DNA of 64,000 nt, from positions 1-64,000 of the forward strand of contig JAPWKH010000011.1 of NCBI GenBank assembly GCA_028283605.1. Reading direction: 5' to 3'. Shown here in pieces: positions 1 to 64,000 of the stretch; within the stretch, counting starts at the first letter, position 1; each line of letters starts with the position of its first letter. Origin of the DNA: Arachidicoccus sp. Lineage in GTDB: Bacteria; Bacteroidota; Bacteroidia; Chitinophagales; Chitinophagaceae. Both the position numbers and the translations under genes were made by a program. The notes under the pieces were generated by a model that was not told the origin of the DNA, ran no database searches, and saw nothing but the letters and a program-made list of their open reading frames with translations.

Positions 1-1
1 C

Positions 2-469
2 TCGATCGGCTATACAGTATCTTGGAACGGGCTTTCCCTGACAGCTAGGATAACATATAAGTTCGGATATTATTTCCAACGACAATCCATCAATTACACA
101 TCCTTGTTTTCAACAAACCAGGGGCATTCAGATTATACCAAACGCTGGCAAAAGACCGGTGACGAAAAGACGACCAACGTCCCTTCGATGGTCTATCCGG
201 CAAATTCGGCAAGGGATGCTTTTTACCAGGGATCGGAAACTCTGGTGGACAAAGGCGACAACGTCAGGTTGCAGTATGTCAGCCTGTCTTATGCGATCCC
301 CATGGTTCGGAATTCCCATGACCATTTGAAAAATATAAACCTGTACCTCTCCATCAATGATTTGGGCATTGTCTGGAAAGCCAACAAGGACGGTATTGAC
401 CCGGACTACAGAAACGGGGTAATCCCACCTTCAAAAAGTTTTGTATTTGGACTTAGGGCGGCGTTTTAA
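2..469 (+). CDS. SusC/RagA-family TonB-linked outer membrane receptor, C-terminal end (partial)
   Basis: The reading frame is open from the window edge to a TAA at 467-469. The visible ~155 residues are the last beta-strands of an outer membrane barrel: alternating aromatic/polar strands (RITYKFGYYF, RLQYVSLSYAIP), a variable loop, and the typical SusC ending with NLGIVWKANKDGIDPDY-like text and a terminal Phe (LRAAF). The family imports glycans or other nutrients together with a SusD lipoprotein, and a SusD gene follows 31 bases downstream. The 5' part lies outside the window, so the substrate cannot be inferred. Confidence 0.88.
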   Translation, partial: SIGYTVSWNGLSLTARITYKFGYYFQRQSINYTSLFSTNQGHSDYTKRWQKTGDEKTTNVPSMVYPANSARDAFYQGSETLVDKGDNVRLQYVSLSYAIPMVRNSHDHLKNINLYLSINDLGIVWKANKDGIDPDYRNGVIPPSKSFVFGLRAAF

Positions 470-500
470 ATAACCATTGATCATTTTCAACTCTTATATA

Positions 501-1862
501 ATGAGAAATATAAAAATCTTGAATAGCGTATCATCCTTACTTTTCCTGTGCGCAGTTCTGGTAGGATGCAAAAAATACCTGGATGCCAAATCGGATAAAA
601 AACTGACGGTTCCCACTACGTTGCAGGACATGCAGTCCCTGCTGGATTATTACTACAGGGTAAACAATTATGAGCCGGGGGCGGGCGTCACGGCCTCGGA
701 CGAATATTACTTAACCCATGAAAACTACAATTCCCTTACATTGGAAACTGACCGCAATGTGTATTTATGGAACAAGGATTACCAGTTTCCTGCCGGTTTT
801 AATGACTGGTCCTATGCGTATGACAACGTGTACCGGGCCAATGTTGTGCTGGACAACCTTCCCGGTATAGAAAGAACCGCCAGCAATGGTACGGATTGGG
901 ACAACATCAAGGGACAGGCATTGTTTTTACGGGGAAAATCATTTTTAAAAGTCAGTTATATCTGGTCTTTGTCATACGATTCTGCAACGGCAAGCCAGGA
1001 CCTCGGTATCCCCTTGAGGCTGAACAGCGATTTCAACCAGGTTTCCGTAAGGACTACGGTGAAACAGTCATATGAAAGGATACTTAAAGACCTGGCAGAT
1101 GCCGCTTTGTTGTTGCCGGATAAGCCGTTGCACGTATTGCGCAGCTCCAAAGCCGCAGCCTACGGCTTGTTGGCAAGGACGTATCTGTCAATGAGACTTT
1201 ACGACAGCTGTTTGTTGTATGCCGACAAAAGTTTACAGATCAGCAATACATTGTTGGATTACAATACGCTTGACAGCAATGCCAGTTACCCGATAGGCCA
1301 GTTCAACGACGAAGTAGTAATGGAAAACCAGATTCCGATTCCCCCACCGCCATATTATGGGTATGTGGACACTTCATTGTATTCACTCTATGATAGTAAG
1401 GACTTAAGAAAAGCCATGTTTTTTCAAAGAGTTGCCAACGGTATTTACAGTTTTAAAGGGAGTTATGAAGGATTTGGAAACCTGTTTGGCGGTATTGCAA
1501 CGGACGAGCTCTACCTGATGAGGGCAGAATGTAATGCCAGAACCGGCTCTTTGCAGTCGGCACTGGAAGATCTGAACAAACTACTCGAAAAGAGGTATGT
1601 AAAAGGTTCTTTTGTTTCCGTGGTGTCGAGCTCCAGAACTGAGATCATTGCAACGATTGTAAAGGAAAGAAAAAAGGAACTCCTTTTTCGCGACCTGAGG
1701 TGGATGGACATCAAAAGGCTGAACAAAGAGGACGCCAATATTTCCCTGACAAGAAGCATAAATGGAATCTCATATACATTGGAGCCAAACGATCCCCGGT
1801 TCGCAATGTCCATTCCCGAAGACGTGATAAGTAATTCCGGCATGCAACAAAACCCAAGGTAA
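501..1862 (+). CDS. SusD/RagB-family nutrient-binding outer membrane lipoprotein
   Basis: About 453 residues. I place the start at the ATG at 501 because it gives a short lipoprotein signal peptide ending in LVGCKK, with the lipidated Cys near residue 19; an upstream in-frame start at 477 would add eight residues before it. SusD-like features are the YLDAKSDKK segment after the lipobox, a helical TPR-like body (Y..RANVVLDNLPGI, GQALFLRGKSFLKV) and the C-terminal ELYLMRAECNARTG and RKKELLFRDLRWMDIKRLN motifs. SusD proteins cap SusC receptors and bind the ligand at the cell surface. It forms an operon with the SusC gene just upstream. No glycoside hydrolase lies nearby, so the ligand is unknown. 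Confidence 0.93.
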   Translation: MRNIKILNSVSSLLFLCAVLVGCKKYLDAKSDKKLTVPTTLQDMQSLLDYYYRVNNYEPGAGVTASDEYYLTHENYNSLTLETDRNVYLWNKDYQFPAGFNDWSYAYDNVYRANVVLDNLPGIERTASNGTDWDNIKGQALFLRGKSFLKVSYIWSLSYDSATASQDLGIPLRLNSDFNQVSVRTTVKQSYERILKDLADAALLLPDKPLHVLRSSKAAAYGLLARTYLSMRLYDSCLLYADKSLQISNTLLDYNTLDSNASYPIGQFNDEVVMENQIPIPPPPYYGYVDTSLYSLYDSKDLRKAMFFQRVANGIYSFKGSYEGFGNLFGGIATDELYLMRAECNARTGSLQSALEDLNKLLEKRYVKGSFVSVVSSSRTEIIATIVKERKKELLFRDLRWMDIKRLNKEDANISLTRSINGISYTLEPNDPRFAMSIPEDVISNSGMQQNPR

Positions 1863-1944
1863 AAGGAGTCTCCTGGGGCTAAAAAACATTCTGGCTGGAC
1901 ATCCAAGTCTACGTTTATTGAAAACATATTCGGACAAATCAAAA

Positions 1945-1973
1945 AGGTTGCCTTTAAGGCAACCTCTGTTTTT
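1945..1973. terminator. Rho-independent terminator after susD
   Basis: AGGTTGCCTT at 1945-1954 pairs with AAGGCAACCT at 1956-1965. The stem is preceded by an A-run and followed by CTGTTTTT, so it can act in both directions between susD and the convergent small gene at 1988. Confidence 0.8.
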
Positions 1974-1987
1974 CGAGAAAACTATGT

Positions 1988-2290
1988 TTAGTTTTGCATA
2001 GCGACAGTGTTTGAGGTTACATCTGAAATAGATAATATAGAGGCGACAAAATCCGAAACATTGTCTTCCGTTGAGCACACAACGCAAGGTTTGCCGGTTC
2101 CGGTACAGCCAGGTGCACTTGGTGACGAAGTCCTTTCCCAATTGTCTTCGTTTTGATAATCGCTCAACGTGGTTTCACTCCCGGTATAGTGAAAGTAATT
2201 GGTAGTCGTTTTTGCAAAAACGACTACGGTAACCAAAACCAATGCAAGCAAGGCAACTATTGCCTTAAGTCTATTTTTGTTTGTTTTCAT
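1988..2290 (-). CDS. Small exported protein of unknown function (DUF6520-like)
   Basis: A 100-residue protein with an N-terminal signal peptide (KNRLKAIVALLALVLVTVVVFA) followed by a polar mature part with YFHYTG, NEDNW and a CTGTGKPCVVC cluster of three cysteines. The size, signal and PCxxC-like centre resemble the short DUF6520-type proteins common in Bacteroidota, but I assign this from memory of the pattern only. It is transcribed away from the AraC-type regulator upstream of it and converges on susD. Function unknown. Confidence 0.6.
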   Translation of the reverse strand: MKTNKNRLKAIVALLALVLVTVVVFAKTTTNYFHYTGSETTLSDYQNEDNWERTSSPSAPGCTGTGKPCVVCSTEDNVSDFVASILSISDVTSNTVAMQN

Positions 2291-2339
2291 GATATAAAAA
2301 TTTAATTGGATTAATATAAACTATGTCAATTTTCTACAA

Positions 2340-2375
2340 GGCCATGGATATAGTTTGAAGTCCATACCCATGGCC
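2340..2375. repeat. Inverted repeat upstream of the small exported protein
   Basis: GGCCATGG at 2340-2347 and CCATGGCC at 2368-2375 form perfect 8-bp arms around a 20-base loop. It lies in the 294-base gap between the AraC-type gene and the small exported protein, about 50 bases upstream of the latter's start, so it could be an operator or an RNA hairpin in its leader. The rest of the gap shows nothing recognisable. Confidence 0.45.
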
Positions 2376-2584
2376 GATCTTCGAATGAAACCGGACATTC
2401 CCGAATGAGGGATTCTTGAAATTTTTTGTTGTGCATTCATAACGGAAATTTTAGAAGTGAATGATGACAACACAAAATTCCATAAAGTACACAAGGGCTT
2501 ATGTCCCCAAAAGAAATATTAGTTGGGAAATTTGACAACTGATAACCAATTACTTAGCCTTGATTAACCGTTTTTGAAGGAAAA

Positions 2585-3400
2585 TTAGCGCTCTTTTTGG
2601 ATGATTTCGGATGGAGCAACACCAAAATATTTTTTGAAAGCCTTGTCAAAGGCGTGTAGGGAGGAATACCCAAGGATATCCGCAACTTCCGATGGTCTGG
2701 TGTTTTTAAGGGGCAGTAGTTCATAGGCCGATTCCATTCGTTTGTTTTGCCAGAAACGCAGTGGAGGTGACCCTGTTTTCAGGGCAAACATTTTCTTGAA
2801 GGGGTTAGTGTTTACATGCATTTTCCTGGCAAGTCTCCTTATGCCCAGGAACTCGGAAAGGTCCGACAGCACCAGCGCAATGACCTCTTCCAGCTTTTCG
2901 GAATGCTCAGAAATATGCGGGTTGTTTTTGGGAACTTCCTTAGGGCTCAGGAGTAGGCTGACAAAGGTCTTGACGGTCAATCCGACAAGAAACGTGTCGG
3001 GACGGGTCTCTGTTCCCAGGTATTCCAAAAGAAAAGAGGCAACAGACCTGGTCCTACTGTATACAAAGTGTCTTTCCATATCCGGTGAGGGGAAGCTCTG
3101 CAATACATTTTTGGGAATGAGCCTTTTGGCTCCACGGTAATACATTGCGAAGTCTTTAATATATTCCCTTGGCATGAACACGAGCAGGGACTGCCCCTGG
3201 GATCCGTTTTCCACGGTTAACCTTAACTTTATACAACTTGTGAACATCAACTCAAGGTGCTCAACTTCATCAAGATTTAACTGCTCTACATAACCAGATT
3301 CTGCACGTGTAAAAATTAGACAATCCGGCTTGGCATTCTTTAACAGAAATTCATAAAGGCTTTTCCATTGATTACAACGGCAACAGACTCTACCAACCAT
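2585..3400 (-). CDS. AraC-family transcriptional regulator, N-terminus apparently truncated
   Basis: The C-terminal ~100 residues form a double helix-turn-helix AraC/XylS domain: SDLSEFLGIRRLARKMHVNT then FKKMFALKTGSPPLRFWQNKR, followed by the second helix-turn-helix with PSEVADILGYSSLHAFDKAFKKYFGVAPSE. The N-terminal part (ESGYVEQLNLDEVEHLELMF and on) is a probable sensor region. The first ~29 residues of the open frame are antisense to an acetyltransferase remnant on the plus strand (3313-3669), so they are probably not original; an internal ATG lies at 3247. It faces away from the dehydrogenase cluster starting at 4071 and could have controlled it, or the susCD pair, but this is inference. 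Confidence 0.8.
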   Translation of the reverse strand: MVGRVCCRCNQWKSLYEFLLKNAKPDCLIFTRAESGYVEQLNLDEVEHLELMFTSCIKLRLTVENGSQGQSLLVFMPREYIKDFAMYYRGAKRLIPKNVLQSFPSPDMERHFVYSRTRSVASFLLEYLGTETRPDTFLVGLTVKTFVSLLLSPKEVPKNNPHISEHSEKLEEVIALVLSDLSEFLGIRRLARKMHVNTNPFKKMFALKTGSPPLRFWQNKRMESAYELLPLKNTRPSEVADILGYSSLHAFDKAFKKYFGVAPSEIIQKER

Positions 3401-3669
3401 ATTATTATCCTTTTGGCGGTTTCACAGAACGCAACGCGACCAAGGCAGAACTTGGCAATTATGCCTTATTAACAGACAATTTATATGTAGTTGGCGGCAG
3501 ACCAATTTTTGACGACAAAGTGCGGCTGATAAAAGAGTTAGTTTGTAATCAAATGTTGCTGGACAAACAAATTGATTTTTCAATTTCTGAAAACATAACA
3601 AAACTTGAATCGACAAATCATAAAAACTTATTTTGGGATAAAATACAAACGAATAACATTCCTGAATAA
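3313..3669 (+). pseudogene. GNAT-family N-acetyltransferase fragment
   Basis: The plus-strand frame is open from a stop at 3310-3312 to TAA at 3667-3669 and reads KLDNPAWHSLTEIHKGFSID, then YPFGGFTE, then YVVGGRPIFDDKVRLIKELV. This pattern matches the N-terminal third of GNAT acetyltransferases that begin with LDNPxWxSL. There is no start codon, and the C-terminal acetyl-CoA-binding half is missing: the frame leaves the family after NHKNLFW and ends ten residues later. It is therefore truncated at both ends. Its 5' end overlaps the AraC gene on the other strand, which marks a recombination junction near 3310. Family call from recognition only. Confidence 0.5.
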
Positions 3670-4070
3670 TAGTAATTGCGATTAAAAAAAAGATTCTGGT
3701 CAATTAGAGATTCTGACTTCAAGAAATTGAGAAAATAAATTTGATATGGATGGCACATTTCTATTTTAGTCCTTAGAAATTGGATATTAATTTATTCCTG
3801 ACTATATAAGAAATTCTTACCAAATTATCTGAAACCTTTAAAATATCAGATCCTAAAAAACATTTATTTTTTTAAGAGGATTTTCCAAATTTAACTGATT
3901 TTAAAAATAACTTATAGAAAAAACATTTTTCACCATTTATAAAATGCATGCATCTATGAAATTTGGTCTGTTATTAAAATGCTATTTAGCATTGTCTTAA
4001 TTCTCGAATTATCAATTGTTTGTTAGCTTAGTAGTGAATTTAATTGTTCAATTACAAAAAACGGAATATT
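3670..4070. other. AT-rich intergenic region without a recognised gene
   Basis: About 400 bases of AT-rich sequence between the acetyltransferase remnant and the aldehyde dehydrogenase. I see no open frame with coding character, no RNA gene and no clear TAnnTTTG promoter element. It must contain the promoter of the aldehyde dehydrogenase gene. Confidence 0.5.
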
Positions 4071-5474
4071 ATGAATACGAGTGGAAGTGCTTCTATCAAA
4101 GAAGTATTTGAAAAACAGAAGAAACAGGCTTTGAAGCAACGCCTCACAACAGCAGAAGAACGCATTGCCCTTTTGCAAAAACTGAAAGCTGCCTTGCCCG
4201 GCATTCAGGATAAGATTATTGAAGCATTGGCTAAGGATGTATCGAAGCCTACGTTTGAGACCCATTATATGGAATACGCAGGTCTTTTCGGGGTCATAGA
4301 CCTTACCTGTGCCAACCTGGCCAAATGGATGGAACCGGAAGTACGTGCTTCTGCCATAGATCCCAATGCCACAGTAGAAATCAGGCCCGAGGCACGCGGG
4401 GTTGTATTGGTCATCGGCCCTTGGAACGTACCTTTTTTACTGGCCATCGAACCAATGGTAGCGGCGCTTGCAGCCGGCAATACAGTAATCATAAAACCAT
4501 CTGAACTGACGCCTCATACGAGTCGTTTAATTGCAGAATTTATTCCGACTGTATTTCCTCCCGAAATCGTTTCCGTGGTTGAAGGTGGCGTAGAAGAAAC
4601 AGGAGAATTGCTGAAACTCCCCTTTGACCATATTTTCTTTACGGGAAGTCCCAAAGTAGGTAAAGTAGTTATGGAAGCGGCTTCCAAAAACCTCACCACC
4701 GTTACGCTGGAACTGGGTGGAAAATCACCTTGTTTTGTTGACGAAACAGCGGATATTGACCGTGCAGCCGAAGCCATCATGCACAAGAAAACCATCAACG
4801 GCGGGCAGATTTGCATTTCACCCGACTATATCCTTGTGCATAAAAGCAAGGAAAAAGAACTCATTGGTGCTTTCAAGAAATACATCGATCAGTTCTATTA
4901 TTCCACGGGTTCTTTTGAAGGCGACGATATGTCACACATTATCAATCAAAGAAACTACGACCGTCTGAAGGGACTTTACGACGATGCAATAGCCAATGGT
5001 GCAAAAGTTGCGTTTGGCGGAACTTTTCACGAGGAGGATATTCAGATTGAACCAACCATTCTGACCAACGTTTCTTATGATAGCAAGATAATGCAGGAAG
5101 AAATATTTGGGCCTTTACTTCCCGTAATTCCTTACGAAAAACTGGATGAGGCTATCGATCATGTCAACAAAAATTCAAAACCATTGGCATTGTATGTTTT
5201 CAGTCAAAATGAAAATACTGTTGAAACGGTTATTTCCAATACATCCTCTGGCGGTGTTACCGTAAACGAAGGTATGTTGCATGTCTTTGATCCAAGTTTG
5301 CCATTCGGTGGCATTAACGGCAGCGGCATGGGCGTTTACCACGGCATATACGGATTCCGTGAACTGAGCCACCTGAAACCGATATACAAAGCCAGCAACG
5401 GTCCGTTGGATGAATCCCTGCACCCTCCTTTTGCTGCTAAAATGAAAGAGGCCAGTGAACCTGTGCTTTCCTGA
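4071..5474 (+). CDS. NAD(P)-dependent aldehyde dehydrogenase (ALDH class 3 / coniferyl-type)
   Basis: A 467-residue enzyme; the start ATG at 4071 is preferred over an upstream frame extension. It shows the ALDH signatures: the GPWNVPF substrate/cofactor segment, KPSELTP, FFTGSPKVG for cofactor binding, LELGGKSP with the general-base Glu near residue 214, and GGQICISPDY with the catalytic Cys near 248, then EEIFGPLLP. Length and the short N-terminus resemble class 3 and coniferyl aldehyde dehydrogenases, which oxidise aldehydes to carboxylic acids and may be cytosolic or membrane-associated. It is separated from the following SDR gene by a terminator, so it has its own transcript, but it fits as the last step after the alcohol dehydrogenases downstream. 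Confidence 0.93.
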   Translation: MNTSGSASIKEVFEKQKKQALKQRLTTAEERIALLQKLKAALPGIQDKIIEALAKDVSKPTFETHYMEYAGLFGVIDLTCANLAKWMEPEVRASAIDPNATVEIRPEARGVVLVIGPWNVPFLLAIEPMVAALAAGNTVIIKPSELTPHTSRLIAEFIPTVFPPEIVSVVEGGVEETGELLKLPFDHIFFTGSPKVGKVVMEAASKNLTTVTLELGGKSPCFVDETADIDRAAEAIMHKKTINGGQICISPDYILVHKSKEKELIGAFKKYIDQFYYSTGSFEGDDMSHIINQRNYDRLKGLYDDAIANGAKVAFGGTFHEEDIQIEPTILTNVSYDSKIMQEEIFGPLLPVIPYEKLDEAIDHVNKNSKPLALYVFSQNENTVETVISNTSSGGVTVNEGMLHVFDPSLPFGGINGSGMGVYHGIYGFRELSHLKPIYKASNGPLDESLHPPFAAKMKEASEPVLS

Positions 5475-5505
5475 TTTTCAAATAGGGCGCATCATGTAAC
5501 AGTGT

Positions 5506-5551
5506 AAAAATCCGGCGCTCAATGGGTTTATCCATGCAATGCCGGATTTTT
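5506..5551 (+). terminator. Rho-independent terminator after aldehyde dehydrogenase
   Basis: AAAAATCCGGC at 5506-5516 pairs with GCCGGATTTTT at 5541-5551 around a 24-base loop. The T-run supports termination 30 bases after the stop codon. Confidence 0.75.
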
Positions 5552-5572
5552 AAATCTTAAATCTAAATGTCA

Positions 5573-5604
5573 ATACCGGTATTCATTTTTTACATATTTA
5601 CCGG
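5573..5604. promoter_or_regulatory. TACCGG-containing palindrome and half-site upstream of the SDR operon
   Basis: ATACCGGTAT at 5573-5582 is a perfect 10-bp palindrome, and a second TACCGG occurs at 5599-5604, 25 bases downstream of the first. They lie about 40-70 bases before the first SDR start, where a repressor or activator of the operon could bind. No regulator is assigned. Confidence 0.35.
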
Positions 5605-5642
5605 AATCATCAGTATAAACAACAAAAATAAAATAACATATC

Positions 5643-6389
5643 ATGGGTAGATTAACAGGAAAAGTCGCCATCATCACAGGTGCGGCCCAAGGCATGGGCG
5701 AATCCCACGCAAGAACATTTGTAGCCGAAGGTGCTAAAGTAATAATGACAGACTTGAATGAAGCTCGTGGCAATGAAATTGCCACGGAATTGGGTGAAAA
5801 TGCCTTTTTTATAAAACAGGACGTAACCAAAGTGGAAGACTGGAAAAATGTGGTTGCCCAGGCCGAAGCCAAATTTGGGCCGGTCAATGTATTGGTCAAT
5901 AATGCCGGTATTCTGGGGCCAATAAGAAATGCAGTCGAGCTTACAGAAGAAGAGTACGGAAAGGTCATTGCCATTAACCAAAACAGTGTGTATTACGGAA
6001 TGAAATACACGTTGCCCTCTATGATAAAAGCCGGTATCGGTTCTATCGTGAATATATCATCCATTGCCGGTATTGTGGCTATTTACGGGTATCCCAGCCT
6101 GGCATATATGGGCAGTAAATTTGCCGTGCGCGGCATGACCAAGGCCGTTGCCGTGGAATTTGCCAAGCATAACATCCGTGCCAATTCGGTTCATCCCGGG
6201 TTTATCAAGACACCGATGATGGCCGAGGCTACCGATGAAGGTGGCGGCGAGGCAACAAAAATCATCCCGTTGGGCAGATTGGCCGAAACCCGGGAAGTCA
6301 GCAACCTGGTTATTTTCTTAGCATCAGACGAGTCATCTTATATGACCGGCACCGAACAGATTATCGACGGCGGCATGAGCGTTCAATAA
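5643..6389 (+). CDS. Short-chain dehydrogenase/reductase, classical type (first of two)
   Basis: 248 residues. The Rossmann glycine motif TGAAQGMG is at about residues 13-20, with VNNAGILGP in the middle and the catalytic Ser-Tyr-Lys triad as NISSIAG plus YMGSK. NIRANSVHPGFIKTPM and the C-terminal IDGGMSVQ complete the fold. Acidic residues after the second beta-strand (TDLNEA) favour NAD over NADP. The family includes cyclic-alcohol and 3-alpha-hydroxysteroid dehydrogenases, but the substrate cannot be read from sequence. It lies 26 bases before a second SDR and 39 bases further a zinc alcohol dehydrogenase, forming a three-gene operon. Confidence 0.92.
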   Translation: MGRLTGKVAIITGAAQGMGESHARTFVAEGAKVIMTDLNEARGNEIATELGENAFFIKQDVTKVEDWKNVVAQAEAKFGPVNVLVNNAGILGPIRNAVELTEEEYGKVIAINQNSVYYGMKYTLPSMIKAGIGSIVNISSIAGIVAIYGYPSLAYMGSKFAVRGMTKAVAVEFAKHNIRANSVHPGFIKTPMMAEATDEGGGEATKIIPLGRLAETREVSNLVIFLASDESSYMTGTEQIIDGGMSVQ

Positions 6390-6415
6390 ATAATTAAAAG
6401 AAATAACCATAAAAA

Positions 6416-7171
6416 ATGTCCAAACAATTTGAAAATAAAGTTGCAGTAACCACCGGTTCTGCATCAGGAATGGGAAAGCAAACGGCCATAGAATTTGCCA
6501 AGCAAGGGGCAAAAGTCGTCATTGCAGACTGGGCAGACGGCACGGATACCGTCAATGCCATCAAGGCATTGGGCGGTGAAGCCCTCTACGTGAAGTGTGA
6601 TGTTTCCAAAGAGGCAGACGTAAAGAATGTCATCGACACGGCTGTGGCCACTTTTGGCTCCGTTGATTTTGGTTTCAACAATGCCGGCGTCGAACTGGGT
6701 GGTTTCCCTTTGGAACAAACATCCGTCGAAGAATTTGACAAGGTCGTAGGCATCAACCTGAGAGGCGTGTTCCTTTGCATCAAATACGAAGCCATACAAA
6801 TGCTCAAACAGGGCAAGGGCGTTATCGTTAACACTGCCTCAGCGGCAGGTTTGGTGGGCGTTCCGTCATTGTCCGCATATACGGCTTCCAAGCATGGTAT
6901 CGTAGGGCTTACCAAGACGGCCGCACTTGATTTTGGCAAGCGTGGCATCCGCATCAATACCGTATGCCCCGGGGCAATCCGTACTCCGATGCTGGAAGAT
7001 ACGATGAAAAACAGTGCAGCCGCAAAGGAACAGATAGAGGCTTCCCAGATATTGGGCAGAATAGGTGAGCCACAGGAAATCGCTGATGCGGTGATATGGT
7101 TATGTTCCGATGCCTCTTCGTTTGTAAATGGCGTTTCGCTGCCTGTTGACGGTGGCTGGGTGGCTCAATAA
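6416..7171 (+). CDS. Short-chain dehydrogenase/reductase, classical type (second of two)
   Basis: 251 residues with TGSASGMG (cofactor), FNNAGVELGG, NTASAAGLVG and the catalytic YTASK, then RGIRINTVCPGAIRTPM and SFVNGVSLPVDGGWVAQ at the end. It is only moderately similar to the preceding SDR, so this is not a recent duplication; two different oxidation steps or substrates are likely. Sequence after strand two (ADWADG) suggests NAD. It sits in the same operon between the first SDR and the zinc-dependent alcohol dehydrogenase. Confidence 0.92.
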   Translation: MSKQFENKVAVTTGSASGMGKQTAIEFAKQGAKVVIADWADGTDTVNAIKALGGEALYVKCDVSKEADVKNVIDTAVATFGSVDFGFNNAGVELGGFPLEQTSVEEFDKVVGINLRGVFLCIKYEAIQMLKQGKGVIVNTASAAGLVGVPSLSAYTASKHGIVGLTKTAALDFGKRGIRINTVCPGAIRTPMLEDTMKNSAAAKEQIEASQILGRIGEPQEIADAVIWLCSDASSFVNGVSLPVDGGWVAQ

Positions 7172-7209
7172 ATCTAAAAAGGATTCACATTAAAAAACAG
7201 GATAATATT

Positions 7210-8310
7210 ATGAAAGCTTCCATAGTAGATGAAGTTGGCGGTAAATTTAAGACCGTCGATGTAGAAATAGATCAACCTCAAGGATTTGAAGTGCTGATTT
7301 CTGTTAAGGCTTCCGGCCTTTGCCATTCAGATTTGCATATCCGCGACCATGGGTTTGGCTATCCTTTTCCTTCCGTTCTAGGGCATGAATTAGCCGGAAT
7401 CGTGGAAGCGGTTGGCGAAACGGTTACCGATTTTAAAGTGGGCGACCATGTGGTCGGCTGCCTCATACAATATTGTGGGCATTGCGAAAATTGCCTCAGC
7501 GGCAAAACATACATGTGCCTGCATCCGGAAGAAACCCTTCGTAAAGAAACCGTCAAACCCCGTTTGTATGGAAAAGATGGTTCAGCCGTGGTAAACCAGG
7601 GATTTGGTTTGGGTGGCTTCGCCGAAAAAGCGTTGGTACACCAGAATCAACTGGCAAAAGTACCGGACGAAATGCCGTTTGACAAAGCCTGTATATTAGG
7701 TTGCGGTACCGTTACCGGTGCCGGCGCCATCATCAATACCGCCCATGTAAGGCCGGGGGACTCCGTAGCGATTATAGGTACAGGCGGGGTGGGCTTAAAC
7801 GCCATTGCCGGTGCCAAGGTAGCGGGAGCTACCACCATTATCGCCATTGATATTGATGATGAAAAGCTGGAATTTTCCAGGCGCTTCGGAGCTACCCATA
7901 CCGTTAACTCCAAAAATGAAGACCCGGTAGCTAAGGTTAAAGAAATTACCAACGGCGGAGTGGACGTAGCACTGGAAGTTATAGGGCTGAAAGCTACTTC
8001 TGAACAGGCTTTGCACATGGCCAAGAAAGGCGGCGGCGCCTATCTCATTGGCCTGGCTAAACCCGGCACTATATTGAGTGTGGAGTCTTTTGAGGAAATG
8101 GTTGCCTACAACAAACATCTGGAAGGCGTGATGATGGGTTCTTCAGACCTGAAAAGGGATATCCCGATGTATGCCCAGCTTTACCTGCAAGGCCGGATGA
8201 ACCTGGATGACCTGGTTTATAAAACCATCTCCATCGATCAGGTCGAAGAAGCATACGAAGAACTGGCTTCCGGAAAAATAATCGGAAGATCTGTTATTAC
8301 GTCGTTCTAA
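7210..8310 (+). CDS. Zinc-dependent alcohol dehydrogenase (MDR superfamily)
   Basis: 366 residues. The catalytic zinc ligands are visible as GLCHSD and GHELAG, and the structural zinc site as CGHCENC followed by MC. The Rossmann motif is GTGGVG with AIDIDD after strand two, typical of NAD binding. It resembles class III-like and aryl-alcohol dehydrogenases (MDR family). As the last gene of the SDR-SDR-ADH operon and near an ALDH, it probably oxidises an alcohol to an aldehyde or ketone; the true substrate is unknown. Codon and base use match the upstream GC-richer segment rather than the genes after 8.7 kb. Confidence 0.93.
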   Translation: MKASIVDEVGGKFKTVDVEIDQPQGFEVLISVKASGLCHSDLHIRDHGFGYPFPSVLGHELAGIVEAVGETVTDFKVGDHVVGCLIQYCGHCENCLSGKTYMCLHPEETLRKETVKPRLYGKDGSAVVNQGFGLGGFAEKALVHQNQLAKVPDEMPFDKACILGCGTVTGAGAIINTAHVRPGDSVAIIGTGGVGLNAIAGAKVAGATTIIAIDIDDEKLEFSRRFGATHTVNSKNEDPVAKVKEITNGGVDVALEVIGLKATSEQALHMAKKGGGAYLIGLAKPGTILSVESFEEMVAYNKHLEGVMMGSSDLKRDIPMYAQLYLQGRMNLDDLVYKTISIDQVEEAYEELASGKIIGRSVITSF

Positions 8311-8700
8311 GGCATTTGATATGCATAGAAATGTTTAGTAATTGGCATTGTTGTAGTTTGAGCAGAGACAGTGCAGGTACCGAAGGGCTTTTATTCCCCG
8401 CAGGAGAGGGCCTTTTAAGAAATGTTGGTGGAAATATTGCTGGAAAAATGGAAAACACTTTTCTTTTATAACGATAGTAGATACAGCCTTTATTGGCTAA
8501 ACAATACACTTAAAGGCAGGACAGATGTTAAATAAAAATTACAGTTTTTTATGAATATTATTTTATTTTATTAAAACTGTTTTGATCCCTAATTATACTT
8601 CAATAATCTACTGCCAAAATTTTTCTCTTATATACTTATTTCAATAAAATTGATATCACATTGCTAATCTTAAAGTTCGAATTTTTTAGATTTAACCAAT
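8311..8700. other. Intergenic region marking a base-composition change
   Basis: No gene is visible. The first ~200 bases keep the GC-richer composition of the upstream cluster, then the sequence becomes very AT-rich from about 8520. ACAGTTTT at 8541-8548 and AAAACTGT at 8573-8580 form inverted arms with a 24-base loop. This is a plausible edge of the 1-8.3 kb segment. Confidence 0.4.
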
Positions 8701-8708
8701 TATCTTTG
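8701..8708 (+). promoter_or_regulatory. Bacteroidota-type -7 promoter element for the PDH E2 gene
   Basis: TATCTTTG fits the Bacteroidota -7 consensus TAnnTTTG and lies 87 bases before the E2 start codon. The -33 element is not clear. Confidence 0.5.
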
Positions 8709-8794
8709 CCTTTATAAAAATCATTTGTGTTTTTTGATGTAATTTCACACACAATTTTTTAGTTAAATATAAGAATAAATAATATATCTGATTT

Positions 8795-10435
8795 ATGGCA
8801 GAAGTAATTAAAATGCCGCGATTAAGCGATACAATGACCGAAGGTGTAATTGCAGCATGGCACAAAAAAGTGGGTGACCCTGTGAAAAAAGGAGATTTAT
8901 TGGCTGAAATCGAAACCGATAAAGCAACGATGGAATTAGAAAGTTATAAAGACGGAACTATTTTATATCTTGGCGGAGATAATGGCAGTAAATTACAAGT
9001 AGATGATTTATTGGCAATTGTTGGAAATCAAGGAGAAGACGTAAGCAGTTTGATAAATGGAAACGGCACTGCACAAAACTCTGCCAAAATTGAAGAACCC
9101 AAACCTGCGGAAAAGCCGACTGTAGCTGCAACTGATACAAAACCATCGATTGATATATCCAAAATGGACGAAGTGGTATTAATGCCACGTTTGAGCGATA
9201 CAATGACGGAAGGCGTAATTGCTTCCTGGCAAAAAAATGTGGGCGATGATGTGAAGAAAGGTGACATCCTTGCTGAAATAGAGACCGATAAGGCAACGAT
9301 GGAATTGGAAAGCTATAAAAACGGAAAGCTACTATACCAGGGAGCGAAAGCCGGAGAAAAAATTGCAGTAAACGATTTATTGGCTATCATAGGAAATGAC
9401 GGAGTGGATGTAAATGCAATTGTTGCTGCAGCGAAATCCGGTGGAAGCCCTGCAAGTGAAGCTGCTCCTGCAAAAGAAGAAGCTGTTGTAGAAAGCAAGC
9501 CGGCAGATAACCAATCACAAACAATAGAAAATCAAGTAGTAAACGAAGGCAGAATATTTGCTTCGCCATTGGCTAAAAAAATTGCAAGCGAAAAAGGTGT
9601 CGATCTTAAATATGTAAAAGGAAGCGGCGATAACGGAAGAATTGTAAAAGCAGATGTGGAGAACTTTAAGCCAGGAAGTCAGGAAGTCAAGAAGTCTGAA
9701 GCCGCAGCAACTGTTGCGCAAAGTGCGTCTGTTGCGGCACAATCATTCGGAGAAGTTTCTTATGATGAAGTTCCCGTAACGCAAATGCGTAAAACCATTG
9801 CACGCAGATTGTCGGAAAGTTTGTTTACTGCACCGCATTTCTATGTTACTATGTCTATCAACATGGATGCAGCAGTTGCGGCACGTCCTATATTGAATAA
9901 AGACGGCAAAGCAAAAATCAGTTTTAATGATATTGTTTTAAAAGCGGTTGCCGTTGCGTTGAAACAACATCCGGCAGTAAATAGCAGTTGGCTTGGAGAT
10001 AAAATTCGCGTTAATCACCACGTAAATATTGGTGTAGCAGTTGCGGTCGAAGACGGATTGCTTGTTCCTGTAGTGCGCTTCGCAGATACAAAATCATTGA
10101 CACAGATTTCAGCGGAAGTAAAAACATTTGCGCAGAAAGCAAAAGATAAAAAATTGCAACCATCCGATTGGGAAGGAAGCACATTTACAATAAGCAATTT
10201 GGGAATGTTCGGTGTTGATGAATTTACGGCAATCATCAATCCACCGGATGCGTGTATTCTTGCGGTTGGTGGCATTTCGCAAGAACCTATTGTAAAAGGC
10301 GGACAAATTGTTCCGGGCAATATTATGAAAGTAACATTGAGCGCTGATCATCGCGTGGTGGATGGAGCAACAGCCGCAGCATTCCTCCAAACGCTCAAAG
10401 GCTTGCTGGAAGAACCTTTGAGGTTGTTACTTTGA
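8795..10435 (+). CDS. pdhC: Pyruvate dehydrogenase complex E2 (dihydrolipoamide acetyltransferase), two lipoyl domains
   Basis: 546 residues. Lipoyl domain 1 covers about residues 1-76 with ETDKATMELES (lipoyl Lys43). Lipoyl domain 2 is at about 127-205 with the same motif. Alanine/proline-rich linkers separate these from the E1/E3-binding domain (SPLAKKIASEKGVDL, GSGDNGRIVKADVE). The catalytic domain occupies roughly 320-546 and ends with the active-site motif ADHRVVDGA (His and Asp). E2 transfers the acetyl group from the lipoyl arm to CoA. One linker contains near-repeats of AAGTCAGG (about 9674-9700) that resemble intergenic repeats. E1 and E3 genes are not in the window. Confidence 0.95.
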   Translation: MAEVIKMPRLSDTMTEGVIAAWHKKVGDPVKKGDLLAEIETDKATMELESYKDGTILYLGGDNGSKLQVDDLLAIVGNQGEDVSSLINGNGTAQNSAKIEEPKPAEKPTVAATDTKPSIDISKMDEVVLMPRLSDTMTEGVIASWQKNVGDDVKKGDILAEIETDKATMELESYKNGKLLYQGAKAGEKIAVNDLLAIIGNDGVDVNAIVAAAKSGGSPASEAAPAKEEAVVESKPADNQSQTIENQVVNEGRIFASPLAKKIASEKGVDLKYVKGSGDNGRIVKADVENFKPGSQEVKKSEAAATVAQSASVAAQSFGEVSYDEVPVTQMRKTIARRLSESLFTAPHFYVTMSINMDAAVAARPILNKDGKAKISFNDIVLKAVAVALKQHPAVNSSWLGDKIRVNHHVNIGVAVAVEDGLLVPVVRFADTKSLTQISAEVKTFAQKAKDKKLQPSDWEGSTFTISNLGMFGVDEFTAIINPPDACILAVGGISQEPIVKGGQIVPGNIMKVTLSADHRVVDGATAAAFLQTLKGLLEEPLRLLL

Positions 10436-10490
10436 TTTAAGATTTATGATGTCTGATTTATGATTTGATATCTAATAATTTGATTTGAAT
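10436..10490. repeat. Short AT-rich tandem-like repeat (GATTTATGAT units)
   Basis: Repeated GATTTATGAT/GATTTGAT units fill the gap between the E2 gene and the next gene. Similar low-complexity spacers recur between other genes of this window (for example at 18640-18690, 20690-20716 and 24770-24850). Confidence 0.5.
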
Positions 10491-10994
10491 ATGAAACGAT
10501 TGCTTTTTTTCATCTATTTATTCTCATCGTTCAAATTAAATGCGCAGTCAAAGTATATCGGACATTATCATGATTTTTTCGGAAGTTTTGTTGATATAAA
10601 TACCGATTCAACATTTGAATATACTTATCATTTTGATTTATCGGGAAGTTGGACAAAAGGAAAATGGAGTGTAAATAACGATACACTTTATTTCAAAATG
10701 ATTCCTGTTTATGATACTTTAAACTATATTGATTCATTTACAAAATCACATATAGTTAAGTTAGTTTTATCCGGTGATGAAAAGTCTAATACAATTACTT
10801 ATGACGAATCAGCCATCAATGGGCTTTCAAGTGATGGACAAAATTATTGTTCATATCCAATGGAATTATTCTATAAAGATGACAAACTTTTTTCAATAGA
10901 GAAAAATGGGAAACTTCTTAAAAGGAAAGTAAAAAGGTTTTGGTCAAAAGAGAAATTTGTTCCTTGGTTTGTGAAAAAGAAAGATAAAAATTAA
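10491..10994 (+). CDS. Exported protein of unknown function
   Basis: 167 residues from the ATG at 10491; a TTG start at 10485 is possible but unlikely. The N-terminus is a signal peptide (KRLLFFIYLFSSFKLNA, cleavage before QSKY). The mature part (YIGHYHDFFGSFVDIN, GSWTKGKWSVNNDTLYF) has the alternating pattern of a small beta-barrel, as in lipocalin-like proteins of Bacteroidota that compare a value against a threshold structure, but I do not recognise the family. The C-terminus is Lys-rich. It is followed 24 bases later by the DUF6580-type membrane protein. Confidence 0.65.
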   Translation: MKRLLFFIYLFSSFKLNAQSKYIGHYHDFFGSFVDINTDSTFEYTYHFDLSGSWTKGKWSVNNDTLYFKMIPVYDTLNYIDSFTKSHIVKLVLSGDEKSNTITYDESAINGLSSDGQNYCSYPMELFYKDDKLFSIEKNGKLLKRKVKRFWSKEKFVPWFVKKKDKN

Positions 10995-11018
10995 ATTTGT
11001 CATTATAAAATTGACATT

Positions 11019-11600
11019 ATGAAATCATCCAATAAAATCATCATTAGCGTTGCTGCATTAATTATTATTGCGGTGGCGTATCGTTTTATTCCTTTGCCCA
11101 AAGGTGTTTACGGTTTTACACCGATGTTTGCCATGGCGATTTTCGGCGGGGCAATTTTCAGAAAAGATAAAAAATTCGCTTTTATTCTCCCTTTGGCAGC
11201 AATGTTTCTGTCTGATATTATTTTTCAAATTCTCTACAAAGCAGGAAAATCAAGCATTGCAGGATTTTACGAAGGCCAATGGCTGAATTATATTTTGTAT
11301 GCAATCACTGTTTGCGTAGGATTTTTTATCAAGAGAATTAATGTTATAAATGTTACGCTTGCTGCAATTGCCGCGCCTACATTATTTTATATTCTATCTA
11401 ATTTTTCTTATTGGGCTGTTTCGCAACACTTTTACAACGAGCATAATACTTTAGCAGTATCAATGCAGGATTATATTAATGGTTTGCCTTTTTATATTCC
11501 TTGGAGCATAGTTTCAACTATTCTTTATTCAGGTATTTTATTCTGTGCGTTTTACGGAGGGCAAAGTTTTTCCGTAAAAAAAGTTGCTGTTTCCCATTAA
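11019..11600 (+). CDS. DUF6580-type integral membrane protein (ECF transporter S-component-like)
   Basis: 193 residues with about five or six hydrophobic helices: near residues 7-23, 32-48, 54-73, 88-106, 112-132 and 160-183. The RFIPLPKGVYGFTPMFAMAI and GGAIFRKDKKFAFILPLAA segments match the DUF6580 pattern, a family distantly like the substrate-binding (S) components of energy-coupling vitamin transporters. No transporter ATPase is nearby. Substrate unknown. The start ATG is 24 bases after the preceding gene's stop. Confidence 0.7.
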   Translation: MKSSNKIIISVAALIIIAVAYRFIPLPKGVYGFTPMFAMAIFGGAIFRKDKKFAFILPLAAMFLSDIIFQILYKAGKSSIAGFYEGQWLNYILYAITVCVGFFIKRINVINVTLAAIAAPTLFYILSNFSYWAVSQHFYNEHNTLAVSMQDYINGLPFYIPWSIVSTILYSGILFCAFYGGQSFSVKKVAVSH

Positions 11601-11610
11601 AACACGGAGC

Positions 11611-11672
11611 ACGCAGATTTTTTATGATGATTCAAAATTGATATTACAAATCAAAGATAAAGTCATCTGCGT
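11611..11672. repeat. Inverted repeat between convergent genes
   Basis: ACGCAGAT at 11611-11618 and ATCTGCGT at 11665-11672 flank a 46-base AT-rich interior in the gap between two convergent genes. It may form a bidirectional terminator or be a remnant of an intergenic repeat family. Confidence 0.45.
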
Positions 11673-11682
11673 TCTACTCTCA

Positions 11683-12117
11683 TTAAGAAGTATGATCTAC
11701 CACTATCAGCCATTTGCCATTAATCTTTTTGAATAATAAAGTGTAATGGCCGCCGATTGTTGATTTGTCGTCATGTGTAATTTTCCATGCACCAATTACG
11801 AAAGCTGAAGTATTGGATAAAAGATCGATCTTAATATCAGAAAATTCTAATTCTCCCATTGTTTGCTTTGTAGGATATGATTTCTTATAGCGCTCTAAAG
11901 TGTTTTGCCAGCCATAAACAATTTCTTTGCCTGCAAATTGTAGGCTGTCATTTTCCCAATAACCTTGCATAAAAGCATCTACATCACCTTTGTTCCATGC
12001 ATCTTGTTGCATGTGCATTGTCTCCAAAATTGCTTGTTTATCTTTTATATTTTTTTGAGAAAAAGTACTGGATAAAGAGCCGTAAAACAACACTGCTAAT
12101 AAAATAATTTTTTTCAT
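11683..12117 (-). CDS. Exported NTF2/SnoaL-like (DUF4440) protein
   Basis: 144 residues: signal peptide (KKIILLAVLFYGSLSSTFS), then a DUF4440/YybH-type cone fold. Features are IKDKQAILETMHMQQDAWNKGD at the start, FMQGYWENDSLQF, the ITHDD-STIGGHYTLLFKK strand pair, and a C-terminal GKWLIVVDHTS. In this superfamily the pocket is used for ligand binding or simple catalysis, often without known substrates. The protein is probably periplasmic. It converges with the DUF6580 gene. Confidence 0.8.
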   Translation of the reverse strand: MKKIILLAVLFYGSLSSTFSQKNIKDKQAILETMHMQQDAWNKGDVDAFMQGYWENDSLQFAGKEIVYGWQNTLERYKKSYPTKQTMGELEFSDIKIDLLSNTSAFVIGAWKITHDDKSTIGGHYTLLFKKINGKWLIVVDHTS

Positions 12118-12207
12118 TGTAGTTCATTATTATCTTTTAAAGTTCAATACATTTTATCTAAAAACAAAGAATGCATTACTTAATATTTTTCTCTTTCATA
12201 AAATAAG

Positions 12208-12215
12208 TATTTTTG
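12208..12215 (+). promoter_or_regulatory. Bacteroidota-type -7 promoter element
   Basis: TATTTTTG matches TAnnTTTG, 26 bases before the start codon at 12242, implying a leader of about 20 bases. Confidence 0.5.
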
Positions 12216-12241
12216 TAAATCTTATTCTATCAAAATTCATT

Positions 12242-13669
12242 ATGGGCACGATATACGACAAGAAACTCGCAACCAAACAAAAGGCTCTTTTTATTAATCT
12301 TGATAAAGCTATTTATGGATCTTTTGCCGAAATAGGAGCGGGGCAGGATGTTGCAGGTAATTTTTTTAAGGCCGGCGGTGCATCGGGTACAATAGCCAAA
12401 ACCATGTCTGCCTACGATATGATTTATTCTGATGCCATTTATGGCGTATCTCCCGACAAGAGATATGTGAGCGAAACAAGGCTACTGTCCATGCTCAATC
12501 ATGAATATGGTTTGCTGATTGAAAGATTAGCCGATAAGCGCGGCGATACTACAAAATTTTTTGCATTTTCAGATACCATATCTGCACTCAATTATAAAAA
12601 AACCAATGACGCGCACGGTTGGTTAGGATTAAGATTTCAGCTGGAGCCTAATGGAGAGTATAACGACGTAATTATTCATGTAAAATTATTGGATAATGAG
12701 AACACGCTTCAGCAACAAGCTGTAGGAGTTTTAGGCGTTAATCTGATGTATGCATGTTTTAATTATTATGCTGATTCTTCCATATTCGTACAATCGTTAA
12801 TGGATGATCTTACGACTGATAGAATACAAATTGACATGATACGGTTTGAAGGGCCGGATTTTAAACATGTCGATAACAGGATTATGAGCTTGCGTTTGGT
12901 AAAGTATGGTTTTTCTGATGCGGCCGTTTTTGGGTCTGACGGTAAAAACTTGCCGCCGAGCGATGCGCTTTATAAAAAAAATATTGTAGTAATACGCGGC
13001 CGTTTCCGGCCAATGGTAAATGTGCATATGGATATGCTTTCGAATGGTGTAAAACAGTTCATGGAAGAGCCGGGTGTTGATAAGAATAATTTATTGGTTA
13101 TCGCCGAACTTACTTTACAAGCATTAAAAGAACGAAATGCCGGTGCGGATGAGGATATTGATGAAAATGATTTTTTGGACAGGGTAGATATTCTTTGCTC
13201 TATGGGGCAGATGGTAATGATATCCAATTTTCACGAGTACTATAAGTTAGTTGCTTATCTATCCAAAATTACAAGGCTGCAAATGGGAATGGTGCTTGGT
13301 TATCCTAACCTCGAATATATTTTCTCTGAAGAACATTATAAAGATTTACCCGGTGGAATCTTGGAATCTTTTGCTACCTTATTCAGCCGTAAAGTGAAAC
13401 TTTTTATTTATCCTACTTTAAGAAACGGCGTGATTCTAAATTGTCTTCGTTTTTTCCCGCCACCGCATTTGATAGATTTATACAGATATTTAATTGCTAA
13501 TAACAAGATTGAAGATATAACGCATTTTAATGAAGCCAACCTACAAATTTCCACCGATGCAGTATTAAATATGATTAAAGAAGGACAGCAGGGATGGGAA
13601 AAATTAGTACCTCCGGAAGTGGCCGCTATCATCAAGGAAAGAAGCTTGTTTGGCTATTCAAAGAAATAA
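12242..13669 (+). CDS. Conserved cytosolic protein of unknown function, Bacteroidota type
   Basis: 475 residues, no signal peptide or membrane segment. It starts KKLATKQKALFINLDKAIYG and continues with SFAEIGAGQDVAGNFFKAGG, a GTIAKTMSAYDMIYSDAIYG stretch and an acidic DEDIDENDFLDRVD region. I recognise the pattern as a protein conserved in Bacteroidota and some other phyla, full-length here, but I cannot assign a reaction. The GAGQDVAGNFFKAGGASG glycine-rich region could be a nucleotide-binding loop; that is speculation. It has its own promoter and converges with nuoN. Confidence 0.75.
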   Translation: MGTIYDKKLATKQKALFINLDKAIYGSFAEIGAGQDVAGNFFKAGGASGTIAKTMSAYDMIYSDAIYGVSPDKRYVSETRLLSMLNHEYGLLIERLADKRGDTTKFFAFSDTISALNYKKTNDAHGWLGLRFQLEPNGEYNDVIIHVKLLDNENTLQQQAVGVLGVNLMYACFNYYADSSIFVQSLMDDLTTDRIQIDMIRFEGPDFKHVDNRIMSLRLVKYGFSDAAVFGSDGKNLPPSDALYKKNIVVIRGRFRPMVNVHMDMLSNGVKQFMEEPGVDKNNLLVIAELTLQALKERNAGADEDIDENDFLDRVDILCSMGQMVMISNFHEYYKLVAYLSKITRLQMGMVLGYPNLEYIFSEEHYKDLPGGILESFATLFSRKVKLFIYPTLRNGVILNCLRFFPPPHLIDLYRYLIANNKIEDITHFNEANLQISTDAVLNMIKEGQQGWEKLVPPEVAAIIKERSLFGYSKK

Positions 13670-13691
13670 GAATAGGAGCGAAGAAGGCCCT

Positions 13692-15095
13692 TTAAAAATA
13701 TAAATAATTCAATATTGTTTGTGGGAATACACCTACAAGTATTACCAATATTGCCAATACAATTACTCCTATCGTAAAAGGCTTACTTATTTCGTATTGA
13801 AATTCGGTAGTTCCTTCTTTAAAGTACATTGATTGTATTACACGGAAATAATAATAAGCACTGATGGCGGCAAATATTACACCTGCAATCACCAGCCATA
13901 AATAGCCTTTTACTTCAACCGCGGAAGACAGCATGTAATATTTAGCAAAGAAGCCTGCCGTTAAAGGTATTCCTGCTAAGGAGAGCAAGAATATCACATT
14001 TGCAAACGCTAATGCAGGATGAGTTTTCGCAAGTCCGTTGTAGCCATCCAACGTTACATCGCTCATTTTAGAGAGTATGGCAAAAATGCCGATGGTTGCA
14101 AAACTGTAAGCAACAGCATATAAAAGAAAACCTTCTTTGGAAACATCATTCATACTGAACAAAGCAAAGAGCATAAAGCCTGCTTGTGCAATGGAAGAAT
14201 ATGCCAACATACGTTTTACGCTTCTTTGAAAAATTGCCGTGATGTTACCGAATATCAAAGTTGCAATAATAATGATGGCAAATATAAAGTGCCAGTCTAT
14301 GCCAAATGTATTGTTGTAATCTACATTGGTTTGCTCCGCACGTGCAGATAAGAATCTTATAAAACCGATAAATCCGCCAATTTTGATGATAGTTGCCATG
14401 AAAGACGTAAACACACTTGGCGCACCATCATACACATCGGGCGTCCAAAAATGAAACGGCGCGGCAGAAACTTTAAAGCATAAAGAAGCCACCATCAGCA
14501 ACATACCTGTAACCTCCAGAAAGGAAATATTACCACCATGAACATTCACGATCTTAGCAATATCAAAAGTTTCTGTACCTCCGTAGATCAAAGCAATTCC
14601 CATAAGCATCAACCCTGTAGAAAATGAACCCATCAGAAAATATTTCAGAGAAGCTTCATTGCTTATTAAACTCATCTTTTGAGAACCGGTTAATATATAC
14701 AACGGAATGGACATGATTTCTATTCCAAGAAACAGTGTGAGTAAATTGCTGAAAGAAGTAAGTATAAATATGCCGCAAAGCGAAAATATAATCAATGCAA
14801 AATATTCCGCTACATGTTCGCCCACATGCTCTATTTCTGATGATGAAAGGAAGAAATAAATAATAACGGAAACTATAATCAATGAATTTAAATACAAGCC
14901 AAACCTGTCGAACGATAACATGCCATACAATGGAAATGTAAAAAAGGAATGTGAATAGGTTTCAATGATATTGGCTATCAGCAATATTATCAAACCAATA
15001 AATGCAACAACTTTGTAAGATTTTTTATTCTTAACAAATGCGCTGCAAAACATCATTATCACACCCAGAATTGCTGACAATATAATCGCGTTCAT
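13692..15095 (-). CDS. nuoN: NADH-quinone oxidoreductase subunit N
   Basis: 467 residues, about 14 transmembrane helices. It is an antiporter-like proton-pumping subunit of the complex I membrane arm, with the family's conserved lysine-bearing helices: FLGIEIMSIPLYILTG, ASLKYFLMGSFSTGLML, KVSAAPFHFWTPDVYDGAP and RSVKRMLAYSSIAQAGF. The C-terminus ends in a helix (VLAILVILVGVFPQTILNYL). It is the last gene of the operon, 119 bases after nuoM, and converges with the unknown gene at 12242. Confidence 0.96.
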   Translation of the reverse strand: MNAIILSAILGVIMMFCSAFVKNKKSYKVVAFIGLIILLIANIIETYSHSFFTFPLYGMLSFDRFGLYLNSLIIVSVIIYFFLSSSEIEHVGEHVAEYFALIIFSLCGIFILTSFSNLLTLFLGIEIMSIPLYILTGSQKMSLISNEASLKYFLMGSFSTGLMLMGIALIYGGTETFDIAKIVNVHGGNISFLEVTGMLLMVASLCFKVSAAPFHFWTPDVYDGAPSVFTSFMATIIKIGGFIGFIRFLSARAEQTNVDYNNTFGIDWHFIFAIIIIATLIFGNITAIFQRSVKRMLAYSSIAQAGFMLFALFSMNDVSKEGFLLYAVAYSFATIGIFAILSKMSDVTLDGYNGLAKTHPALAFANVIFLLSLAGIPLTAGFFAKYYMLSSAVEVKGYLWLVIAGVIFAAISAYYYFRVIQSMYFKEGTTEFQYEISKPFTIGVIVLAILVILVGVFPQTILNYLYF

Positions 15096-15214
15096 AATAT
15101 ATATTAATTCAAATTTTTTATTCTAATCCATCTTTGCCGCAATGACGTGTGTGGGTTTCAATTTTTCACAATTATTTTTTATTGGTTAATATCCCACAAA
15201 TCATCGTTCAGAAA

Positions 15215-16633
15215 TTATTTTAAAATCGCATTCACCGTATCTTGTGTCAATTGCAATATCGGATGCGGATATACACCTAAAACTATTACCAACATTACAA
15301 TTACAGCCAAAGTATAATTTACAAAACTGCCTGCTTCGCTTGCATTTTCAGTATGTGCCGTAGTTTCTCCGTAAAACATTTTCGCCATAGCGCCCAAACT
15401 GTATACTGCTACCAGTATGATGCTGATTAACGGAATAACGGCAGCCCATATATTATAACGGAACAATCCGTTGAACATCAAAAATTCACCGATAAACGCA
15501 TTGGTTAAAGGAAGTGATATATTTGCCAAAGTCATTATCATAAACATTGTTGCAAGCACCGGAGCTTTTATAGCCAAACCGCCAAGTTCGCTCAGCTTGC
15601 GTGTTCCCGTTTGTTGTTCTATCGCATTCGCAACAATCCACAAACCTATAACGTTGATACCGTGATTGAACATTTGTATCATCACGCCTTGCCAGCCAAT
15701 TTCTTGCAAGGAAAAAATAGCGGCGCACATCAAACCGATATGTGCAATAGATGAATAAGCTATTAATCTTTTTATATCATCTTGTTTAATTGCAATCAGC
15801 GAAGCATACAAAATACCGATGACAGAAAGTATAATTACCAAATGACTGAAATGTTTTACAGCTTCCGGAAATATCGGAACCACAAAACGAATAGTTGCAT
15901 ACAAGCCCATCTTTACCATTACACCGCTTAATATCATCGTTGTTGGCGTAGGAGATTGTTCGTAAGCATCCGGCTGCCATGTGTGCAAAGGAAATATCGG
16001 CATCTTAATGGCAAACGCTATAAAAAATAAAAAGAATACAAGATCTTGCTGATTGCCGGCTAAATGCAAATTATAAAATGCCTGTATGGAAAAATCTTTA
16101 TTCGGCATTTGAAAATACAAATACATAATGCCCACAAGCATCAGCAATGAACCGATAAAAGTATAAACGAAAAATTTGAATGTAACAGGAATCCTTCTTT
16201 CACCGCCGTATTGAGAAGAAATAAAGTAAACAGGAATTAATGCAAGTTCCCAAAAGAAATAAAATAATAAAACATCATTCGCCAAAAATACGCCCATCAA
16301 TCCTGCCATTGTCAGGAACATTAAACCGTAAAAATTATTGGGTTTGGAATAATGATTATCTATTGTAGAAGTGAAAACCAATGGAAATGACAGCGCAGTA
16401 AGCACGCAAAGCATCTTAGACATGCCATCGAGCGATAAGGAAAAATTACTGTTCAGTTGCGGAAGCCAAGGAAGGCTTACACTTAAAGTATGATTACATG
16501 ATGTTGCATACAGCGTAAGCAGAAACACAATTGCCGAAGCCACAATCGAAAACCCTTTTACAGACTTATCGTCTTTAACGAAAAACGAAATCAATCCTGC
16601 GACTAACGGAATAATAATAAATAATGCTATCAT
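15215..16633 (-). CDS. nuoM: NADH-quinone oxidoreductase subunit M
   Basis: 472 residues, about 14 membrane helices, antiporter-like. Diagnostic pieces are FYFFWELALIPVYFI, with the Glu needed for proton transfer; AFAIKMPIFPLHTWQPDAYE; MVKMGLYATIRF; and the KQDDIKRLIAYSSIAHIGLM segment. It pumps protons in complex I. nuoL lies 29 bases upstream in the same operon. Confidence 0.96.
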   Translation of the reverse strand: MIALFIIIPLVAGLISFFVKDDKSVKGFSIVASAIVFLLTLYATSCNHTLSVSLPWLPQLNSNFSLSLDGMSKMLCVLTALSFPLVFTSTIDNHYSKPNNFYGLMFLTMAGLMGVFLANDVLLFYFFWELALIPVYFISSQYGGERRIPVTFKFFVYTFIGSLLMLVGIMYLYFQMPNKDFSIQAFYNLHLAGNQQDLVFFLFFIAFAIKMPIFPLHTWQPDAYEQSPTPTTMILSGVMVKMGLYATIRFVVPIFPEAVKHFSHLVIILSVIGILYASLIAIKQDDIKRLIAYSSIAHIGLMCAAIFSLQEIGWQGVMIQMFNHGINVIGLWIVANAIEQQTGTRKLSELGGLAIKAPVLATMFMIMTLANISLPLTNAFIGEFLMFNGLFRYNIWAAVIPLISIILVAVYSLGAMAKMFYGETTAHTENASEAGSFVNYTLAVIVMLVIVLGVYPHPILQLTQDTVNAILK

Positions 16634-16662
16634 ATCGAATATATAATCTTCTCTTAACTGAA

Positions 16663-18591
16663 CTATTTGAAAATCTTACCGAAAAAATAAATGATATAAC
16701 CTTGATTCCAATACAATAAAAATAATATGACAAATGAAAAAACCATCAGCAAAATATATCCGCCTACATAACCGCTTTGCACCAACCGTATTTTGCGCGA
16801 TGAATATTGTAAGAATTTTCCTACGCCATTCACGATACCATCGATGAAAGATTTTTCCACCACATTTTTTAGAAATGCGGCGAATGCCAATAAAGGCGAA
16901 ACAATAACGGCATTATACAATTCATCTACATACCATTTATTTTCCAGCACTTTTGCCAAGCCTGTAGTTTCTTTATTTTCATACTTGTATTTGGAAAATT
17001 TAGTCCATGCCCAAACGATCGAAACAAGAATTAAAACTGTAGAAATAACCATTAATATTATTTCTGTTGTATGGCTTAATTCATTCAAATGTTGCAAAGG
17101 TTTGGATGCTGCAAAAATCGGCGATAAGAAATTTTCAAGTGCATTGGCATTCGGTGCAAATACTTCCGGAATACCGAGAAAACCTGCAACCACAGCCAGA
17201 ATTGCTAAAACAATTAAAGGAAAAGTCATCGCGGAAGGGCTTTCATGTAAATGATGTTCCTGCTCATGTGTTCCTCTGAAACTTCCAAGGAAAGTCATCG
17301 CATAAATACGGAACATATAAAAGGCTGTGAGCAATGCACCGAATAATCCGAAATAATACAACACCGGATTGCTTGCATAAGCCGCAGCTAAAATTTCATC
17401 TTTCGAAAAGAAGCCCGAAAACGGCGGCACGCCTGCAATTGCGAAGCAAGCTAATAAAAATGTGATATGCGTAATTGGCATAAATTTTTTCAGTCCGCCC
17501 ATTTTTCTGGAATCCTGTTCGCCGCCCATCGCATGAATCACAGAACCTGCGCCAAGGAATAATAATGCTTTGAAGAATGCGTGCGTCATTACATGAAAAA
17601 TAGCGCCGCCATAAGAGCCAACGCCAAGACCTAAAAACATATAACCTAATTGACTTACTGTAGAATAAGCCAATACTTTTTTAATATCATTTTGCTGCAC
17701 GGCAATTGTAGCTGCAAACACAGCCGTTGCTACGCCGATGATAGCAATTATTTGATTTGTGCAAGGCGCTAAGACATATAATAAATTGCTGCGTGCAATC
17801 ATGTAGATGCCTGCCGTTACCATCGTTGCTGCATGTATCAATGCGGAAACCGGCGTAGGGCCTGCCATTGCATCGGGCAACCATGTGTATAAAGGAATTT
17901 GTGCGCTCTTGCCGGTTGCACCTACAAATAACAATAATGTAATTGCCGTAATTTCTTTAGGTGTGAATTTTGCAAGTGATGCCTGCGTAAAAACTTCGCT
18001 ATAAGTAAGCGTTCCTAATTTGGATAGAATCCAAAACAAAGCAATCAAAAATCCGAAATCGCCTATGCGGTTCATCACAAAGGCTTTCTTGGCAGCATAC
18101 GTATAATTAGTATTTTTAAACCAATAACCGATTAATAAATAAGAACACAATCCTACGCCCTCCCAGCCGATGAACATGATTAAATAATTCGCGCCCATCA
18201 CGAGCAACAACATCGAGAAAACAAACAGATTGAGATAAGAAAAATATCGTGCAAAATGCGGCGCAGTTTCGTCATGCATGTATGATGTTGAATATACATG
18301 AATTAAAAAACCAACGCCTGTAATGATGAGTAAGAATATAGAAGATAATTGATCTATTTGAAAAGCAAATGGTACTTTGAAACTTGCTACATTAATAAAA
18401 TCAAAATAAGCCGCAACGCCTGTGTTTCCTGCCTTCACATCGAAGAACAATATGAGACTTATAATAAAAGATAGCAGCAATGCTCCGCAACCAACAATTC
18501 CCGTTGCAGTCTTGCTCAGTTGTTTGCGAAATAATCCGTTAATCAAAAATCCGATTAACGGAAATAAAGGTACCAAGTATGCTAAACTCAT
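16663..18591 (-). CDS. nuoL: NADH-quinone oxidoreductase subunit L
   Basis: 642 residues, the expected length. It has the antiporter-like core (FIGWEGVGLCSYLLIGYW, GATGKSAQIPLYTWLPDAMAG, ALIHAATMVTAGIYMIAR, VQQNDIKKVLAYSTVSQLGY), and the C-terminal part carries the long lateral helix plus the final anchoring helix. Three His/Glu-rich residues (THEQEHHLHE, about residue 440) sit in a loop. It is the most distal proton-pumping subunit of complex I. Confidence 0.96.
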   Translation of the reverse strand: MSLAYLVPLFPLIGFLINGLFRKQLSKTATGIVGCGALLLSFIISLILFFDVKAGNTGVAAYFDFINVASFKVPFAFQIDQLSSIFLLIITGVGFLIHVYSTSYMHDETAPHFARYFSYLNLFVFSMLLLVMGANYLIMFIGWEGVGLCSYLLIGYWFKNTNYTYAAKKAFVMNRIGDFGFLIALFWILSKLGTLTYSEVFTQASLAKFTPKEITAITLLLFVGATGKSAQIPLYTWLPDAMAGPTPVSALIHAATMVTAGIYMIARSNLLYVLAPCTNQIIAIIGVATAVFAATIAVQQNDIKKVLAYSTVSQLGYMFLGLGVGSYGGAIFHVMTHAFFKALLFLGAGSVIHAMGGEQDSRKMGGLKKFMPITHITFLLACFAIAGVPPFSGFFSKDEILAAAYASNPVLYYFGLFGALLTAFYMFRIYAMTFLGSFRGTHEQEHHLHESPSAMTFPLIVLAILAVVAGFLGIPEVFAPNANALENFLSPIFAASKPLQHLNELSHTTEIILMVISTVLILVSIVWAWTKFSKYKYENKETTGLAKVLENKWYVDELYNAVIVSPLLAFAAFLKNVVEKSFIDGIVNGVGKFLQYSSRKIRLVQSGYVGGYILLMVFSFVILFLLYWNQGYIIYFFGKIFK

Positions 18592-18678
18592 ATTTCGAAG
18601 TAAAAAGTTCTACGTTTTATGTTATAAGTTATAAGTAATCAGACAATTAATTTTCAACTTATCAAATCTTCAAATTGT

Positions 18679-19002
18679 CTAATTCTTTAGTCTGTTCAAA
18701 AAGTTTATATCCACCGAATGCGTATTCCTGTACATCATTACGATAATTGCCAATCCTACACTCACTTCTGCCGCTGCAACTACCATTACAAAGAATACAA
18801 AAAGCTGCCCGTCAATCCCGGCTAAAGGATTATTCGGCAAAGCCGCATGTGTTTTGGAAAATGCTACCAGCAACAAATTCGCTGCATTAAGCATCATTTC
18901 AATACACATAAAAATAATAATAGCATTACGGCGAATCAACACACCCAATACGCCGATACAAAACAGTGTTACAGCCAAAGCGATATAATATTGAATAGGC
19001 AT
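18679..19002 (-). CDS. nuoK: NADH-quinone oxidoreductase subunit K
   Basis: 107 residues, three transmembrane helices. It has the conserved membrane glutamates in [17 protein letters not shown] and [15 protein letters not shown], required for proton translocation. It lies between nuoJ and nuoL, with AT-rich spacers of about 90 bases on both sides containing TTCAAAT and AATAATTAATAATGAAC low-complexity repeats. Confidence 0.95.
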
Positions 19003-19095
19003 ATTCTCAATGAATAATTAATAATGAACAATTAATAACTTAAAATCATTTATAAATCCTGCGAGTCATTCAGATCTCACAAATCATGGTTCAGA

Positions 19096-19608
19096 CTATT
19101 GTTTCTTTCCTATTACAACTGCGCCAACCATTGCACTCAAAAACAACACGCTGCATATTTCAAAAGGGAAAGCATATTGTGTGAAAAGTACGCTTCCTAA
19201 ATTCTTAATCAATCCGATATTCCCTGTATTGAAAGTTGCATTTAATTTTTGTTTGCCTAATTGTTCTGTGTACGTTCTCACGGCTGAAATTAGAATCCAC
19301 AACAACATTCCGGCCGAAACTATTCCTGCTAATTTCATCCAAAGATTTTTACGTTGTTCGGTATTTGAATTTAAGTTCATCAACATGATGACGAATAGAA
19401 ACAGCACCATGATAGCGCCTGCATATACAATTATATTTACAATGGCGAGAAACTGTGCATTCAGCAAAATATAATGCCCGGAAATTGTAAAGAAAGTCGC
19501 CACCAGCCACAACACGCTATGCACCGGATTTTTGCTCGCAATCACCATGATAGCGCAAAAAATGGTAAGTACACTCAGCACAGAAAAAAGTATCGTATTA
19601 ATTCCCAT
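19096..19608 (-). CDS. nuoJ: NADH-quinone oxidoreductase subunit J
   Basis: 170 residues, five membrane helices. NPVHSVLWLVATFFTISGHY and IVNIIVYAGAIMVLFLFVIM are characteristic of NuoJ/ND6, including the flexible helix-3 region at the quinone-coupling path. Spacing to nuoI is 28 bases. Confidence 0.95.
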   Translation of the reverse strand: MGINTILFSVLSVLTIFCAIMVIASKNPVHSVLWLVATFFTISGHYILLNAQFLAIVNIIVYAGAIMVLFLFVIMLMNLNSNTEQRKNLWMKLAGIVSAGMLLWILISAVRTYTEQLGKQKLNATFNTGNIGLIKNLGSVLFTQYAFPFEICSVLFLSAMVGAVVIGKKQ

Positions 19609-19636
19609 TATCTAATTTTCAATATTCTTAAATATA

Positions 19637-20200
19637 TTAATCGAAGAATGCACTTGCTGTAGTAGGCACATCTTTACCCAAAGCCTTTTCGTAATCTTCT
19701 TTCTCTGTATTTTTATTTGGAATCAGCATATCTTCTTTTGCATAAATAAATTTTTTACGTGCATAGTCCGAAGGCGTAAATGTTTCGCTCAAATATATAG
19801 CATCTTTCGGGCAAGCCTCCTCGCACATGCCGCAGAAAATACAACGCAGCATATTGATTTCATATTTCGCTGCATATTTTTCTTCACGATACAAATTCTC
19901 CTCTTCCGGCAATCGTTCCGCAGCCTCCATCGTAATCGCTTCAGCCGGGCAGGCCAATGCACACAATCCACAAGCAGTACATCTTTCGCGCCCTTCTTCA
20001 TCACGGTTCAGCACGTGCAATCCTCTGAATACCGGACTGAACGGACGTTTCACTTCGGGATAAGAATAAGTTGCCGGTTTTTTGAAAAAATGTTTCAGCG
20101 TAATACCCATACCTTTTACAATCGCAGGCAGGTAAAGGCTTTCCACAAAAGTCATCGGACTCCTGTCCACATTTTCAGATCTGTTCGTTAAAGTTTGCAT
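19637..20200 (-). CDS. nuoI: NADH-quinone oxidoreductase subunit I (two [4Fe-4S] ferredoxin)
   Basis: 187 residues. Two cluster-binding motifs are complete: CTACGLCALACP and CIFCGMCEEACP (clusters N6a and N6b), which pass electrons from the peripheral arm towards quinone. The N-terminal amphipathic helix (VESLYLPAIVKGMGITLKHF) anchors it to the membrane arm. The C-terminus is extended by about 30 residues. A 155-base GC-rich element lies immediately upstream. Confidence 0.96.
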   Translation of the reverse strand: MQTLTNRSENVDRSPMTFVESLYLPAIVKGMGITLKHFFKKPATYSYPEVKRPFSPVFRGLHVLNRDEEGRERCTACGLCALACPAEAITMEAAERLPEEENLYREEKYAAKYEINMLRCIFCGMCEEACPKDAIYLSETFTPSDYARKKFIYAKEDMLIPNKNTEKEDYEKALGKDVPTTASAFFD

Positions 20201-20219
20201 ATCAATTTATTTATGATTT

Positions 20220-20366
20220 GGGCGTGCCACCACGCTCCGTTTTCCATTTCATTTCATCATCCATTTTACCGCGTGCTGTCGGGCTATTTGCTTGTAGTCC
20301 TCGCTCGTACCTCGTTGCGGGCTACCGCTTTTCTATCCCTCACGCGCTCCGCGTTTCAAAAGGTCT
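20220..20366. repeat. GC-rich hairpin-containing element inside the nuo operon
   Basis: A ~147-base GC-rich block in otherwise AT-rich intergenic DNA. It contains several short hairpins: GCGTG/CACGC near 20222-20235, GCGG/CCGC near 20318-20330, and ACGCG/CGCGT near 20342-20354. It carries no convincing gene; open frames across it on the plus strand lack coding character. It resembles dispersed intergenic repeats I recall from Bacteroidota genomes, but copy number cannot be seen here. It touches the 3' end of the small membrane gene at 20356. Confidence 0.5.
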
Positions 20367-20550
20367 TCTGTTCTTTTTTAAAAATTCTCTTTGTCAAAAC
20401 AAAAGTAAAAAACAGCCAAAAAGCTAATGCAACGCTTGCTAAACTTATACGCCAAACTTCATGATGCTCAATACCCTTCATTAATCCATACATTCCTTCG
20501 GCGATTAAAAACAAAGAAATAAAAAATGGAATAAATATTTTCTTTTTCAT
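20356..20550 (-). CDS. Small two-helix membrane protein of unknown function
   Basis: 64 residues with two hydrophobic helices (IFIPFFISLFLIAEGMYGLM and WRISLASVALAFWLFFTFVL) joined by a short polar turn, with basic ends (KKKIF, KRIFKKEQKTF). It sits between nuoH and nuoI in the same orientation, so it would be co-transcribed with complex I. It is not a known complex I subunit. It could be a real small membrane protein or a relic; the stop codon lies at the edge of the GC-rich repeat. Confidence 0.5.
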   Translation of the reverse strand: MKKKIFIPFFISLFLIAEGMYGLMKGIEHHEVWRISLASVALAFWLFFTFVLTKRIFKKEQKTF

Positions 20551-20716
20551 AAAATCAATATATCATATATCAGCTTTTGCCAAATTTTTATTCCAATCCT
20601 TCTTTATGTTCGACCCCGTTAGGTTGCAGGTTTGTACAAAATAAAATTGTTACAAATGATTGACTCCCACAGATTTATACGTAATTCATTTTCAAATTCC
20701 CAAATTTTCAAATCAC

Positions 20717-21760
20717 TTATTTATGCAACCACAAAATTACCACTGCCGTGATCAACATATTCGCCAAAGCCAAAGGCAATAATTTTTTCCAGCCCAGATT
20801 CATCAATTGATCATAACGGAAACGCGGAATTGTCCAGCGCACCCACATAAACAAAAAGATGAAAAACAAAACTTTTGCCATCAATGCAATAATTCCGATC
20901 AGCGCTGCAAAGTTAGCGGAATGATTTGCAGGATTAAAGAAAGGCAAATCATAACCGCCAAAATACATAGTTGCCATCACAGCACTTGAGATAAACATAT
21001 TTACATATTCCGCAAACAGGTAAAATCCCATTTTCATCGAAGAATATTCCTGGTGATAACCCATATTCAATTCATTCTCTGCTTCCGCCAAATCAAATGG
21101 CGTGCGGTTACATTCTGCAAATGCACAAACCAAAAATATTATAAAGCCTAATGGTTGATAACATACATTCCATAGATGTCCTACTTGTTGTGCCGCAATT
21201 GTTTTCAAGCTCAAAGAACCTGTCAGCATCAGCAATGCAATCAACGACATCCCCATTGCCAGTTCATAACTGATTGCCTGTGAAGCGCCGCGTAGAGCAG
21301 CCATTAAGGAAAATTTATTGTTCGATGCCCAGCCGCCAATCATAATTCCGTAAACGCCCAAACTTACAACGCCAAACACATACAAAATCCCAATGTTCAC
21401 ATCTGCGATTTGCAAAGGCACTATTCTTTTTCCTATTTCCAAATGATTACCCCAAGGAATCACAGCACTTGTAATCAATGCAGCAGTCATCGACATGGCA
21501 GGCCCTAAAATAAAAAGCCATTTATTAGCGGCATTCGGTATTACATCTTCCTTAAAGATCAATTTTGCGCCGTCCGCCAAAGGCTGCAGCAGACCAAATG
21601 GCCCTGCGCGGTTTGGTCCTATTCTATCCTGAAAGAAAGCAGCAATTTTTCTTTCGCCATAAGTCGAATAGAGTGCTATTACTAGACTTGCTAAAACAAC
21701 TACAACAATTAAAATTAATTTTTCAATTATAAGTGCCCAATCAATTACTAATAAAGTCAT
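20717..21760 (-). CDS. nuoH: NADH-quinone oxidoreductase subunit H
   Basis: 347 residues, about eight helices. ERKIAAFFQDRIGPNRAGPF, the AECNRTPFDLAEAENELNMG segment and WVRWTIPRFRYDQLMNLGWK are hallmark sequences of the subunit that forms the quinone chamber at the junction of the two arms. The gap of 166 bases to the small gene downstream holds the sequence TTCGACCCCGTTAGG (about 20610), similar in part to the nested-hairpin element near 56.85 kb. Confidence 0.96.
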   Translation of the reverse strand: MTLLVIDWALIIEKLILIVVVVLASLVIALYSTYGERKIAAFFQDRIGPNRAGPFGLLQPLADGAKLIFKEDVIPNAANKWLFILGPAMSMTAALITSAVIPWGNHLEIGKRIVPLQIADVNIGILYVFGVVSLGVYGIMIGGWASNNKFSLMAALRGASQAISYELAMGMSLIALLMLTGSLSLKTIAAQQVGHLWNVCYQPLGFIIFLVCAFAECNRTPFDLAEAENELNMGYHQEYSSMKMGFYLFAEYVNMFISSAVMATMYFGGYDLPFFNPANHSANFAALIGIIALMAKVLFFIFLFMWVRWTIPRFRYDQLMNLGWKKLLPLALANMLITAVVILWLHK

Positions 21761-21777
21761 TTTGAATATTATATAAA

Positions 21778-22863
21778 TTATTGCTGTTTATTTTTAAAAT
21801 CTTTTGAATTCGCTGGACCTTCAATCATACTCAAATCTCTATTCTTTTCATTTACTTTACTGACATTATGAATATCTAGGAATAATCGCGGCTTTTTGCC
21901 AATAATCTCATCGATCGTTTCCTTCGGCTTATCCAAATTGAAATACTTATTTTGATTGATAACAGAATGACGACTTACAGGGCTAACTTCCTCAATTACC
22001 CAATCACTTGTTTTCTTTTTCTCGAAGCGACATTCATTACAAATCCAATCTTCTACTTCACCCCACTGATCTTTTCGAGCTGTTACACGAAATACTTCAT
22101 CGCCCCGGTTCCAAATAGTTACTTTTCCACTGCAAGTAGGACAGTCCCGATGCGCATTTAAAGGTTTTAAAAACCATACACGATTTTTGAAACGGAAAGT
22201 CCTGTCCGTTAGCGCACCTACAGGACAAACATCGATGATATTTCCAATAAATTCATTATCCAGATGCTGATCTAGATATGAAGCAATTTGTGCATGATCA
22301 CCTCTATCTACAACGCCATGTTCACGTTTTTTAGTCAATTGCTCTGCAGTCATTACACAACGATAACAAAGTATGCAACGTGTCATGTGTAATTGAATCT
22401 TATCACCAAGATTATGCTTTGGAAAAGTTCGGCGCTGAAACTCGTATCTTGTACCTGCCTTGCCATGATCATATCCTAAATCTTGCAATTTACATTCACC
22501 TGCTTGGTCACATATAGGGCAATCTAACGGATGATTGATTAATAAAAATTCTACAACACCTGCACGTGCATCTTTTACTCTGTCGGAAGTTATGTTTTTT
22601 ACTTCCATGCCATCCATTACTGTAGTTCTGCAACTTGCCATGAGCTTAGGCATGGGGCGCGGATCTTTTTCTGATCCTTTGCTTACTTCTACTAAACAAG
22701 TACGGCATTTACCTCCACTTCCTTTTAGCTTGCTGTAATAGCACATTGTAGGTGGTGCAATATCACCCCCAATTTTACGAGCCGCTTCCAATATTGTGGT
22801 TCCCGCAGGAACTTCCACGGTAATATTATCTATTGTGACCTTAAAATTTGGTACGTCAGCCAT
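21778..22863 (-). CDS. nuoG: NADH-quinone oxidoreductase subunit G, short form
   Basis: 361 residues from the ATG at 22863; a TTG three codons upstream is less likely. It holds the N-terminal [2Fe-2S] domain (CYYSKLKGSGGKCRTC plus ASC), the His/Cys cluster (NHPLDCPICDQAGEC), the [4Fe-4S] ligands (CILCYRC with DVCPVGAL), and the start of the next domain with CPTCSG and CNEC. The large molybdopterin-like domain of E. coli NuoG is absent; this is typical of Bacteroidota complex I as far as I know. It conducts electrons from NuoF to NuoI. Confidence 0.93.
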   Translation of the reverse strand: MADVPNFKVTIDNITVEVPAGTTILEAARKIGGDIAPPTMCYYSKLKGSGGKCRTCLVEVSKGSEKDPRPMPKLMASCRTTVMDGMEVKNITSDRVKDARAGVVEFLLINHPLDCPICDQAGECKLQDLGYDHGKAGTRYEFQRRTFPKHNLGDKIQLHMTRCILCYRCVMTAEQLTKKREHGVVDRGDHAQIASYLDQHLDNEFIGNIIDVCPVGALTDRTFRFKNRVWFLKPLNAHRDCPTCSGKVTIWNRGDEVFRVTARKDQWGEVEDWICNECRFEKKKTSDWVIEEVSPVSRHSVINQNKYFNLDKPKETIDEIIGKKPRLFLDIHNVSKVNEKNRDLSMIEGPANSKDFKNKQQ

Positions 22864-22890
22864 GATTGTCAATTCATAAATTATAAAACT

Positions 22891-24234
22891 CTATACTGCT
22901 ATTTCCAAAGGATCTGCATAATGCGCAATTCCGTAATTGTGCGTTTGCGCTTCATCCGGATTTAAAATATGCCATTCAAATTCGTCTCTGAAATGCCTAA
23001 TTGCTGCAGCTACAGGCCATGCAGCCGCATCTCCTAATGGACAAATCGTATTGCCTTCAATCCTGCGTTGAATATCCCATAACAAATCTATATCGCTCAA
23101 TTTGCCTTTACCTTTTTCTATCGCGAGTAATATTTTTTCCATCCAGCCCGTTCCTTCGCGGCAAGGCGAACATTGTCCGCAACTTTCGTGACGATAAAAA
23201 CGAGCTAATGTATAAGTATGTTTTACTACACATTGATCTTCGTCCAACACAATGAATCCTCCGGAACCTAAAGCTGTTCCTGTTGCAAATCCACCATCTG
23301 CTAAACTTTCATAATTCATTAATCTCGTATCTCCTTTTGCCGTTTTGAGTAAAAGATTTGCCGGTAAAATAGGTACTGAAGAGCCACCTGGAATACAAGC
23401 TTTTAATTTTTTACCTTTCGGAATACCTCCACACCAATCATCGCTGAAGATAAATTCCTCTACACTCAAATCAAAAGGTATTTCGTATACTCCGGGTTTA
23501 TTTAAATTTCCACATGCAGAAATTAATTTTGTACCTGTTGATTTCCCTACACCGATTTTACCGTATTCTTCACCGCCAATCATGATGATAGGGCTAACCG
23601 TTGCTATAGTTTCAACATTATTTACAACAGTAGGTCGCATCCAAGCACCTTGTACTGCTGGAAAAGGTGGTTTTATACGAGGATTGCCACGCTTACCTTC
23701 CAAACTTTCTATAAGAGCTGTTTCCTCACCGCATATGTAGGCGCCGGCACCACGATGAACATAAATTTCCAAATCGAATCCGCTTCCTAAAATATTTTTT
23801 CCCAGATAACCCGCGGCTTTTGCTTCTGCAATAGCTTGTTCAAGAATGTCCGGAATCCATGCATATTCGCCTCTAATGTAGATATAGCTAGTATTTGAGC
23901 CAAGTGCATAAGAAGAAATAATCATTCCTTCGATAAACAAATGCGGAAGAAATTCCATCAGATATCTGTCTTTAAAAGTTCCCGGTTCGCTTTCATCTGC
24001 ATTGCACACCAAATGGCGCGGAACGCCTTCGGGCTTCGCAATGAAACTCCATTTTAGTCCCGTAGGAAAACCTGCGCCGCCGCGACCGCGCAAACCGCTT
24101 TTCTTTACTTCCTCAACAATTTCTTCGGGCGCCATCTTTAAAGCTTTTTCTACGCTTTGATAGCCTCCGTTTTTCTTCCAAACGTCGTAATAGCGGATGC
24201 CTTCTATATGTGCTTTATCTAAAAGTAATTTCAT
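22891..24234 (-). CDS. nuoF: NADH-quinone oxidoreductase subunit F (NADH/FMN-binding)
   Basis: 447 residues. GRGGAGFPTGLKW binds FMN, GAGAYICGEETALIES binds NADH/FMN, and ESCGQCSPCREGTGW plus the later Cys in GNTICPLGDAAAWP bind the N3 [4Fe-4S] cluster. NADH is oxidised here. It lies 25 bases after nuoE. Confidence 0.96.
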   Translation of the reverse strand: MKLLLDKAHIEGIRYYDVWKKNGGYQSVEKALKMAPEEIVEEVKKSGLRGRGGAGFPTGLKWSFIAKPEGVPRHLVCNADESEPGTFKDRYLMEFLPHLFIEGMIISSYALGSNTSYIYIRGEYAWIPDILEQAIAEAKAAGYLGKNILGSGFDLEIYVHRGAGAYICGEETALIESLEGKRGNPRIKPPFPAVQGAWMRPTVVNNVETIATVSPIIMIGGEEYGKIGVGKSTGTKLISACGNLNKPGVYEIPFDLSVEEFIFSDDWCGGIPKGKKLKACIPGGSSVPILPANLLLKTAKGDTRLMNYESLADGGFATGTALGSGGFIVLDEDQCVVKHTYTLARFYRHESCGQCSPCREGTGWMEKILLAIEKGKGKLSDIDLLWDIQRRIEGNTICPLGDAAAWPVAAAIRHFRDEFEWHILNPDEAQTHNYGIAHYADPLEIAV

Positions 24235-24259
24235 TTTTAATTAATTAAAATAATTAATC

Positions 24260-24763
24260 TTAACTATCAACTTTTGCCGTACCTGCTTTGCATTCTTCAA
24301 TCAACGAATCCACTTTTTCTTTCGTCAAATGCTCACGATAAAACTTGCCCAACTGCATCATCGGCGCATAACCGCAAGCACCTAAACATTCCGCAGGCTT
24401 TAATGTAAACAATCCGTCTGCCGTAGTTTCGCCGGGTTTAATGCCAAGCTTATCTTCGATGTATTGAATAATCTCATCGCTGCCGTTGAGCATACAAGGC
24501 CCTGTCTGACAAACTTCCAACACATATTTACCGACAGGTTTTATATTGAGCATGGAATAAAACGTTGCCACTTCGTATACTTCCACAGGAAGAATATTCA
24601 ACAAACCTGCAACATAATCCATTGTTTCAGGACTCAGCCAACCACCAAATTCGTTCTGCGCCAAATGCAATACAGGAATCAACGCACTTTTTTGTTTTCC
24701 TTCGGGATAACGCGCTATGATTTCGTTTACTTTTTTTAATTTATCTTCTGAAAACTGCACCAT
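24260..24763 (-). CDS. nuoE: NADH-quinone oxidoreductase subunit E ([2Fe-2S] thioredoxin fold)
   Basis: 167 residues, thioredoxin-like fold with [2Fe-2S] ligands CQTGPC and CLGACGYAP (cluster N1a). It starts with a helical domain (YPEGKQKSALIPVLHLAQ). It works with NuoF and NuoG in the NADH-oxidising module. The 99-base gap to nuoD contains repeated TTTGAAAATTTGAAAAT spacers. Confidence 0.95.
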   Translation of the reverse strand: MVQFSEDKLKKVNEIIARYPEGKQKSALIPVLHLAQNEFGGWLSPETMDYVAGLLNILPVEVYEVATFYSMLNIKPVGKYVLEVCQTGPCMLNGSDEIIQYIEDKLGIKPGETTADGLFTLKPAECLGACGYAPMMQLGKFYREHLTKEKVDSLIEECKAGTAKVDS

Positions 24764-24862
24764 ATTAATTTGAAAATTTCATGATTTGAAAATTTGAAAA
24801 TTATCTGTTACTATGCTACTTTATTTTCAAATTCTCAAATTGACTCATTGTCTATTTTAATT

Positions 24863-26098
24863 TTACGCATCCATTTCGCCCGCAATCAAATTCAAACTAC
24901 TCATTACCAAAACCGCATCGCTAATCATTGCCCCCTTAGTTAATTCCGAAAAAGACTGATAATAAATAAAGCAAGGTCTACGGAAGTGTAGTCTATACGG
25001 TGTTCTTCCACCATCGCTGATTAAATAAAATCCTAATTCACCATTAGCTCCTTCTACACAATTGTACACTTCGCCTGCCGGCATTTCTGTTTCACCCATC
25101 ACAATTTTAAAGTGGTAAATGAGCGCTTCCATCTTTGTATAAACATCCGCTTTCTTAGGCAAATAATAATCAGGCGCATCAGCATGATATACTTCTGCTT
25201 CTTCGCCTTTAAAATCCTGTATTTTTTGATATGCCTGCTTAATAATTTCTATAGACTCCCACATTTCTTTATTACGCACGAGATATCTGTCATACACATC
25301 GCCTGTAGTTCCTACAGGAATTTTAAATTCAAAATCTTCATAGCTGGAATAAGGAGTATGTACACGCACATCATAATCCACGCCTGCCGCACGAAGGTTG
25401 GGGCCGGTAAAACCATAACTTAGCGCGCGTTCTGCAGAAATTGCGCCTGCACCGATACAGCGTTCCATGAAAACACGGTTGCGTGTAGCCAAATTTTCAA
25501 ACTCTCTTAATGCTTTTGGATATTCGTTTAAAAATTTTTCTATTTTCTTCCAAGCGGTATCGCTGAAATTCCTTTCAAAACCACCGATGCGACCAATTGT
25601 TGTAGTAAGACGGGAACCGCAGATTTCTTCGTAAATTTCATAGATTAATTCGCGGTATTCCATCAGATAAGTAAACGGCGTTAAACCACCGGCATCCACC
25701 ACCATGATAGAATTGCAAATCAAATGATCGGCAATGCGCGCAAGTTCCATGATAATGATGCGCATATAATCCACACGCTTGGGAGTTTTGATACCTAATA
25801 ATTTTTCGCAGGTCAGGTGCCAGCCCATATTATTAATTGGACTGCTGCAATAATTCAACCTGTCGGTCAAAGGCGTGATTTGATACAAAGACCTCCGCTC
25901 TGCAATCTTCTCGAACGCACGATGAATGTAGCCAACGGTTTGTTCCGAAGAAACAATACGCTCGCCGTCCACTTCCAGAATATTCTGAAACACACCGTGT
26001 GTCGCAGGGTGCGTAGGACCGAGATTCAACGTTGTGGTTGTTTTCTCGATAGAACCATCGGGAAGTTTTATATTGTGTTGTATGAGTTCGTCTGTCAT
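24863..26098 (-). CDS. nuoD: NADH-quinone oxidoreductase subunit D (49 kDa type)
   Basis: 411 residues. LGPTHPATHGVFQNILEVDGE at the start, GYIHRAFEKI, and AVGMSSLNLIAGEMDA-like C-terminal text mark the hydrogenase-derived subunit at the quinone site. The first His pair (HPATHG) is at the quinone headgroup site. It is a stand-alone NuoD, not fused to NuoC. An unrelated gene separates it from nuoC. Confidence 0.95.
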   Translation of the reverse strand: MTDELIQHNIKLPDGSIEKTTTTLNLGPTHPATHGVFQNILEVDGERIVSSEQTVGYIHRAFEKIAERRSLYQITPLTDRLNYCSSPINNMGWHLTCEKLLGIKTPKRVDYMRIIIMELARIADHLICNSIMVVDAGGLTPFTYLMEYRELIYEIYEEICGSRLTTTIGRIGGFERNFSDTAWKKIEKFLNEYPKALREFENLATRNRVFMERCIGAGAISAERALSYGFTGPNLRAAGVDYDVRVHTPYSSYEDFEFKIPVGTTGDVYDRYLVRNKEMWESIEIIKQAYQKIQDFKGEEAEVYHADAPDYYLPKKADVYTKMEALIYHFKIVMGETEMPAGEVYNCVEGANGELGFYLISDGGRTPYRLHFRRPCFIYYQSFSELTKGAMISDAVLVMSSLNLIAGEMDA

Positions 26099-26116
26099 TT
26101 ATTATAGCATTACAAC

Positions 26117-26890
26117 TTAATCTGTTGTTCGTTTAGGCAAATCATCAAAATTAATTCCTGTATAATCGAAGATTATTTCTTCAATATTAGATTTTTTTGC
26201 TTTTCTACCTTCAGAAATATAAGTGTCCAATTCTTTCACAACTTCAGCATTGTCTGATAAATATTGTTTCAGAAGTTTCCAACCATCTAAGGTATTCGAA
26301 CTAAAAATTCCACCATTCTTCAATGGAATTTCAAATAATTCACCTGAATTATCCTTTTCAAAATAATAAGCATCAGGGGTATTTTTTCCAAAGCCTGCGG
26401 ATAATCCCCCACCTATTGCGCCTCCAATTGCGCCAGCATACATTGGAACATAATAAGTTTGTGTTGAATTCATATCATCTGCTATTTTATAAAAGCGCAA
26501 ATTATTTTTATTAATGATTTGAATCGATTTTTTCTGATAGCGTCCATTCTCTGAAGGGAAAAATGAATAGATTGTATCCACTCCATATTTATCATCCTGT
26601 CGATATCTAATCAATCTTTTTTTTGTATAAAAAAACTGGTTTTTTAATTTATATCCTGTTACATCATCTATGTCCGCTTCATTATACTCATTACCGCGCG
26701 AAGTTTTGAACAGAATATTATTTTTAGCCTCCTTAAAACCACCAAAAGTTTTCTTTTTTGGTGCAATATTTATTTTTTTAATGTCACAGAAAACCGTATC
26801 TCCGGTATTCTTTACAAAGAACTCTCTTTTATCTTGTGCGAGCATGTTTGCCGAAACAAACAATAAAACAATTAATAACCCTTTTTTCAT
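26117..26890 (-). CDS. Exported protein of unknown function inserted in the nuo operon
   Basis: 257 residues from the ATG at 26890, chosen because it gives a standard signal peptide (KKGLLIVLLFVSANMLAQ); a start four codons upstream is possible. The mature protein has a beta-rich first half (FFVKNTGDTVFCDIKKINIA, FGGFKEAKNNILFKTSRGNE) and a glycine-rich hydrophobic stretch (YAGAIGGAIGGGLSAGFG, about residues 150-170) that may be a membrane hairpin. It is not a complex I subunit or known assembly factor. The spacing to nuoC is only 19 bases, so it must be transcribed with the operon. Confidence 0.7.
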   Translation of the reverse strand: MKKGLLIVLLFVSANMLAQDKREFFVKNTGDTVFCDIKKINIAPKKKTFGGFKEAKNNILFKTSRGNEYNEADIDDVTGYKLKNQFFYTKKRLIRYRQDDKYGVDTIYSFFPSENGRYQKKSIQIINKNNLRFYKIADDMNSTQTYYVPMYAGAIGGAIGGGLSAGFGKNTPDAYYFEKDNSGELFEIPLKNGGIFSSNTLDGWKLLKQYLSDNAEVVKELDTYISEGRKAKKSNIEEIIFDYTGINFDDLPKRTTD

Positions 26891-26909
26891 ATCGGTAAGC
26901 AATTAAATC

Positions 26910-27422
26910 TTAATTATAACTCCCACCTCGTCCGAACATTTCATCGTCCTTATCCGTGCGGCTTTGGTCTTCCAAAGGATATTCTTTTCTTAAAGGGAAG
27001 TAATCCATTTCTTCCACATTCATAATACGTTTCAGATTCGGATGATTTACAAAGTTTACGCCGAAGAAATCATATGCTTCGCGTTCTTGCCAGTTTGCCG
27101 ATTCAAATAAAACCGTAGCTGTATCTATATCGGGAGTTTGAATATCAAGAAAACATTTGAATCGTAAACGGACATTATCTACCAAATTATGTAAATGATA
27201 GACAACAGCTAATTCACGACCTTTATCGTTTGGATAATGAACTACAGTAACATCCGTAAGAAAACGAAATTTCAAATCTGCATCATCAAACAAAAATTGT
27301 AACAATGCAATATTATTATCGGCAGGAGTTTCAAAAGTCAGAAATCCGTAAGGTTCCGAAAAATTAAAAACTTTATCGCCAAATTTTGCTATGATCTTTT
27401 CTTGAATGCTTTCGTTCGTCAT
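26910..27422 (-). CDS. nuoC: NADH-quinone oxidoreductase subunit C (30 kDa type)
   Basis: 170 residues. The signature is the segment WQEREAYDFFGVNFVNHPNL followed by PLRKEYPLEDQ. It is a structural subunit of the peripheral arm next to NuoD. It starts 8 bases after nuoB. Confidence 0.95.
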   Translation of the reverse strand: MTNESIQEKIIAKFGDKVFNFSEPYGFLTFETPADNNIALLQFLFDDADLKFRFLTDVTVVHYPNDKGRELAVVYHLHNLVDNVRLRFKCFLDIQTPDIDTATVLFESANWQEREAYDFFGVNFVNHPNLKRIMNVEEMDYFPLRKEYPLEDQSRTDKDDEMFGRGGSYN

Positions 27423-27430
27423 CTTATAAA

Positions 27431-28021
27431 TTATTGAATTCCGTAGCTTCCCATTAATGCCTTGTAATGCTCGCTGTTTCTACGGCGAAGGCTTTCTTTA
27501 CCTACCAAATCCTGTATGCGCATAAATCCGTCTATAATTGCTTCCGGTCGCGGCGGGCAGCCAGGAACATAAACATCTACCGGAACTACTTGATCGATTC
27601 CCTGCAAAACAGAATAGGTATCGAAAATACCACCCGAAGATGCACAAGCGCCTACAGCCATTACCCAGCGAGGCTCAGCCATCTGCATATAAACTTGTCT
27701 TACTATAGGTCCCATTTTTTTAGCAATAGTTCCCATAACCATTAATAAATCACATTGGCGTGGAGTAAAAGCCATACGTTCCGATCCGAAACGCGACATA
27801 TCATAAGTAGGAGCCATCGTTGCCATAAATTCGATACCGCAACAAGAGGTAGCAAAGGGCAAAGGCCAAATAGAATTTTTTCTTCCAAGTGCGATTATAC
27901 TTTCGAGGCTGGTTGCAAAATAACCTTCTCCGTTTATTCCGTTCGGAGGATCAGACAAGGCTATATTATCGTGTATATCTGCTTGTTTTGGATGAATATT
28001 AAAGCGAACAGGACGTGCCAT
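27431..28021 (-). CDS. nuoB: NADH-quinone oxidoreductase subunit B (N2 cluster)
   Basis: 196 residues. CC in FATSCCGIEFM with GACASSGG and VPGCPPRPEAI supply the ligands of cluster N2, the last electron carrier before quinone. It is the first gene of this operon: no nuoA lies upstream, where only 160 bases separate it from the MgtC-type gene. Confidence 0.96.
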   Translation of the reverse strand: MARPVRFNIHPKQADIHDNIALSDPPNGINGEGYFATSLESIIALGRKNSIWPLPFATSCCGIEFMATMAPTYDMSRFGSERMAFTPRQCDLLMVMGTIAKKMGPIVRQVYMQMAEPRWVMAVGACASSGGIFDTYSVLQGIDQVVPVDVYVPGCPPRPEAIIDGFMRIQDLVGKESLRRRNSEHYKALMGSYGIQ

Positions 28022-28080
28022 TATTTCTCCTTTTATTATATCGTGCTAGCGATTGCACTGTAATTATCACAATTGATTTA

Positions 28081-28088
28081 CAAATGTA
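28081..28088 (-). promoter_or_regulatory. -7 promoter element of the nuo operon
   Basis: On the minus strand the sequence reads TACATTTG, matching TAnnTTTG, about 60 bases before the nuoB start. It would drive the whole nuoB-N operon. Confidence 0.5.
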
Positions 28089-28181
28089 ATAATTCTGTCG
28101 TCAATATTAATATTTTGAAGAATGATTTAAATAAATTTATAGTAAGATAATAAACGATAGTTAATATTTAAGCCATTGAAT

Positions 28182-29465
28182 TTAAGCATGAAAGATAATT
28201 TCAGATACTCCGAATGCTCTGTCTATAGCTACCATTATTATGCCTGCTAAAACGATTATAGAAATTTGTATCGTTATTTTTTTCTTGATTTTAGTATCTT
28301 GTACTATACGCCATATTATAGGCAAGTTAACGATTGCGCTCGCCAATGAAGATAGTACAGCAGCACTGCCTGCAACAGAAGGGCTAATTGTTCCGTGCAT
28401 AGCCATCGTTGCTGCAGCTGTTGTAGTGCTTGCGCTACTTACAAGCCCTCCAAAAAATCCTGTAGCTAAAATACCATAAGCTCCGAATATTTTCGTTAAA
28501 ATCGTACCTGATACTTGTATGATAATAAAGAATATTCCAAATTTTAAAATTTTACTAATTGAAATGGGAGAATCAAGCTTGATGTTGGATGACGTATCCG
28601 GCAATTTTTTATCTTTTGTATAATCTCTCCATAACCACACTGATGCAATTATAGACATTAATAAAAGAGGAAGTAAAATTGCAGTTAATGATGCTGGAGA
28701 AAATACAGCAATTAATAATAAGTTTCGTAAAAACATTGCAATCGTTGTTAATAGGCAGAGAGCGCTTAATTTCCCGGTTGTATTATTGCTTTCTGCACGT
28801 TGGCTCATTTCTGCAATTGTAGCAGTACTGTTAATCAGCCCGCCAAATATAGCACCTAAATATAATCCTCTTGTACTAAATACTTTTAATAAAACGTAAT
28901 TTACAAAACCGATTAATGCAATAGCTATAATGCTTATCCATGCATCGCTTGGATTAAATAAATGCCAATGATCTACAAACCTGTTTGGAAGTATCGGGTA
29001 AATTACAAAACCAATTAATCCCAAGATAATTGCGCTCCTTATCTCCGAAAGTTGTAAGCCGCCGGCAAACTTGTTCAGTTCTGTTTTTAATGCCAATAAC
29101 ATTGTCATTATTATAGCGCTTGCCACAGGAGTGAACATGTGGCCTACACCAACTAATACACCCAAGATAAAATCTACAATTAATGCAACAGAAGTCGTTG
29201 CTTCTAAAGAATTATCATCGAGAATGCTTCGAATATTTACCAACACTATTAATACAAATATTCCTATTATTCCTGCTATGCTAAATGGTAAACCTAAAAT
29301 TGAAGTAAGCATACCAAATAAGGCCACAATTGAAAAGGTGCGAATGCCTATTTCTTTATTTGACCACTTCCTTTCCATGCCTATCAACATTCCGATTCCA
29401 ATTGCAACCGCCATTTTTAACGCCATTGGCGCTGCAGGATAATGTAAAAAATCATTATTATCCAT
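28182..29465 (-). CDS. MgtC/SapB-type membrane protein with DUF4010 C-terminal domain
   Basis: 427 residues, mostly hydrophobic, with about twelve helices. The N-terminal ~140 residues are MgtC/SapB-like (AVAIGIGMLIGMERKW, GIRTFSIVALFGML), and the rest is a DUF4010 domain (LGLIGFVIYPILPNRF, GLYLGAIFGGLINSTATIAE, GFFGGLVSSASTTTAAATMA). The combination is known in bacteria as a putative transporter of unknown substrate; MgtC itself is linked to magnesium and ATP homeostasis. It is transcribed away from nothing in common: upstream is the glucan synthase, downstream nuoB, same strand. Confidence 0.85.
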   Translation of the reverse strand: MDNNDFLHYPAAPMALKMAVAIGIGMLIGMERKWSNKEIGIRTFSIVALFGMLTSILGLPFSIAGIIGIFVLIVLVNIRSILDDNSLEATTSVALIVDFILGVLVGVGHMFTPVASAIIMTMLLALKTELNKFAGGLQLSEIRSAIILGLIGFVIYPILPNRFVDHWHLFNPSDAWISIIAIALIGFVNYVLLKVFSTRGLYLGAIFGGLINSTATIAEMSQRAESNNTTGKLSALCLLTTIAMFLRNLLLIAVFSPASLTAILLPLLLMSIIASVWLWRDYTKDKKLPDTSSNIKLDSPISISKILKFGIFFIIIQVSGTILTKIFGAYGILATGFFGGLVSSASTTTAAATMAMHGTISPSVAGSAAVLSSLASAIVNLPIIWRIVQDTKIKKKITIQISIIVLAGIIMVAIDRAFGVSEIIFHA

Positions 29466-29527
29466 TTCAGATTATTTGTTTTGAGGAACCGACTAAGTTA
29501 CATTATTTTACTTATTTATTTAATGGA

Positions 29528-32500
29528 TCACGACACTTCTACATTTTTAGTATTACCATCATCTATCAATGTGATAAATTTATCTTCCTGCGGAATATTA
29601 TTGATTTTGTAGGAATAATCATTTTTGTTACTGTCCGGTTTTATAATTATTTCATACAATGTATTGCCGTATCTATACTTAATTTTATATTCTTTCCATT
29701 CGGTTGGAACGCAAGAGTTGAAAGATAATTTATTTCCGCCTCGCGTAATGCCCAATAGCGATTCTGTAATAAATTGATACATCCAACCCGCCGAACCAGT
29801 GTACCAGGTCCAGCCGCCGCGGCCGGTATGCGGAACAACGCCGTAAATGTCTGCTGCCATTACATACGGCTCTACTTTATACGTTTCAATGGATTTTTGA
29901 GAACGCCCGTGATGAATAGGGTTGATCATAGAAAACATTTGCCAAACCCTGTCATTATGTTTTTCTTTTGCAAATGACATCATCGCCCAGATAGCGGCAT
30001 GTGTATATTGCCCGCCATTTTCACGCACGCCGGGCAAATAACCTTTGATATAACCTGGATTTAAATCAGATTTATCAAAGGGTGGATCTAATAATAGTAT
30101 AATGCCTGCATCGTCCTTTACTAAATATTTATTCAATGATTCTAAAGCCTGCTTTTGCTTTTCTTCTTCTCCTGCTTCTGAAAGCACAGACCAGCTTTGG
30201 GAAATGGAATCTATCCTGCATTCTTCATTCTGAGAAGAACCGAGCGGCGTGCCATTATCGAAATAAGCGCGGCGATACCAATTGCCATCCCATGCGTTTT
30301 TATTAATGTTTTGTTTCAATGTTTCGGCTTGTTGTTTACATTCATCGGCAAAGGATCTATCATTTGCTTTTTCTGCCAGTACAGCAAATTGAATTAATAC
30401 TTTGTATAAGAAAAATCCGAGCCATACGCTCTCTCCTTTACCTTCAATACCTACTTTATCCATGCCATCATTCCAATCGCCTGAGCCCATTAACGGCAAG
30501 CCATGTTCGCCAAAACGCAAACCGTGCCGTATAGCGTCTACGCAATGTTTATAAAGCGTTTCCCACTGATTTGAAAAAATTGGCAAATCATAATAAGATT
30601 CTTCGTGCAGGTTCAATAATCGCCCGTCGATATAGGAAACGGGCTGCTGTAAAATATTTTCATCGCCTGTAACTTCTATATATTTTTCAACGACAAACGG
30701 AAGCCACAAATAATCATCGGAACACATTGTACGCACGCCGCGGCCTGTAGGCGGATGCCACCAATGCTGCACATCGCCTTCTTTAAATTGCCGAGATGCT
30801 GCCAGTAAGATTTGTTCCCGCGCAATATGAGGTGTTGTGTGCAAAAGAGATAATACATCCTGCAACTGATCGCGAAAACCGAATGCTCCTCCTGATTGAT
30901 AATAGCCACTTCGAGCCCAGACACGGCAAGCCAATGCCTGATAAACAATCCACCCGTTTGCCAATATATCCAATGCCGGATCGGGAGATTGTATTTGTAC
31001 TGCTGATAATGTTTTATTCCAAAAATCTTTTACTTCCTGCAACGCATCCAATGCATATTCTGTTCCCTTAATTTCTTTGCATAATTTTTTTGCAGATTCT
31101 TCATTATCGCCCATGCCTAAACGAAATACAATTTCTTTTTCTTCCTCTTCGAATAATTCAATCACTACCTGAATTGCAGCGCAAGGGTCATTGCTCGCGC
31201 CGAAAGTATTGGATAATTTTTCGTGCAATAGCGCAGCGGGATTTGCTAAAGTATTGTTTCTTCCTATGAAGGCTTTTCTGTCTGCCGTAGAAGATTTATT
31301 GAATCCGTCAACATCAAAGAATGCAACTTTATCACAGAAAATACTGTTGTATCTGTTACGGGCAAAAATGGCGTCGTTTTCCAAATCGTTTTCTGTAATA
31401 ATATACATTGCAGATTTGGCAGATAATTCACCTAATACCCATTCCACATAACCCGTTGCGGAAATCTTTCTTTTGCGGGAAGACTGGTTTTTTAATTTTA
31501 TTACACAGTATTTCACGTCTTTTTTCAAATCTGTAAATACGGTAAGTTCGCTGTATATTTCTTCTTCAAGATATTTGAAGATGCTATATCCGAAACCGTG
31601 ATGAACAATATAATTGAATTTCCCTTTCTTCGGTAAAGGCATTGGCGACCAGTAATTGCCGCTTTCTTCATCACGTATATAAAATGCTTCGCCGGAGCTA
31701 TCAGATACTGCGTCGTTTTTCCAGGGAGTTAATCTAAATTCATGTGCGTTCACTCCCCATGTATATGCGCTGCCACTTTCAGATATTACGCTTCCGAAAT
31801 TGCTGTTGGCGATAACATTTACCCAAGGTGCAGGGGTTTTTATCTTATCATTTATCCGCATTATATATTCCTTGCCATCTTTTGAAAAACCGCCATAGTT
31901 ATTATAAAATACAAGGCCTTCGGGCAATTGTAAAGTTTCTGCCGGTAAGGGAGATAATTTTGACAATACCGGTTCAAATGCAGAAGAGATAATCTTTAAT
32001 GCAGGTTTTTTATTCACTTGTTCAGAAAGGCTTCCGGATGTATCGTCAAGTATTACCCGCGCTACGGTTTGGAATAATATTCTGTCTTCGTTGGTAATTT
32101 GTTCTATCGGTCTTATAAAGATATTTCCTGAATATTGGTCATTGTTTGTAACCGATATTCCTGAGGTTGCTATAAAGCTTTGAATTTGTTCATTGAGATT
32201 ATAGCGGTAAGAGCCGGAATCTTCATTCCAGATAACCAGATCCACAGGCAAGCCTTTCAGTCTCCAATAGCTGTGTGCTTTAATTACCTGCCTTACAAAG
32301 TCTAAATTTTCCGAGCCGTGTACGCGTAATAAAATGATTGGTAAATCTCCTGATATGGAATATGCCCATAATCCGGATTGGCCTTTATAATTACTTCTAA
32401 TTATATCCGATGAAGCGCGCATATTAGCATTGGGATAAATGATGGAGCTTGCAATACGATTGAATAATTGCGCCTCTGCTTCTGAAGCATCTATCTGCCT

Positions 32501-35500
32501 GAGCAAAATATGGCTGTGTGTCCATGACAGCTCAAATGCACGGCTTTTAAGACCATAATCCTGATATTTTACAAGCAGGCTTTCACATACATCCCTTGAC
32601 TCTGCCATGCCCGATACCATATCTAAAATTGCTGTTTGATTTGGCCTTATTGCGATAGTATGCTGAATGGCAACAATAGGATCCAATACCGGTCCTTGAC
32701 TGCCGGATAATGGTTTACTGCTTTGTAATGCCAACGGATTACTTATTGTATTACCTCTGCCTATGAATTTGGCTTTATCTGTTTCGAAAGATGTATTTTC
32801 TTTCTTTACATCCGAGACACTGAAATGATGAAACATCCATGGAGGCGTATCATCTTTTGAACGCGCACGGCGGGAACATAATATTGTATTGCTTTGTTCA
32901 AGTATTTCAGTCTGGACAAACAAATTGCTAAATGCCGGATGAGATTCATCTGCGGCATGCGGCGCTATCACTACTTCTGCATAGCTCGTTAATTGTATTG
33001 TTTTTTTGCTGTTGCTTCTGTTGGATATTTTTATTCTTCTTATTTCTACATCATCTTCCGGCGATACGATAATTTCTGTATGTGTTTCAATATTGTTGTC
33101 CTTTCTGCGAAATTCTGCGCGGTCTTGTGAAAATATGGCTTCATATTCTTTTGGTTCCACCAACGTAGGCTGGTAAGTATTAGACCAGAGAATATTATTA
33201 TCCACATCTTTTATATAGCAGAACATTCCCCAGTTGTCGAGCGTTGCATCTTCGCGCCAGCGCGATACCGCCAAATTTTTCCATCGGCTGTAGCCCGCAC
33301 CGGCGTTGCTTATTGCTATATGGTATTGCCTGTTGGATAATAATTGTATTTCGGGATGTAGAGTATTTGCCGTTTTTAAAATACGCATCTGCGGCTCACT
33401 GCTTTCTACATTGCTTTGTGTAATATCGGAAGTTTGTGTATAGAAGACAGATGTCTTAGGAATACGTTCCTGCAGAAGCAACAAAGAAGATTGAAACTGA
33501 GGATCGGACTCAAATCTTACCTGCATCTTTTTATTTAATATTAAATACGCCAGGGATAAAAATCCCATTCCCTGATGATGTGACATGTAAGATTGAACTA
33601 TGGATTCGTTTTTGCCACGCGGCTGGCGGCTTGGCGTATAATCTATGGCTTCATAAAAGCCATATTTACCCTCAAATCCTTTCTGCGCCATTGTTTGCAA
33701 ATTGTCTGTTGCCTGCTTTGGCATGATCATCAATGCCAGCATGGTTGCATAAGGGGCAATTACCAGATCGTCTCCCAGTCCGCGTTTAAGACCTAATCCC
33801 GGAACTCCAAATGCACGGTATTGATAATTAAGATTTGCATCAACGGCATTATATCCGGATTCGGATATTCCCCACGGAATGTTTCTTTGCCTTCCATATT
33901 CTATCTGTCTTCTTACCATTGCCTTATTGGTTTCGTCCAGCAAAGTATTTTCATAAGAAGGCATTACCAGCTGAGGCATGAGGTATTCAAACATAGAACC
34001 GCTCCATGACAATAGTGTAGGCGATTTGCCTGCATTGGTCAATAAACGGCCAAGGGCGAACCAGCTTTCCTGCGGTAATTTATTTTGGGAAATTGCCGTG
34101 TATATGCCAAGCCTCATTTCGGATGCAAGCAAATCATAATGGTTATTATCAGGAAGATGTGTTTCCACATTATAACCTATATGCAGCAAATGCTTTGAAT
34201 TGTCATATAAAAACCAATAATCCATATCGGCGAATGAAGTGCATTGCTGCGCCGATTTATTTATTGAAGCGGAGAGTAGCTGTGCATTTTCCTTGCCGTT
34301 TTCAAGAAGATCTTTAAAATTCAGAAGCGAATTTTTTTCATTTATATCATTGGCTTGAGAAATCAATTTGTTGATATCCGGAACAATAATATCATCAATT
34401 CTTAGAAGGCTGTCGAGAGATAAGTTTGCTTTGAAAAAGAAATGTTGTTTTAGTGATTCATGTATATCAGATGTGATCCAGGGCATTAAAAATTTCAACA
34501 GGTCGATATGCTCAATTACTTCTTCCCTAAGCTTAAAAAAACAAATAAAATCATCGCTGTTTTCTTCCACAGAATTTTGCTTTCTTATATTGTTTATATG
34601 CGTTTGTAAAGTTGATAAATAATTGTAAATTTCTTGTATGGCGGGAGGAAATTTCTCACACAATTCATTTAATAATTCACGCGCCTCTTTGAATACCTGG
34701 TGGCTTGATTTCCCAAATTCTTTTTGCGTGAGCCTTAGTGTATCGCGCAGTCCAATGAAAAGCCTTTCCGATACAATTCTTTGAAACGGCAATTGCAACA
34801 GCCCTTCTCTCAGCGTTATTAAATTTCCTGCAAGATTGCCGCTGTCTACTGAAGAAATATATCTCGGCTGCAGAGGCTGTAATGTAATAGTATCATACCA
34901 ATTATAAAAATGCCGGTTGTACCTTTCCATCTTTGCCATAGTTTCCATTGTAAGCTCAATCCTGTACAACATATTTCTCAAAGAAATATATCCGAAATCG
35001 TATGCAGACAAATTGGCGAGCAAAGACAATCCTATGTTTGTGGGAGAAGTGCGGTGCGCAATTTTTCCGACGGGATTTTCCTGAAAATTATCCGGCGGCA
35101 ACCAATTCTCCTGAGCCGAAACAAATTTTTCGAAAAACAACCAAGTTTTGCGAGCCGTTGTTTGTAAAAATGCAATCTCTGTTTGTGTAATTTCCCAAAG
35201 TCTTTTTTTCTTTGGCTGGGCAAGCACCCATGCTACTAATGGCGCTAAAAACCATAAAAATAAAAATGGGAATGCAATCTTTAATGAACCGGCGTTTAAA
35301 TATACAATCACAATAAAAGTTGCGATGGCAATTAAAGGCGCCGCCATCATAAAAAAATATTTATATCCAAGTGTTTTTTTCTGTAAAACGATACTGCTGG
35401 ATGGCGTCCATTGCAATAAATGTTTTTTGGAAATAATCATTCTCCAATTGGTACGAATAATTGCATCGGAATTGTAATAAGCTTCGAAGGGTAAGCAGAT

Positions 35501-38224
35501 AATATAAAAAATTACCTGCAATGCCTGGAATGCTGCTGCGTAAAATGTTTCTCTTACATGCGCCAAAAGATTCAGGTCTTCCGGCTTGTGAAGCAATTGC
35601 CATAGCGTAGTGATCAATACCGGAATAAATAATATTGACAATACGCTTAGTGTCCAAAGCAAAGGATAGGGAAGGAGTGTCCAGCCGAGAATTAATACTG
35701 CCAGCCATGCAACAGGCACCAGACTTCTGCGTATATTATCCAAAATTTTCCATCTTGACAGAGGAGAAAGGCGGTTGCGGCTAATCTTATTTTTTCCGTT
35801 CGGAGCAAAGGGCAATGCCCAGCTTGCAATCTGCCAGTCACCGCGTATCCAGCGATGAATCCGCTTAATATCTGATAAATAATCGGAGGGATAATCTTCA
35901 TACAATTGCACATCTGTAAGCAAACCGGAACGGATATAATTGCCTTCCAATAAATCATGGCTTAAAATCCTGTTATCCGGAAAACGATCAGATAATACTT
36001 TTTCAAACATATCAATATCATAAATCCCTTTACCGATGAATGAGCCTTCGGCAAGCAAATCCTGATAAACATCAGATGTAACGCGTGTGTACGGATCAAG
36101 GCCTGAATCGATTGTGTGCATCCGATTAAAATAGGAACTGTTTTCTTTTGGCAATGTAACTGCAACGCGCGGCTGCAAAATACCATAGCCTTCAACTACC
36201 CTGTGCAATTTTTTTGAATATACCGGACGGTTGAGCGGGTGTGCCATAGCTGAAACCATTTTTGCTGCTGCTTCCCTTGGCAATTGCGTATCGGTATCTA
36301 ATGTAATTACGTATTTTACGTTTTGCAAAGCGCTCGTATCGCCTGCTGTTTTTGTAAATGCCTGCTTATTTTTTCCGCGCAAAAATGCATTTAATTCACC
36401 CAGCTTGCCTCGTTTTCTTTCATAGCCCATCCATACATTTTCCTTTGGGTTCCACTTTCTTGACCGGTGAAAAAGATAGAAAATATCATGTTCTCCCTTT
36501 TTGTATTTTTTATTTAATTCATTAATAAGACTAACGGCCGCAGAAAGCAGCGTTTCATCATCGGGCATATTTTCTTTAGATGCATCGGGGAAATCGCTTA
36601 TTAAAGAAAAGTATAAGTTTTCCAAAGGATTGGCAAGATATTTTACTTCAAGTCCTTCCGCTAAATTCTCTACGGAAGCCATGTCTGAAAGCATACATGG
36701 CACTGCAATCAATGTTTTAAAGTCTTGCGGCAGTGATTTTGAAAAATCCATTTTGGGCAGCATGCGAGGTTTTATACAAATAGTAATAACCCAATTTACT
36801 ATAGAAAATATCAATTGGCTTCCGCCGATAAATCCAACAAGGGCTATTGCAATTAGCAGCCAAATATTTACGTGATGTTGATATGCAAAACCACATGCTG
36901 CATCGCATATCAATAATGTACCGAAAATAATTAAAAATGCATACCCGAAAAATTTGTGTTGATACAGCGAGGATAAAATTTTGTCCTTAAACGTGCAATG
37001 CATTTGCGCGTTTTTTTGCATTTCTGCAAGCCCTTTATCAATAAGGAAATAACCGATATGTTTTTTCTTGAAAGCATCTTCTCCGGCATATTCTTTCTGA
37101 GCCAGCCTAAGTGCTACTTTTGCCACTTCTGTTTCTGATAATGGCGATTTGTGTGCTATGCTTTCTATTACATGCCTGTAAATATCTCTTGTTGCAAAAT
37201 CCATTTTTGGATAAGCCTCAAACGGATCCTGCTGTAATACTTTTTCAACATAACTTATTTCTTCCACAAATTCACGCCAGTCTGTAGTGCGCAGCAATCT
37301 CAGGCTTTCAACACTGTTTCGGATGGTAACCTGCGAACTTGCCTGCTTTTGGTTTTCCGCATAAATTAAATCCACGCTTGTATGGCCGGTTTCCGAAAGG
37401 CGTTGCTCCATCCAGGAAAGCGCCATTGCATATTGTGTACCTTTTCCTTGCAGCAAACGTGTAAACTCTGCAACAAAAGACGGAGATAACGGCGGATTGG
37501 AACGCACCATTTCGGCAATTTCCAGTATAATATTTTGCGGCTTCTTTTTATTGATTTCTATTAATCGTTCGGCCCAATGATTGGCTGTATTCTTATCAAT
37601 CCTGTCTAATGCTATTTGTGCGGCAACGCGCCTTAGATTCTCAATCAGCGCCAGGCGCAGCATGATAGGAATTGCCCACAATTCCCCAAGTGAAAGCTGC
37701 GTTACCGTTTGATATGAATCGATGAATGCTTTAAGATTGGTCATATCCAGCCTGCCGTCGCTATGTGCAATTATTTCCAAAGCAATTACATAAACACGTG
37801 GCAAATCGTCATATTCTTCATTCGCAAGCCGGGGAAGGTTTTTGCTGTATCCTTTAGGGAAATGCCTTTTGCCGATTTCTATTTGTTCTTCTATGATATA
37901 AAAATTATCCAGCAGCCATTCGCTTGCAGGCGATACAGGCCTTTTTTCTTTCACAGCTTCTATTAACAGATCACAAACGCCGGAAAGTAATTTCTCGTTT
38001 TCATCCAAACGCGGCAGCAATTTATCCGGCCCTTTTTCTGTTTTAAGTTTATGGACGGCAGCAGTTCGTTTGGCATATTGCTGCATCTGAGAAGCACTGT
38101 ATAATTCGGATACCAAAGGATTTTCGCCTATATATTTTTTTATCTGATTGCTTCCGTCTGACTGAAAAGGCTCTCTGATGCGCGAAAAAATATCTTCTAC
38201 TTTTACAGGAATAATTTTTTTCAT
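29528..38224 (-). CDS. Cyclic beta-1,2-glucan synthase (GT84/GH94 multidomain membrane protein)
   Basis: 2898 residues, similar to Brucella Cgs and rhizobial NdvB in size and order. Residues ~1-400 are a soluble N-terminal region. A transmembrane pair at ~425-485 precedes the GT84 glycosyltransferase, with TLDTDTQLP (DxD, ~640), HDLLEGNY (~754) and RWIRGDWQ (~790). More helices at ~830-1030 follow. A glycoamylase-like domain (GISESGYNAVDANLNYQYRA, ~1440) comes next, then the GH94 phosphorylase-type region whose active site includes GSGDWNDGMD (~2578). The synthase makes cyclic beta-1,2-glucans from UDP-glucose and exports them to the periplasm; the GH94 part trims chain length. No glucan exporter or modifying gene is adjacent. 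Confidence 0.92.
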   Translation of the reverse strand: MKKIIPVKVEDIFSRIREPFQSDGSNQIKKYIGENPLVSELYSASQMQQYAKRTAAVHKLKTEKGPDKLLPRLDENEKLLSGVCDLLIEAVKEKRPVSPASEWLLDNFYIIEEQIEIGKRHFPKGYSKNLPRLANEEYDDLPRVYVIALEIIAHSDGRLDMTNLKAFIDSYQTVTQLSLGELWAIPIMLRLALIENLRRVAAQIALDRIDKNTANHWAERLIEINKKKPQNIILEIAEMVRSNPPLSPSFVAEFTRLLQGKGTQYAMALSWMEQRLSETGHTSVDLIYAENQKQASSQVTIRNSVESLRLLRTTDWREFVEEISYVEKVLQQDPFEAYPKMDFATRDIYRHVIESIAHKSPLSETEVAKVALRLAQKEYAGEDAFKKKHIGYFLIDKGLAEMQKNAQMHCTFKDKILSSLYQHKFFGYAFLIIFGTLLICDAACGFAYQHHVNIWLLIAIALVGFIGGSQLIFSIVNWVITICIKPRMLPKMDFSKSLPQDFKTLIAVPCMLSDMASVENLAEGLEVKYLANPLENLYFSLISDFPDASKENMPDDETLLSAAVSLINELNKKYKKGEHDIFYLFHRSRKWNPKENVWMGYERKRGKLGELNAFLRGKNKQAFTKTAGDTSALQNVKYVITLDTDTQLPREAAAKMVSAMAHPLNRPVYSKKLHRVVEGYGILQPRVAVTLPKENSSYFNRMHTIDSGLDPYTRVTSDVYQDLLAEGSFIGKGIYDIDMFEKVLSDRFPDNRILSHDLLEGNYIRSGLLTDVQLYEDYPSDYLSDIKRIHRWIRGDWQIASWALPFAPNGKNKISRNRLSPLSRWKILDNIRRSLVPVAWLAVLILGWTLLPYPLLWTLSVLSILFIPVLITTLWQLLHKPEDLNLLAHVRETFYAAAFQALQVIFYIICLPFEAYYNSDAIIRTNWRMIISKKHLLQWTPSSSIVLQKKTLGYKYFFMMAAPLIAIATFIVIVYLNAGSLKIAFPFLFLWFLAPLVAWVLAQPKKKRLWEITQTEIAFLQTTARKTWLFFEKFVSAQENWLPPDNFQENPVGKIAHRTSPTNIGLSLLANLSAYDFGYISLRNMLYRIELTMETMAKMERYNRHFYNWYDTITLQPLQPRYISSVDSGNLAGNLITLREGLLQLPFQRIVSERLFIGLRDTLRLTQKEFGKSSHQVFKEARELLNELCEKFPPAIQEIYNYLSTLQTHINNIRKQNSVEENSDDFICFFKLREEVIEHIDLLKFLMPWITSDIHESLKQHFFFKANLSLDSLLRIDDIIVPDINKLISQANDINEKNSLLNFKDLLENGKENAQLLSASINKSAQQCTSFADMDYWFLYDNSKHLLHIGYNVETHLPDNNHYDLLASEMRLGIYTAISQNKLPQESWFALGRLLTNAGKSPTLLSWSGSMFEYLMPQLVMPSYENTLLDETNKAMVRRQIEYGRQRNIPWGISESGYNAVDANLNYQYRAFGVPGLGLKRGLGDDLVIAPYATMLALMIMPKQATDNLQTMAQKGFEGKYGFYEAIDYTPSRQPRGKNESIVQSYMSHHQGMGFLSLAYLILNKKMQVRFESDPQFQSSLLLLQERIPKTSVFYTQTSDITQSNVESSEPQMRILKTANTLHPEIQLLSNRQYHIAISNAGAGYSRWKNLAVSRWREDATLDNWGMFCYIKDVDNNILWSNTYQPTLVEPKEYEAIFSQDRAEFRRKDNNIETHTEIIVSPEDDVEIRRIKISNRSNSKKTIQLTSYAEVVIAPHAADESHPAFSNLFVQTEILEQSNTILCSRRARSKDDTPPWMFHHFSVSDVKKENTSFETDKAKFIGRGNTISNPLALQSSKPLSGSQGPVLDPIVAIQHTIAIRPNQTAILDMVSGMAESRDVCESLLVKYQDYGLKSRAFELSWTHSHILLRQIDASEAEAQLFNRIASSIIYPNANMRASSDIIRSNYKGQSGLWAYSISGDLPIILLRVHGSENLDFVRQVIKAHSYWRLKGLPVDLVIWNEDSGSYRYNLNEQIQSFIATSGISVTNNDQYSGNIFIRPIEQITNEDRILFQTVARVILDDTSGSLSEQVNKKPALKIISSAFEPVLSKLSPLPAETLQLPEGLVFYNNYGGFSKDGKEYIMRINDKIKTPAPWVNVIANSNFGSVISESGSAYTWGVNAHEFRLTPWKNDAVSDSSGEAFYIRDEESGNYWSPMPLPKKGKFNYIVHHGFGYSIFKYLEEEIYSELTVFTDLKKDVKYCVIKLKNQSSRKRKISATGYVEWVLGELSAKSAMYIITENDLENDAIFARNRYNSIFCDKVAFFDVDGFNKSSTADRKAFIGRNNTLANPAALLHEKLSNTFGASNDPCAAIQVVIELFEEEEKEIVFRLGMGDNEESAKKLCKEIKGTEYALDALQEVKDFWNKTLSAVQIQSPDPALDILANGWIVYQALACRVWARSGYYQSGGAFGFRDQLQDVLSLLHTTPHIAREQILLAASRQFKEGDVQHWWHPPTGRGVRTMCSDDYLWLPFVVEKYIEVTGDENILQQPVSYIDGRLLNLHEESYYDLPIFSNQWETLYKHCVDAIRHGLRFGEHGLPLMGSGDWNDGMDKVGIEGKGESVWLGFFLYKVLIQFAVLAEKANDRSFADECKQQAETLKQNINKNAWDGNWYRRAYFDNGTPLGSSQNEECRIDSISQSWSVLSEAGEEEKQKQALESLNKYLVKDDAGIILLLDPPFDKSDLNPGYIKGYLPGVRENGGQYTHAAIWAMMSFAKEKHNDRVWQMFSMINPIHHGRSQKSIETYKVEPYVMAADIYGVVPHTGRGGWTWYTGSAGWMYQFITESLLGITRGGNKLSFNSCVPTEWKEYKIKYRYGNTLYEIIIKPDSNKNDYSYKINNIPQEDKFITLIDDGNTKNVEVS

Positions 38225-38451
38225 AAATAAATTTGAATAACCACATTAATCCGTGAGTCCGAATTTGTTTTTCTATAGAATAGTCTCGTAAATATACCAA
38301 CAAATTTTTTCGCGCATATATCAATAAAAGTTAATCTTATTTTTTATATGAATAGTTACGGAAAAACGGCACCTAAATTTTTTGCAGTAATTTTTTATTA
38401 AACCCTTACACTTATGTTTATTGCAACTTACAGAAATCAAAAAACAAGTCA

Positions 38452-38459
38452 TAGTTTTG
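38452..38459 (+). promoter_or_regulatory. -7 promoter element, leaderless serine ammonia-lyase transcript
   Basis: TAGTTTTG fits TAnnTTTG and ends only four bases before the ATG at 38464. The expected start of transcription coincides with the start codon, so the mRNA may be leaderless or nearly so. Confidence 0.45.
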
Positions 38460-38463
38460 CTCC

Positions 38464-39894
38464 ATGCCACAAGAATCTATTTCAGTTTTTGATATGTTTA
38501 AAATTGGTGTAGGGCCTTCAAGTTCTCACACGCTCGGGCCTTGGCGCGCAGCGCTGAATGTTTTGGAAGAAACAGAATTATTGTATGGGCTGGAAAATGT
38601 AACACACATTCAAGTTTTGCTATATGGCTCACTGGCAAAAACGGGTGTTGGGCACGGAACGGATATTGCAGTAAAAATGGGTCTTCTCGGAGAAAACCCT
38701 GAAACAACAGATGTGAATACGATTCAAGAAAAAATGAATCATATTGCACTCTCCAATCAGCTTTTACTTGCCCAAAAATATCCGGTTGAATTCAATCCGG
38801 CAGAAGATATAGTTTTTTTGTATAACGAAGTATTGCCATTTCATCCCAATGCTTTGACTTTTTTGATAGTCTTAAAAAATGGTCAAACCATAAGCAGCAC
38901 TTGGTATTCGATAGGCGGAGGCTTTGTAATAAAAGAAGGCCTGCAAAACAAGGGCGATAAAAATAAAGTAGATTTACCTTTCCCTGTCAATAACGCACAG
39001 GATTTGATATTCTGGTGCATTAAAACAGGCATGCCGATCCATGAAGTTGTCATGGAGAATGAAAACGCATGGCGTAATGAGGAAGAAACAAAAGCCGGTG
39101 TATTAAAAATATGGGAAACGATGAAAGCCTGTATTTATCGCGGATGCCACTCAAAAGGCGAGCTGCCCGGAGGCTTAAGGGTAAGAAGGAGAGCCTATGA
39201 ATTAAATAAAAAGCTTATTGGAAATAATACCTATTCCGGTTTTGAAGATTGGGCTGAACAGATAAAAAAATCTTCAGGAAATTTCAACTCCATTCTTGAT
39301 TGGATAAGCTGCTTTGCTTTGGCCGTAAATGAAGAAAATGCTTCATTCGGAAGAGTGGTTACTGCTCCTACAAACGGCGCTGCCGGCGTGATCCCTGCAG
39401 TGCTTAATTATTTTGTAATATTTTGTGACGGCAATGAGGAAGATAAAATAATTCGTTTTCTTCTGACGGCTTCTGAAATAGGCTGCATTTTCAAAAAAGG
39501 AGCAACAATATCTGCAGCCATGGGCGGATGCCAGGCAGAGATAGGAGTTTCTTCCGCAATGGCTGCGGCAGCGCTTGCAGAAAGCCTGGGCGGCACACAA
39601 AAGCAGGCATTGATGGCTGCTGAAATAGCTATGGAACATCATTTGGGATTAACCTGTGATCCTATCGGAGGATTAGTTCAAATACCCTGCATTGAAAGAA
39701 ATACAATGGGCGCAATTAAAGCGATAACCGCCTGTCAGTTAGCTTTGCAAAGCAGCCCGGATTATGCAAAAGTATCTTTGGATAAAGTAGTAAGAACCAT
39801 GTGGGATACTGCATTGGACATGAACAGTAAATATAAAGAGACCGCTGATGGCGGCCTCGCAATACACATTCCGCTGGGATTGAGTGAATGTTGA
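38464..39894 (+). CDS. sdaA: L-serine ammonia-lyase, iron-sulfur, single-chain type
   Basis: 476 residues. The beta-domain carries [20 protein letters not shown] and the alpha-domain carries [20 protein letters not shown] and [15 protein letters not shown], with the cysteines for the [4Fe-4S] cluster. The enzyme deaminates serine to pyruvate and ammonia in the cytosol. Length and order match the one-chain bacterial form. The lipoprotein gene follows 13 bases downstream. Confidence 0.95.
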
Positions 39895-39907
39895 AAAATA
39901 ATATGCA

Positions 39908-40666
39908 ATGAATATTAATATTCTTAAAACATTTTTTTGTACAGTAATTTTTTTAGTAATAATAAACGGATGTACTAAAAATGGTGTGAACGGCGATGTT
40001 TCCGCTACAGGGATACAACTTTTAAACTTTTATAAATCAGATAAAACCTATTCTTTGATACTGGGCAGTAAAGATACTGTTATCTCCGGCATTGGTTTCA
40101 ACGGTATTTCAAAAACGGCGAGCGGATCGCCCGGGTTTTATTCCATATCTGTGCAAGACAATACCAATCATCAATTATTATCAGGCAATATCAATTTGCT
40201 GGCCGGCACACAATATTCCTTGTTTATAGTACGAGACAGCGCTGAAAGTGCAGATAGCGCACAATATACTCTGGTAGCCGATAATACTATTCAGCAATTG
40301 CCGCAATACGATTCGTGTAGAATTCGCATACTTGACTTTGCTAGGAATCTTACATATACTGACCTTAGGTTTAATATTAATGAGGGTACAGGATACGGAT
40401 TACCTTCGCCTTATTTTCAATCTACTTTTATAAACAGTAGAACTTATCTGGATAATAATACTTATCCGGTAAGATCACAATATTTTACGGTTCCCGCTAT
40501 CAGTTATAAAGTAAGGTTTCTAAACGGCAGCGATACTACACAAAAGATTTTGGATTCTACTTATATTACATTTGACAAACAAAAGAAATATACATTTCTT
40601 CTTTTAGGTAAATACAATTCGCAAGATGCAAATGATCCTTTCCGCTATCAAATTATTTCCCAATAA
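39908..40666 (+). CDS. Lipoprotein with DUF4397-like beta-rich repeats
   Basis: 252 residues. The signal ends at IINGCTKN, with the lipidated Cys near residue 22. The rest is beta-rich, with two similar segments (GIQLLNFYKSDKTYSLILG and CRIRILDFARNLTYTDLRFN, then AISYKVRFLNGSD) as in DUF4397 lipoproteins of Bacteroidota, where the role is unknown. It probably resides in the outer membrane. It is likely co-transcribed with sdaA. Confidence 0.7.
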   Translation: MNINILKTFFCTVIFLVIINGCTKNGVNGDVSATGIQLLNFYKSDKTYSLILGSKDTVISGIGFNGISKTASGSPGFYSISVQDNTNHQLLSGNINLLAGTQYSLFIVRDSAESADSAQYTLVADNTIQQLPQYDSCRIRILDFARNLTYTDLRFNINEGTGYGLPSPYFQSTFINSRTYLDNNTYPVRSQYFTVPAISYKVRFLNGSDTTQKILDSTYITFDKQKKYTFLLLGKYNSQDANDPFRYQIISQ

Positions 40667-40706
40667 ATTTCTTTGCGTGGCTTGCGCCAAAATTAAAAAC
40701 ACAATC

Positions 40707-40714
40707 TATCTTTG
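40707..40714 (+). promoter_or_regulatory. -7 promoter element for the aminotransferase
   Basis: TATCTTTG matches TAnnTTTG, with TTGCGCC at 40682 as a possible -33 element about 22 bases upstream. It leaves an untranslated leader of about 125 bases. Confidence 0.5.
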
Positions 40715-40719
40715 CCGCA

Positions 40720-40854
40720 TTCCATTTGACAATCAAAAAATAAAAATAAAATATACGAATGAAACGAAGCATAGTAATTTTTTCACATAGAAGAATGTAT
40801 ATGTGAAGTTCCATTCGACATTTAAAGTAAAATAAAATACACGAATGAAATTAT
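40720..40854 (+). repeat. Duplicated leader containing a short ORF and a hairpin
   Basis: The segment around 40720-40765 (CCATTTGACAA...ATACGAATGAAA) recurs at 40811-40850 (CCATTCGACAT...ACACGAATGAAA), so the leader and start codon appear twice. The upstream copy opens a 15-codon ORF, 40759-40806 (MKRSIVIFSHRRMYM). TTCACATA at 40782-40789 and TATGTGAA at 40800-40807 can form a hairpin within it. It is either a duplication scar or a leader-peptide control element. Confidence 0.45.
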
Positions 40855-42035
40855 CTTCTTTATTAGAAAGATTCAGTGAGCCTGAAACGCTCAAAATGGC
40901 CAAGCTCGGGCGCGAATTGCGTGCGCAAGGTATCGATGTTATAGATCTCAGTATTGGCGAACCCGATTTTGATACGCCTGAACATATTAAGCAAGCGGCC
41001 ATAAAAGCCATTAATGATAATTGGTCGCACTACACGCCGGTAGCCGGTTTTGCAGATGCGCGGGAAGCTGTTTGTACAAAACTTAAAAGAGATAATGATT
41101 TAGTTTATAAGCCGGAAGAAATTGTACTTTCTACCGGAGCAAAGCAAAGCCTTGCAAACGCCATACTTGCTTTGGTGGATGATGGCGATGACGTAATCAT
41201 CCCTACGCCTTATTGGGTTACTTATTCCGAACTGGTAAAAATTGCACGCGGAAAAGTAGTTGAGATAAGAACAACACCTCAGGCAAAATTCAAAATTTCC
41301 GCAGAAGAGTTAGAAGCAGCAATTACACCAAAAACAAAAGTATTTTTATTCTCCTCTCCTTGCAATCCTTCCGGAGCTGTGTACAGCAAAGAGGAACTGG
41401 AAGCGCTTGCAGCAGTTTTTAAAAAACATCCCGAAATTGCGATCATATCCGATGAGATATATGAATATATCAATTATGTAGGTAAACATGAAAGCATTGC
41501 ACAGTTTGAAGAATTGCGCGACAGAATCATTATTGTAAACGGTTTAAGTAAAGGTTTTGCAATGACCGGCTGGCGTTTGGGCTATACGGCTGCACCTGTT
41601 GAAATCTCCAAAGCGATGGAAAAACTGCAAGGGCAATTTACAAGCGGGACAAATTCCATTACACAAAAAGCTACAGTAACGGCGCTTACTGCAGATCTTA
41701 CGCCGACTTTTGATATGACAAAAGAGTTTACCCGCCGCAAAACACGTGTGCTGGAACTCATAAAAGAAATTCCCGGCATTCAATGTTCCGAACCAGACGG
41801 CGCTTTTTATATTTTCCCGGATGTAAGTTCTTATTACGGTAAAACGGATGGAGTAAATACAATAAAAGATTCCGCTGATTTCTGTATGTATATTTTAAAT
41901 ACGGCGCATGTTTCTTCTGTAATGGGTGCTGCTTTCGGTGAGCCGAACTGCGTTCGTTTTTCTTTTGCCAACAGTATAGAAAATATAGAAAAAGCCTGGG
42001 TAAGAATTAAAAATGCGTTATCTAAATTGAATTGA
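40845..42035 (+). CDS. Pyridoxal-phosphate aminotransferase (aspartate aminotransferase-like, class I)
   Basis: 396 residues. LSIGEPDFDTPEHIK binds substrate; the PLP-lysine motif is NGLSKGFAMTGWRLGY; SSPCNPSGAVYSKEELEALA and EIYEYINY contact the cofactor. It is closest to the type I aspartate aminotransferases (aspC/patA-like) that interconvert aspartate and glutamate, but the specificity is not read from sequence. The leader contains a duplicated start region. gcvH follows 52 bases downstream. Confidence 0.92.
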   Translation: MKLSSLLERFSEPETLKMAKLGRELRAQGIDVIDLSIGEPDFDTPEHIKQAAIKAINDNWSHYTPVAGFADAREAVCTKLKRDNDLVYKPEEIVLSTGAKQSLANAILALVDDGDDVIIPTPYWVTYSELVKIARGKVVEIRTTPQAKFKISAEELEAAITPKTKVFLFSSPCNPSGAVYSKEELEALAAVFKKHPEIAIISDEIYEYINYVGKHESIAQFEELRDRIIIVNGLSKGFAMTGWRLGYTAAPVEISKAMEKLQGQFTSGTNSITQKATVTALTADLTPTFDMTKEFTRRKTRVLELIKEIPGIQCSEPDGAFYIFPDVSSYYGKTDGVNTIKDSADFCMYILNTAHVSSVMGAAFGEPNCVRFSFANSIENIEKAWVRIKNALSKLN

Positions 42036-42054
42036 TATTTGTATAAATTTCTTG

Positions 42055-42062
42055 TACGTTTG
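42055..42062 (+). promoter_or_regulatory. -7 promoter element of gcvH
   Basis: TACGTTTG matches TAnnTTTG 24 bases before the start codon. A TTG at 42032-42034 gives a -33-like element with a 20-base spacer. Confidence 0.55.
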
Positions 42063-42086
42063 TAACAAATTTTAAAAAAAATATTT

Positions 42087-42467
42087 ATGGAATTTCCATC
42101 AGAATTAAAGTACACCAAAGACCACGAATGGATTAAAATAATTGAAGGCAACACAGCTTTAATAGGCATTACTGAATTTGCGCAAAGCGAGCTTGGAGAT
42201 ATCGTATATGTAGACATCAATACTGTTGGCAATGATTTACATGCCGAAGATGTATTCGGTACAGTAGAAGCCGTAAAAACGGTAAGCGATTTATTTTTGC
42301 CTGTGGCAGCAAAAATACTGGAAGTAAATCCTTCTTTGGAAAATGCACCCGAAACCGTAAACACCGATCCATATAACAAAGGCTGGATGGTAAAAGTAGA
42401 AGTTGCCAACATTGCTGATTTGGACAGCTTGCTGGATGCCGCAGCTTATAAAGAATTGGTAGGATAA
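42087..42467 (+). CDS. gcvH: Glycine cleavage system H protein
   Basis: 126 residues. The lipoyl-lysine site is [15 protein letters not shown], and [14 protein letters not shown] and [12 protein letters not shown] are typical. It shuttles the aminomethyl group between the P, T and L proteins. The other gcv genes are not in the window, and it ends with a strong terminator. Confidence 0.95.
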
Positions 42468-42485
42468 ATGATTCTTACATCTTAT

Positions 42486-42523
42486 AAAAAGTCATTTGGA
42501 AAAAATTTTCCAAATGACTTTTT
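42486..42523 (+). terminator. Rho-independent terminator after gcvH
   Basis: A near-perfect stem: GTCATTTGG at 42491-42499 pairs with CCAAATGAC at 42510-42518, extended by A/T pairs and flanked by A- and T-runs, so it may work in both directions. Confidence 0.85.
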
Positions 42524-42632
42524 TATATTGGCTATTGATGAAGTTGTTTAGACTTTTTAATAAGAACTCTAAAAGAACCCAGCGGGATCACAGAAAGCAG
42601 TAAGACAAAGTTAAACTGATTTCAATAAAATT

Positions 42633-42671
42633 AAAAAAGCCGTGTAAATCAATAGATTACACGGCTTTTTT
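42633..42671 (+). terminator. Second hairpin terminator, upstream of the recombinase remnant
   Basis: AAAAAAGCCGTGTAAATC at 42633-42650 pairs with GATTACACGGCTTTTTT at 42655-42671 with one bulge. About 110 bases between the two terminators contain no recognised gene; they may encode a small RNA or hold a scar of integration. Confidence 0.7.
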
Positions 42672-42725
42672 GTTAAATGTCGTTAGCTTGAATATTTGAA
42701 TAATTAAGAACTCGAAGGGGCAAAT

Positions 42726-42760
42726 AGGTTAGCAAGATTTTGTCTAACTTGTGCTAACCT
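42726..42760. repeat. 9-bp inverted repeat upstream of the recombinase remnant
   Basis: AGGTTAGCA at 42726-42734 and TGCTAACCT at 42752-42760 flank a 17-base loop, about 90 bases before the recombinase start. It could be an operator or an arm-type binding site for the recombinase. Confidence 0.4.
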
Positions 42761-42851
42761 TTGAAAAACCGAAATGCTTATCCACATTACGTTACACAAG
42801 GTTAAGGAGTAATAAAAATAGTAATGTTTTTCTGTTTTAACCACAAAAAAA

Positions 42852-43860
42852 ATGTTGGTTATGGCAAAACTTAATCCCACTTTATCCATTTTATTTTGGC
42901 TTAATCGACAAAGAAGCAAAAACGAAACTTTTCCAATTTACTCCCGTATTACTCTGAATGGAAAACGAATGGAACTTTGCACCCATTTATATCTAAATCC
43001 ATCTCAATGGGATCAAAAGAATCAGCGTGTGAAAGGCACAGGTGAACAAGCTCGTAAAATTAATATTTTTCTTACGCAAATATCGGGTCCCTTGCAGGGA
43101 TTATATACAAAATTATCTCTATTGGAGAGCCCGATATCATTAGAAATATTGAAAAGCACTTACTTAGGTAAGAAGATTAATCAGAGAAGTTTATTGGAGG
43201 CTTTTGCATTGCATAACCAAAGATTCTTCGAAAAAGTAGCATCTGGTCGAAATAGTGATCGTACTTACAAAAAGTATGAAATAGTAAAAGAGAAAGTTTC
43301 CTCCTTTTTAAAGGAGATATACAAGTTTAATGATCTTCCCCTGTCTCAAATCCAGTTTAGCTTGACCTCTGACTTTGAGCATTACTTGTGTAACGTGACA
43401 AAAATTGGAAACAATACAGCGATGAAATATATCAAGATCACAAAACAAGTATTGAAGTTCGCCGTTGGCTAGGGATGGATTATCTATAATCCAATTGGAG
43501 GATTCAAGTGCAGCTACGAAAATCCACAAATGGAAATTCTTACTATGGAAGAAATTGAAAGAATTTATTATAAATCTTTACTACCTAGATTAGAGCAAGT
43601 GAGAGATGTGTACCTATTTTGTTGTTTTACCGGATTAGCATTTACGGATGTAATGCAGCTTACAGCTAACAATATTATAACAGGTATTGGTGGTGAAGAA
43701 TGGATTATAACAGAACGTCAAAAAACAGGAGCATTAGAAGAAGTTCCGCTTTTACCACTTGCTCTTGAAATTTTAGAAAAGTACAGATGCAATGCAGTAT
43801 TACAAAATAAGAATCAATTACCCCCCTTGTGTAGCAATCAGCGATTTAATGGCTACCAAA
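42852..43860 (+). pseudogene. Tyrosine recombinase (phage integrase family), interrupted and truncated
   Basis: The frame begins MLVMAKLNPTLSILFWLNRQ, with a SAM-like N-terminal domain. It is cut by an in-frame TAG at 43470-43472 (QVLKFAVG-stop-GWIIYNPIGG) and continues in the same frame into a catalytic-domain start, with the FCCFTGLAFTDV box and QKTGALEEVPLLPLALEILE. After SNQRFNGY (~43860) family similarity stops, before the HxxR and Tyr catalytic motifs. Both lesions make the enzyme inactive. Its position beside accessory genes suggests that the 42.8-56.6 kb region arrived by integration. Confidence 0.7.
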
Positions 43861-44384
43861 ACAAGCAGATGGTTTATGGTATTGCTTTTATGTGCCACAC
43901 ATCAAAAGTGGTGGTCAATGGAAGTGAACTGGGTAAAAACTATTCTGCCACTAGAATACAGGAACAATTGGGGATTAAAGGTCTACAGGAAAGAAAGCAA
44001 AAGTTGTTGGATCAAAAAAGGTTATCTGCATTTGCAAAGGGTATTCCTACTCAAGGAAATGCGGCGAACCTGCTTTTCTATATTTATGGCAATGGCTTTA
44101 AACTGGAGGCTTTGAAAGGGAAATTCCAGGATACTAATTATTTTCTATTCTTTCAAGACGAAAATAAAATTACTTCCATCGGACTTTATGGTTCAATCAG
44201 AGCCTATTTTGAAGAGCGTAACATTACACCTGAACTATGTGCGCATCTAAATGACCATGTTAAAGATTATGGAATTAACCTAATACAAGAGTATATTCAT
44301 GGTTTATTTACCCAACAATCCGAAACTTTATTCGGACATATTACTCCAGATAAAAAGCAAAAAGAAAGAAAACTAAACTGGTAA
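43861..44384 (+). pseudogene. Foreign C-terminal segment joined in frame to the recombinase remnant (mobilisation-protein-like)
   Basis: About 174 residues with no integrase features: CHTSKVVVNGSELGKNYSA, then TRIQEQLGIKGLQERKQKLL, a central QGNAANLLFYIYGNGF and a basic KKQKERKLNW end. The VVNGSELGKNYSATRI stretch resembles the C-terminal part of relaxase/mobilisation proteins of Bacteroidota elements. I only infer this, at low certainty. The junction with the recombinase near 43860 is in frame. Confidence 0.3.
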
Positions 44385-44428
44385 ATTAAGAGTTAATTTA
44401 GTAATGAATTTATAAGCCATAAAATATT

Positions 44429-44455
44429 GTAAGGAATTCTTGGTTATCACGTCTT
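44429..44455 (+). promoter_or_regulatory. ECF-type promoter of the TPR lipoprotein gene
   Basis: GTAAGGA at 44429-44435, exactly 14 bases, then CGTCTT at 44450-44455. Same architecture as six other promoters of this region. Start codon 19 bases downstream. Confidence 0.65.
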
Positions 44456-44474
44456 TATTAAAAAATAAGAATTA

Positions 44475-45773
44475 ATGAAACGTGTGCATATTCGGTCTTC
44501 ACTTTTTATTATAACAGGGTTAGCTTTTCAAAGCTGCCATAATAACAAAAATTTAGTTGAAAAATCCTTTATTGATAGCTTACAAACTCTTTATACCCCA
44601 GATTCACTATTAGCTTCTAATGAACGAATTTTACATTTCTGGCAAGATAGAATTAGTCCAACCAATCCTGGCAATATTAATGAATTGCAATATGCTGGAA
44701 CATTAATCAACAGATTTAAATTAGCTGGTCATATACAAGATTTAGACAGTGCAAATGCTATTTTGAAAAAAGTGGATACAACATTTGCACATACATTAGC
44801 CGCACCATTGATGAGTTTGGTTTCCCTTTCAATCATGCGTCATCGTTTTGCTGAAGGAGATATTTTTTATAAAAAAGCATGCACGATTGGGATTAAAGCG
44901 TATCAGAAAAACGCTATAGGCTTTGACATTGCTTTTGAATTGGGCTACTATGGTCAGGCGGGGAATTTGTTGAAAAATATGAGCGGACTAAAAGACTATA
45001 ACTATTATTTCAGAAGGTCAAAATTTGACCATTTGAATGGTAAAATGGATAGCACACTAAGTGCGATGCAACAAGCCATTGTGCTGGCAGGGAAAAGTCC
45101 CTATTTGCAAAACCTTGCTTGGTCTATGATGGGCGACTTAGAAGTACATCAAAACAATTTATCTGCGGCATCAACAGATTTGAAAGAAGCCATAAGACTA
45201 AATCCAGGTGATATACATTCTATATTACAATTAGGTTGGGTAACACTGGTTCAAAATAATGATACAGTCGATGCCAAAGCACTGTTTGAAATAGCAAAAA
45301 AACGAAATGAATTGCCAGACCCTTACTATAAATCATATCAAATGGCTCAATGGCAAAAGGACAATCAAAAAGCGTTTTTTTATGCTAGACTTTTTGAGCA
45401 AAAATCCACAATGTACCAATATGGATCAATGTATAGCAAATACTTGATTGAATTATATACTACAATTCTAAATCAACCTCAAAAAGCCGAAAATTTAGCT
45501 TTCGCTGAGCTGAAAAATCGGGCAACACCACAGACCTATACTTGGTTTGCTTATAGTTTGTTGTGTAATCATCAGAAAGAAAAGGCCTACAAAATATTTC
45601 AGCAATATATAGCTGGCAAGCCTATAGAAGGCATTGAACTGTACTACGTCGGAAAAATATTGAAGAGCGTTGGTCATGGTTTGGATGCAGAAAAATGTTT
45701 TGATGCCGCTATGGAAAACAAATATGATCTAAGCCCTTATATGATTAATGATATCAAAAAGATGGAAGAATAG
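44475..45773 (+). CDS. TPR-containing lipoprotein, part of the DUF4331/HupE gene group
   Basis: 432 residues. The signal is followed by AFQSCHNN, with the lipidated Cys at residue 21. The mature protein is helical and TPR-like (YYFRRSKFDHLNGKMDSTLS, AWSMMGDLEVHQNNLSAAST, LKEAIRLNPGDIHSILQLGW, CFDAAMENKYDLSP) with about six repeats. TPR lipoproteins act as scaffolds in periplasmic or surface assemblies. It carries an ECF-type promoter like the DUF4331 and other genes here, so it probably acts with the adjacent HupE/DUF4331/TonB receptor genes, which are convergent to it. Confidence 0.75.
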   Translation: MKRVHIRSSLFIITGLAFQSCHNNKNLVEKSFIDSLQTLYTPDSLLASNERILHFWQDRISPTNPGNINELQYAGTLINRFKLAGHIQDLDSANAILKKVDTTFAHTLAAPLMSLVSLSIMRHRFAEGDIFYKKACTIGIKAYQKNAIGFDIAFELGYYGQAGNLLKNMSGLKDYNYYFRRSKFDHLNGKMDSTLSAMQQAIVLAGKSPYLQNLAWSMMGDLEVHQNNLSAASTDLKEAIRLNPGDIHSILQLGWVTLVQNNDTVDAKALFEIAKKRNELPDPYYKSYQMAQWQKDNQKAFFYARLFEQKSTMYQYGSMYSKYLIELYTTILNQPQKAENLAFAELKNRATPQTYTWFAYSLLCNHQKEKAYKIFQQYIAGKPIEGIELYYVGKILKSVGHGLDAEKCFDAAMENKYDLSPYMINDIKKMEE

Positions 45774-45820
45774 CGCAAAAAATTTATTCATTTAGATTCT
45801 TTGTAAATGCTCCTTTTCAT

Positions 45821-45855
45821 AAAAAGTCACTTTGAGTAAATCAAAGTGGCTTTTT
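45821..45855. terminator. Bidirectional terminator between convergent genes
   Basis: AAAAAGTCACTTTGA at 45821-45835 pairs with TCAAAGTGGCTTTTT at 45841-45855 around GTAAA. It serves the TPR lipoprotein and the HupE-type gene. Confidence 0.85.
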
Positions 45856-45860
45856 ATTAT

Positions 45861-46511
45861 TCAAAAAATTCGCTGTATGGTCCAAAAAATTGCAACTAAG
45901 GCTATGACTGTTGATATAGGAATTACAATAACCTTCTTATAATCAACTTTTTTGGAAAGCCATTTTATCAAAATAAAATATGCGACCAATATAATGGTTA
46001 CTTGTCCTAATTCGACACCAATATTGAACATAACAATTCCTAATAAGTAACTATTTTTCGGTAATCCCAAACCTTGCAATGCACTTGCAAATCCCATTCC
46101 GTGGATAAGCCCAAACACAAAAACGACTATTAGCCGGCTTGGCTTCAATTTATTTGAAAAAATATTTTCTAATGCGACTAATAATATTGAAATGGAGATA
46201 AGTGGTTCAACTATAGTTGAAATTGGATTTATTAAGCCAAACATCGACAACCCTAATGTAATGGAATGGGCAATTGTGAAAGTATTTGCCTGAATCAATA
46301 AAGGTTTCAATTGCGGACTCAACAAGAGCAAAGAAAGTATAAATAATATATGATCAAAACCAAGTGGTAATATATGCCTATAACCCAATTTAAGATATTC
46401 CCAAGCAACAGAACTAGTTGATAATTGGGATAATTCGTTTACAACCACGTGCGCTTGACTCGAAAATGGAATAAGTAAAACTAAGCCTATAAAAAACAGT
46501 ACGTATTTCAT
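45861..46511 (-). CDS. HupE/UreJ-type (HupE_UreJ_2) membrane protein
   Basis: 216 residues from the ATG at 46511; an upstream start in the same frame is possible but the signal is better here. A signal peptide (KYVLFFIGLVLLIPFSSQA) is followed by about six membrane helices with the family motifs GYRHILPLGFDHILFIL, FTIAHSITLG and FGLIHGMGFA. HupE/UreJ proteins are putative nickel/cobalt or other metal permeases. The His/Asp residues in the first helices fit metal binding. It ends the DUF4331 operon, 64 bases after the gene at 46575. Confidence 0.85.
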   Translation of the reverse strand: MKYVLFFIGLVLLIPFSSQAHVVVNELSQLSTSSVAWEYLKLGYRHILPLGFDHILFILSLLLLSPQLKPLLIQANTFTIAHSITLGLSMFGLINPISTIVEPLISISILLVALENIFSNKLKPSRLIVVFVFGLIHGMGFASALQGLGLPKNSYLLGIVMFNIGVELGQVTIILVAYFILIKWLSKKVDYKKVIVIPISTVIALVAIFWTIQRIF

Positions 46512-46574
46512 AAATGGAATTAAAAACGAATGGCTGAGATAGTCCCAGCCATACATTCGAATAATTATTTACAC

Positions 46575-47111
46575 TTACCAAGGTGATGCCTCGTAAGGAA
46601 AACTATTAGAGAAATCTTTGTCATTCTTATCGACGTGATCAGATGTAAGACCAGGATTGGATGTTCCGTCTATTCCACCAAAAATCAGTGTGAAATTGTC
46701 GTCAATTACATCATCCGCTAAATTTCTTCCAGTAAGGACATGGGTACCGTCGTAGAAAGTAGTGGGACCTGTCAAAGAAACATTCAATACATCAGTGGAT
46801 AGTGCTCCTGCAAATTGATCTGCGGTCAACCCTATTTTATTAGTTGTATAGTTCGGATTTAAAGCCAATAATTTGTTTTTAATTTCTGTACCAAAAATGC
46901 TGGCCATCTGTGAAGGCTCTGTTTGGTTAAATTTGTCATGCTCTGCGCTGCTGATGAATACAATGTTTAAACCTGGGCGAGCAACTTGATCTCCTTGTAC
47001 TGCGAAAGTAACGCCTGTGTTAGGATCTGTTGGTGTAGAATTGTTGTCTTTGTGACATGCAGTAACACTTACAGCCATGATCAACAATGATGGATAAAAT
47101 ATTTTTTTCAT
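46575..47111 (-). CDS. Lipoprotein corresponding to the C-terminal half of DUF4331
   Basis: 178 residues, lipobox AVSVTACHKD with Cys19. The C-terminal part, with TGRNLADDVID (128-138), GGIDGT, HVDKNDKDF and a final SNSFPYEASPW, matches the end of full-length DUF4331 proteins (RRLADDVVD..FPYLA-type), while the N-terminal half of DUF4331 (HGDAP) is in the preceding gene. So DUF4331 is split over two exported polypeptides. Function unknown; the operon suggests a role with the HupE-type permease and TonB receptor. Confidence 0.75.
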   Translation of the reverse strand: MKKIFYPSLLIMAVSVTACHKDNNSTPTDPNTGVTFAVQGDQVARPGLNIVFISSAEHDKFNQTEPSQMASIFGTEIKNKLLALNPNYTTNKIGLTADQFAGALSTDVLNVSLTGPTTFYDGTHVLTGRNLADDVIDDNFTLIFGGIDGTSNPGLTSDHVDKNDKDFSNSFPYEASPW

Positions 47112-47130
47112 TTTGGATTAAATTTGTGAA

Positions 47131-47811
47131 TTAACTTTTTTGTTTTGTTTCAAGCCAAACATTGATAGTGCTTCCTGGTCCTAGCATTGTTTTAGGTACT
47201 TCTACTACGACGCTTAAGACATTTGTTCCAGCTAAAGCATCCGTTCCAGGATTATTGTAACTTGTTGCTTGTCCAGAAATTATTTTCAAATATTGTGGCA
47301 AATCGAAAAAGAAAGGATCATCTCTTGGACCTGCGAAAGCCTTAATTCCCTTGCTGCTTTTTGCAACTGTTGGTGTTGTCGCAGTGTAAGGTGTAATGTC
47401 TACAACTGCAGTTGCATCACTATTAATCGTACTAGATGTAGTACCTACAGTTGCTGGTTTTATTGGACCATAGATATACATTTTACCATTTTTGGGCACA
47501 CATTGAATGACTAGATCTTCTTTGTTGTCATTGTCCGTGTCAATCTTAAATTCTAACAAAGTTTTTTCGTCAAATGCGGCTGTCTTGGTAGCTTCTGGAC
47601 TTAATAAGCCTTGCACATTTCCCACAAAAACTAAATTACTGTTGTTTTCTGGACTTTGAAATACGTACAAGTCCGTAATGTCTGTTGTTTTGCCACTTAC
47701 AGCGGGAGCATCACCGTGGTCGGAAGCCCATACGATTGCTCCGCCTCCAAGCATTGCAGTAAGAATACTCGCTACGATGATGGATTTTCTTTTTTTCTTG
47801 TTTAATTGCAT
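47131..47811 (-). CDS. DUF4331 protein, N-terminal half
   Basis: 226 residues with an N-terminal membrane/signal segment (IIVASILTAMLGGGAIVWA) directly followed by the DUF4331 hallmark SDHGDAPAVS (HGDAP at 32-36), then DITDLYVFQSPENNSNLVFV and FAGPRDDPFFFDLPQYLKII, another conserved element. The family is exported and of unknown function. It begins an operon with the next lipoprotein (19 bases apart) and the HupE-type gene. Its promoter matches the local ECF sigma pattern and lies in the 66-base gap after the TonB receptor gene. Confidence 0.88.
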   Translation of the reverse strand: MQLNKKKRKSIIVASILTAMLGGGAIVWASDHGDAPAVSGKTTDITDLYVFQSPENNSNLVFVGNVQGLLSPEATKTAAFDEKTLLEFKIDTDNDNKEDLVIQCVPKNGKMYIYGPIKPATVGTTSSTINSDATAVVDITPYTATTPTVAKSSKGIKAFAGPRDDPFFFDLPQYLKIISGQATSYNNPGTDALAGTNVLSVVVEVPKTMLGPGSTINVWLETKQKS

Positions 47812-47832
47812 AAAATAAAATTTGTATCTACA

Positions 47833-47859
47833 TAGACGTATTACAAATCTGATCCTTAC
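47833..47859 (-). promoter_or_regulatory. ECF-type promoter of the DUF4331-HupE operon
   Basis: Reading the minus strand: GTAAGGA (47859-47853), 14 bases, CGTCTA (47838-47833). Start codon 21 bases further. Confidence 0.7.
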
Positions 47860-47877
47860 AAAAAATTTACATTTTCT

Positions 47878-50133
47878 TTAGAAAAAATAAGATAAGTGCA
47901 AAAGACTCGCAAATTTTGTTCCTGGAGTAAATGCAATACCATCAACAGGTTGTTGACCCTTAAGTCTGAAATAAGTATCAAATTGCGTTTCCTTCCATTT
48001 GGTATTGAACAAATTATTAATTGTCATACCAATTTCAAACTTTTTAGTTGTATAGTTTAAAACGAAATCTGTAATAAAATAACCTTCTGCAGTCAGACTA
48101 TAATCATCATTGGCAGGTCGATCTCCCATATACCTATATCTTACACTACCATTGAATCCATTTTTAATAATAAATGTTACGCCTCCCGTACTACTCCATA
48201 TTGGAGCTAACGGAATATAGTTGTTATGCTTGGGATCGTCCATGGATCGTCCATGTGCATAGTTGATATCCATATCCAAATATAAAAAACTAAAAGGCTG
48301 GGATCGTCCAGAAAAATCGATTCCAATTCTTCTTGTGCGCCCACTAAATTCCACAGAACCGCCGTCGCCGCCATACACATATTCCTTTTGCAAATAACTA
48401 TACCAAACTGCCGCATTCAACAATAAATTCTTTACAGGTTTGGCAACAATTCCCAAGTCCGAACCATAGGCTGCTGGCAAAGTTTCTTTGCCACCTTCCA
48501 CAACAACTACGCGTGCATCATTGGAATGAAATCCTTTGCCTGCAAACAAATATAGTTGCACATCCTTACCCACGAGATAGCTCAATTTAAATTTGGGACT
48601 TACTACAGCATTGTGTGCAGTGTACTTTCCTATGCCAGGCAGAGTAGTGTCTGTAGCCAGTTGATTATCATATAAATAATGAAGATAATCGTAACGAACA
48701 CCAACATCTAATGTCCATTTTGGCGAAAAAGTAAATTCTTCATTCAGATAAATATCAGCTTGCTGTTCATTTATATTGCCTGATTTTATAGGATCTATAA
48801 TTGTGTAACGATTCACAGTGTGTGACAAAGAAATATTTCTTACATAATCCAATCTTGTGTTCCAGCCCAAAGTAGATTTGACTTTCACATTTCCAAATGA
48901 ATTTTCTTGTGCATACGATCCATTATATCCAACCAAATTTCGATGTTCTCTTTGTCTAAGTTCGTCTCCATTGATACTATCCGTTAAGAAAAAAGTAAAA
49001 TTGGAATTAAGATCAAATGTGTAATGACTAAAGTAGAGTTGGTTCTGCAAAATACCCCCATTTTGGAAATGGGTAATCAATTGTGCATTGCCATTAGTTC
49101 GATTGGTATTCCCACCTTCATTAGGATCAATCGCTCCGTAAAATCCAATCAGACCTTGTTCCACGGCGATTTCTGGTATTTGTCCTGATGCCAACCAGCT
49201 GCTATGCATTGTAGAAGCACTCAATGTTAATTGGCTATTTCCACTAATTTGACCAGTATATTTTGTGAAGAAATTGAAGCGCTTAAAATGTTGCGGATGA
49301 TCAAAATATGCATTACTATATCGATATTCGGAAGCGATATACCAAGAGTGTTTATCTTGAATGGATTTGGGTAACAAACTAAACATTCCCAACGCTCTGT
49401 AGGTATCGAATTGTCCACCTTCGACTTTAATAACATTTTTATCCAAAGCATTTGTAGTATGAAATGCTGCAAATCCAGTTACGGCCAAATCACCTTTTGA
49501 TGTATTATACATTCCTTTTTCATAGTTGGTACTTTCGATGGTTTCAGGAATGATAAAATGACTATCTGCGTAACCTTGTCCATGTGCATGAGAAACCATA
49601 TTAATGGGCATACCATCGACAGAAAGATTAATATCTGTGCCGTGATCATTGTCAAAACCTCTTAAAAAAATCTGTTCTGCCTTTCCACCACCTTGGTGTT
49701 GCCCTATAAACAAACCTGGAACTATTCGTAAGACTTCCTGTGAATTAGAAACACCACGTAGCCGAATATCCGTCTGACTAATTGCATGATATGGATTGAG
49801 ATTGTTGGCAGTAATTACGACTTCAGACAACATCGTTTTGGATGGAATGAGATAGAATATAGTATAGTCAGAAACAGTATCCATATTCCAATGTATTGGT
49901 TCAAATCCTATAGCCTGAACATAAAAACTATCAGCGCGTATTGCTTTCCCAAGATATTCGAAATTGCCATTATTGTCTGTAATGCCTATAAGTTGCTTCT
50001 GCTTTTTAAAAATGCTAGCATTTGCAATAGGAACCTTTGAATCCTTGTCCAGAAAATGTAATATTTTATGTTTGGTTTGCGCTTGAGTTATTGAAAAAAA
50101 TAGTATTGAAAGTATAAGAAAACGAAATTTCAT
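47878..50133 (-). CDS. TonB-dependent outer membrane receptor with carboxypeptidase-regulatory-like N-terminal domain
   Basis: 751 residues: signal peptide (1-18), carboxypeptidase-regulatory-like beta-sandwich (~24-105, HKILHFLDKDSKVPIANASI), plug (~115-225), barrel to residue 751 with terminal Phe. The plug contains a His-rich motif, SHAHGQGYADSHF (181-193), which is seen in receptors linked with metal uptake. It lacks a SusD partner. It is upstream of the DUF4331-HupE operon on the same strand but has its own upstream region with palindromes and no ECF-type promoter, so it may be controlled separately. A ligand cannot be named. Confidence 0.9.
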   Translation of the reverse strand: MKFRFLILSILFFSITQAQTKHKILHFLDKDSKVPIANASIFKKQKQLIGITDNNGNFEYLGKAIRADSFYVQAIGFEPIHWNMDTVSDYTIFYLIPSKTMLSEVVITANNLNPYHAISQTDIRLRGVSNSQEVLRIVPGLFIGQHQGGGKAEQIFLRGFDNDHGTDINLSVDGMPINMVSHAHGQGYADSHFIIPETIESTNYEKGMYNTSKGDLAVTGFAAFHTTNALDKNVIKVEGGQFDTYRALGMFSLLPKSIQDKHSWYIASEYRYSNAYFDHPQHFKRFNFFTKYTGQISGNSQLTLSASTMHSSWLASGQIPEIAVEQGLIGFYGAIDPNEGGNTNRTNGNAQLITHFQNGGILQNQLYFSHYTFDLNSNFTFFLTDSINGDELRQREHRNLVGYNGSYAQENSFGNVKVKSTLGWNTRLDYVRNISLSHTVNRYTIIDPIKSGNINEQQADIYLNEEFTFSPKWTLDVGVRYDYLHYLYDNQLATDTTLPGIGKYTAHNAVVSPKFKLSYLVGKDVQLYLFAGKGFHSNDARVVVVEGGKETLPAAYGSDLGIVAKPVKNLLLNAAVWYSYLQKEYVYGGDGGSVEFSGRTRRIGIDFSGRSQPFSFLYLDMDINYAHGRSMDDPKHNNYIPLAPIWSSTGGVTFIIKNGFNGSVRYRYMGDRPANDDYSLTAEGYFITDFVLNYTTKKFEIGMTINNLFNTKWKETQFDTYFRLKGQQPVDGIAFTPGTKFASLLHLSYFF

Positions 50134-50149
50134 AAATATTCAGGATGGC

Positions 50150-50192
50150 ACTATTTTAAAATAGTAGTACAGTTAATAATGTGACAACATTA
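50150..50192. promoter_or_regulatory. Two palindromes upstream of the TonB receptor
   Basis: ACTATTTTAAAATAGT at 50150-50165 is a perfect 16-bp palindrome, and TAATGTGACAACATTA at 50177-50192 has 6-bp inverted arms. Both lie within 60 bases of the receptor start and could bind a repressor, for example a metal- or redox-sensing one; no regulator is assigned. Confidence 0.45.
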
Positions 50193-50217
50193 TATATTAT
50201 AAATAGAATGCAAAACA

Positions 50218-50979
50218 CTACAGCCTTAATGTTGAGACTAAACCTCCATCCACAGGAATAGTTGCCCCATAAATATAACTTGCATCTTGCGACACAAGAA
50301 AGAGTGATGTTTGCGCAATATCTAAGACGTTACCACTTCTTTTGGCTGGAATCTCGTCAAATGTTTTCATAATAGGAGAACCTTCTACCATGAATGCTTC
50401 TACCATAGGTGTGTGAATTAGTCCAGGTGCAATAGCGTTCGCACGTATACCAGCATGGCCAAATTCGACATTGAGTTGTTGGGTCAATCCAATAATAGCA
50501 TGTTTAGTCATCGTATAAGCAATACCTCCACCGCCACCAACTAAGCCTGCTGCTGAAGCCATATTTACAATAACGCCATATTTATTAGCAACCATATTTT
50601 GCGTAACATATTTTGTCACTAGGTATGTTCCTTCGATATTAACTTCAATAATTTTTTTAAAATAGGAATATTCGGATTGACTCATTAACACAAGGTTGTC
50701 AAAAATTCCAGCAGTATTACAAAGTATACTTATTGCTCCATATTTTTCCAAGCTCTTTTCATATAGATACTTTACAGATGATTCATCCGTAATATCTGCT
50801 GTAATGCCAATTGCGTCACCTCCATTGGCAATAATTTCTTGGATCGTTTCTTGCAATTTTTCAGATTGTACATCTGCGGCAATGATTTTTGCACCTTCTT
50901 TTGAAAATAACAAAGCTTGAGCTTTGCCAATTCCGGAAGCTGCACCTGTAATCATGGCTACTTGATTAGATAATTTCAT
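50218..50979 (-). CDS. Short-chain dehydrogenase/reductase with ECF-type promoter
   Basis: 253 residues. Features are TGAASGIG (cofactor), CNTAGIFDN in place of NNAG, VNMASAAGLVG with a glycine run, YTMTK as the catalytic Tyr/Lys, RANAIAPGLIHTPM and a C-terminal VDGGLVSTLRL. The NTAG variant of NNAG is slightly unusual. The ECF-type promoter just upstream links it to the sigma factor regulon; the substrate is unknown. Confidence 0.9.
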   Translation of the reverse strand: MKLSNQVAMITGAASGIGKAQALLFSKEGAKIIAADVQSEKLQETIQEIIANGGDAIGITADITDESSVKYLYEKSLEKYGAISILCNTAGIFDNLVLMSQSEYSYFKKIIEVNIEGTYLVTKYVTQNMVANKYGVIVNMASAAGLVGGGGGIAYTMTKHAIIGLTQQLNVEFGHAGIRANAIAPGLIHTPMVEAFMVEGSPIMKTFDEIPAKRSGNVLDIAQTSLFLVSQDASYIYGATIPVDGGLVSTLRL

Positions 50980-51001
50980 AAAAATTTATTAGTTGCCTAT
51001 A

Positions 51002-51028
51002 TAGACGAAAATTGAAGTAATTCCTTAC
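51002..51028 (-). promoter_or_regulatory. ECF-type promoter of the SDR gene
   Basis: Minus strand: GTAAGGA (51028-51022), 14 bases, CGTCTA (51007-51002), start codon 22 bases downstream. It is back to back with a plus-strand copy at 51049. Confidence 0.75.
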
Positions 51029-51048
51029 TAAATAATTAAACTTAGTTC

Positions 51049-51075
51049 GAAAGGAACAATTTATTGATCCGTCTA
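51049..51075 (+). promoter_or_regulatory. Divergent ECF-type promoter of a truncated leader
   Basis: GAAAGGA (one mismatch) at 51049-51055, 14 bases, CGTCTA at 51070-51075. It points into the 51080-51260 region, which carries only a short ORF. Confidence 0.55.
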
Positions 51076-51145
51076 ATTGATAATCCACAATAAAATGTAA
51101 ACATCAATAATCACAACTAACAATCTTATAGAAAGCTTCTACGCC

Positions 51146-51170
51146 GACCTCCCAATATATAAAGGAGGTC
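51146..51170 (+). promoter_or_regulatory. Hairpin that masks a Shine-Dalgarno sequence
   Basis: GACCTCC at 51146-51152 is complementary to GGAGGTC at 51164-51170, with an 11-base AT-rich loop. GGAGGT is a strong ribosome-binding site five bases before the ATG at 51176; such sites are rare in this window. The hairpin would hide the site until it opens, as in RNA thermometers or other leader switches. Confidence 0.45.
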
Positions 51171-51175
51171 TAACT

Positions 51176-51259
51176 ATGCTATTTGCTACTGAAGAAAATT
51201 TTCATTCATTTCCTATAGATTGGCAAGTGATATTGACGGATATAATTGATCATAGGTGA
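51176..51259 (+). other. 27-codon ORF behind the masked ribosome-binding site, probably a truncated gene start
   Basis: [20 protein letters not shown] and TDIIDHR follow, then TGA. The frame overlaps the end of the msrA remnant on the other strand, and the junction near 51243 marks where both genes were cut. It has a promoter-like site and a Shine-Dalgarno sequence but no recognised family. Confidence 0.3.
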
Positions 51260-51600
51260 TAACTTTTGGATTAAACACAATATTGCTAGCATCTGCATGA
51301 TCTGTAGTTCCTATGCAAACGAGCCTATAACTAGGATTAGCAACAGTACCTCCTGTAAATCCAGATGTGACAGAAATAACTCCCTTTAATTCTTTAAACT
51401 GCGCTTCTACACACCAGAAACAACCCGCTGCAAATGTAGCAGTATCCACCTTTTTTTGTTTGATCTCTATTTGTAGTGCTTTGTTCGATTGACCCGAAAG
51501 CATTACTGTTCTTCAATTTCGTGCTCGGTTGGCTGCAATCATATATTGGGAGTGCAAATAGGAACAAAAGTTTCTATATTTTATTTTTGATGATTTTCAT
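51213..51600 (-). pseudogene. msrA: Peptide-methionine (S)-S-oxide reductase, decayed
   Basis: The intact part (51213-51503) reads [20 protein letters not shown], with the catalytic GCFWC at ~27-31, then [14 protein letters not shown] and [13 protein letters not shown], and then leaves the family. About 100 residues of the enzyme are missing at the 3' end. Upstream in a different frame from ATG 51600, MKIIKNKI-stop-KLLFLFALPIYDCSQ encodes a lipoprotein signal with a nonsense codon. So it has a stop, a frameshift and a 3' truncation. The intact gene would have encoded an exported reductase of oxidised methionine. Confidence 0.8.
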
Positions 51601-51713
51601 TTTGCTGAATTATTTACTATGCAAATTGACGAAGCTTATAAGAACGCCTTACATATTTGGTGATGATAGTTATGATTTTAACATTTAATTTTTGCTACAA
51701 TTTATTAGGTGTT

Positions 51714-51740
51714 GTAAGGAACCAAACTTTATTTCGTCTA
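51714..51740 (+). promoter_or_regulatory. ECF-type promoter of the ABM-domain gene
   Basis: GTAAGGA at 51714-51720, 14 bases, CGTCTA at 51735-51740; start codon 52 bases downstream. Confidence 0.7.
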
Positions 51741-51792
51741 TGATTAGGCAATTGAATCTTATAATGATTTATTAAATATTAAAATTTTCAAA

Positions 51793-52086
51793 ATGATCAC
51801 AAAAGCCTTATTAGCAAAGTTAAAAGCAAAGCCAGGAAAGGAAGAAGATGTAGAAGTTTTTCTAAAAAGTGCATTACCATTGGTTCAAGCCGAGAGCGGA
51901 ACAATTCATTGGTTTGCTATACAATTTGAACCAGGCACTTATGGCATTTTCGATACTTTTGAAACCGAAACTGCACGAATAACGCATCTTTCAGGGGAAG
52001 TCGCAAAAGCGTTGATGGCAAAGGCACCCGACTTATTCGCTGTTGCTCCAGATATTGTCATATTGGATGTTTTTGCTCAGAAATAA
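51793..52086 (+). CDS. Antibiotic biosynthesis monooxygenase (ABM)-domain protein
   Basis: 97 residues, ferredoxin-like ABM fold: LLAKLKAKPGKEEDVEVFLK, LVQAESGTIHWFAIQFEPGT, YGIFDTFETETARITHLSGE. ABM proteins include quinol monooxygenases and small dimeric enzymes for redox-active or toxic compounds. No further reaction can be assigned. It has its own ECF-type promoter and ends at a terminator. Confidence 0.88.
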   Translation: MITKALLAKLKAKPGKEEDVEVFLKSALPLVQAESGTIHWFAIQFEPGTYGIFDTFETETARITHLSGEVAKALMAKAPDLFAVAPDIVILDVFAQK

Positions 52087-52094
52087 ATAAGGTG

Positions 52095-52126
52095 GCGTTG
52101 TGTTTTATCTCACAACGCTTTTTTTT
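52095..52126 (+). terminator. Rho-independent terminator after the ABM gene
   Basis: GCGTTGTG at 52095-52102 pairs with CACAACGC at 52111-52118, followed by eight T. Confidence 0.85.
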
Positions 52127-52140
52127 AAGAACAAAAGCAC

Positions 52141-52446
52141 TTACATATCATTATTTATTCTTTCCTCAATCAATTTTTCCAAAGCTTCTTTTTTTGCTTC
52201 ATCCATTGAGATCGTGCGGTCTTTTCTATTATGGAAAATATTTACCATCATTTTTTGCAATAATTGGCTTTGGGATTTGTACAATGTACATAAAGGGCAG
52301 ATAGCCAAATGCAGTTGCATCACCCACCATTCATTAAAAGTAAGACGGGTATTTTCCTTTTTTTCTATCAAAAATGTAGCGTGCTTGCAAGTTCCCTGAG
52401 CGTGTGCATTGATGATCGTGTTTCTTATGAGTTTATTTTTTATCAT
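52141..52446 (-). CDS. Zinc-type anti-sigma factor (ZAS-like)
   Basis: 101 residues from the ATG at 52446, which shares one base with the stop of the sigma gene (TGATG), so the two are translationally coupled. The motif HLAICPLC near the middle is the Hx3Cx2C zinc-binding anti-sigma signature, and TCKHATFLIEKK precedes it. Helical, no membrane segment, so it is a cytosolic anti-sigma that probably responds to a thiol or redox signal. Its partner is the ECF sigma factor upstream. Confidence 0.75.
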   Translation of the reverse strand: MIKNKLIRNTIINAHAQGTCKHATFLIEKKENTRLTFNEWWVMQLHLAICPLCTLYKSQSQLLQKMMVNIFHNRKDRTISMDEAKKEALEKLIEERINNDM

Positions 52447-53012
52447 CACCAATTATTTTGAAAGCATTCTCTTAAATTTAGTTTTGCCCGATGGATAATC
52501 ACCCAATAATTGGAGTTGGTAATCTTCATAGTTTCGCAGATGACATTGCTCTCTTCCTCATCGATATGTTTGAGTGAAAAAACGGCAGCCCATAGTTTGG
52601 GTAATTTTTTCATACATAGTTCCAAAATTTTGTAAAATTCTTTCGCGTGTAATTTCTCGTCAGCCCTGTTGGTAAAGGGTTTGGGGGCAAATTCATTTTT
52701 CCAAATACCATTCTCGTCAAAAAAATCTACCGTTTCATTTTGTTCTGGTACATTCACCATTACTTTGTTGAGTCCAGACGCTTGTTTGCGATAATGATCA
52801 ATGATTTTATTTTTCAAAATGGTGCGCAACCAAGTCAATTCACTCGAACGGCCTTCAAAAGAATCTTTACTTTCCAAACCAGAAAGAAAAGTGTCTTGCA
52901 CCAAATCATTTGCCAACTCCACATCATCTACACGCTGGTGAGCAAAGTGAAACAGATAATCGGCATACTCTTTTACCCATTTATTGGCTTGAATATTTCT
53001 ACTTGAATTCAT
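52446..53012 (-). CDS. ECF-type RNA polymerase sigma factor
   Basis: 188 residues. Region 2 (KEYADYLFHFAHQRVDDVEL, NDLVQDTFLSGL, ELTWLRTILKNKIIDHYRKQ) and region 4 (YKILELCMKKLPKLWAAVFS, VICETMKITNSNYWVIIHRA) are clear. A longer linker includes GIWKNEFAPKPF. It is probably the factor that reads the local GTAAGGA-N14-CGTCTA promoters; this is inference from co-location. It is co-transcribed with its anti-sigma factor and probably downstream of the DUF6799 gene's ECF-type promoter, giving autoregulation. Confidence 0.88.
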   Translation of the reverse strand: MNSSRNIQANKWVKEYADYLFHFAHQRVDDVELANDLVQDTFLSGLESKDSFEGRSSELTWLRTILKNKIIDHYRKQASGLNKVMVNVPEQNETVDFFDENGIWKNEFAPKPFTNRADEKLHAKEFYKILELCMKKLPKLWAAVFSLKHIDEEESNVICETMKITNSNYWVIIHRAKLNLRECFQNNW

Positions 53013-53037
53013 ATCGGCGTTATTTTTTACCAGAAGA

Positions 53038-53064
53038 GGTAAGCGCGACGAATCACCGCTTACC
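53038..53064. repeat. 8-bp inverted repeat between the DUF6799 and sigma genes
   Basis: GGTAAGCG at 53038-53045 and CGCTTACC at 53057-53064, 11-base loop, no T-run. It may be an attenuating hairpin that lowers sigma expression relative to the upstream gene. Confidence 0.4.
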
Positions 53065-53092
53065 TGAAGTTAAAACATAAATGATGAAACAA

Positions 53093-53416
53093 CTATTTTC
53101 CTTTGTACATCGACATTTTACCACTCATAGTCACCATTTCGTTTTCCTTTATCTTAATTTTTTTACCATCAGGAAGATTTACTGAACCGTCTGTATTGAC
53201 TTTCGCACCGTTGTTCAATTTTACTGGTTCAGTCATTGGAGAAGGTGTACCATCAACGATTTTCATCATTTTACCTTTGTACATCATTACGAAGTTTTCC
53301 GCTTTAGCACTGTCCGCAAGAGCTGAACAAGAAGATTTATCGTGTGTTTTGCTCGTTTGCGCGTTTGCAACGATACCAATAGTTAGTGCGAATGCAGCGA
53401 TCAATAATTTTTTCAT
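53093..53416 (-). CDS. Exported DUF6799-type protein
   Basis: 107 residues: signal peptide (KKLLIAAFALTIGIVANA), then short beta repeats YKGKMMKIVDG, MTEPVKLNNGAKVNTDGSVN, LPDGKKIKIKENE and MVTMSGKMSMYKGK, characteristic of the DUF6799 domain. It contains a CS pair after the signal. It likely lies in the periplasm. Function is unknown. An ECF-type promoter directly precedes it, and transcription probably reads on into the sigma gene 80 bases downstream. Confidence 0.75.
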   Translation of the reverse strand: MKKLLIAAFALTIGIVANAQTSKTHDKSSCSALADSAKAENFVMMYKGKMMKIVDGTPSPMTEPVKLNNGAKVNTDGSVNLPDGKKIKIKENEMVTMSGKMSMYKGK

Positions 53417-53446
53417 AATTTAATATTTTTAAATGATTTTTTAGAA

Positions 53447-53473
53447 TAGACGAAGGCGGAAAAATTTCCTTAC
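53447..53473 (-). promoter_or_regulatory. ECF-type promoter of the DUF6799-sigma-anti-sigma operon
   Basis: Minus strand: GTAAGGA (53473-53467), 14 bases, CGTCTA (53452-53447). Start codon 30 bases downstream. Confidence 0.75.
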
Positions 53474-53481
53474 AAAAATTT

Positions 53482-53838
53482 TTAATAGAAATAAACTTCT
53501 TTAACAATCTTGTCTTTTACAACAGAAAATACGCAGATTTCGGTAAATACAATGCGACCGTTGCCGATAAAATCAGCGTCCAATGTGAACGTGAGCGCGA
53601 TCGAATTGCCCGCAACTAATGGATCGGAAATTTCCAAACCATTTACCTTTTCAATAGATGCTCTGAAATTGGCGCCTTTCTGTAAAATATTTTTCAATCC
53701 TTCTGTTTTTTCTGGAAAAAAAGAAGTATTTGGCTCAATACTTACGGCATCCTCAGCCAAAAAAGTTTTTTGCGCTTCTTCAAAACTGCCTGCTCTAAGC
53801 AAGCTTACCAATCTGGTTGCAATTTCTTGTGTTGTCAT
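53482..53838 (-). CDS. SnoaL-like (NTF2-fold) small protein
   Basis: 118 residues, no signal peptide. SnoaL/NTF2-like pattern: EIATRLVSLLRAGSFEEAQK, FLAEDAVSIEP, DPLVAGNSIALTFTLDADFI, RIVFTEICVFSVVKDKIVKE. Cytosolic; members isomerise or bind small polyketide-like or steroid-like ligands, or are binding proteins only. ECF-type promoter upstream. Confidence 0.8.
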   Translation of the reverse strand: MTTQEIATRLVSLLRAGSFEEAQKTFLAEDAVSIEPNTSFFPEKTEGLKNILQKGANFRASIEKVNGLEISDPLVAGNSIALTFTLDADFIGNGRIVFTEICVFSVVKDKIVKEVYFY

Positions 53839-53871
53839 AATTGTAATGTTTTTGTGATTTAATCCATTACA

Positions 53872-53898
53872 TAGACGCAGGTGGAAAAAGTTCCTTAC
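53872..53898 (-). promoter_or_regulatory. ECF-type promoter of the SnoaL-like gene
   Basis: Minus strand: GTAAGGA (53898-53892), 14 bases, CGTCTA (53877-53872), start codon 33 bases downstream. Confidence 0.75.
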
Positions 53899-53915
53899 AA
53901 GAATCTTGAAAAAAA

Positions 53916-54383
53916 TTATGGTATCATAGCCATTCTCTGTGCAACTATAATTTTGGTTTTTGGATTGTCGACAGAATCGGCAACAGGGGTTAGCGGAATG
54001 CCTTCGTATTTGGAATAATGCGACTGATTGTTTTGAAATTGAAGGCGCTCAACTCGTACAATTTTTTGGGGAATATTGGCACCAAACCATTGCGAATCTG
54101 GCTGTTCGCGCCAAGTGACTTCGTACAAAATACTTCCATTTGGATAATGACCATCTGTATTTTTTAAGGCATATTGAAAAGCGGTGTCATTCCCATAAAG
54201 TGTCGACATCAGGCTGTCTTTTGGATAAATAGTTGTTGTAAATGGATGCATCAACAATGGATTTTCTGGTAATTGATCACCAGGATGCAAGGACGCCTCT
54301 GTATTGATTCTTAAATGTTTAGGTTGGCAACTTGTCCAAACAAGCAGCGTAAATGCAGCTATTATAAAACTATATATTTTCAT
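53916..54383 (-). CDS. Cytochrome P460-like lipoprotein
   Basis: 155 residues, lipobox LLVWTSCQPK with Cys19. The central part, MSTLYGNDTAFQYAL, YPNGSILYEVTW, SQWFGANIPQKIVRVE, resembles the cytochrome P460 domain, but the haem CxxCH motif is absent, so haem may not be bound. It starts 10 bases after the haem-binding protein's stop, and the pair is one operon. Confidence 0.55.
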   Translation of the reverse strand: MKIYSFIIAAFTLLVWTSCQPKHLRINTEASLHPGDQLPENPLLMHPFTTTIYPKDSLMSTLYGNDTAFQYALKNTDGHYPNGSILYEVTWREQPDSQWFGANIPQKIVRVERLQFQNNQSHYSKYEGIPLTPVADSVDNPKTKIIVAQRMAMIP

Positions 54384-54393
54384 TGTTTACTGT

Positions 54394-55323
54394 TTAAAAG
54401 TGAAGGTCTAATGGTTTGGCAAAAACAAAATCATTGTTTTTAGTAGATTGGTGGCAAGATTGACATTCGGTTGTGAACAATGCATTTTTTCCATAAGGTT
54501 TTAAATCCTCATCAAGCCATCGAGCCCAACCCCAACCATCTGTCGAAGCATATTTTTTGCGGTCTTTGATCATAATTTCTACCTGCCAAAATGGTCCTGT
54601 TGTCACGCTGCCATTCGGCTGCACAATTTGTTTCCACTTCGCTTTTGCCAATATTGTCCCGTCTGGCCACGGATTGGTTTGCCTGTTTCGTATGGCATCT
54701 TCTCCAATTTTATTTATAAAAATCATTCGAAGTGTGCCCTGCTCAAACCGATCGGAAATGCTGATAATTTTCCAATCGCGATAATTCCCCAAATATGGAA
54801 TACCATTCGGCGCATCCGCTACTTTTTTAGGATGTTGAAATGCCGCAAATTGCTTAATTTGTTGTATTGTCAAACTGTTATCTGAAGGGTTTCTCATGGA
54901 AAGAGAAAGGGCAAAATTTTTGAGTATATCCAATTGCACATTCGAAATTTTGGCACCAGAATGAATCATCGTGTACGAAGACAAAGGCATTTCGTTCTTA
55001 ATGATTTTATTAAGTCCATAATACAAAATCGTTCTTTGTTGTGTGGGCGGAAGCGTGTCCCAATTAGAAAAATTCAAAGCTTTTCTACCTGTTTGAATAT
55101 GATCTGAAACAAAGAAATTAGCAGGCGTTAATTGGTCGTACCAATGCAAATTGATTTGGGAAGAATGACAATCATAGCAGCTATTTTGTAAAATCGCTGC
55201 CACATCTTCAGGTACATTTTTCAATGGCCGCATGGGCGCATTAGACAATTTTTCGGGTCGAAATTCCTGACTAATTCCTGCAATAATCAAGATGATGATT
55301 AAAATAATATGCCCTTTTTTCAT
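54394..55323 (-). CDS. c-type haem protein: Haem_bd domain fused to cytochrome P460 domain
   Basis: 309 residues. A short N-terminal membrane anchor (GHIILIIILIIAGISQEF) is followed by the haem-binding domain with SCYDCHSSQINLHWYDQ (CxxCH at 48-52) and DHIQTGRKALNFSNW. The C-terminal P460-type part (WKIISISDRFEQGTLRMIF, TNPWPDGTILAKAKW) ends with CQSCH (287-291). Both CxxCH sites can attach haem c, so it should be periplasmic and depend on the ccm system; ccm genes occur at 57.9 kb. It is divergent from the LytTR sensor. Confidence 0.82.
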   Translation of the reverse strand: MKKGHIILIIILIIAGISQEFRPEKLSNAPMRPLKNVPEDVAAILQNSCYDCHSSQINLHWYDQLTPANFFVSDHIQTGRKALNFSNWDTLPPTQQRTILYYGLNKIIKNEMPLSSYTMIHSGAKISNVQLDILKNFALSLSMRNPSDNSLTIQQIKQFAAFQHPKKVADAPNGIPYLGNYRDWKIISISDRFEQGTLRMIFINKIGEDAIRNRQTNPWPDGTILAKAKWKQIVQPNGSVTTGPFWQVEIMIKDRKKYASTDGWGWARWLDEDLKPYGKNALFTTECQSCHQSTKNNDFVFAKPLDLHF

Positions 55324-55389
55324 TTTTGAATCGAGATTAATTTAAAAACAAAACTATTGATAGGCAATTAGTTAAGTTATTAACTGAGT

Positions 55390-55440
55390 CTGAAAGGGAA
55401 TAATTTGGGCTTAAAAGCGAATTATTGCAGCTGAAAGGAA
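55390..55440. promoter_or_regulatory. Direct repeats between the haem operon and LytTR gene
   Basis: CTGAAAGGGAA at 55390-55400 and CTGAAAGGAA at 55431-55440 are repeated 41 bases apart, about four DNA turns, in the 198-base divergent intergenic region. LytTR regulators bind pairs of direct repeats, so this is a candidate target; not proven. Confidence 0.4.
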
Positions 55441-55521
55441 ATTTCGTTTTGTAGTAATTATGGTTTCCTTTTAGAAAATTAGAAATTCCAGAAAATTCCG
55501 ACTAATTTTATCATTTAGAAA

Positions 55522-56628
55522 ATGAAAAAAGCCAGACTTTATACTTGGACCTTGCTCGGAATTAGTTTGATCGTATTAATCGTCGGGCTATTGACTTTCC
55601 GCTATTTTTACCTTTCTGCACAAACGACTATTTCGGAAAGTAAAATGACCAATGCCCAACGTGAAAGTCGGGAAGTGGGGCGATTATTGGAACAACAATT
55701 GCAAAGTGGTCTGCCTCGGGAAAAGGTGATTCAAAACCTGCAACAAAGCATCCTTAATACCGATGCGCAGAGCGAATATCTCTGTATGTACAACCAAAAA
55801 GGCGTGGAATTGTGCAATCCAAATCCGGCGTTGGTGGGAAAATTGATTGACACTTCGGATTCAAAAGTGAAGCGTAACGAAGAAAATATTCCATTTAGTG
55901 AACTGCTGAAAGAAGGAAAATCCAATACAACCGTTCGGAATTTCCCTAAATCTCGAAATAGAGCGTCCGAAATTGTGAGCGTTTATCCAGTGATTGGCAC
56001 CGATTGGATGGTGGCAACCCACGCCAATATTGGCATGGTTCAGTCTGAAATGGATAATTTGTTTAGGCAGTTTCTGTTGGGTACAATATTGATGATAATT
56101 GTCATTGCAGGTTTGTGCTATTTGCTTATTCGATTGATTTACAGAAAGTACGAACAAGCAACTGATTTGCACATAGCTTCTTTGAATAAAGAATTGAATG
56201 AATTAAATGTGATGAATAATCACCTTAAAACGTTGCAATCTCAATCCAAACCATTTGAAACAGTTGTTCCCGAAAATGAAGAAGATATTAAACGGAAACG
56301 AATGTTAGTCTATGAAAAAAATGAACTCATTTCGATTGAAACGCAAGAAATTTCTTGGATTTATCTGGATGAAAACACTTTGATATTGACTACATTTTTA
56401 CAAAAAAAATACACTATAAATGGCAGTTTGGATGAGTTGATGAAACAGCTGGATAATGATATTTTTTACCGAGTGAACAGGCAATGCATTCTCAATGTAA
56501 ATGCGATTAAATCCATCTTGCTATTTGGTAGAAATCAATTGGAAATTCTCACCAATCCAACCACGCCCAAAGAAATAATCATCAGCAAAAACAAAGTGGC
56601 TGAGTTTAAAAATTGGTTGGATAGATGA
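55522..56628 (+). CDS. Membrane-anchored LytTR-type transcriptional regulator with extracytoplasmic sensor
   Basis: 368 residues. TM helix ~11-30, an extracytoplasmic sensor with Cache-like character (~31-175, SEIVSVYPVIGTDWMVATHA), a second TM helix ~180-205, a coiled-coil linker, then a C-terminal LytTR DNA-binding domain (~262-368: EISWIYLDENTLILTTFLQK, FYRVNRQCILNVNAI). Signal sensing and DNA binding are in one protein, without histidine kinase or receiver domains. It is divergent from the haem/P460 operon and most likely controls it or the nearby genes. Confidence 0.85.
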   Translation: MKKARLYTWTLLGISLIVLIVGLLTFRYFYLSAQTTISESKMTNAQRESREVGRLLEQQLQSGLPREKVIQNLQQSILNTDAQSEYLCMYNQKGVELCNPNPALVGKLIDTSDSKVKRNEENIPFSELLKEGKSNTTVRNFPKSRNRASEIVSVYPVIGTDWMVATHANIGMVQSEMDNLFRQFLLGTILMIIVIAGLCYLLIRLIYRKYEQATDLHIASLNKELNELNVMNNHLKTLQSQSKPFETVVPENEEDIKRKRMLVYEKNELISIETQEISWIYLDENTLILTTFLQKKYTINGSLDELMKQLDNDIFYRVNRQCILNVNAIKSILLFGRNQLEILTNPTTPKEIIISKNKVAEFKNWLDR

Positions 56629-56798
56629 ATTATAAGATATTTTAATTTTGTTTAAAGATATCAATTTATGTTATTATAAATTATTTAGGGTATATTCATT
56701 AACTTCGTTCGAAGCAATAATGGTTAGCATTTCGGTTAGTTATAAGAATATATTATGCGTAGGAATTTGATTTGCATAACTTTATTATAATATTATAG
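56629..56798. other. AT-rich intergenic region
   Basis: About 170 bases after the LytTR gene before the nested-hairpin element. I see no gene or regulatory element here. Confidence 0.4.
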
Positions 56799-56913
56799 AT
56801 CCCAGCGCGTTCCAACATTTATAGCGAATACATTTAAAACAATATGCGACCCTGACGCGGTCGAACATTTGTTGTTTTAAAATTTGCTATAAACCTATAA
56901 TCCCTTCGGGATT
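56799..56913. repeat. Nested-hairpin intergenic element
   Basis: A ~115-base imperfect palindrome with nested arms: TTATAGC at 56819-56825 with GCTATAA at 56886-56892, TTTAAAACAA at 56833-56842 with TTGTTTTAAA at 56872-56881, and inner CGACC at 56847-56851 with GGTCG at 56859-56863. AATCCC and GGGATT make a separate small hairpin at its end (56899-56913). It looks like a non-coding mobile repeat or structured RNA. A related CGACC(C)-type sequence occurs near 20610. Confidence 0.55.
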
Positions 56914-56950
56914 AATCTTTGAATCTTAAAAGTCTAAACAACTTTAATAT

Positions 56951-57451
56951 TTATTTCAATAAAGCTTCTTTCAAATCATCGGGTTTTGCGCCTGCAGTCC
57001 ATGTTTTGATGAGCATTCCTTTTTTATCATAGCCGGCCATGAAAGGTGTCATTTCCAAACGGTAGAAACTTGGTATGGTATAATTCGGGTCTTTATAAAA
57101 ATGCATGTTTTTGTATTTTGATAAACCATACTGGTCGGCAAATTGTTTTATTTCTTCGAATGTGGGAGCATAAGTTGTCCAAAGGAAAAATATATTTTTT
57201 ATCTTATCTATTTCTTTTACCAGTTCTTCTGCTTCATGCTGACAATGGCTGCAATCCGGATTGAAAAAAATAATTACAACCGGAGTTTTTTTAGGCAGTT
57301 GTGCAGTATTAAACCACGTGCTGTCTTCATTGAGCAATAAGAATTTCGGCAAGGTGGAATCTTTTTGATATGGCGGAATAGTATCGTAGGTTTGCGCTTT
57401 GGCATTTCCCGCAAATAGCATTGCTGCAAATATTATTATTATATATTTCAT
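56951..57451 (-). CDS. Exported thioredoxin-like protein (CxxC)
   Basis: 166 residues from ATG 57451, preferred because it gives a clean signal peptide (KYIIIIFAAMLFAGNAKA). The thioredoxin fold has FFNPDCSHCQHEAEELVKEI, where CSHC is the redox site. The C-terminal part (TPFMAGYDKKGMLIKTWTAG) has the cis-Pro segment TP. It could act in periplasmic disulphide or cytochrome maturation like TlpA/ResA; a ccm cluster is nearby but on the other strand. Confidence 0.82.
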   Translation of the reverse strand: MKYIIIIFAAMLFAGNAKAQTYDTIPPYQKDSTLPKFLLLNEDSTWFNTAQLPKKTPVVIIFFNPDCSHCQHEAEELVKEIDKIKNIFFLWTTYAPTFEEIKQFADQYGLSKYKNMHFYKDPNYTIPSFYRLEMTPFMAGYDKKGMLIKTWTAGAKPDDLKEALLK

Positions 57452-57558
57452 TATTGTTTTGTTTGGAAACAAAATTAATAGTTATATCTCAACGAAACTG
57501 TTATAAATATATTTTCTTCTTACCATACGAAAAGGCTTGTGCTATGCCATTTATAAAT

Positions 57559-57724
57559 TCAGTGTTCTGTTTTTACATCAGGATGTGTTACATAATTATC
57601 GATAATTTTCCAGCAAATTACAAGATCTACCAGACTTAGCAATTGAGCAATCGTAGCAAGAAGCAATGACCAAATGATAATTTTTTTTCTGCGGCTTAAA
57701 ATATTTCCAAAGAGTCTCTACCAT
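57559..57724 (-). pseudogene. Small membrane ORF with an apparent 1-base frameshift in an A8 tract
   Basis: From ATG 57724 the minus strand encodes MVETLWKYFKPQ, then a run of eight A (plus-strand T8 at 57681-57688). If one A is dropped the frame continues KKIIIWSLLLATIAQLLSLV and DLVICWKIIDNYVTHPDVK to TGA at 57559-57561, giving a 54-residue protein with one membrane helix. As written the frame ends early. Real frameshift, phase-variable tract or sequencing error cannot be separated here. Confidence 0.35.
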
Positions 57725-57830
57725 ATTAAAAACAAGGAATAAAGGCAAATAATCTGAAATACAAACAAACATAAATAGTGAAAGTTTTTTGAATACAGCA
57801 TGCCTTCTCTTGCCGACACCAATTTTGCTT

Positions 57831-57838
57831 TACCTTTG
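57831..57838 (+). promoter_or_regulatory. Bacteroidota-type promoter of the ccm operon
   Basis: TACCTTTG matches TAnnTTTG and TTG at 57810-57812 gives a -33 element with an 18-base spacer. Start codon 29 bases downstream. Confidence 0.6.
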
Positions 57839-57867
57839 CGCAACATTCAAAGTGAAAATTATTTGTA

Positions 57868-58296
57868 ATGAAGAAAATTCATATTGTTGCATTGGTGGTT
57901 ATAGCTGCGGTCATCGCTTTATTGATAAGCCAGTTGGGCAATTTTTCAACTTATGAAACCATAGCTTCCGCAAAAGCAAAACAAGGAAAAACTGTAACGA
58001 TAATTGCAAAACTGAATAAGCAAACGTTACAATACGATCCCGTTAAAAATCCAAATTACCTTACGTTTGATGTTTCCGATACCACAGGAAATATCATGAA
58101 AGTGGTGTACTACTTTGAAAAACCGCAGGATATGGAAAAGAGCGAACGTATTGTTTTAAAAGGGAAAATGGATCACAACGGCGTTTTTCAAATAAGGGAT
58201 CAAACGGGAATTTTATTAAAATGCCCTTCCAAATACAAGGATAATCCGAACGCTTTGAAAAATGATGATGTATTGAATGCAAAAGCTTCTTTGTAA
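57868..58296 (+). CDS. ccmE: Cytochrome c maturation protein CcmE, CxxxY variant
   Basis: 142 residues with a short N-terminal membrane anchor (IHIVALVVIAAVIALLISQL) and the CcmE OB-fold (YETIASAKAKQGKTVTIIAK, YLTFDVSDTTGNIMKVVYYF, ERIVLKGKMDHNGVFQI). The haem-binding position is Cys119 in LLKCPSKYKD (CxxxY), where most CcmE have His (HxxxY). The Cys variant is described in archaea and some bacteria such as Desulfovibrio. It carries haem in the periplasm to apocytochrome c. First gene of the cluster with ccmF. Confidence 0.88.
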   Translation: MKKIHIVALVVIAAVIALLISQLGNFSTYETIASAKAKQGKTVTIIAKLNKQTLQYDPVKNPNYLTFDVSDTTGNIMKVVYYFEKPQDMEKSERIVLKGKMDHNGVFQIRDQTGILLKCPSKYKDNPNALKNDDVLNAKASL

Positions 58297-58347
58297 TTCT
58301 TGTCTGCGTTTTTGTGAAATATTTATTCCAACTTTATCTTCTATCAA

Positions 58348-60818
58348 ATGACATATACAGGCGAACACTTACTTCCGGGACAATTAGGACATATAGCAAC
58401 GGTAGTTTCGCTGATAGTTTCGCTGATGGCAACAATCGCTTTTTACAAAGCAAACAAAGCGCTTCTTCCAGAAGAAAAAAAAAGCTGGCTAAGAATGGCG
58501 CGTACAGCATTTCTCATTGAAACGATTGCCGTGATTACAACGATAAGCTGTATTTACTATATTTTATCGCACAACTTGTTTGAATATTTTTATGCCTGGG
58601 AACATAGTGATAAGACACTTCAGCCCGAATATATTTTTAGTTGTTTGTGGGAAGGTCAGGAAGGAAGTTTTTTACTTTGGACTTTCTGGCATTGCTTACT
58701 CGGCTGGATTTTGATTTGGCGGGCAAAAAAATGGGAAGCTCCTGTAATGATTGTCGTGAGCTTTGCACAGTTTTGTTTGGCAACCATGATTCTTGGTTTG
58801 TATATTTTTCACTTGAAAATAGGAAGCGACCCTTTTCTGCTGATGCGGCAAAAAGGAATTTTGGATAATGCGCCTATTTTTCTCGACAAAACAACTGGCG
58901 GTTTTAGAAAAGATTATTTGCAATTTTTGCATGACGGGCAAGGCTTAAATGCTACGCTGCAAAACTATTGGATGGTTATTCATCCCCCAATATTGTTCTT
59001 AGGATTTGCTTCCACTATTGTGCCGTTTGCTTATGCTTTCGCAGGATTGATAAATAAAGACAATACCTGGACTAAATATTCCGTAGCATGGGCGGCTTTT
59101 TCCGGCGGAGTTTTGGGCTTAGGAATAATGATGGGTGCTGCCTGGGCTTATGAAAGTTTAAACTTCGGCGGTTATTGGGCTTGGGATCCTGTAGAGAATG
59201 CTTCACTTGTTCCGTGGCTTGTAATGGTCGCAGGCTTGCATACAAATCTCATATTCAATCATTCAAAATATTCTTTAAAGATTACTTATATCTTTTATAT
59301 ACTATCGTTCTGTCTGGTTTTGTATTCTACTTATCTCACACGCAGCGGCGTACTTGGCGATACCTCAGTGCATTCATTTACCGGCGCGGATATGGACATA
59401 CAATTAATCAGTTTTATAATCATCTTTTCATTCCGGCCATTGTGTTGTTTCTTCTTCGTCAAAAGCAAATGCCTTCCATAAAAGAGGAAGAAAGCCTTTA
59501 CAGCCGCGAATTCTGGATGTTTATAGGTTCTCTGGTTTTATTTTTAGGAGGGTTAATTATTATCGGTAAAACATCTATTCCTGTTTTTAATAAAATTTTC
59601 GGGACAAAAATAGCCCAACCGGAAGATGTATTATTTTCTTATAATCAGTTACAAATATTTATTGCAATTGTTGTGGGATTATTAACTGCGATAGGGCAAT
59701 ATTTGAAATACAAGCATACGCCCAAACAATATTTGTATCAGAAATTACTCACGCCAACTTTTATAAGCATCGTGGTAGCATGTGTGTTTTTTGTAGGGAT
59801 TAAAATAAATTACCGCGATCATGGTACGGGATTTTTAGTTGCTATTTATATTGCCATATTTGGCGCTGTTTATTCCGTTCTTGCCAACTTGGGATATATA
59901 TTTTTAGTACTGCGCGGAAAAATAAAAACAGCCGGTCCATCGGTAGCACATATAGGCTTTGGGCTGGTTTTATTAGGCGTATTAATTTCATCGGCCAAGA
60001 AAAATATTATCAGTCATAATACTACCGGAATTAATTTATTTGAGAAGTCGAAAACAGAAGATCCTGCGGAAAATATTACGCTGTTCAAAAGCATCCCGAT
60101 TGATATGGGAAAGTACATGGTGACTTACCAGAATGATACGATGAATGACAGGGATCATCAACGTGTTTTCGTAATTAATATGCAGGATAAGCAAACCAAA
60201 AAATCATTTAACCTATATCCATATTTACTAAAGAATAATAGGCAAATGGAAGGATACGGCGCAACGCCAAATTCCAAACACTTCTGGAATAAAGATGTTT
60301 ATGCCTATGTGAGCGCTTATTCCCAAAGCGATGCAAGCACAGATACTGCTACATTCCGCCCTGTTGAATTGAAAGTTGGAGATACCGTTTTTTATTCCAA
60401 AGGATTAATCATTTTAAACAAAGTCGATGTCAATCAGCCAAACACGGCTGTTCCTAAAATAGATTCCGGCAGTTTGCTGATGAGCCTTGATCTAACAGTA
60501 GTATCGAAAGAAGGAAGTCGATATTTATCCACGCCATCAGTTTTAATAAAAAATGATAATGCGCAGGTAATTCCAGATACCGTTACAGCACAAAGTTTAA
60601 TCGTAAAATTTAACCGTGTGCTGAATGATAAAAACGGTAAACTCGAAATCGGCATAAAAGAAAGCAATACATTGAATAATCCGATAACGCTGAAAGTAAT
60701 AGAATTTCCTTTTATAACTATCTTATGGATAGGCGTAATAGTGATGGTTATCGGTTTCTGGATGAGCGTTTATCAGCGTGTAAAAAAATTAACGGTACGT
60801 TCTGCAAGCAATGCATAA
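58348..60818 (+). pseudogene. ccmF: Haem lyase CcmF/CcsA-type, split by a frameshift
   Basis: The intended product is ~823 residues. The N-terminal part is complete in frame 1 from ATG 58348 to about 59412: membrane helices, the WAWDPVENASLVPWL tryptophan-rich haem-handling motif, and YWMVIHPPILFLGF. After TSVHSFTGADMDIQLISF the frame ends in an unrelated tail (stop at 59481). The C-terminal part continues in frame 3 from FYNHLFIPAIVLFLLRQ to TAA at 60816-60818, with further helices and a large periplasmic domain. The shift lies at the T4 run 59412-59415; adding one T restores a single frame. As written, haem ligation would fail unless a programmed shift occurs. Confidence 0.85.
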
Positions 60819-60830
60819 TTTTGTTGCATC

Positions 60831-61061
60831 ATGAAGATGAAATATTTTTTTCTTACAGTAATTATAATCTTATCTGCTGCGCAAAGCATGGCGCAATGCG
60901 CACTGTGTACGAAAACTGCGGAGCAACTGGGCGATGGTCCGGCATCCGGATTGAATAAAGGAATATTGTATTTGATGTTTATTCCTTTGGGATTGCTTTT
61001 CTACATCGGTTATCGATGGTTTAAAAGAGAAAAATTACTAAAGCAGGAAGGAAAAATATAA
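60831..61061 (+). CDS. Small CxxC membrane protein of the ccm cluster
   Basis: 76 residues: signal-like hydrophobic start (YFFLTVIIILSAAQSMA), then QCALCTKTAEQLGDGPASG (CxxC) and a C-terminal helix (GILYLMFIPLGLLFYIGYRW) with a basic tail. Similar small proteins accompany ccm genes in Bacteroidota; function unknown, plausibly in thiol redox or haem delivery. The gene starts 13 bases after ccmF and was probably co-transcribed. Either ATG 60831 or ATG 60837 may be used. Confidence 0.72.
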   Translation: MKMKYFFLTVIIILSAAQSMAQCALCTKTAEQLGDGPASGLNKGILYLMFIPLGLLFYIGYRWFKREKLLKQEGKI

Positions 61062-61082
61062 TCCTATTTTGCTTGCATTATT

Positions 61083-62450
61083 TTACATCAAAACTCTTAC
61101 CGCATCAATTACTTTATCAAGATTACTTGCATCTTGTCCGCCGGCGGTTGCTAATGTTTTTTGCCCGCCGCCGCCGCCTTTGATTAAGGGAGCAATAGTT
61201 TGTTTGATGATTTTTGAAGCATCAAGATTTTTGTCTGTTGCTATTTTCTCATCAATCAAAACGGCAACATTGGCTTTACCGGAAATATTGGCGCCAAGCA
61301 CTACAACATAATTTTGCAAATGCTGTTTTATATCAAAGCAAACTTTCTTTAAAGCATCGGCAGAAGAAACTTCTACTTGCCTGCCAACAAAATTTACTCC
61401 GTTAATAGTTTCTGCTTTTTGTGCAAGCGATTTGCTGAGTTGGCCATATTGAGCGGCTTCCAGCGATTCTGTTTTCTTTTCCAAAGCAGATTTTTCATCC
61501 AATAATTTCTCTATAGATTTTATGGGTTCTTTTGTTTTCAATAATTCGGAAATGATTTTTATTTGTTCCGTTTTTTCTGAAACATATTGGAATGCAGCTT
61601 CGCCCGTTAATGCTTCAATGCGCCGGACACCTGCAGCCACAGCGCTTTCCGCAGTTATTTTAAATAATCCGATTTGCCCTGTAAAACCTACATGCGTACC
61701 TCCGCAAAGTTCAACGGAAAAATCAGGATCGATGGTTACTACACGGACAACATCGCCGTACTTCTCGCCAAACAATGCCATTGCGCCGAGTTTCATGGCT
61801 TCTTCTTTCGGCAATTCTTTGATAACGACAGGAATGTTTTCACGGATTTTTGCATTCACTAACGTTTCTACTTTATGCAATTCTTCATCTGTAATTTTTG
61901 CAAAATGCGATACATCAAAGCGTAACAAATCCGGACTTACCAACGAACCTTTTTGATTCACATGTTTGCCAACTACTTCATGCAAAGCTGCGTGCAGCAA
62001 GTGCGTTGCCGAATGATTCAACATAATTTTCAAACGTCGGCCGGTATTTATTTTCGCTACAACCGAAGCAGACATATCATTTGCAATCGTTTCAGAGAAA
62101 TGAATAATTTCTCCGTTCTCTTTCTTAGTATCAACAATTGTCAATTGTTCATTTCCTATTATCAATTGTCCCGAGTCGCCGACTTGTCCGCCGCTTTCTG
62201 CATAGAAAGGCGTTTGTTCCAAAACGATCTGATATTGTTCTTTATTCTTTGCTTTTACTTTTCTGTACTTAACCACTTTGGTTGTTGTTTCCAATTCGCT
62301 GTAACCTACAAAAGAAGTTTTCTCAGCTTCGTTTACAACAATCCAATCTTCTGTATCAATAGCTGTTGCTGCACGCGAGCGGTTTTTTTGTTTTTTTAAT
62401 TCCTTGTTAAAGCCGTCTTCATCAACTTTCCATTCAATTTCACTTGCCAT
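61083..62450 (-). CDS. alaS: Alanine-tRNA ligase, C-terminal half (separate open frame)
   Basis: The frame from ATG 62450 encodes 455 residues: the end of the tRNA-recognition domain (ELKKQKNRSRAAT), the editing domain (VLEQTPFYAESGGQVGDSG, LNHSATHLLHAALHEVV and VELCGGTHVGFTGQIG, with the HxxxH and CxxxH zinc motifs) and the C-Ala domain. Before the ATG the same frame stays open to 62510 and encodes EAFELYDTYGFPSDLTKLM, a conserved AlaRS segment, so the annotated ATG is probably not an original start. A stop at 62511-62513 cuts it from the N-terminal half. Confidence 0.85.
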   Translation of the reverse strand: MASEIEWKVDEDGFNKELKKQKNRSRAATAIDTEDWIVVNEAEKTSFVGYSELETTTKVVKYRKVKAKNKEQYQIVLEQTPFYAESGGQVGDSGQLIIGNEQLTIVDTKKENGEIIHFSETIANDMSASVVAKINTGRRLKIMLNHSATHLLHAALHEVVGKHVNQKGSLVSPDLLRFDVSHFAKITDEELHKVETLVNAKIRENIPVVIKELPKEEAMKLGAMALFGEKYGDVVRVVTIDPDFSVELCGGTHVGFTGQIGLFKITAESAVAAGVRRIEALTGEAAFQYVSEKTEQIKIISELLKTKEPIKSIEKLLDEKSALEKKTESLEAAQYGQLSKSLAQKAETINGVNFVGRQVEVSSADALKKVCFDIKQHLQNYVVVLGANISGKANVAVLIDEKIATDKNLDASKIIKQTIAPLIKGGGGGQKTLATAGGQDASNLDKVIDAVRVLM

Positions 62451-62547
62451 TAATTTAGTTAAGTCGGATGGAAATCCATAAGTGTCATAGAGTTCAAATG
62501 CTTCTCGCCTTTAATTAGATTATTTTAAACATAATATTTCTCGCCAC
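62451..62547 (-). other. Broken linker of alaS
   Basis: The sequence encoding EAFELYDTYGFPSDLTK is intact, but the linker before it holds stops in all three frames. Neither adding nor removing one base restores a clean join. It may be an insertion with additional indels, or assembly error. AlaRS needs this segment in most bacteria. Confidence 0.6.
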
Positions 62548-63849
62548 TTATTTTTTAATTTTTTGAATTTCGTCCAAAAGAAAATTTAGATTGATTTCTT
62601 CTAAAATTGTACTAGTTTTGGTTACTTCTTCAATGTTTGTTGTGTGAGTATCTGTCATTATTCCCATGCCTGGGTCTTCAATATAAAATCCTGTGTAATC
62701 ATTAAAGCGTCTAATTCCCTTATCCAATGTCCTCAAAAAAGATTCTTCTTCTTCCTTAATTACTTTCGTTACAAAATCCTGTTGTTGAATTAATTCTGGA
62801 AATACATTTTCAAACTGCTGTGCAATATGCGGAATAAGTTGAAACAACAACGGTGTTTTATAATCTAAATAAGAGAAATAATAACGCACTGCGCGGCGCA
62901 AAATTCTTCTGATAACATAGCCTGCGCCTGTGTTTGACGGCAATTGTCCGTCGGCAATACAAAAACCGATAGCACGAATATGATCCGATAACACGCGAAA
63001 CGCAACCGCTTGCTTGCTATCGCTGAAATCATATTTTTTATTTACAATTTTTTCTATTTCATTTATTGTTCCTGTAAAAATATCCGTGTCGTAATTGCTT
63101 TGTTTGCCTTGCAGTACACGCACCAAACGTTCAAAACCCATTCCGGTATCTACATGCTTTTCAGGAAGATTTTGCAACGAACCATCTTTCAATCTGTTGA
63201 ACTGCATGAATACGAGATTCCATATTTCTATTACTTGCGGATGGTCGGCATTAACCAATGTTTTACCGTCCACTTGTTTTCTTTCTTCCTCGGTTCGGCA
63301 ATCTACGTGTATTTCAGAGCAAGGACCGCAAGGCCCTGTGTCGCCCATTTCCCAGAAATTATCTTTCTTATTTCCTTTCAAAATTCTTTCTTCGGCGATA
63401 TATTTTTTCCATTCATCATACGCTTCCCGGTCGAATGATAAACTTTCTTTTTCATCACCTTCAAAAACGGTTACGTACAATCTATCTTTATCCAATTTCA
63501 AAACATCGGTCAATAATTCCCAACTCCAAGCAATAGCTTCTTTTTTGAAATAATCGCCGAAGCTCCAGTTGCCAAGCATTTCGAACATCGTGTGATGATA
63601 AGTATCCACGCCCACTTCTTCCAAGTCGTTGTGCTTACCGCTTACACGCAAGCATTTTTGCGTATCGGCAACGCGTTTATGATCCGGATTTTTATTACCC
63701 AAAAAATAATCTTTAAACTGGTTCATGCCTGCATTGGTAAACAAAAGTGTCGGATCATTTTTTATTACAATGGGCGCGGAAGGCACAATCGTATGGCCTT
63801 TTGATTTGAAAAAATCCAAAAATATACTACGTATTTCCGAAGAAGTCAT
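62548..63849 (-). CDS. alaS: Alanine-tRNA ligase, N-terminal (aminoacylation) half
   Basis: 433 residues from ATG 63849. It contains the class II core: [66 protein letters not shown] and [11 protein letters not shown], and into the helical domain ending at [17 protein letters not shown]. The last ~51 residues ([18 protein letters not shown] to EIQKIKK) do not look like AlaRS. It can charge tRNA-Ala in principle but lacks editing. See the finding on the split. Confidence 0.88.
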
Positions 63850-63965
63850 GTATCAAACTGTTTTTGTGCGGCGAAGTTAAGGATAAGAAGCGAGCATGAT
63901 AATTTTTGTGAATGGGAATTCTTTCGTAAAAATTTTTCAAAAAAGAAGGGATAGTTGCTGAAACC

Positions 63966-63973
63966 TTATATTT
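63966..63973 (+). promoter_or_regulatory. -7 promoter element near the window end
   Basis: TATATTTG fits TAnnTTTG on the plus strand, pointing to a gene that starts beyond the window, divergent from alaS. Confidence 0.35.
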
Positions 63974-64000
63974 GTCTCATAACTAAAAATCATTTTTGAG

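Follow-up and report, generated by a model that had tools for sequence, protein, structure and literature searches.

Seven promoter-like sites lie within 10 kb of an Arachidicoccus sp. contig (JAPWKH010000011.1), around one pair of genes for an ECF sigma factor and its anti-sigma factor. The question is whether these sites form the regulon of that sigma factor, and how the factor would control its own inhibitor. The whole stretch analysed, 64,000 nucleotides, is called the window below. A self-contained ECF regulon, combined with a promoter embedded in the sister sigma genes, explains the observations with a probability of roughly 0.87; its transcription, signal, operons and feedback are what we infer.

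Sites and genes of the cluster

The initial annotation had listed seven sites of the type GNAAGGA-N14-CGTCTW, and pattern matching in the window confirmed each of them exactly, at its position and on its strand (Table 1). With up to two mismatches allowed, 12 matches were found in the window versus 2.99 expected, and none of 100 shuffled windows gave 12. When the whole genome was scanned (35 contigs, 3,588,324 bases, 3.59 Mb), the exact pattern matched only the seven cluster sites and the reversed control pattern matched once, so that the absence of further copies, noted by eye, holds for the exact pattern. One weaker site had been missed, an eighth, TGTAAGGC-N14-CGTCAA, 124 nt from the start codon of an msrA remnant. 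The shorter core common to relatives, TGTAAGG-N15-CGTC, gave six matches, all inside the cluster, and none in the control. Sites with one mismatch were rejected as distant regulon members, since the seven extra sites on other contigs, compared with 20 control matches, are background. A regulon dispersed across the genomes of relatives was also rejected: exact sites occurred in 13 of 59 genomes (this one and 58 relatives), and in the relatives there were never more than three per genome, at scattered positions.

The distance from CGTC to the start codon is 21 bases for the TPR lipoprotein gene, 23 for DUF4331, 24 for SDR, 32 for DUF6799, 35 for SnoaL and 54 for ABM; for the 27-codon stub it is 102, close to the 100 bases first estimated for this small ORF. 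The HupE gene and the two DUF4331 genes presumably form one operon, and DUF6799 would be the head gene of the sigma operon. The original target list was right about the SDR site and passed over the TonB receptor gene, which lies 84 bases past the SDR gene on the same strand and is probably also served by the SDR site. The stub, described as a truncated ORF, weakly resembles the start of DUF3095 and may be a remnant of it. A split tyrosine recombinase adjoins the cluster, and no tRNA was found within the window as an integration site.

Table 1. Sites and genes of the cluster (44,429-53,898), in window positions
Feature	Position	Strand	Upstream of	Basis
Site 1	44429..44455	+	TPR lipoprotein gene	exact match
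TPR-like lipoprotein gene	44475..45773	+		weak TPR_2 match, under cutoff
HupE/UreJ_2 membrane protein	45861..46556	-		PF13795, E 1.3e-42
DUF4331 protein b (family's C-terminal part)	46575..47111	-		PF14224, E 2.5e-9
DUF4331 protein a (family's N-terminal part)	47131..47811	-		PF14224, E 1.9e-29
Site 2	47833..47859	-	DUF4331a-DUF4331b-HupE	exact match
TonB-dependent receptor	47878..50133	-		PF00593/PF07715
SDR oxidoreductase	50218..50979	-		PF13561, E 2.7e-54
Site 3	51002..51028	-	SDR-TonB	exact match
Site 4	51049..51075	+	27-codon stub	exact match
27-codon stub	51176..51259	+		weak tblastn match to L009 17893-17946, E 0.09
msrA remnant (first 68/153 profile positions)	51213..51503	-		PF01625, E 2.8e-25
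Site 8, weaker	51626..51652	-	msrA remnant	2 mismatches to GNAAGGA-N14-CGTCTW; exact to TGTAAGG-N15-CGTC
Site 5	51714..51740	+	ABM gene	exact match
ABM-like (antibiotic biosynthesis monooxygenase)	51793..52086	+		PF03992, E 2.5e-4, just under cutoff
Zinc-type anti-sigma	52141..52452	-		HxxxCxxC + upstream Cys; NF052368 44.1 bits, cutoff 50
ECF sigma factor, TIGR02943-like	52446..53012	-		TIGR02943, E 1.2e-44, 152.4 bits
DUF6799 small secreted Met/Lys-rich protein	53093..53416	-		PF20606, E 3.3e-22
Site 6	53447..53473	-	DUF6799-sigma-anti-sigma	exact match
SnoaL_5 protein	53482..53838	-		PF20409, E 4.3e-25
Site 7	53872..53898	-	SnoaL_5	exact match

A probable promoter copy inside sister sigma genes

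In the surroundings of 172 distinct sigma genes, the sigma gene itself excluded, TGTAAGG-N-CG(A/T)C was found 75 times at spacer 15 and at most once at any other spacer from 9 to 23. Of 173 distinct sigma genes in the group, 107 also carry the relaxed motif within the sigma coding sequence and 66 lack it; Sediminibacterium goheungense and Ferruginibacter paludis (L029 and L026) are among the carriers of an embedded site. This embedded copy occupies codons of region 4.2, usually 76 nt ahead of the stop, and points toward the anti-sigma gene; apparently it would switch on the anti-sigma, the inhibitor of the sigma factor. A strict second site was present downstream of the sigma gene in 32 of 104 embedded-site loci. 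None of seven proteobacterial homologues has the embedded copy, and these were rejected as its origin.

The codons of the embedded copy are strongly biased. Its Lys codon is AAG in 110 of 114 cases (31.7 expected) and its xCG codon is used in 133 of 154 (25.6 expected), the expectations being derived from the codon usage of short loci. No other third positions of the gene are as conserved as the three synonymous bases of the embedded copy, which take the first three ranks in 682 column-by-base tests after clustering at 60% identity and show the fewest changes on the tree, in sets of 48, 47 and 70 columns. A profile-sampled sigma set, with the strict motif in 16 of 58, agrees on the constraint. 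Preferred codon pairs, mRNA structure or pauses of translation in region 4.2 could also produce such conservation, and other codons do deviate from usage, for example at residues 161 and 158 (z 4.8 and 4.7). We consider this unlikely, because in 1,311 mechanical flanking ORFs TGTAAG encoded Cys-Lys before E/V/A/D/G in only 4 of 77 cases and the NCN codon preceding Ser ended in G in 626 of 5,906, because the conserved bases are the promoter of the group at its exact spacer, and because the clade of the window gene is without them.

That clade (13 genes) was delimited after the fact from loci with an upstream site, with L137 left out. The embedded copy is found in none of its members and a promoter stands before the sigma gene in 11 of the 13; of the others, L010 has its site before DUF6799, more than 600 bases from sigma, and in L162 no site was found. 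The window's own sigma gene has the codons TGC GAA ACT ATG AAG ATT ACC AAC TCC and no embedded site. In the whole group none of the 107 genes that carry the embedded copy had an upstream site, versus 12 of the 66 without, a comparison whose Fisher values treat related sequences as independent and are not corrected for descent.

A Thr in place of Ser at residue 154 turns the embedded -10 into CGAC, and the other promoters of such loci, as far as they are informative, likewise have CGAC. The flanking sites of genes with embedded CGTC were 19 CGTC and 8 CGAC, versus 0 and 5 for genes with embedded CGAC (p 0.006, not corrected for descent). This table was drawn from the 107 embedded-site genes, leaving out 73 without a flanking site, 2 with both kinds, and genes without a TGT(A/C)AGG element; the covariation it indicates is suggestive only. 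For the -35 element, embedded AAGG had 36 AAGG and 2 CAGG flanks and embedded CAGG one CAGG flank, too thin to claim that this letter covaries with Lys/Gln 147. On balance we lean toward the reading that in Bacteroidota, Ignavibacteria and neighbours the codons for the DNA-binding HTH of the sigma factor spell the promoter that the factor itself targets, as a private anti-sigma promoter that constrains the protein (the -10 matching residue 154), and that the window clade escaped, mostly via a promoter before sigma.

The sigma factor that probably reads the sites

The proposal that the local ECF factor would read the sites is well supported by sequence comparison. Its TIGR02943 match (152.4 bits, and 153.6 bits in a genome scan) is below the cutoff of 162.2 bits; matches above the cutoff occurred in 9 of 295 genomes of the class. 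An HxxxCxxC ORF follows the sigma gene in 81 of 81 cases in the first sigma set. Three sigma loci, L008, L009 and L010 (as a set, those of Chitinophaga costaii, Mucilaginibacter and strain A37T11), bore out the suggestion that the motif is conserved upstream of related genes: 15 of 15 sites near their sigma genes precede cluster genes, if DUF3095, under the same motif in L009 (Mucilaginibacter), is treated as one. Sites of the same kind precede DUF4331, ABM and DUF6799 in all three loci and SnoaL_5 in L008; the TonB receptor gene has its own site in L009 and L010, and relatives of the TPR lipoprotein gene were found in all three.

The sites could instead be true promoters of another sigma factor or activator, with the neighbouring sigma gene a bystander, as L196 and L197 have DUF4331-TPR genes beside a different sigma/anti-sigma-like pair, identified by eye. 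This is highly improbable: the motif travels with this sigma gene across distant genomes, Neisseria sigma-E shares the core and, in the accessible text, has a mapped msrA/msrB start in gonococci, and four DUF4331 loci outside such a cluster, in other genomes (L195-L198), had no motif at spacers 12-18. An origin of the sites from a single dispersed repeat or mobile element, instead of promoters kept independently, is almost certainly wrong, for although the SnoaL and DUF6799 sites have a common 48-base stretch (81%), which suggests a single duplication, and the split recombinase is adjacent, the spacer sequences vary from site to site outside the -35 and -10 elements, the flanks had already been seen to differ for most sites, and three other organisms keep sites before related genes with different spacers.

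Regulon model and known systems

In the proposed regulon, the zinc-type anti-sigma would release the sigma factor, which would guide RNA polymerase to seven, probably eight, TGTAAGG-N15-CGTC-type promoters in 10 kb. It would thereby drive its own DUF6799-sigma-anti-sigma operon, giving positive and negative feedback, and the SnoaL, ABM, SDR-TonB receptor, DUF4331-DUF4331-HupE and TPR lipoprotein genes, together with two decayed targets, the DUF3095-like stub and the msrA remnant. The motif would be the ancestral promoter of the sigma group, its copy in region 4.2 codons placed in most sampled sister genes to drive anti-sigma alone, and in the window clade, without that copy, most members show a promoter ahead of sigma or of the operon that contains it. 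The signal may be metal or oxidant stress at the envelope.

The Neisseria sigma-E/MseR promoter has the same core and spacing, so the motif is already known for such ECF factors. In the accessible portions of two reports (PMC2893595, PMC3240639) it is given as GTMAGBWTT / CGTCTAAH with a spacer of 12-13, a GTAAGG...CGTCTAA promoter matching the window in spacing. As far as the accessible Neisseria texts go, a zinc-type anti-sigma gene follows sigma there too (in the window directly, with HxxxCxxC and NF052368 below cutoff), and the regulon is also very small. The same texts name as its targets msrA/msrB and the sigma-E operon, which includes doxX; those of the window would be DUF6799, SnoaL, ABM, SDR, TonB receptor, DUF4331, HupE and TPR genes, and an msrA remnant stands there under the weaker site. 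The view that the regulon is undescribed stands in part: no account of the gene set was found, and it appears new, but both the core of the motif and the kind of regulator were known before. The literature search, covering titles and abstract openings with few subscription journals, did not contain the word DUF4331 and revealed no embedded promoter in this sigma family.

For the sister genes the nearest likeness is sigH-rshA of C. glutamicum, where a SigH-dependent anti-sigma promoter inside the sigH coding region is thought to shut the response down (PMC3489674, accessible part). In the sister genes, too, a sigma-driven anti-sigma promoter would lie within the sigma gene, as sequence constraint suggests; sigma and motif differ, sigH-rshA has four additional housekeeping promoters, and that part of the paper does not report wide conservation or synonymous constraint. 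The accessible parts of PMC10771440 and PMC13171946 concern intragenic promoters of other kinds, and a term search of PMC8103513 gave no match. A sister sigma gene (L016) precedes an operon of the bufferin (MNIO/DUF692-DUF2063-DoxX) type, with PF05114, PF09836 with NGO1945_C, and PF07681; sigma factors and NrsF are assigned to Buf1 clusters in the available part of PMC12452194. From the name NGO1945_C, the Neisseria operon would also be of this type. Unlike these, the window regulon has no bufferin genes (DUF692/DUF2063/DoxX) among the scanned cluster genes. A link of the genome's own bufferin locus to this sigma factor was rejected, its 3.8 kb being without the motif; the own DUF692 gene is on another contig (C10).

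One 10-kb stretch thus shows an ECF regulon with an obvious regulator, and its uncharacterised targets (DUF4331, DUF6799, HupE, ABM) make several unknown families testable as a single pathway. A promoter in coding sequence, kept over phylum-scale distances, would show cleanly how selection can act on a protein gene at the DNA level. The embedded site predicts feedback wiring from sequence, namely whether the anti-sigma is induced alone or together with sigma, and the window clade and its sister genes make it possible to test how evolution switched from one design of feedback to another.

Motif sites and genes of the cluster

The seven promoter-like sites proposed in the initial annotation were all confirmed in position and strand. 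They were the sole matches to GNAAGGA-N14-CGTCTW in the 3,588,324-base genome, against one for the backwards control. A weaker eighth site stands ahead of an msrA remnant. That site is one of six genome matches, every one in the cluster, to the shorter core TGTAAGG-N15-CGTC taken from relatives (control, 0); sites 51002 and 51049 do not match the core because the leading T or GT is absent. One-mismatch sites on other contigs were discarded, there being 7 extra against 20 in the control. CGTC lies 21-54 bases from the start codon in each of the six intact targets; for a 27-codon stub the distance is 102, and for the msrA remnant 124. The DUF6799 and SnoaL promoters have 48 bases in common at 81% (53446-53493, 53871-53918), a likeness that suggests promoter duplication.

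Scans with Pfam and NCBIfam gave the following order, starting at the left: a weakly matching TPR-like lipoprotein, HupE/UreJ, DUF4331 in two parts, a TonB-dependent receptor, an SDR, the msrA remnant, an ABM-like protein (score slightly under the cutoff), the anti-sigma and sigma factors, DUF6799 and SnoaL_5. Because the receptor gene lies behind the SDR gene in the same orientation, the two probably share a single promoter; a separate motif copy precedes the receptor in Mucilaginibacter and bacterium A37T11. The stub under site 51049 shows a weak similarity (E 0.09) to part of a DUF3095 gene in Mucilaginibacter (PF11294, E 3.8e-33), a gene that likewise lies under the motif. The only other PMSR match in the genome covers profile positions 120-153 (contig C30:255677-255781). 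The adjoining tyrosine recombinase appears to be divided between two ORFs, of which the second lacks a Pfam match; no tRNA was found within the window.

Features in and around the cluster
Feature	Position	Strand	Remarks
Tyrosine recombinase	42852-44384	+	Arm-DNA-bind_5, SAM-like (Pfam); adjoins cluster
msrA remnant	51213-51503	-	PMSR profile positions 1-68; gene broken
Eighth, weaker site	51626-51652	-	ahead of msrA remnant
Terminator-like hairpin	52094-52119	both	between convergent ABM and anti-sigma genes
Haem-binding/cytochrome P460-like gene pair	53916-55323	-	directly upstream of SnoaL; without motif in window scan
Membrane protein	55522-56628	+	weak sCache-like part, LytTR DNA-binding domain; beside cluster

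Conservation of the cluster and the probable reader of the motif

Relatives of all 11 intact cluster genes were found in Mucilaginibacter sp. OK283, and of 9 each in Chitinophaga costaii (TonB receptor absent, SDR at 25% only) and A37T11 (SDR and SnoaL absent), whose loci both begin at a contig end. These loci hold 5, 6 and 4 sites of GTAAGG-N15-CGTC, and all 15 stand ahead of cluster genes, DUF3095 counted as one. Any other genome of the 59 searched had at most three sites of the exact pattern, and the distribution of the cluster therefore looks patchy. The exact motif was also seen in the flanks of distant sigma genes, at L079 (10848) and at L087 (2819 and 6199), a Calditrichia genome. At two further loci, L196 and L197, a DUF4331a-DUF4331b-TPR-like trio stands divergent to a different sigma gene with a likely anti-sigma, a pair named by eye; the trio seems to have changed regulators.

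The proposal that the local ECF factor reads the sites is well supported by spacer specificity and by a match to Neisseria sigma-E. In the surroundings of 172 distinct sigma genes (the window's excluded), counted without the sigma coding sequence, TGTAAGG-N-CG(A/T)C was found 75 times with a spacer of 15 and no more than once with any other spacer from 9 to 23. The window factor is TIGR02943-like, with a score under that model's cutoff, and the gonococcal sigma-E gene is 36% identical to sister gene L014. For Neisseria meningitidis sigma-E, two reports (PMC2893595, PMC3240639) give the consensus GTMAGBWTT and CGTCTAAH with 12-13 bases between, an arrangement identical to GTAAGG-N15-CGTC, a transcription start 6 bases downstream, and the own operon and msrA/msrB as the strongest targets. 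The motif core is not new.

A motif copy inside sister sigma genes

When the exact motif was sought in sister loci, matches were found inside sigma genes, GTAAGG-N15-CGTC lying there in 66 of 81 (the window and L008-L087). This embedded copy occupies the codons of Cys-Lys-x-Leu-x-Ile-x-x-Ser-Asn in region 4.2, a stretch presumably forming the helix-turn-helix (the Sigma70_r4_2 domain spans residues 129-179 of the window protein). Whether the protein sequence alone forces the motif was tested on 173 distinct genes, the window's included, with expected counts derived from the codon usage of each locus. Lys was AAG in 110/114 (31.7 expected) and Cys was TGT in 149/164 (85.4 expected). The codon preceding Ser was xCG in 133/154 (25.6 expected), even though it may encode Ser, Ala, Pro or Thr. 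With the set reduced to 76 genes by clustering at 60% identity, these three bases ranked top of 682 column-by-third-base tests, with z of 11.1, 8.5 and 5.3 and a next-best value of 4.8. They also showed the fewest changes per taxon on a FastTree tree: residues 147, 146 and 153 were lowest among the columns compared, of which 48 were A/G-ending, 47 C/T-ending and 70 fourfold. In 58 genes sampled by profile instead of DNA pattern, AAG was found in 29/30 and xCG in 37/48, the strict full motif being present in only 16. Flanking mechanical ORFs were free of the codon-context bias (TGTAAG 4/77; G-ending 626/5,906). A search of literature listings with thin coverage of subscription journals turned up no account of the embedded promoter or the window's gene set.

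With Thr at residue 154, the -10 of the embedded copy becomes CGAC. After 73 genes without a flanking site and 2 with both kinds were set aside from 107, CGAC inside was accompanied by CGAC in the flank in 5/5, and CGTC inside by flanking CGTC in 19 loci and flanking CGAC in 8 (p 0.006, ignoring descent). Contact between region 4 and the -10 is not expected, so the covariation fits a working promoter; relatedness could also produce it.

Proposed circuit and its possible shift in the window's lineage

Every one of the 81 genes in the first set has an HxxxCxxC ORF that begins near the sigma stop, from 34 bases before to 70 after it by the first mechanical start codon. Measured back from the end of the stop codon, CGTC/CGAC ends 76 bases earlier in 80 of the 108 relaxed matches inside sigma genes, 79 bases earlier in 16 and at another distance in 12 (one at 303). 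If transcription began 6 bases downstream, the leader ahead of the anti-sigma gene would measure about 70-90 bases. The circuit would likely raise the inhibitor and not the sigma factor. A second strict site follows 253-451 bases past the sigma stop in 32 of the 104 embedded-site loci with enough sequence. One of them, L016, was annotated with Pfam, and its operon behind the anti-sigma gene (Cys-rich precursor, DUF692/MNIO, DUF2063 with NGO1945_C, DoxX) is a bufferin cluster. Together with the zinc-type anti-sigma factor and the msrA link, this operon points to envelope metal (copper) or oxidant stress as the signal, which for the window we infer by extension; the motif was absent from the scanned locus of its own bufferin gene (contig C10).

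With TGT(A/C)AGG-N15-CG(A/T)C and an upstream range of 600 bases, an upstream site was found for 0/107 genes with the embedded copy versus 12/66 without, a count that ignores descent. All but one (L137) of these 12 belong to a 13-member clade that contains the window gene and has no embedded copy; as for the remaining two members, the A37T11 site is further upstream, ahead of DUF6799, and none was seen in L162. The window's lineage may have moved from feedback on the anti-sigma gene only to a promoter before the sigma gene or operon, and then gathered new targets. Eight clade members (L011, L028, L090, L096, L103, L117, L129, L160) have CGAC instead of CGTC. Proteins headed by TGTAAGG-N15-CGAC were named by eye as small Met/Lys-rich (L028, L090, L103, L129, L160), SEGCSSCPPAD (L028, L090, L096, L103) and DoxX-like (L011).

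A report on C. glutamicum (PMC3489674) places a SigH-dependent rshA promoter within sigH, the same principle of raising the inhibitor without the sigma factor. The principle is therefore already known; the present analysis adds the sigma group, how far the arrangement extends and the constraint that was measured.
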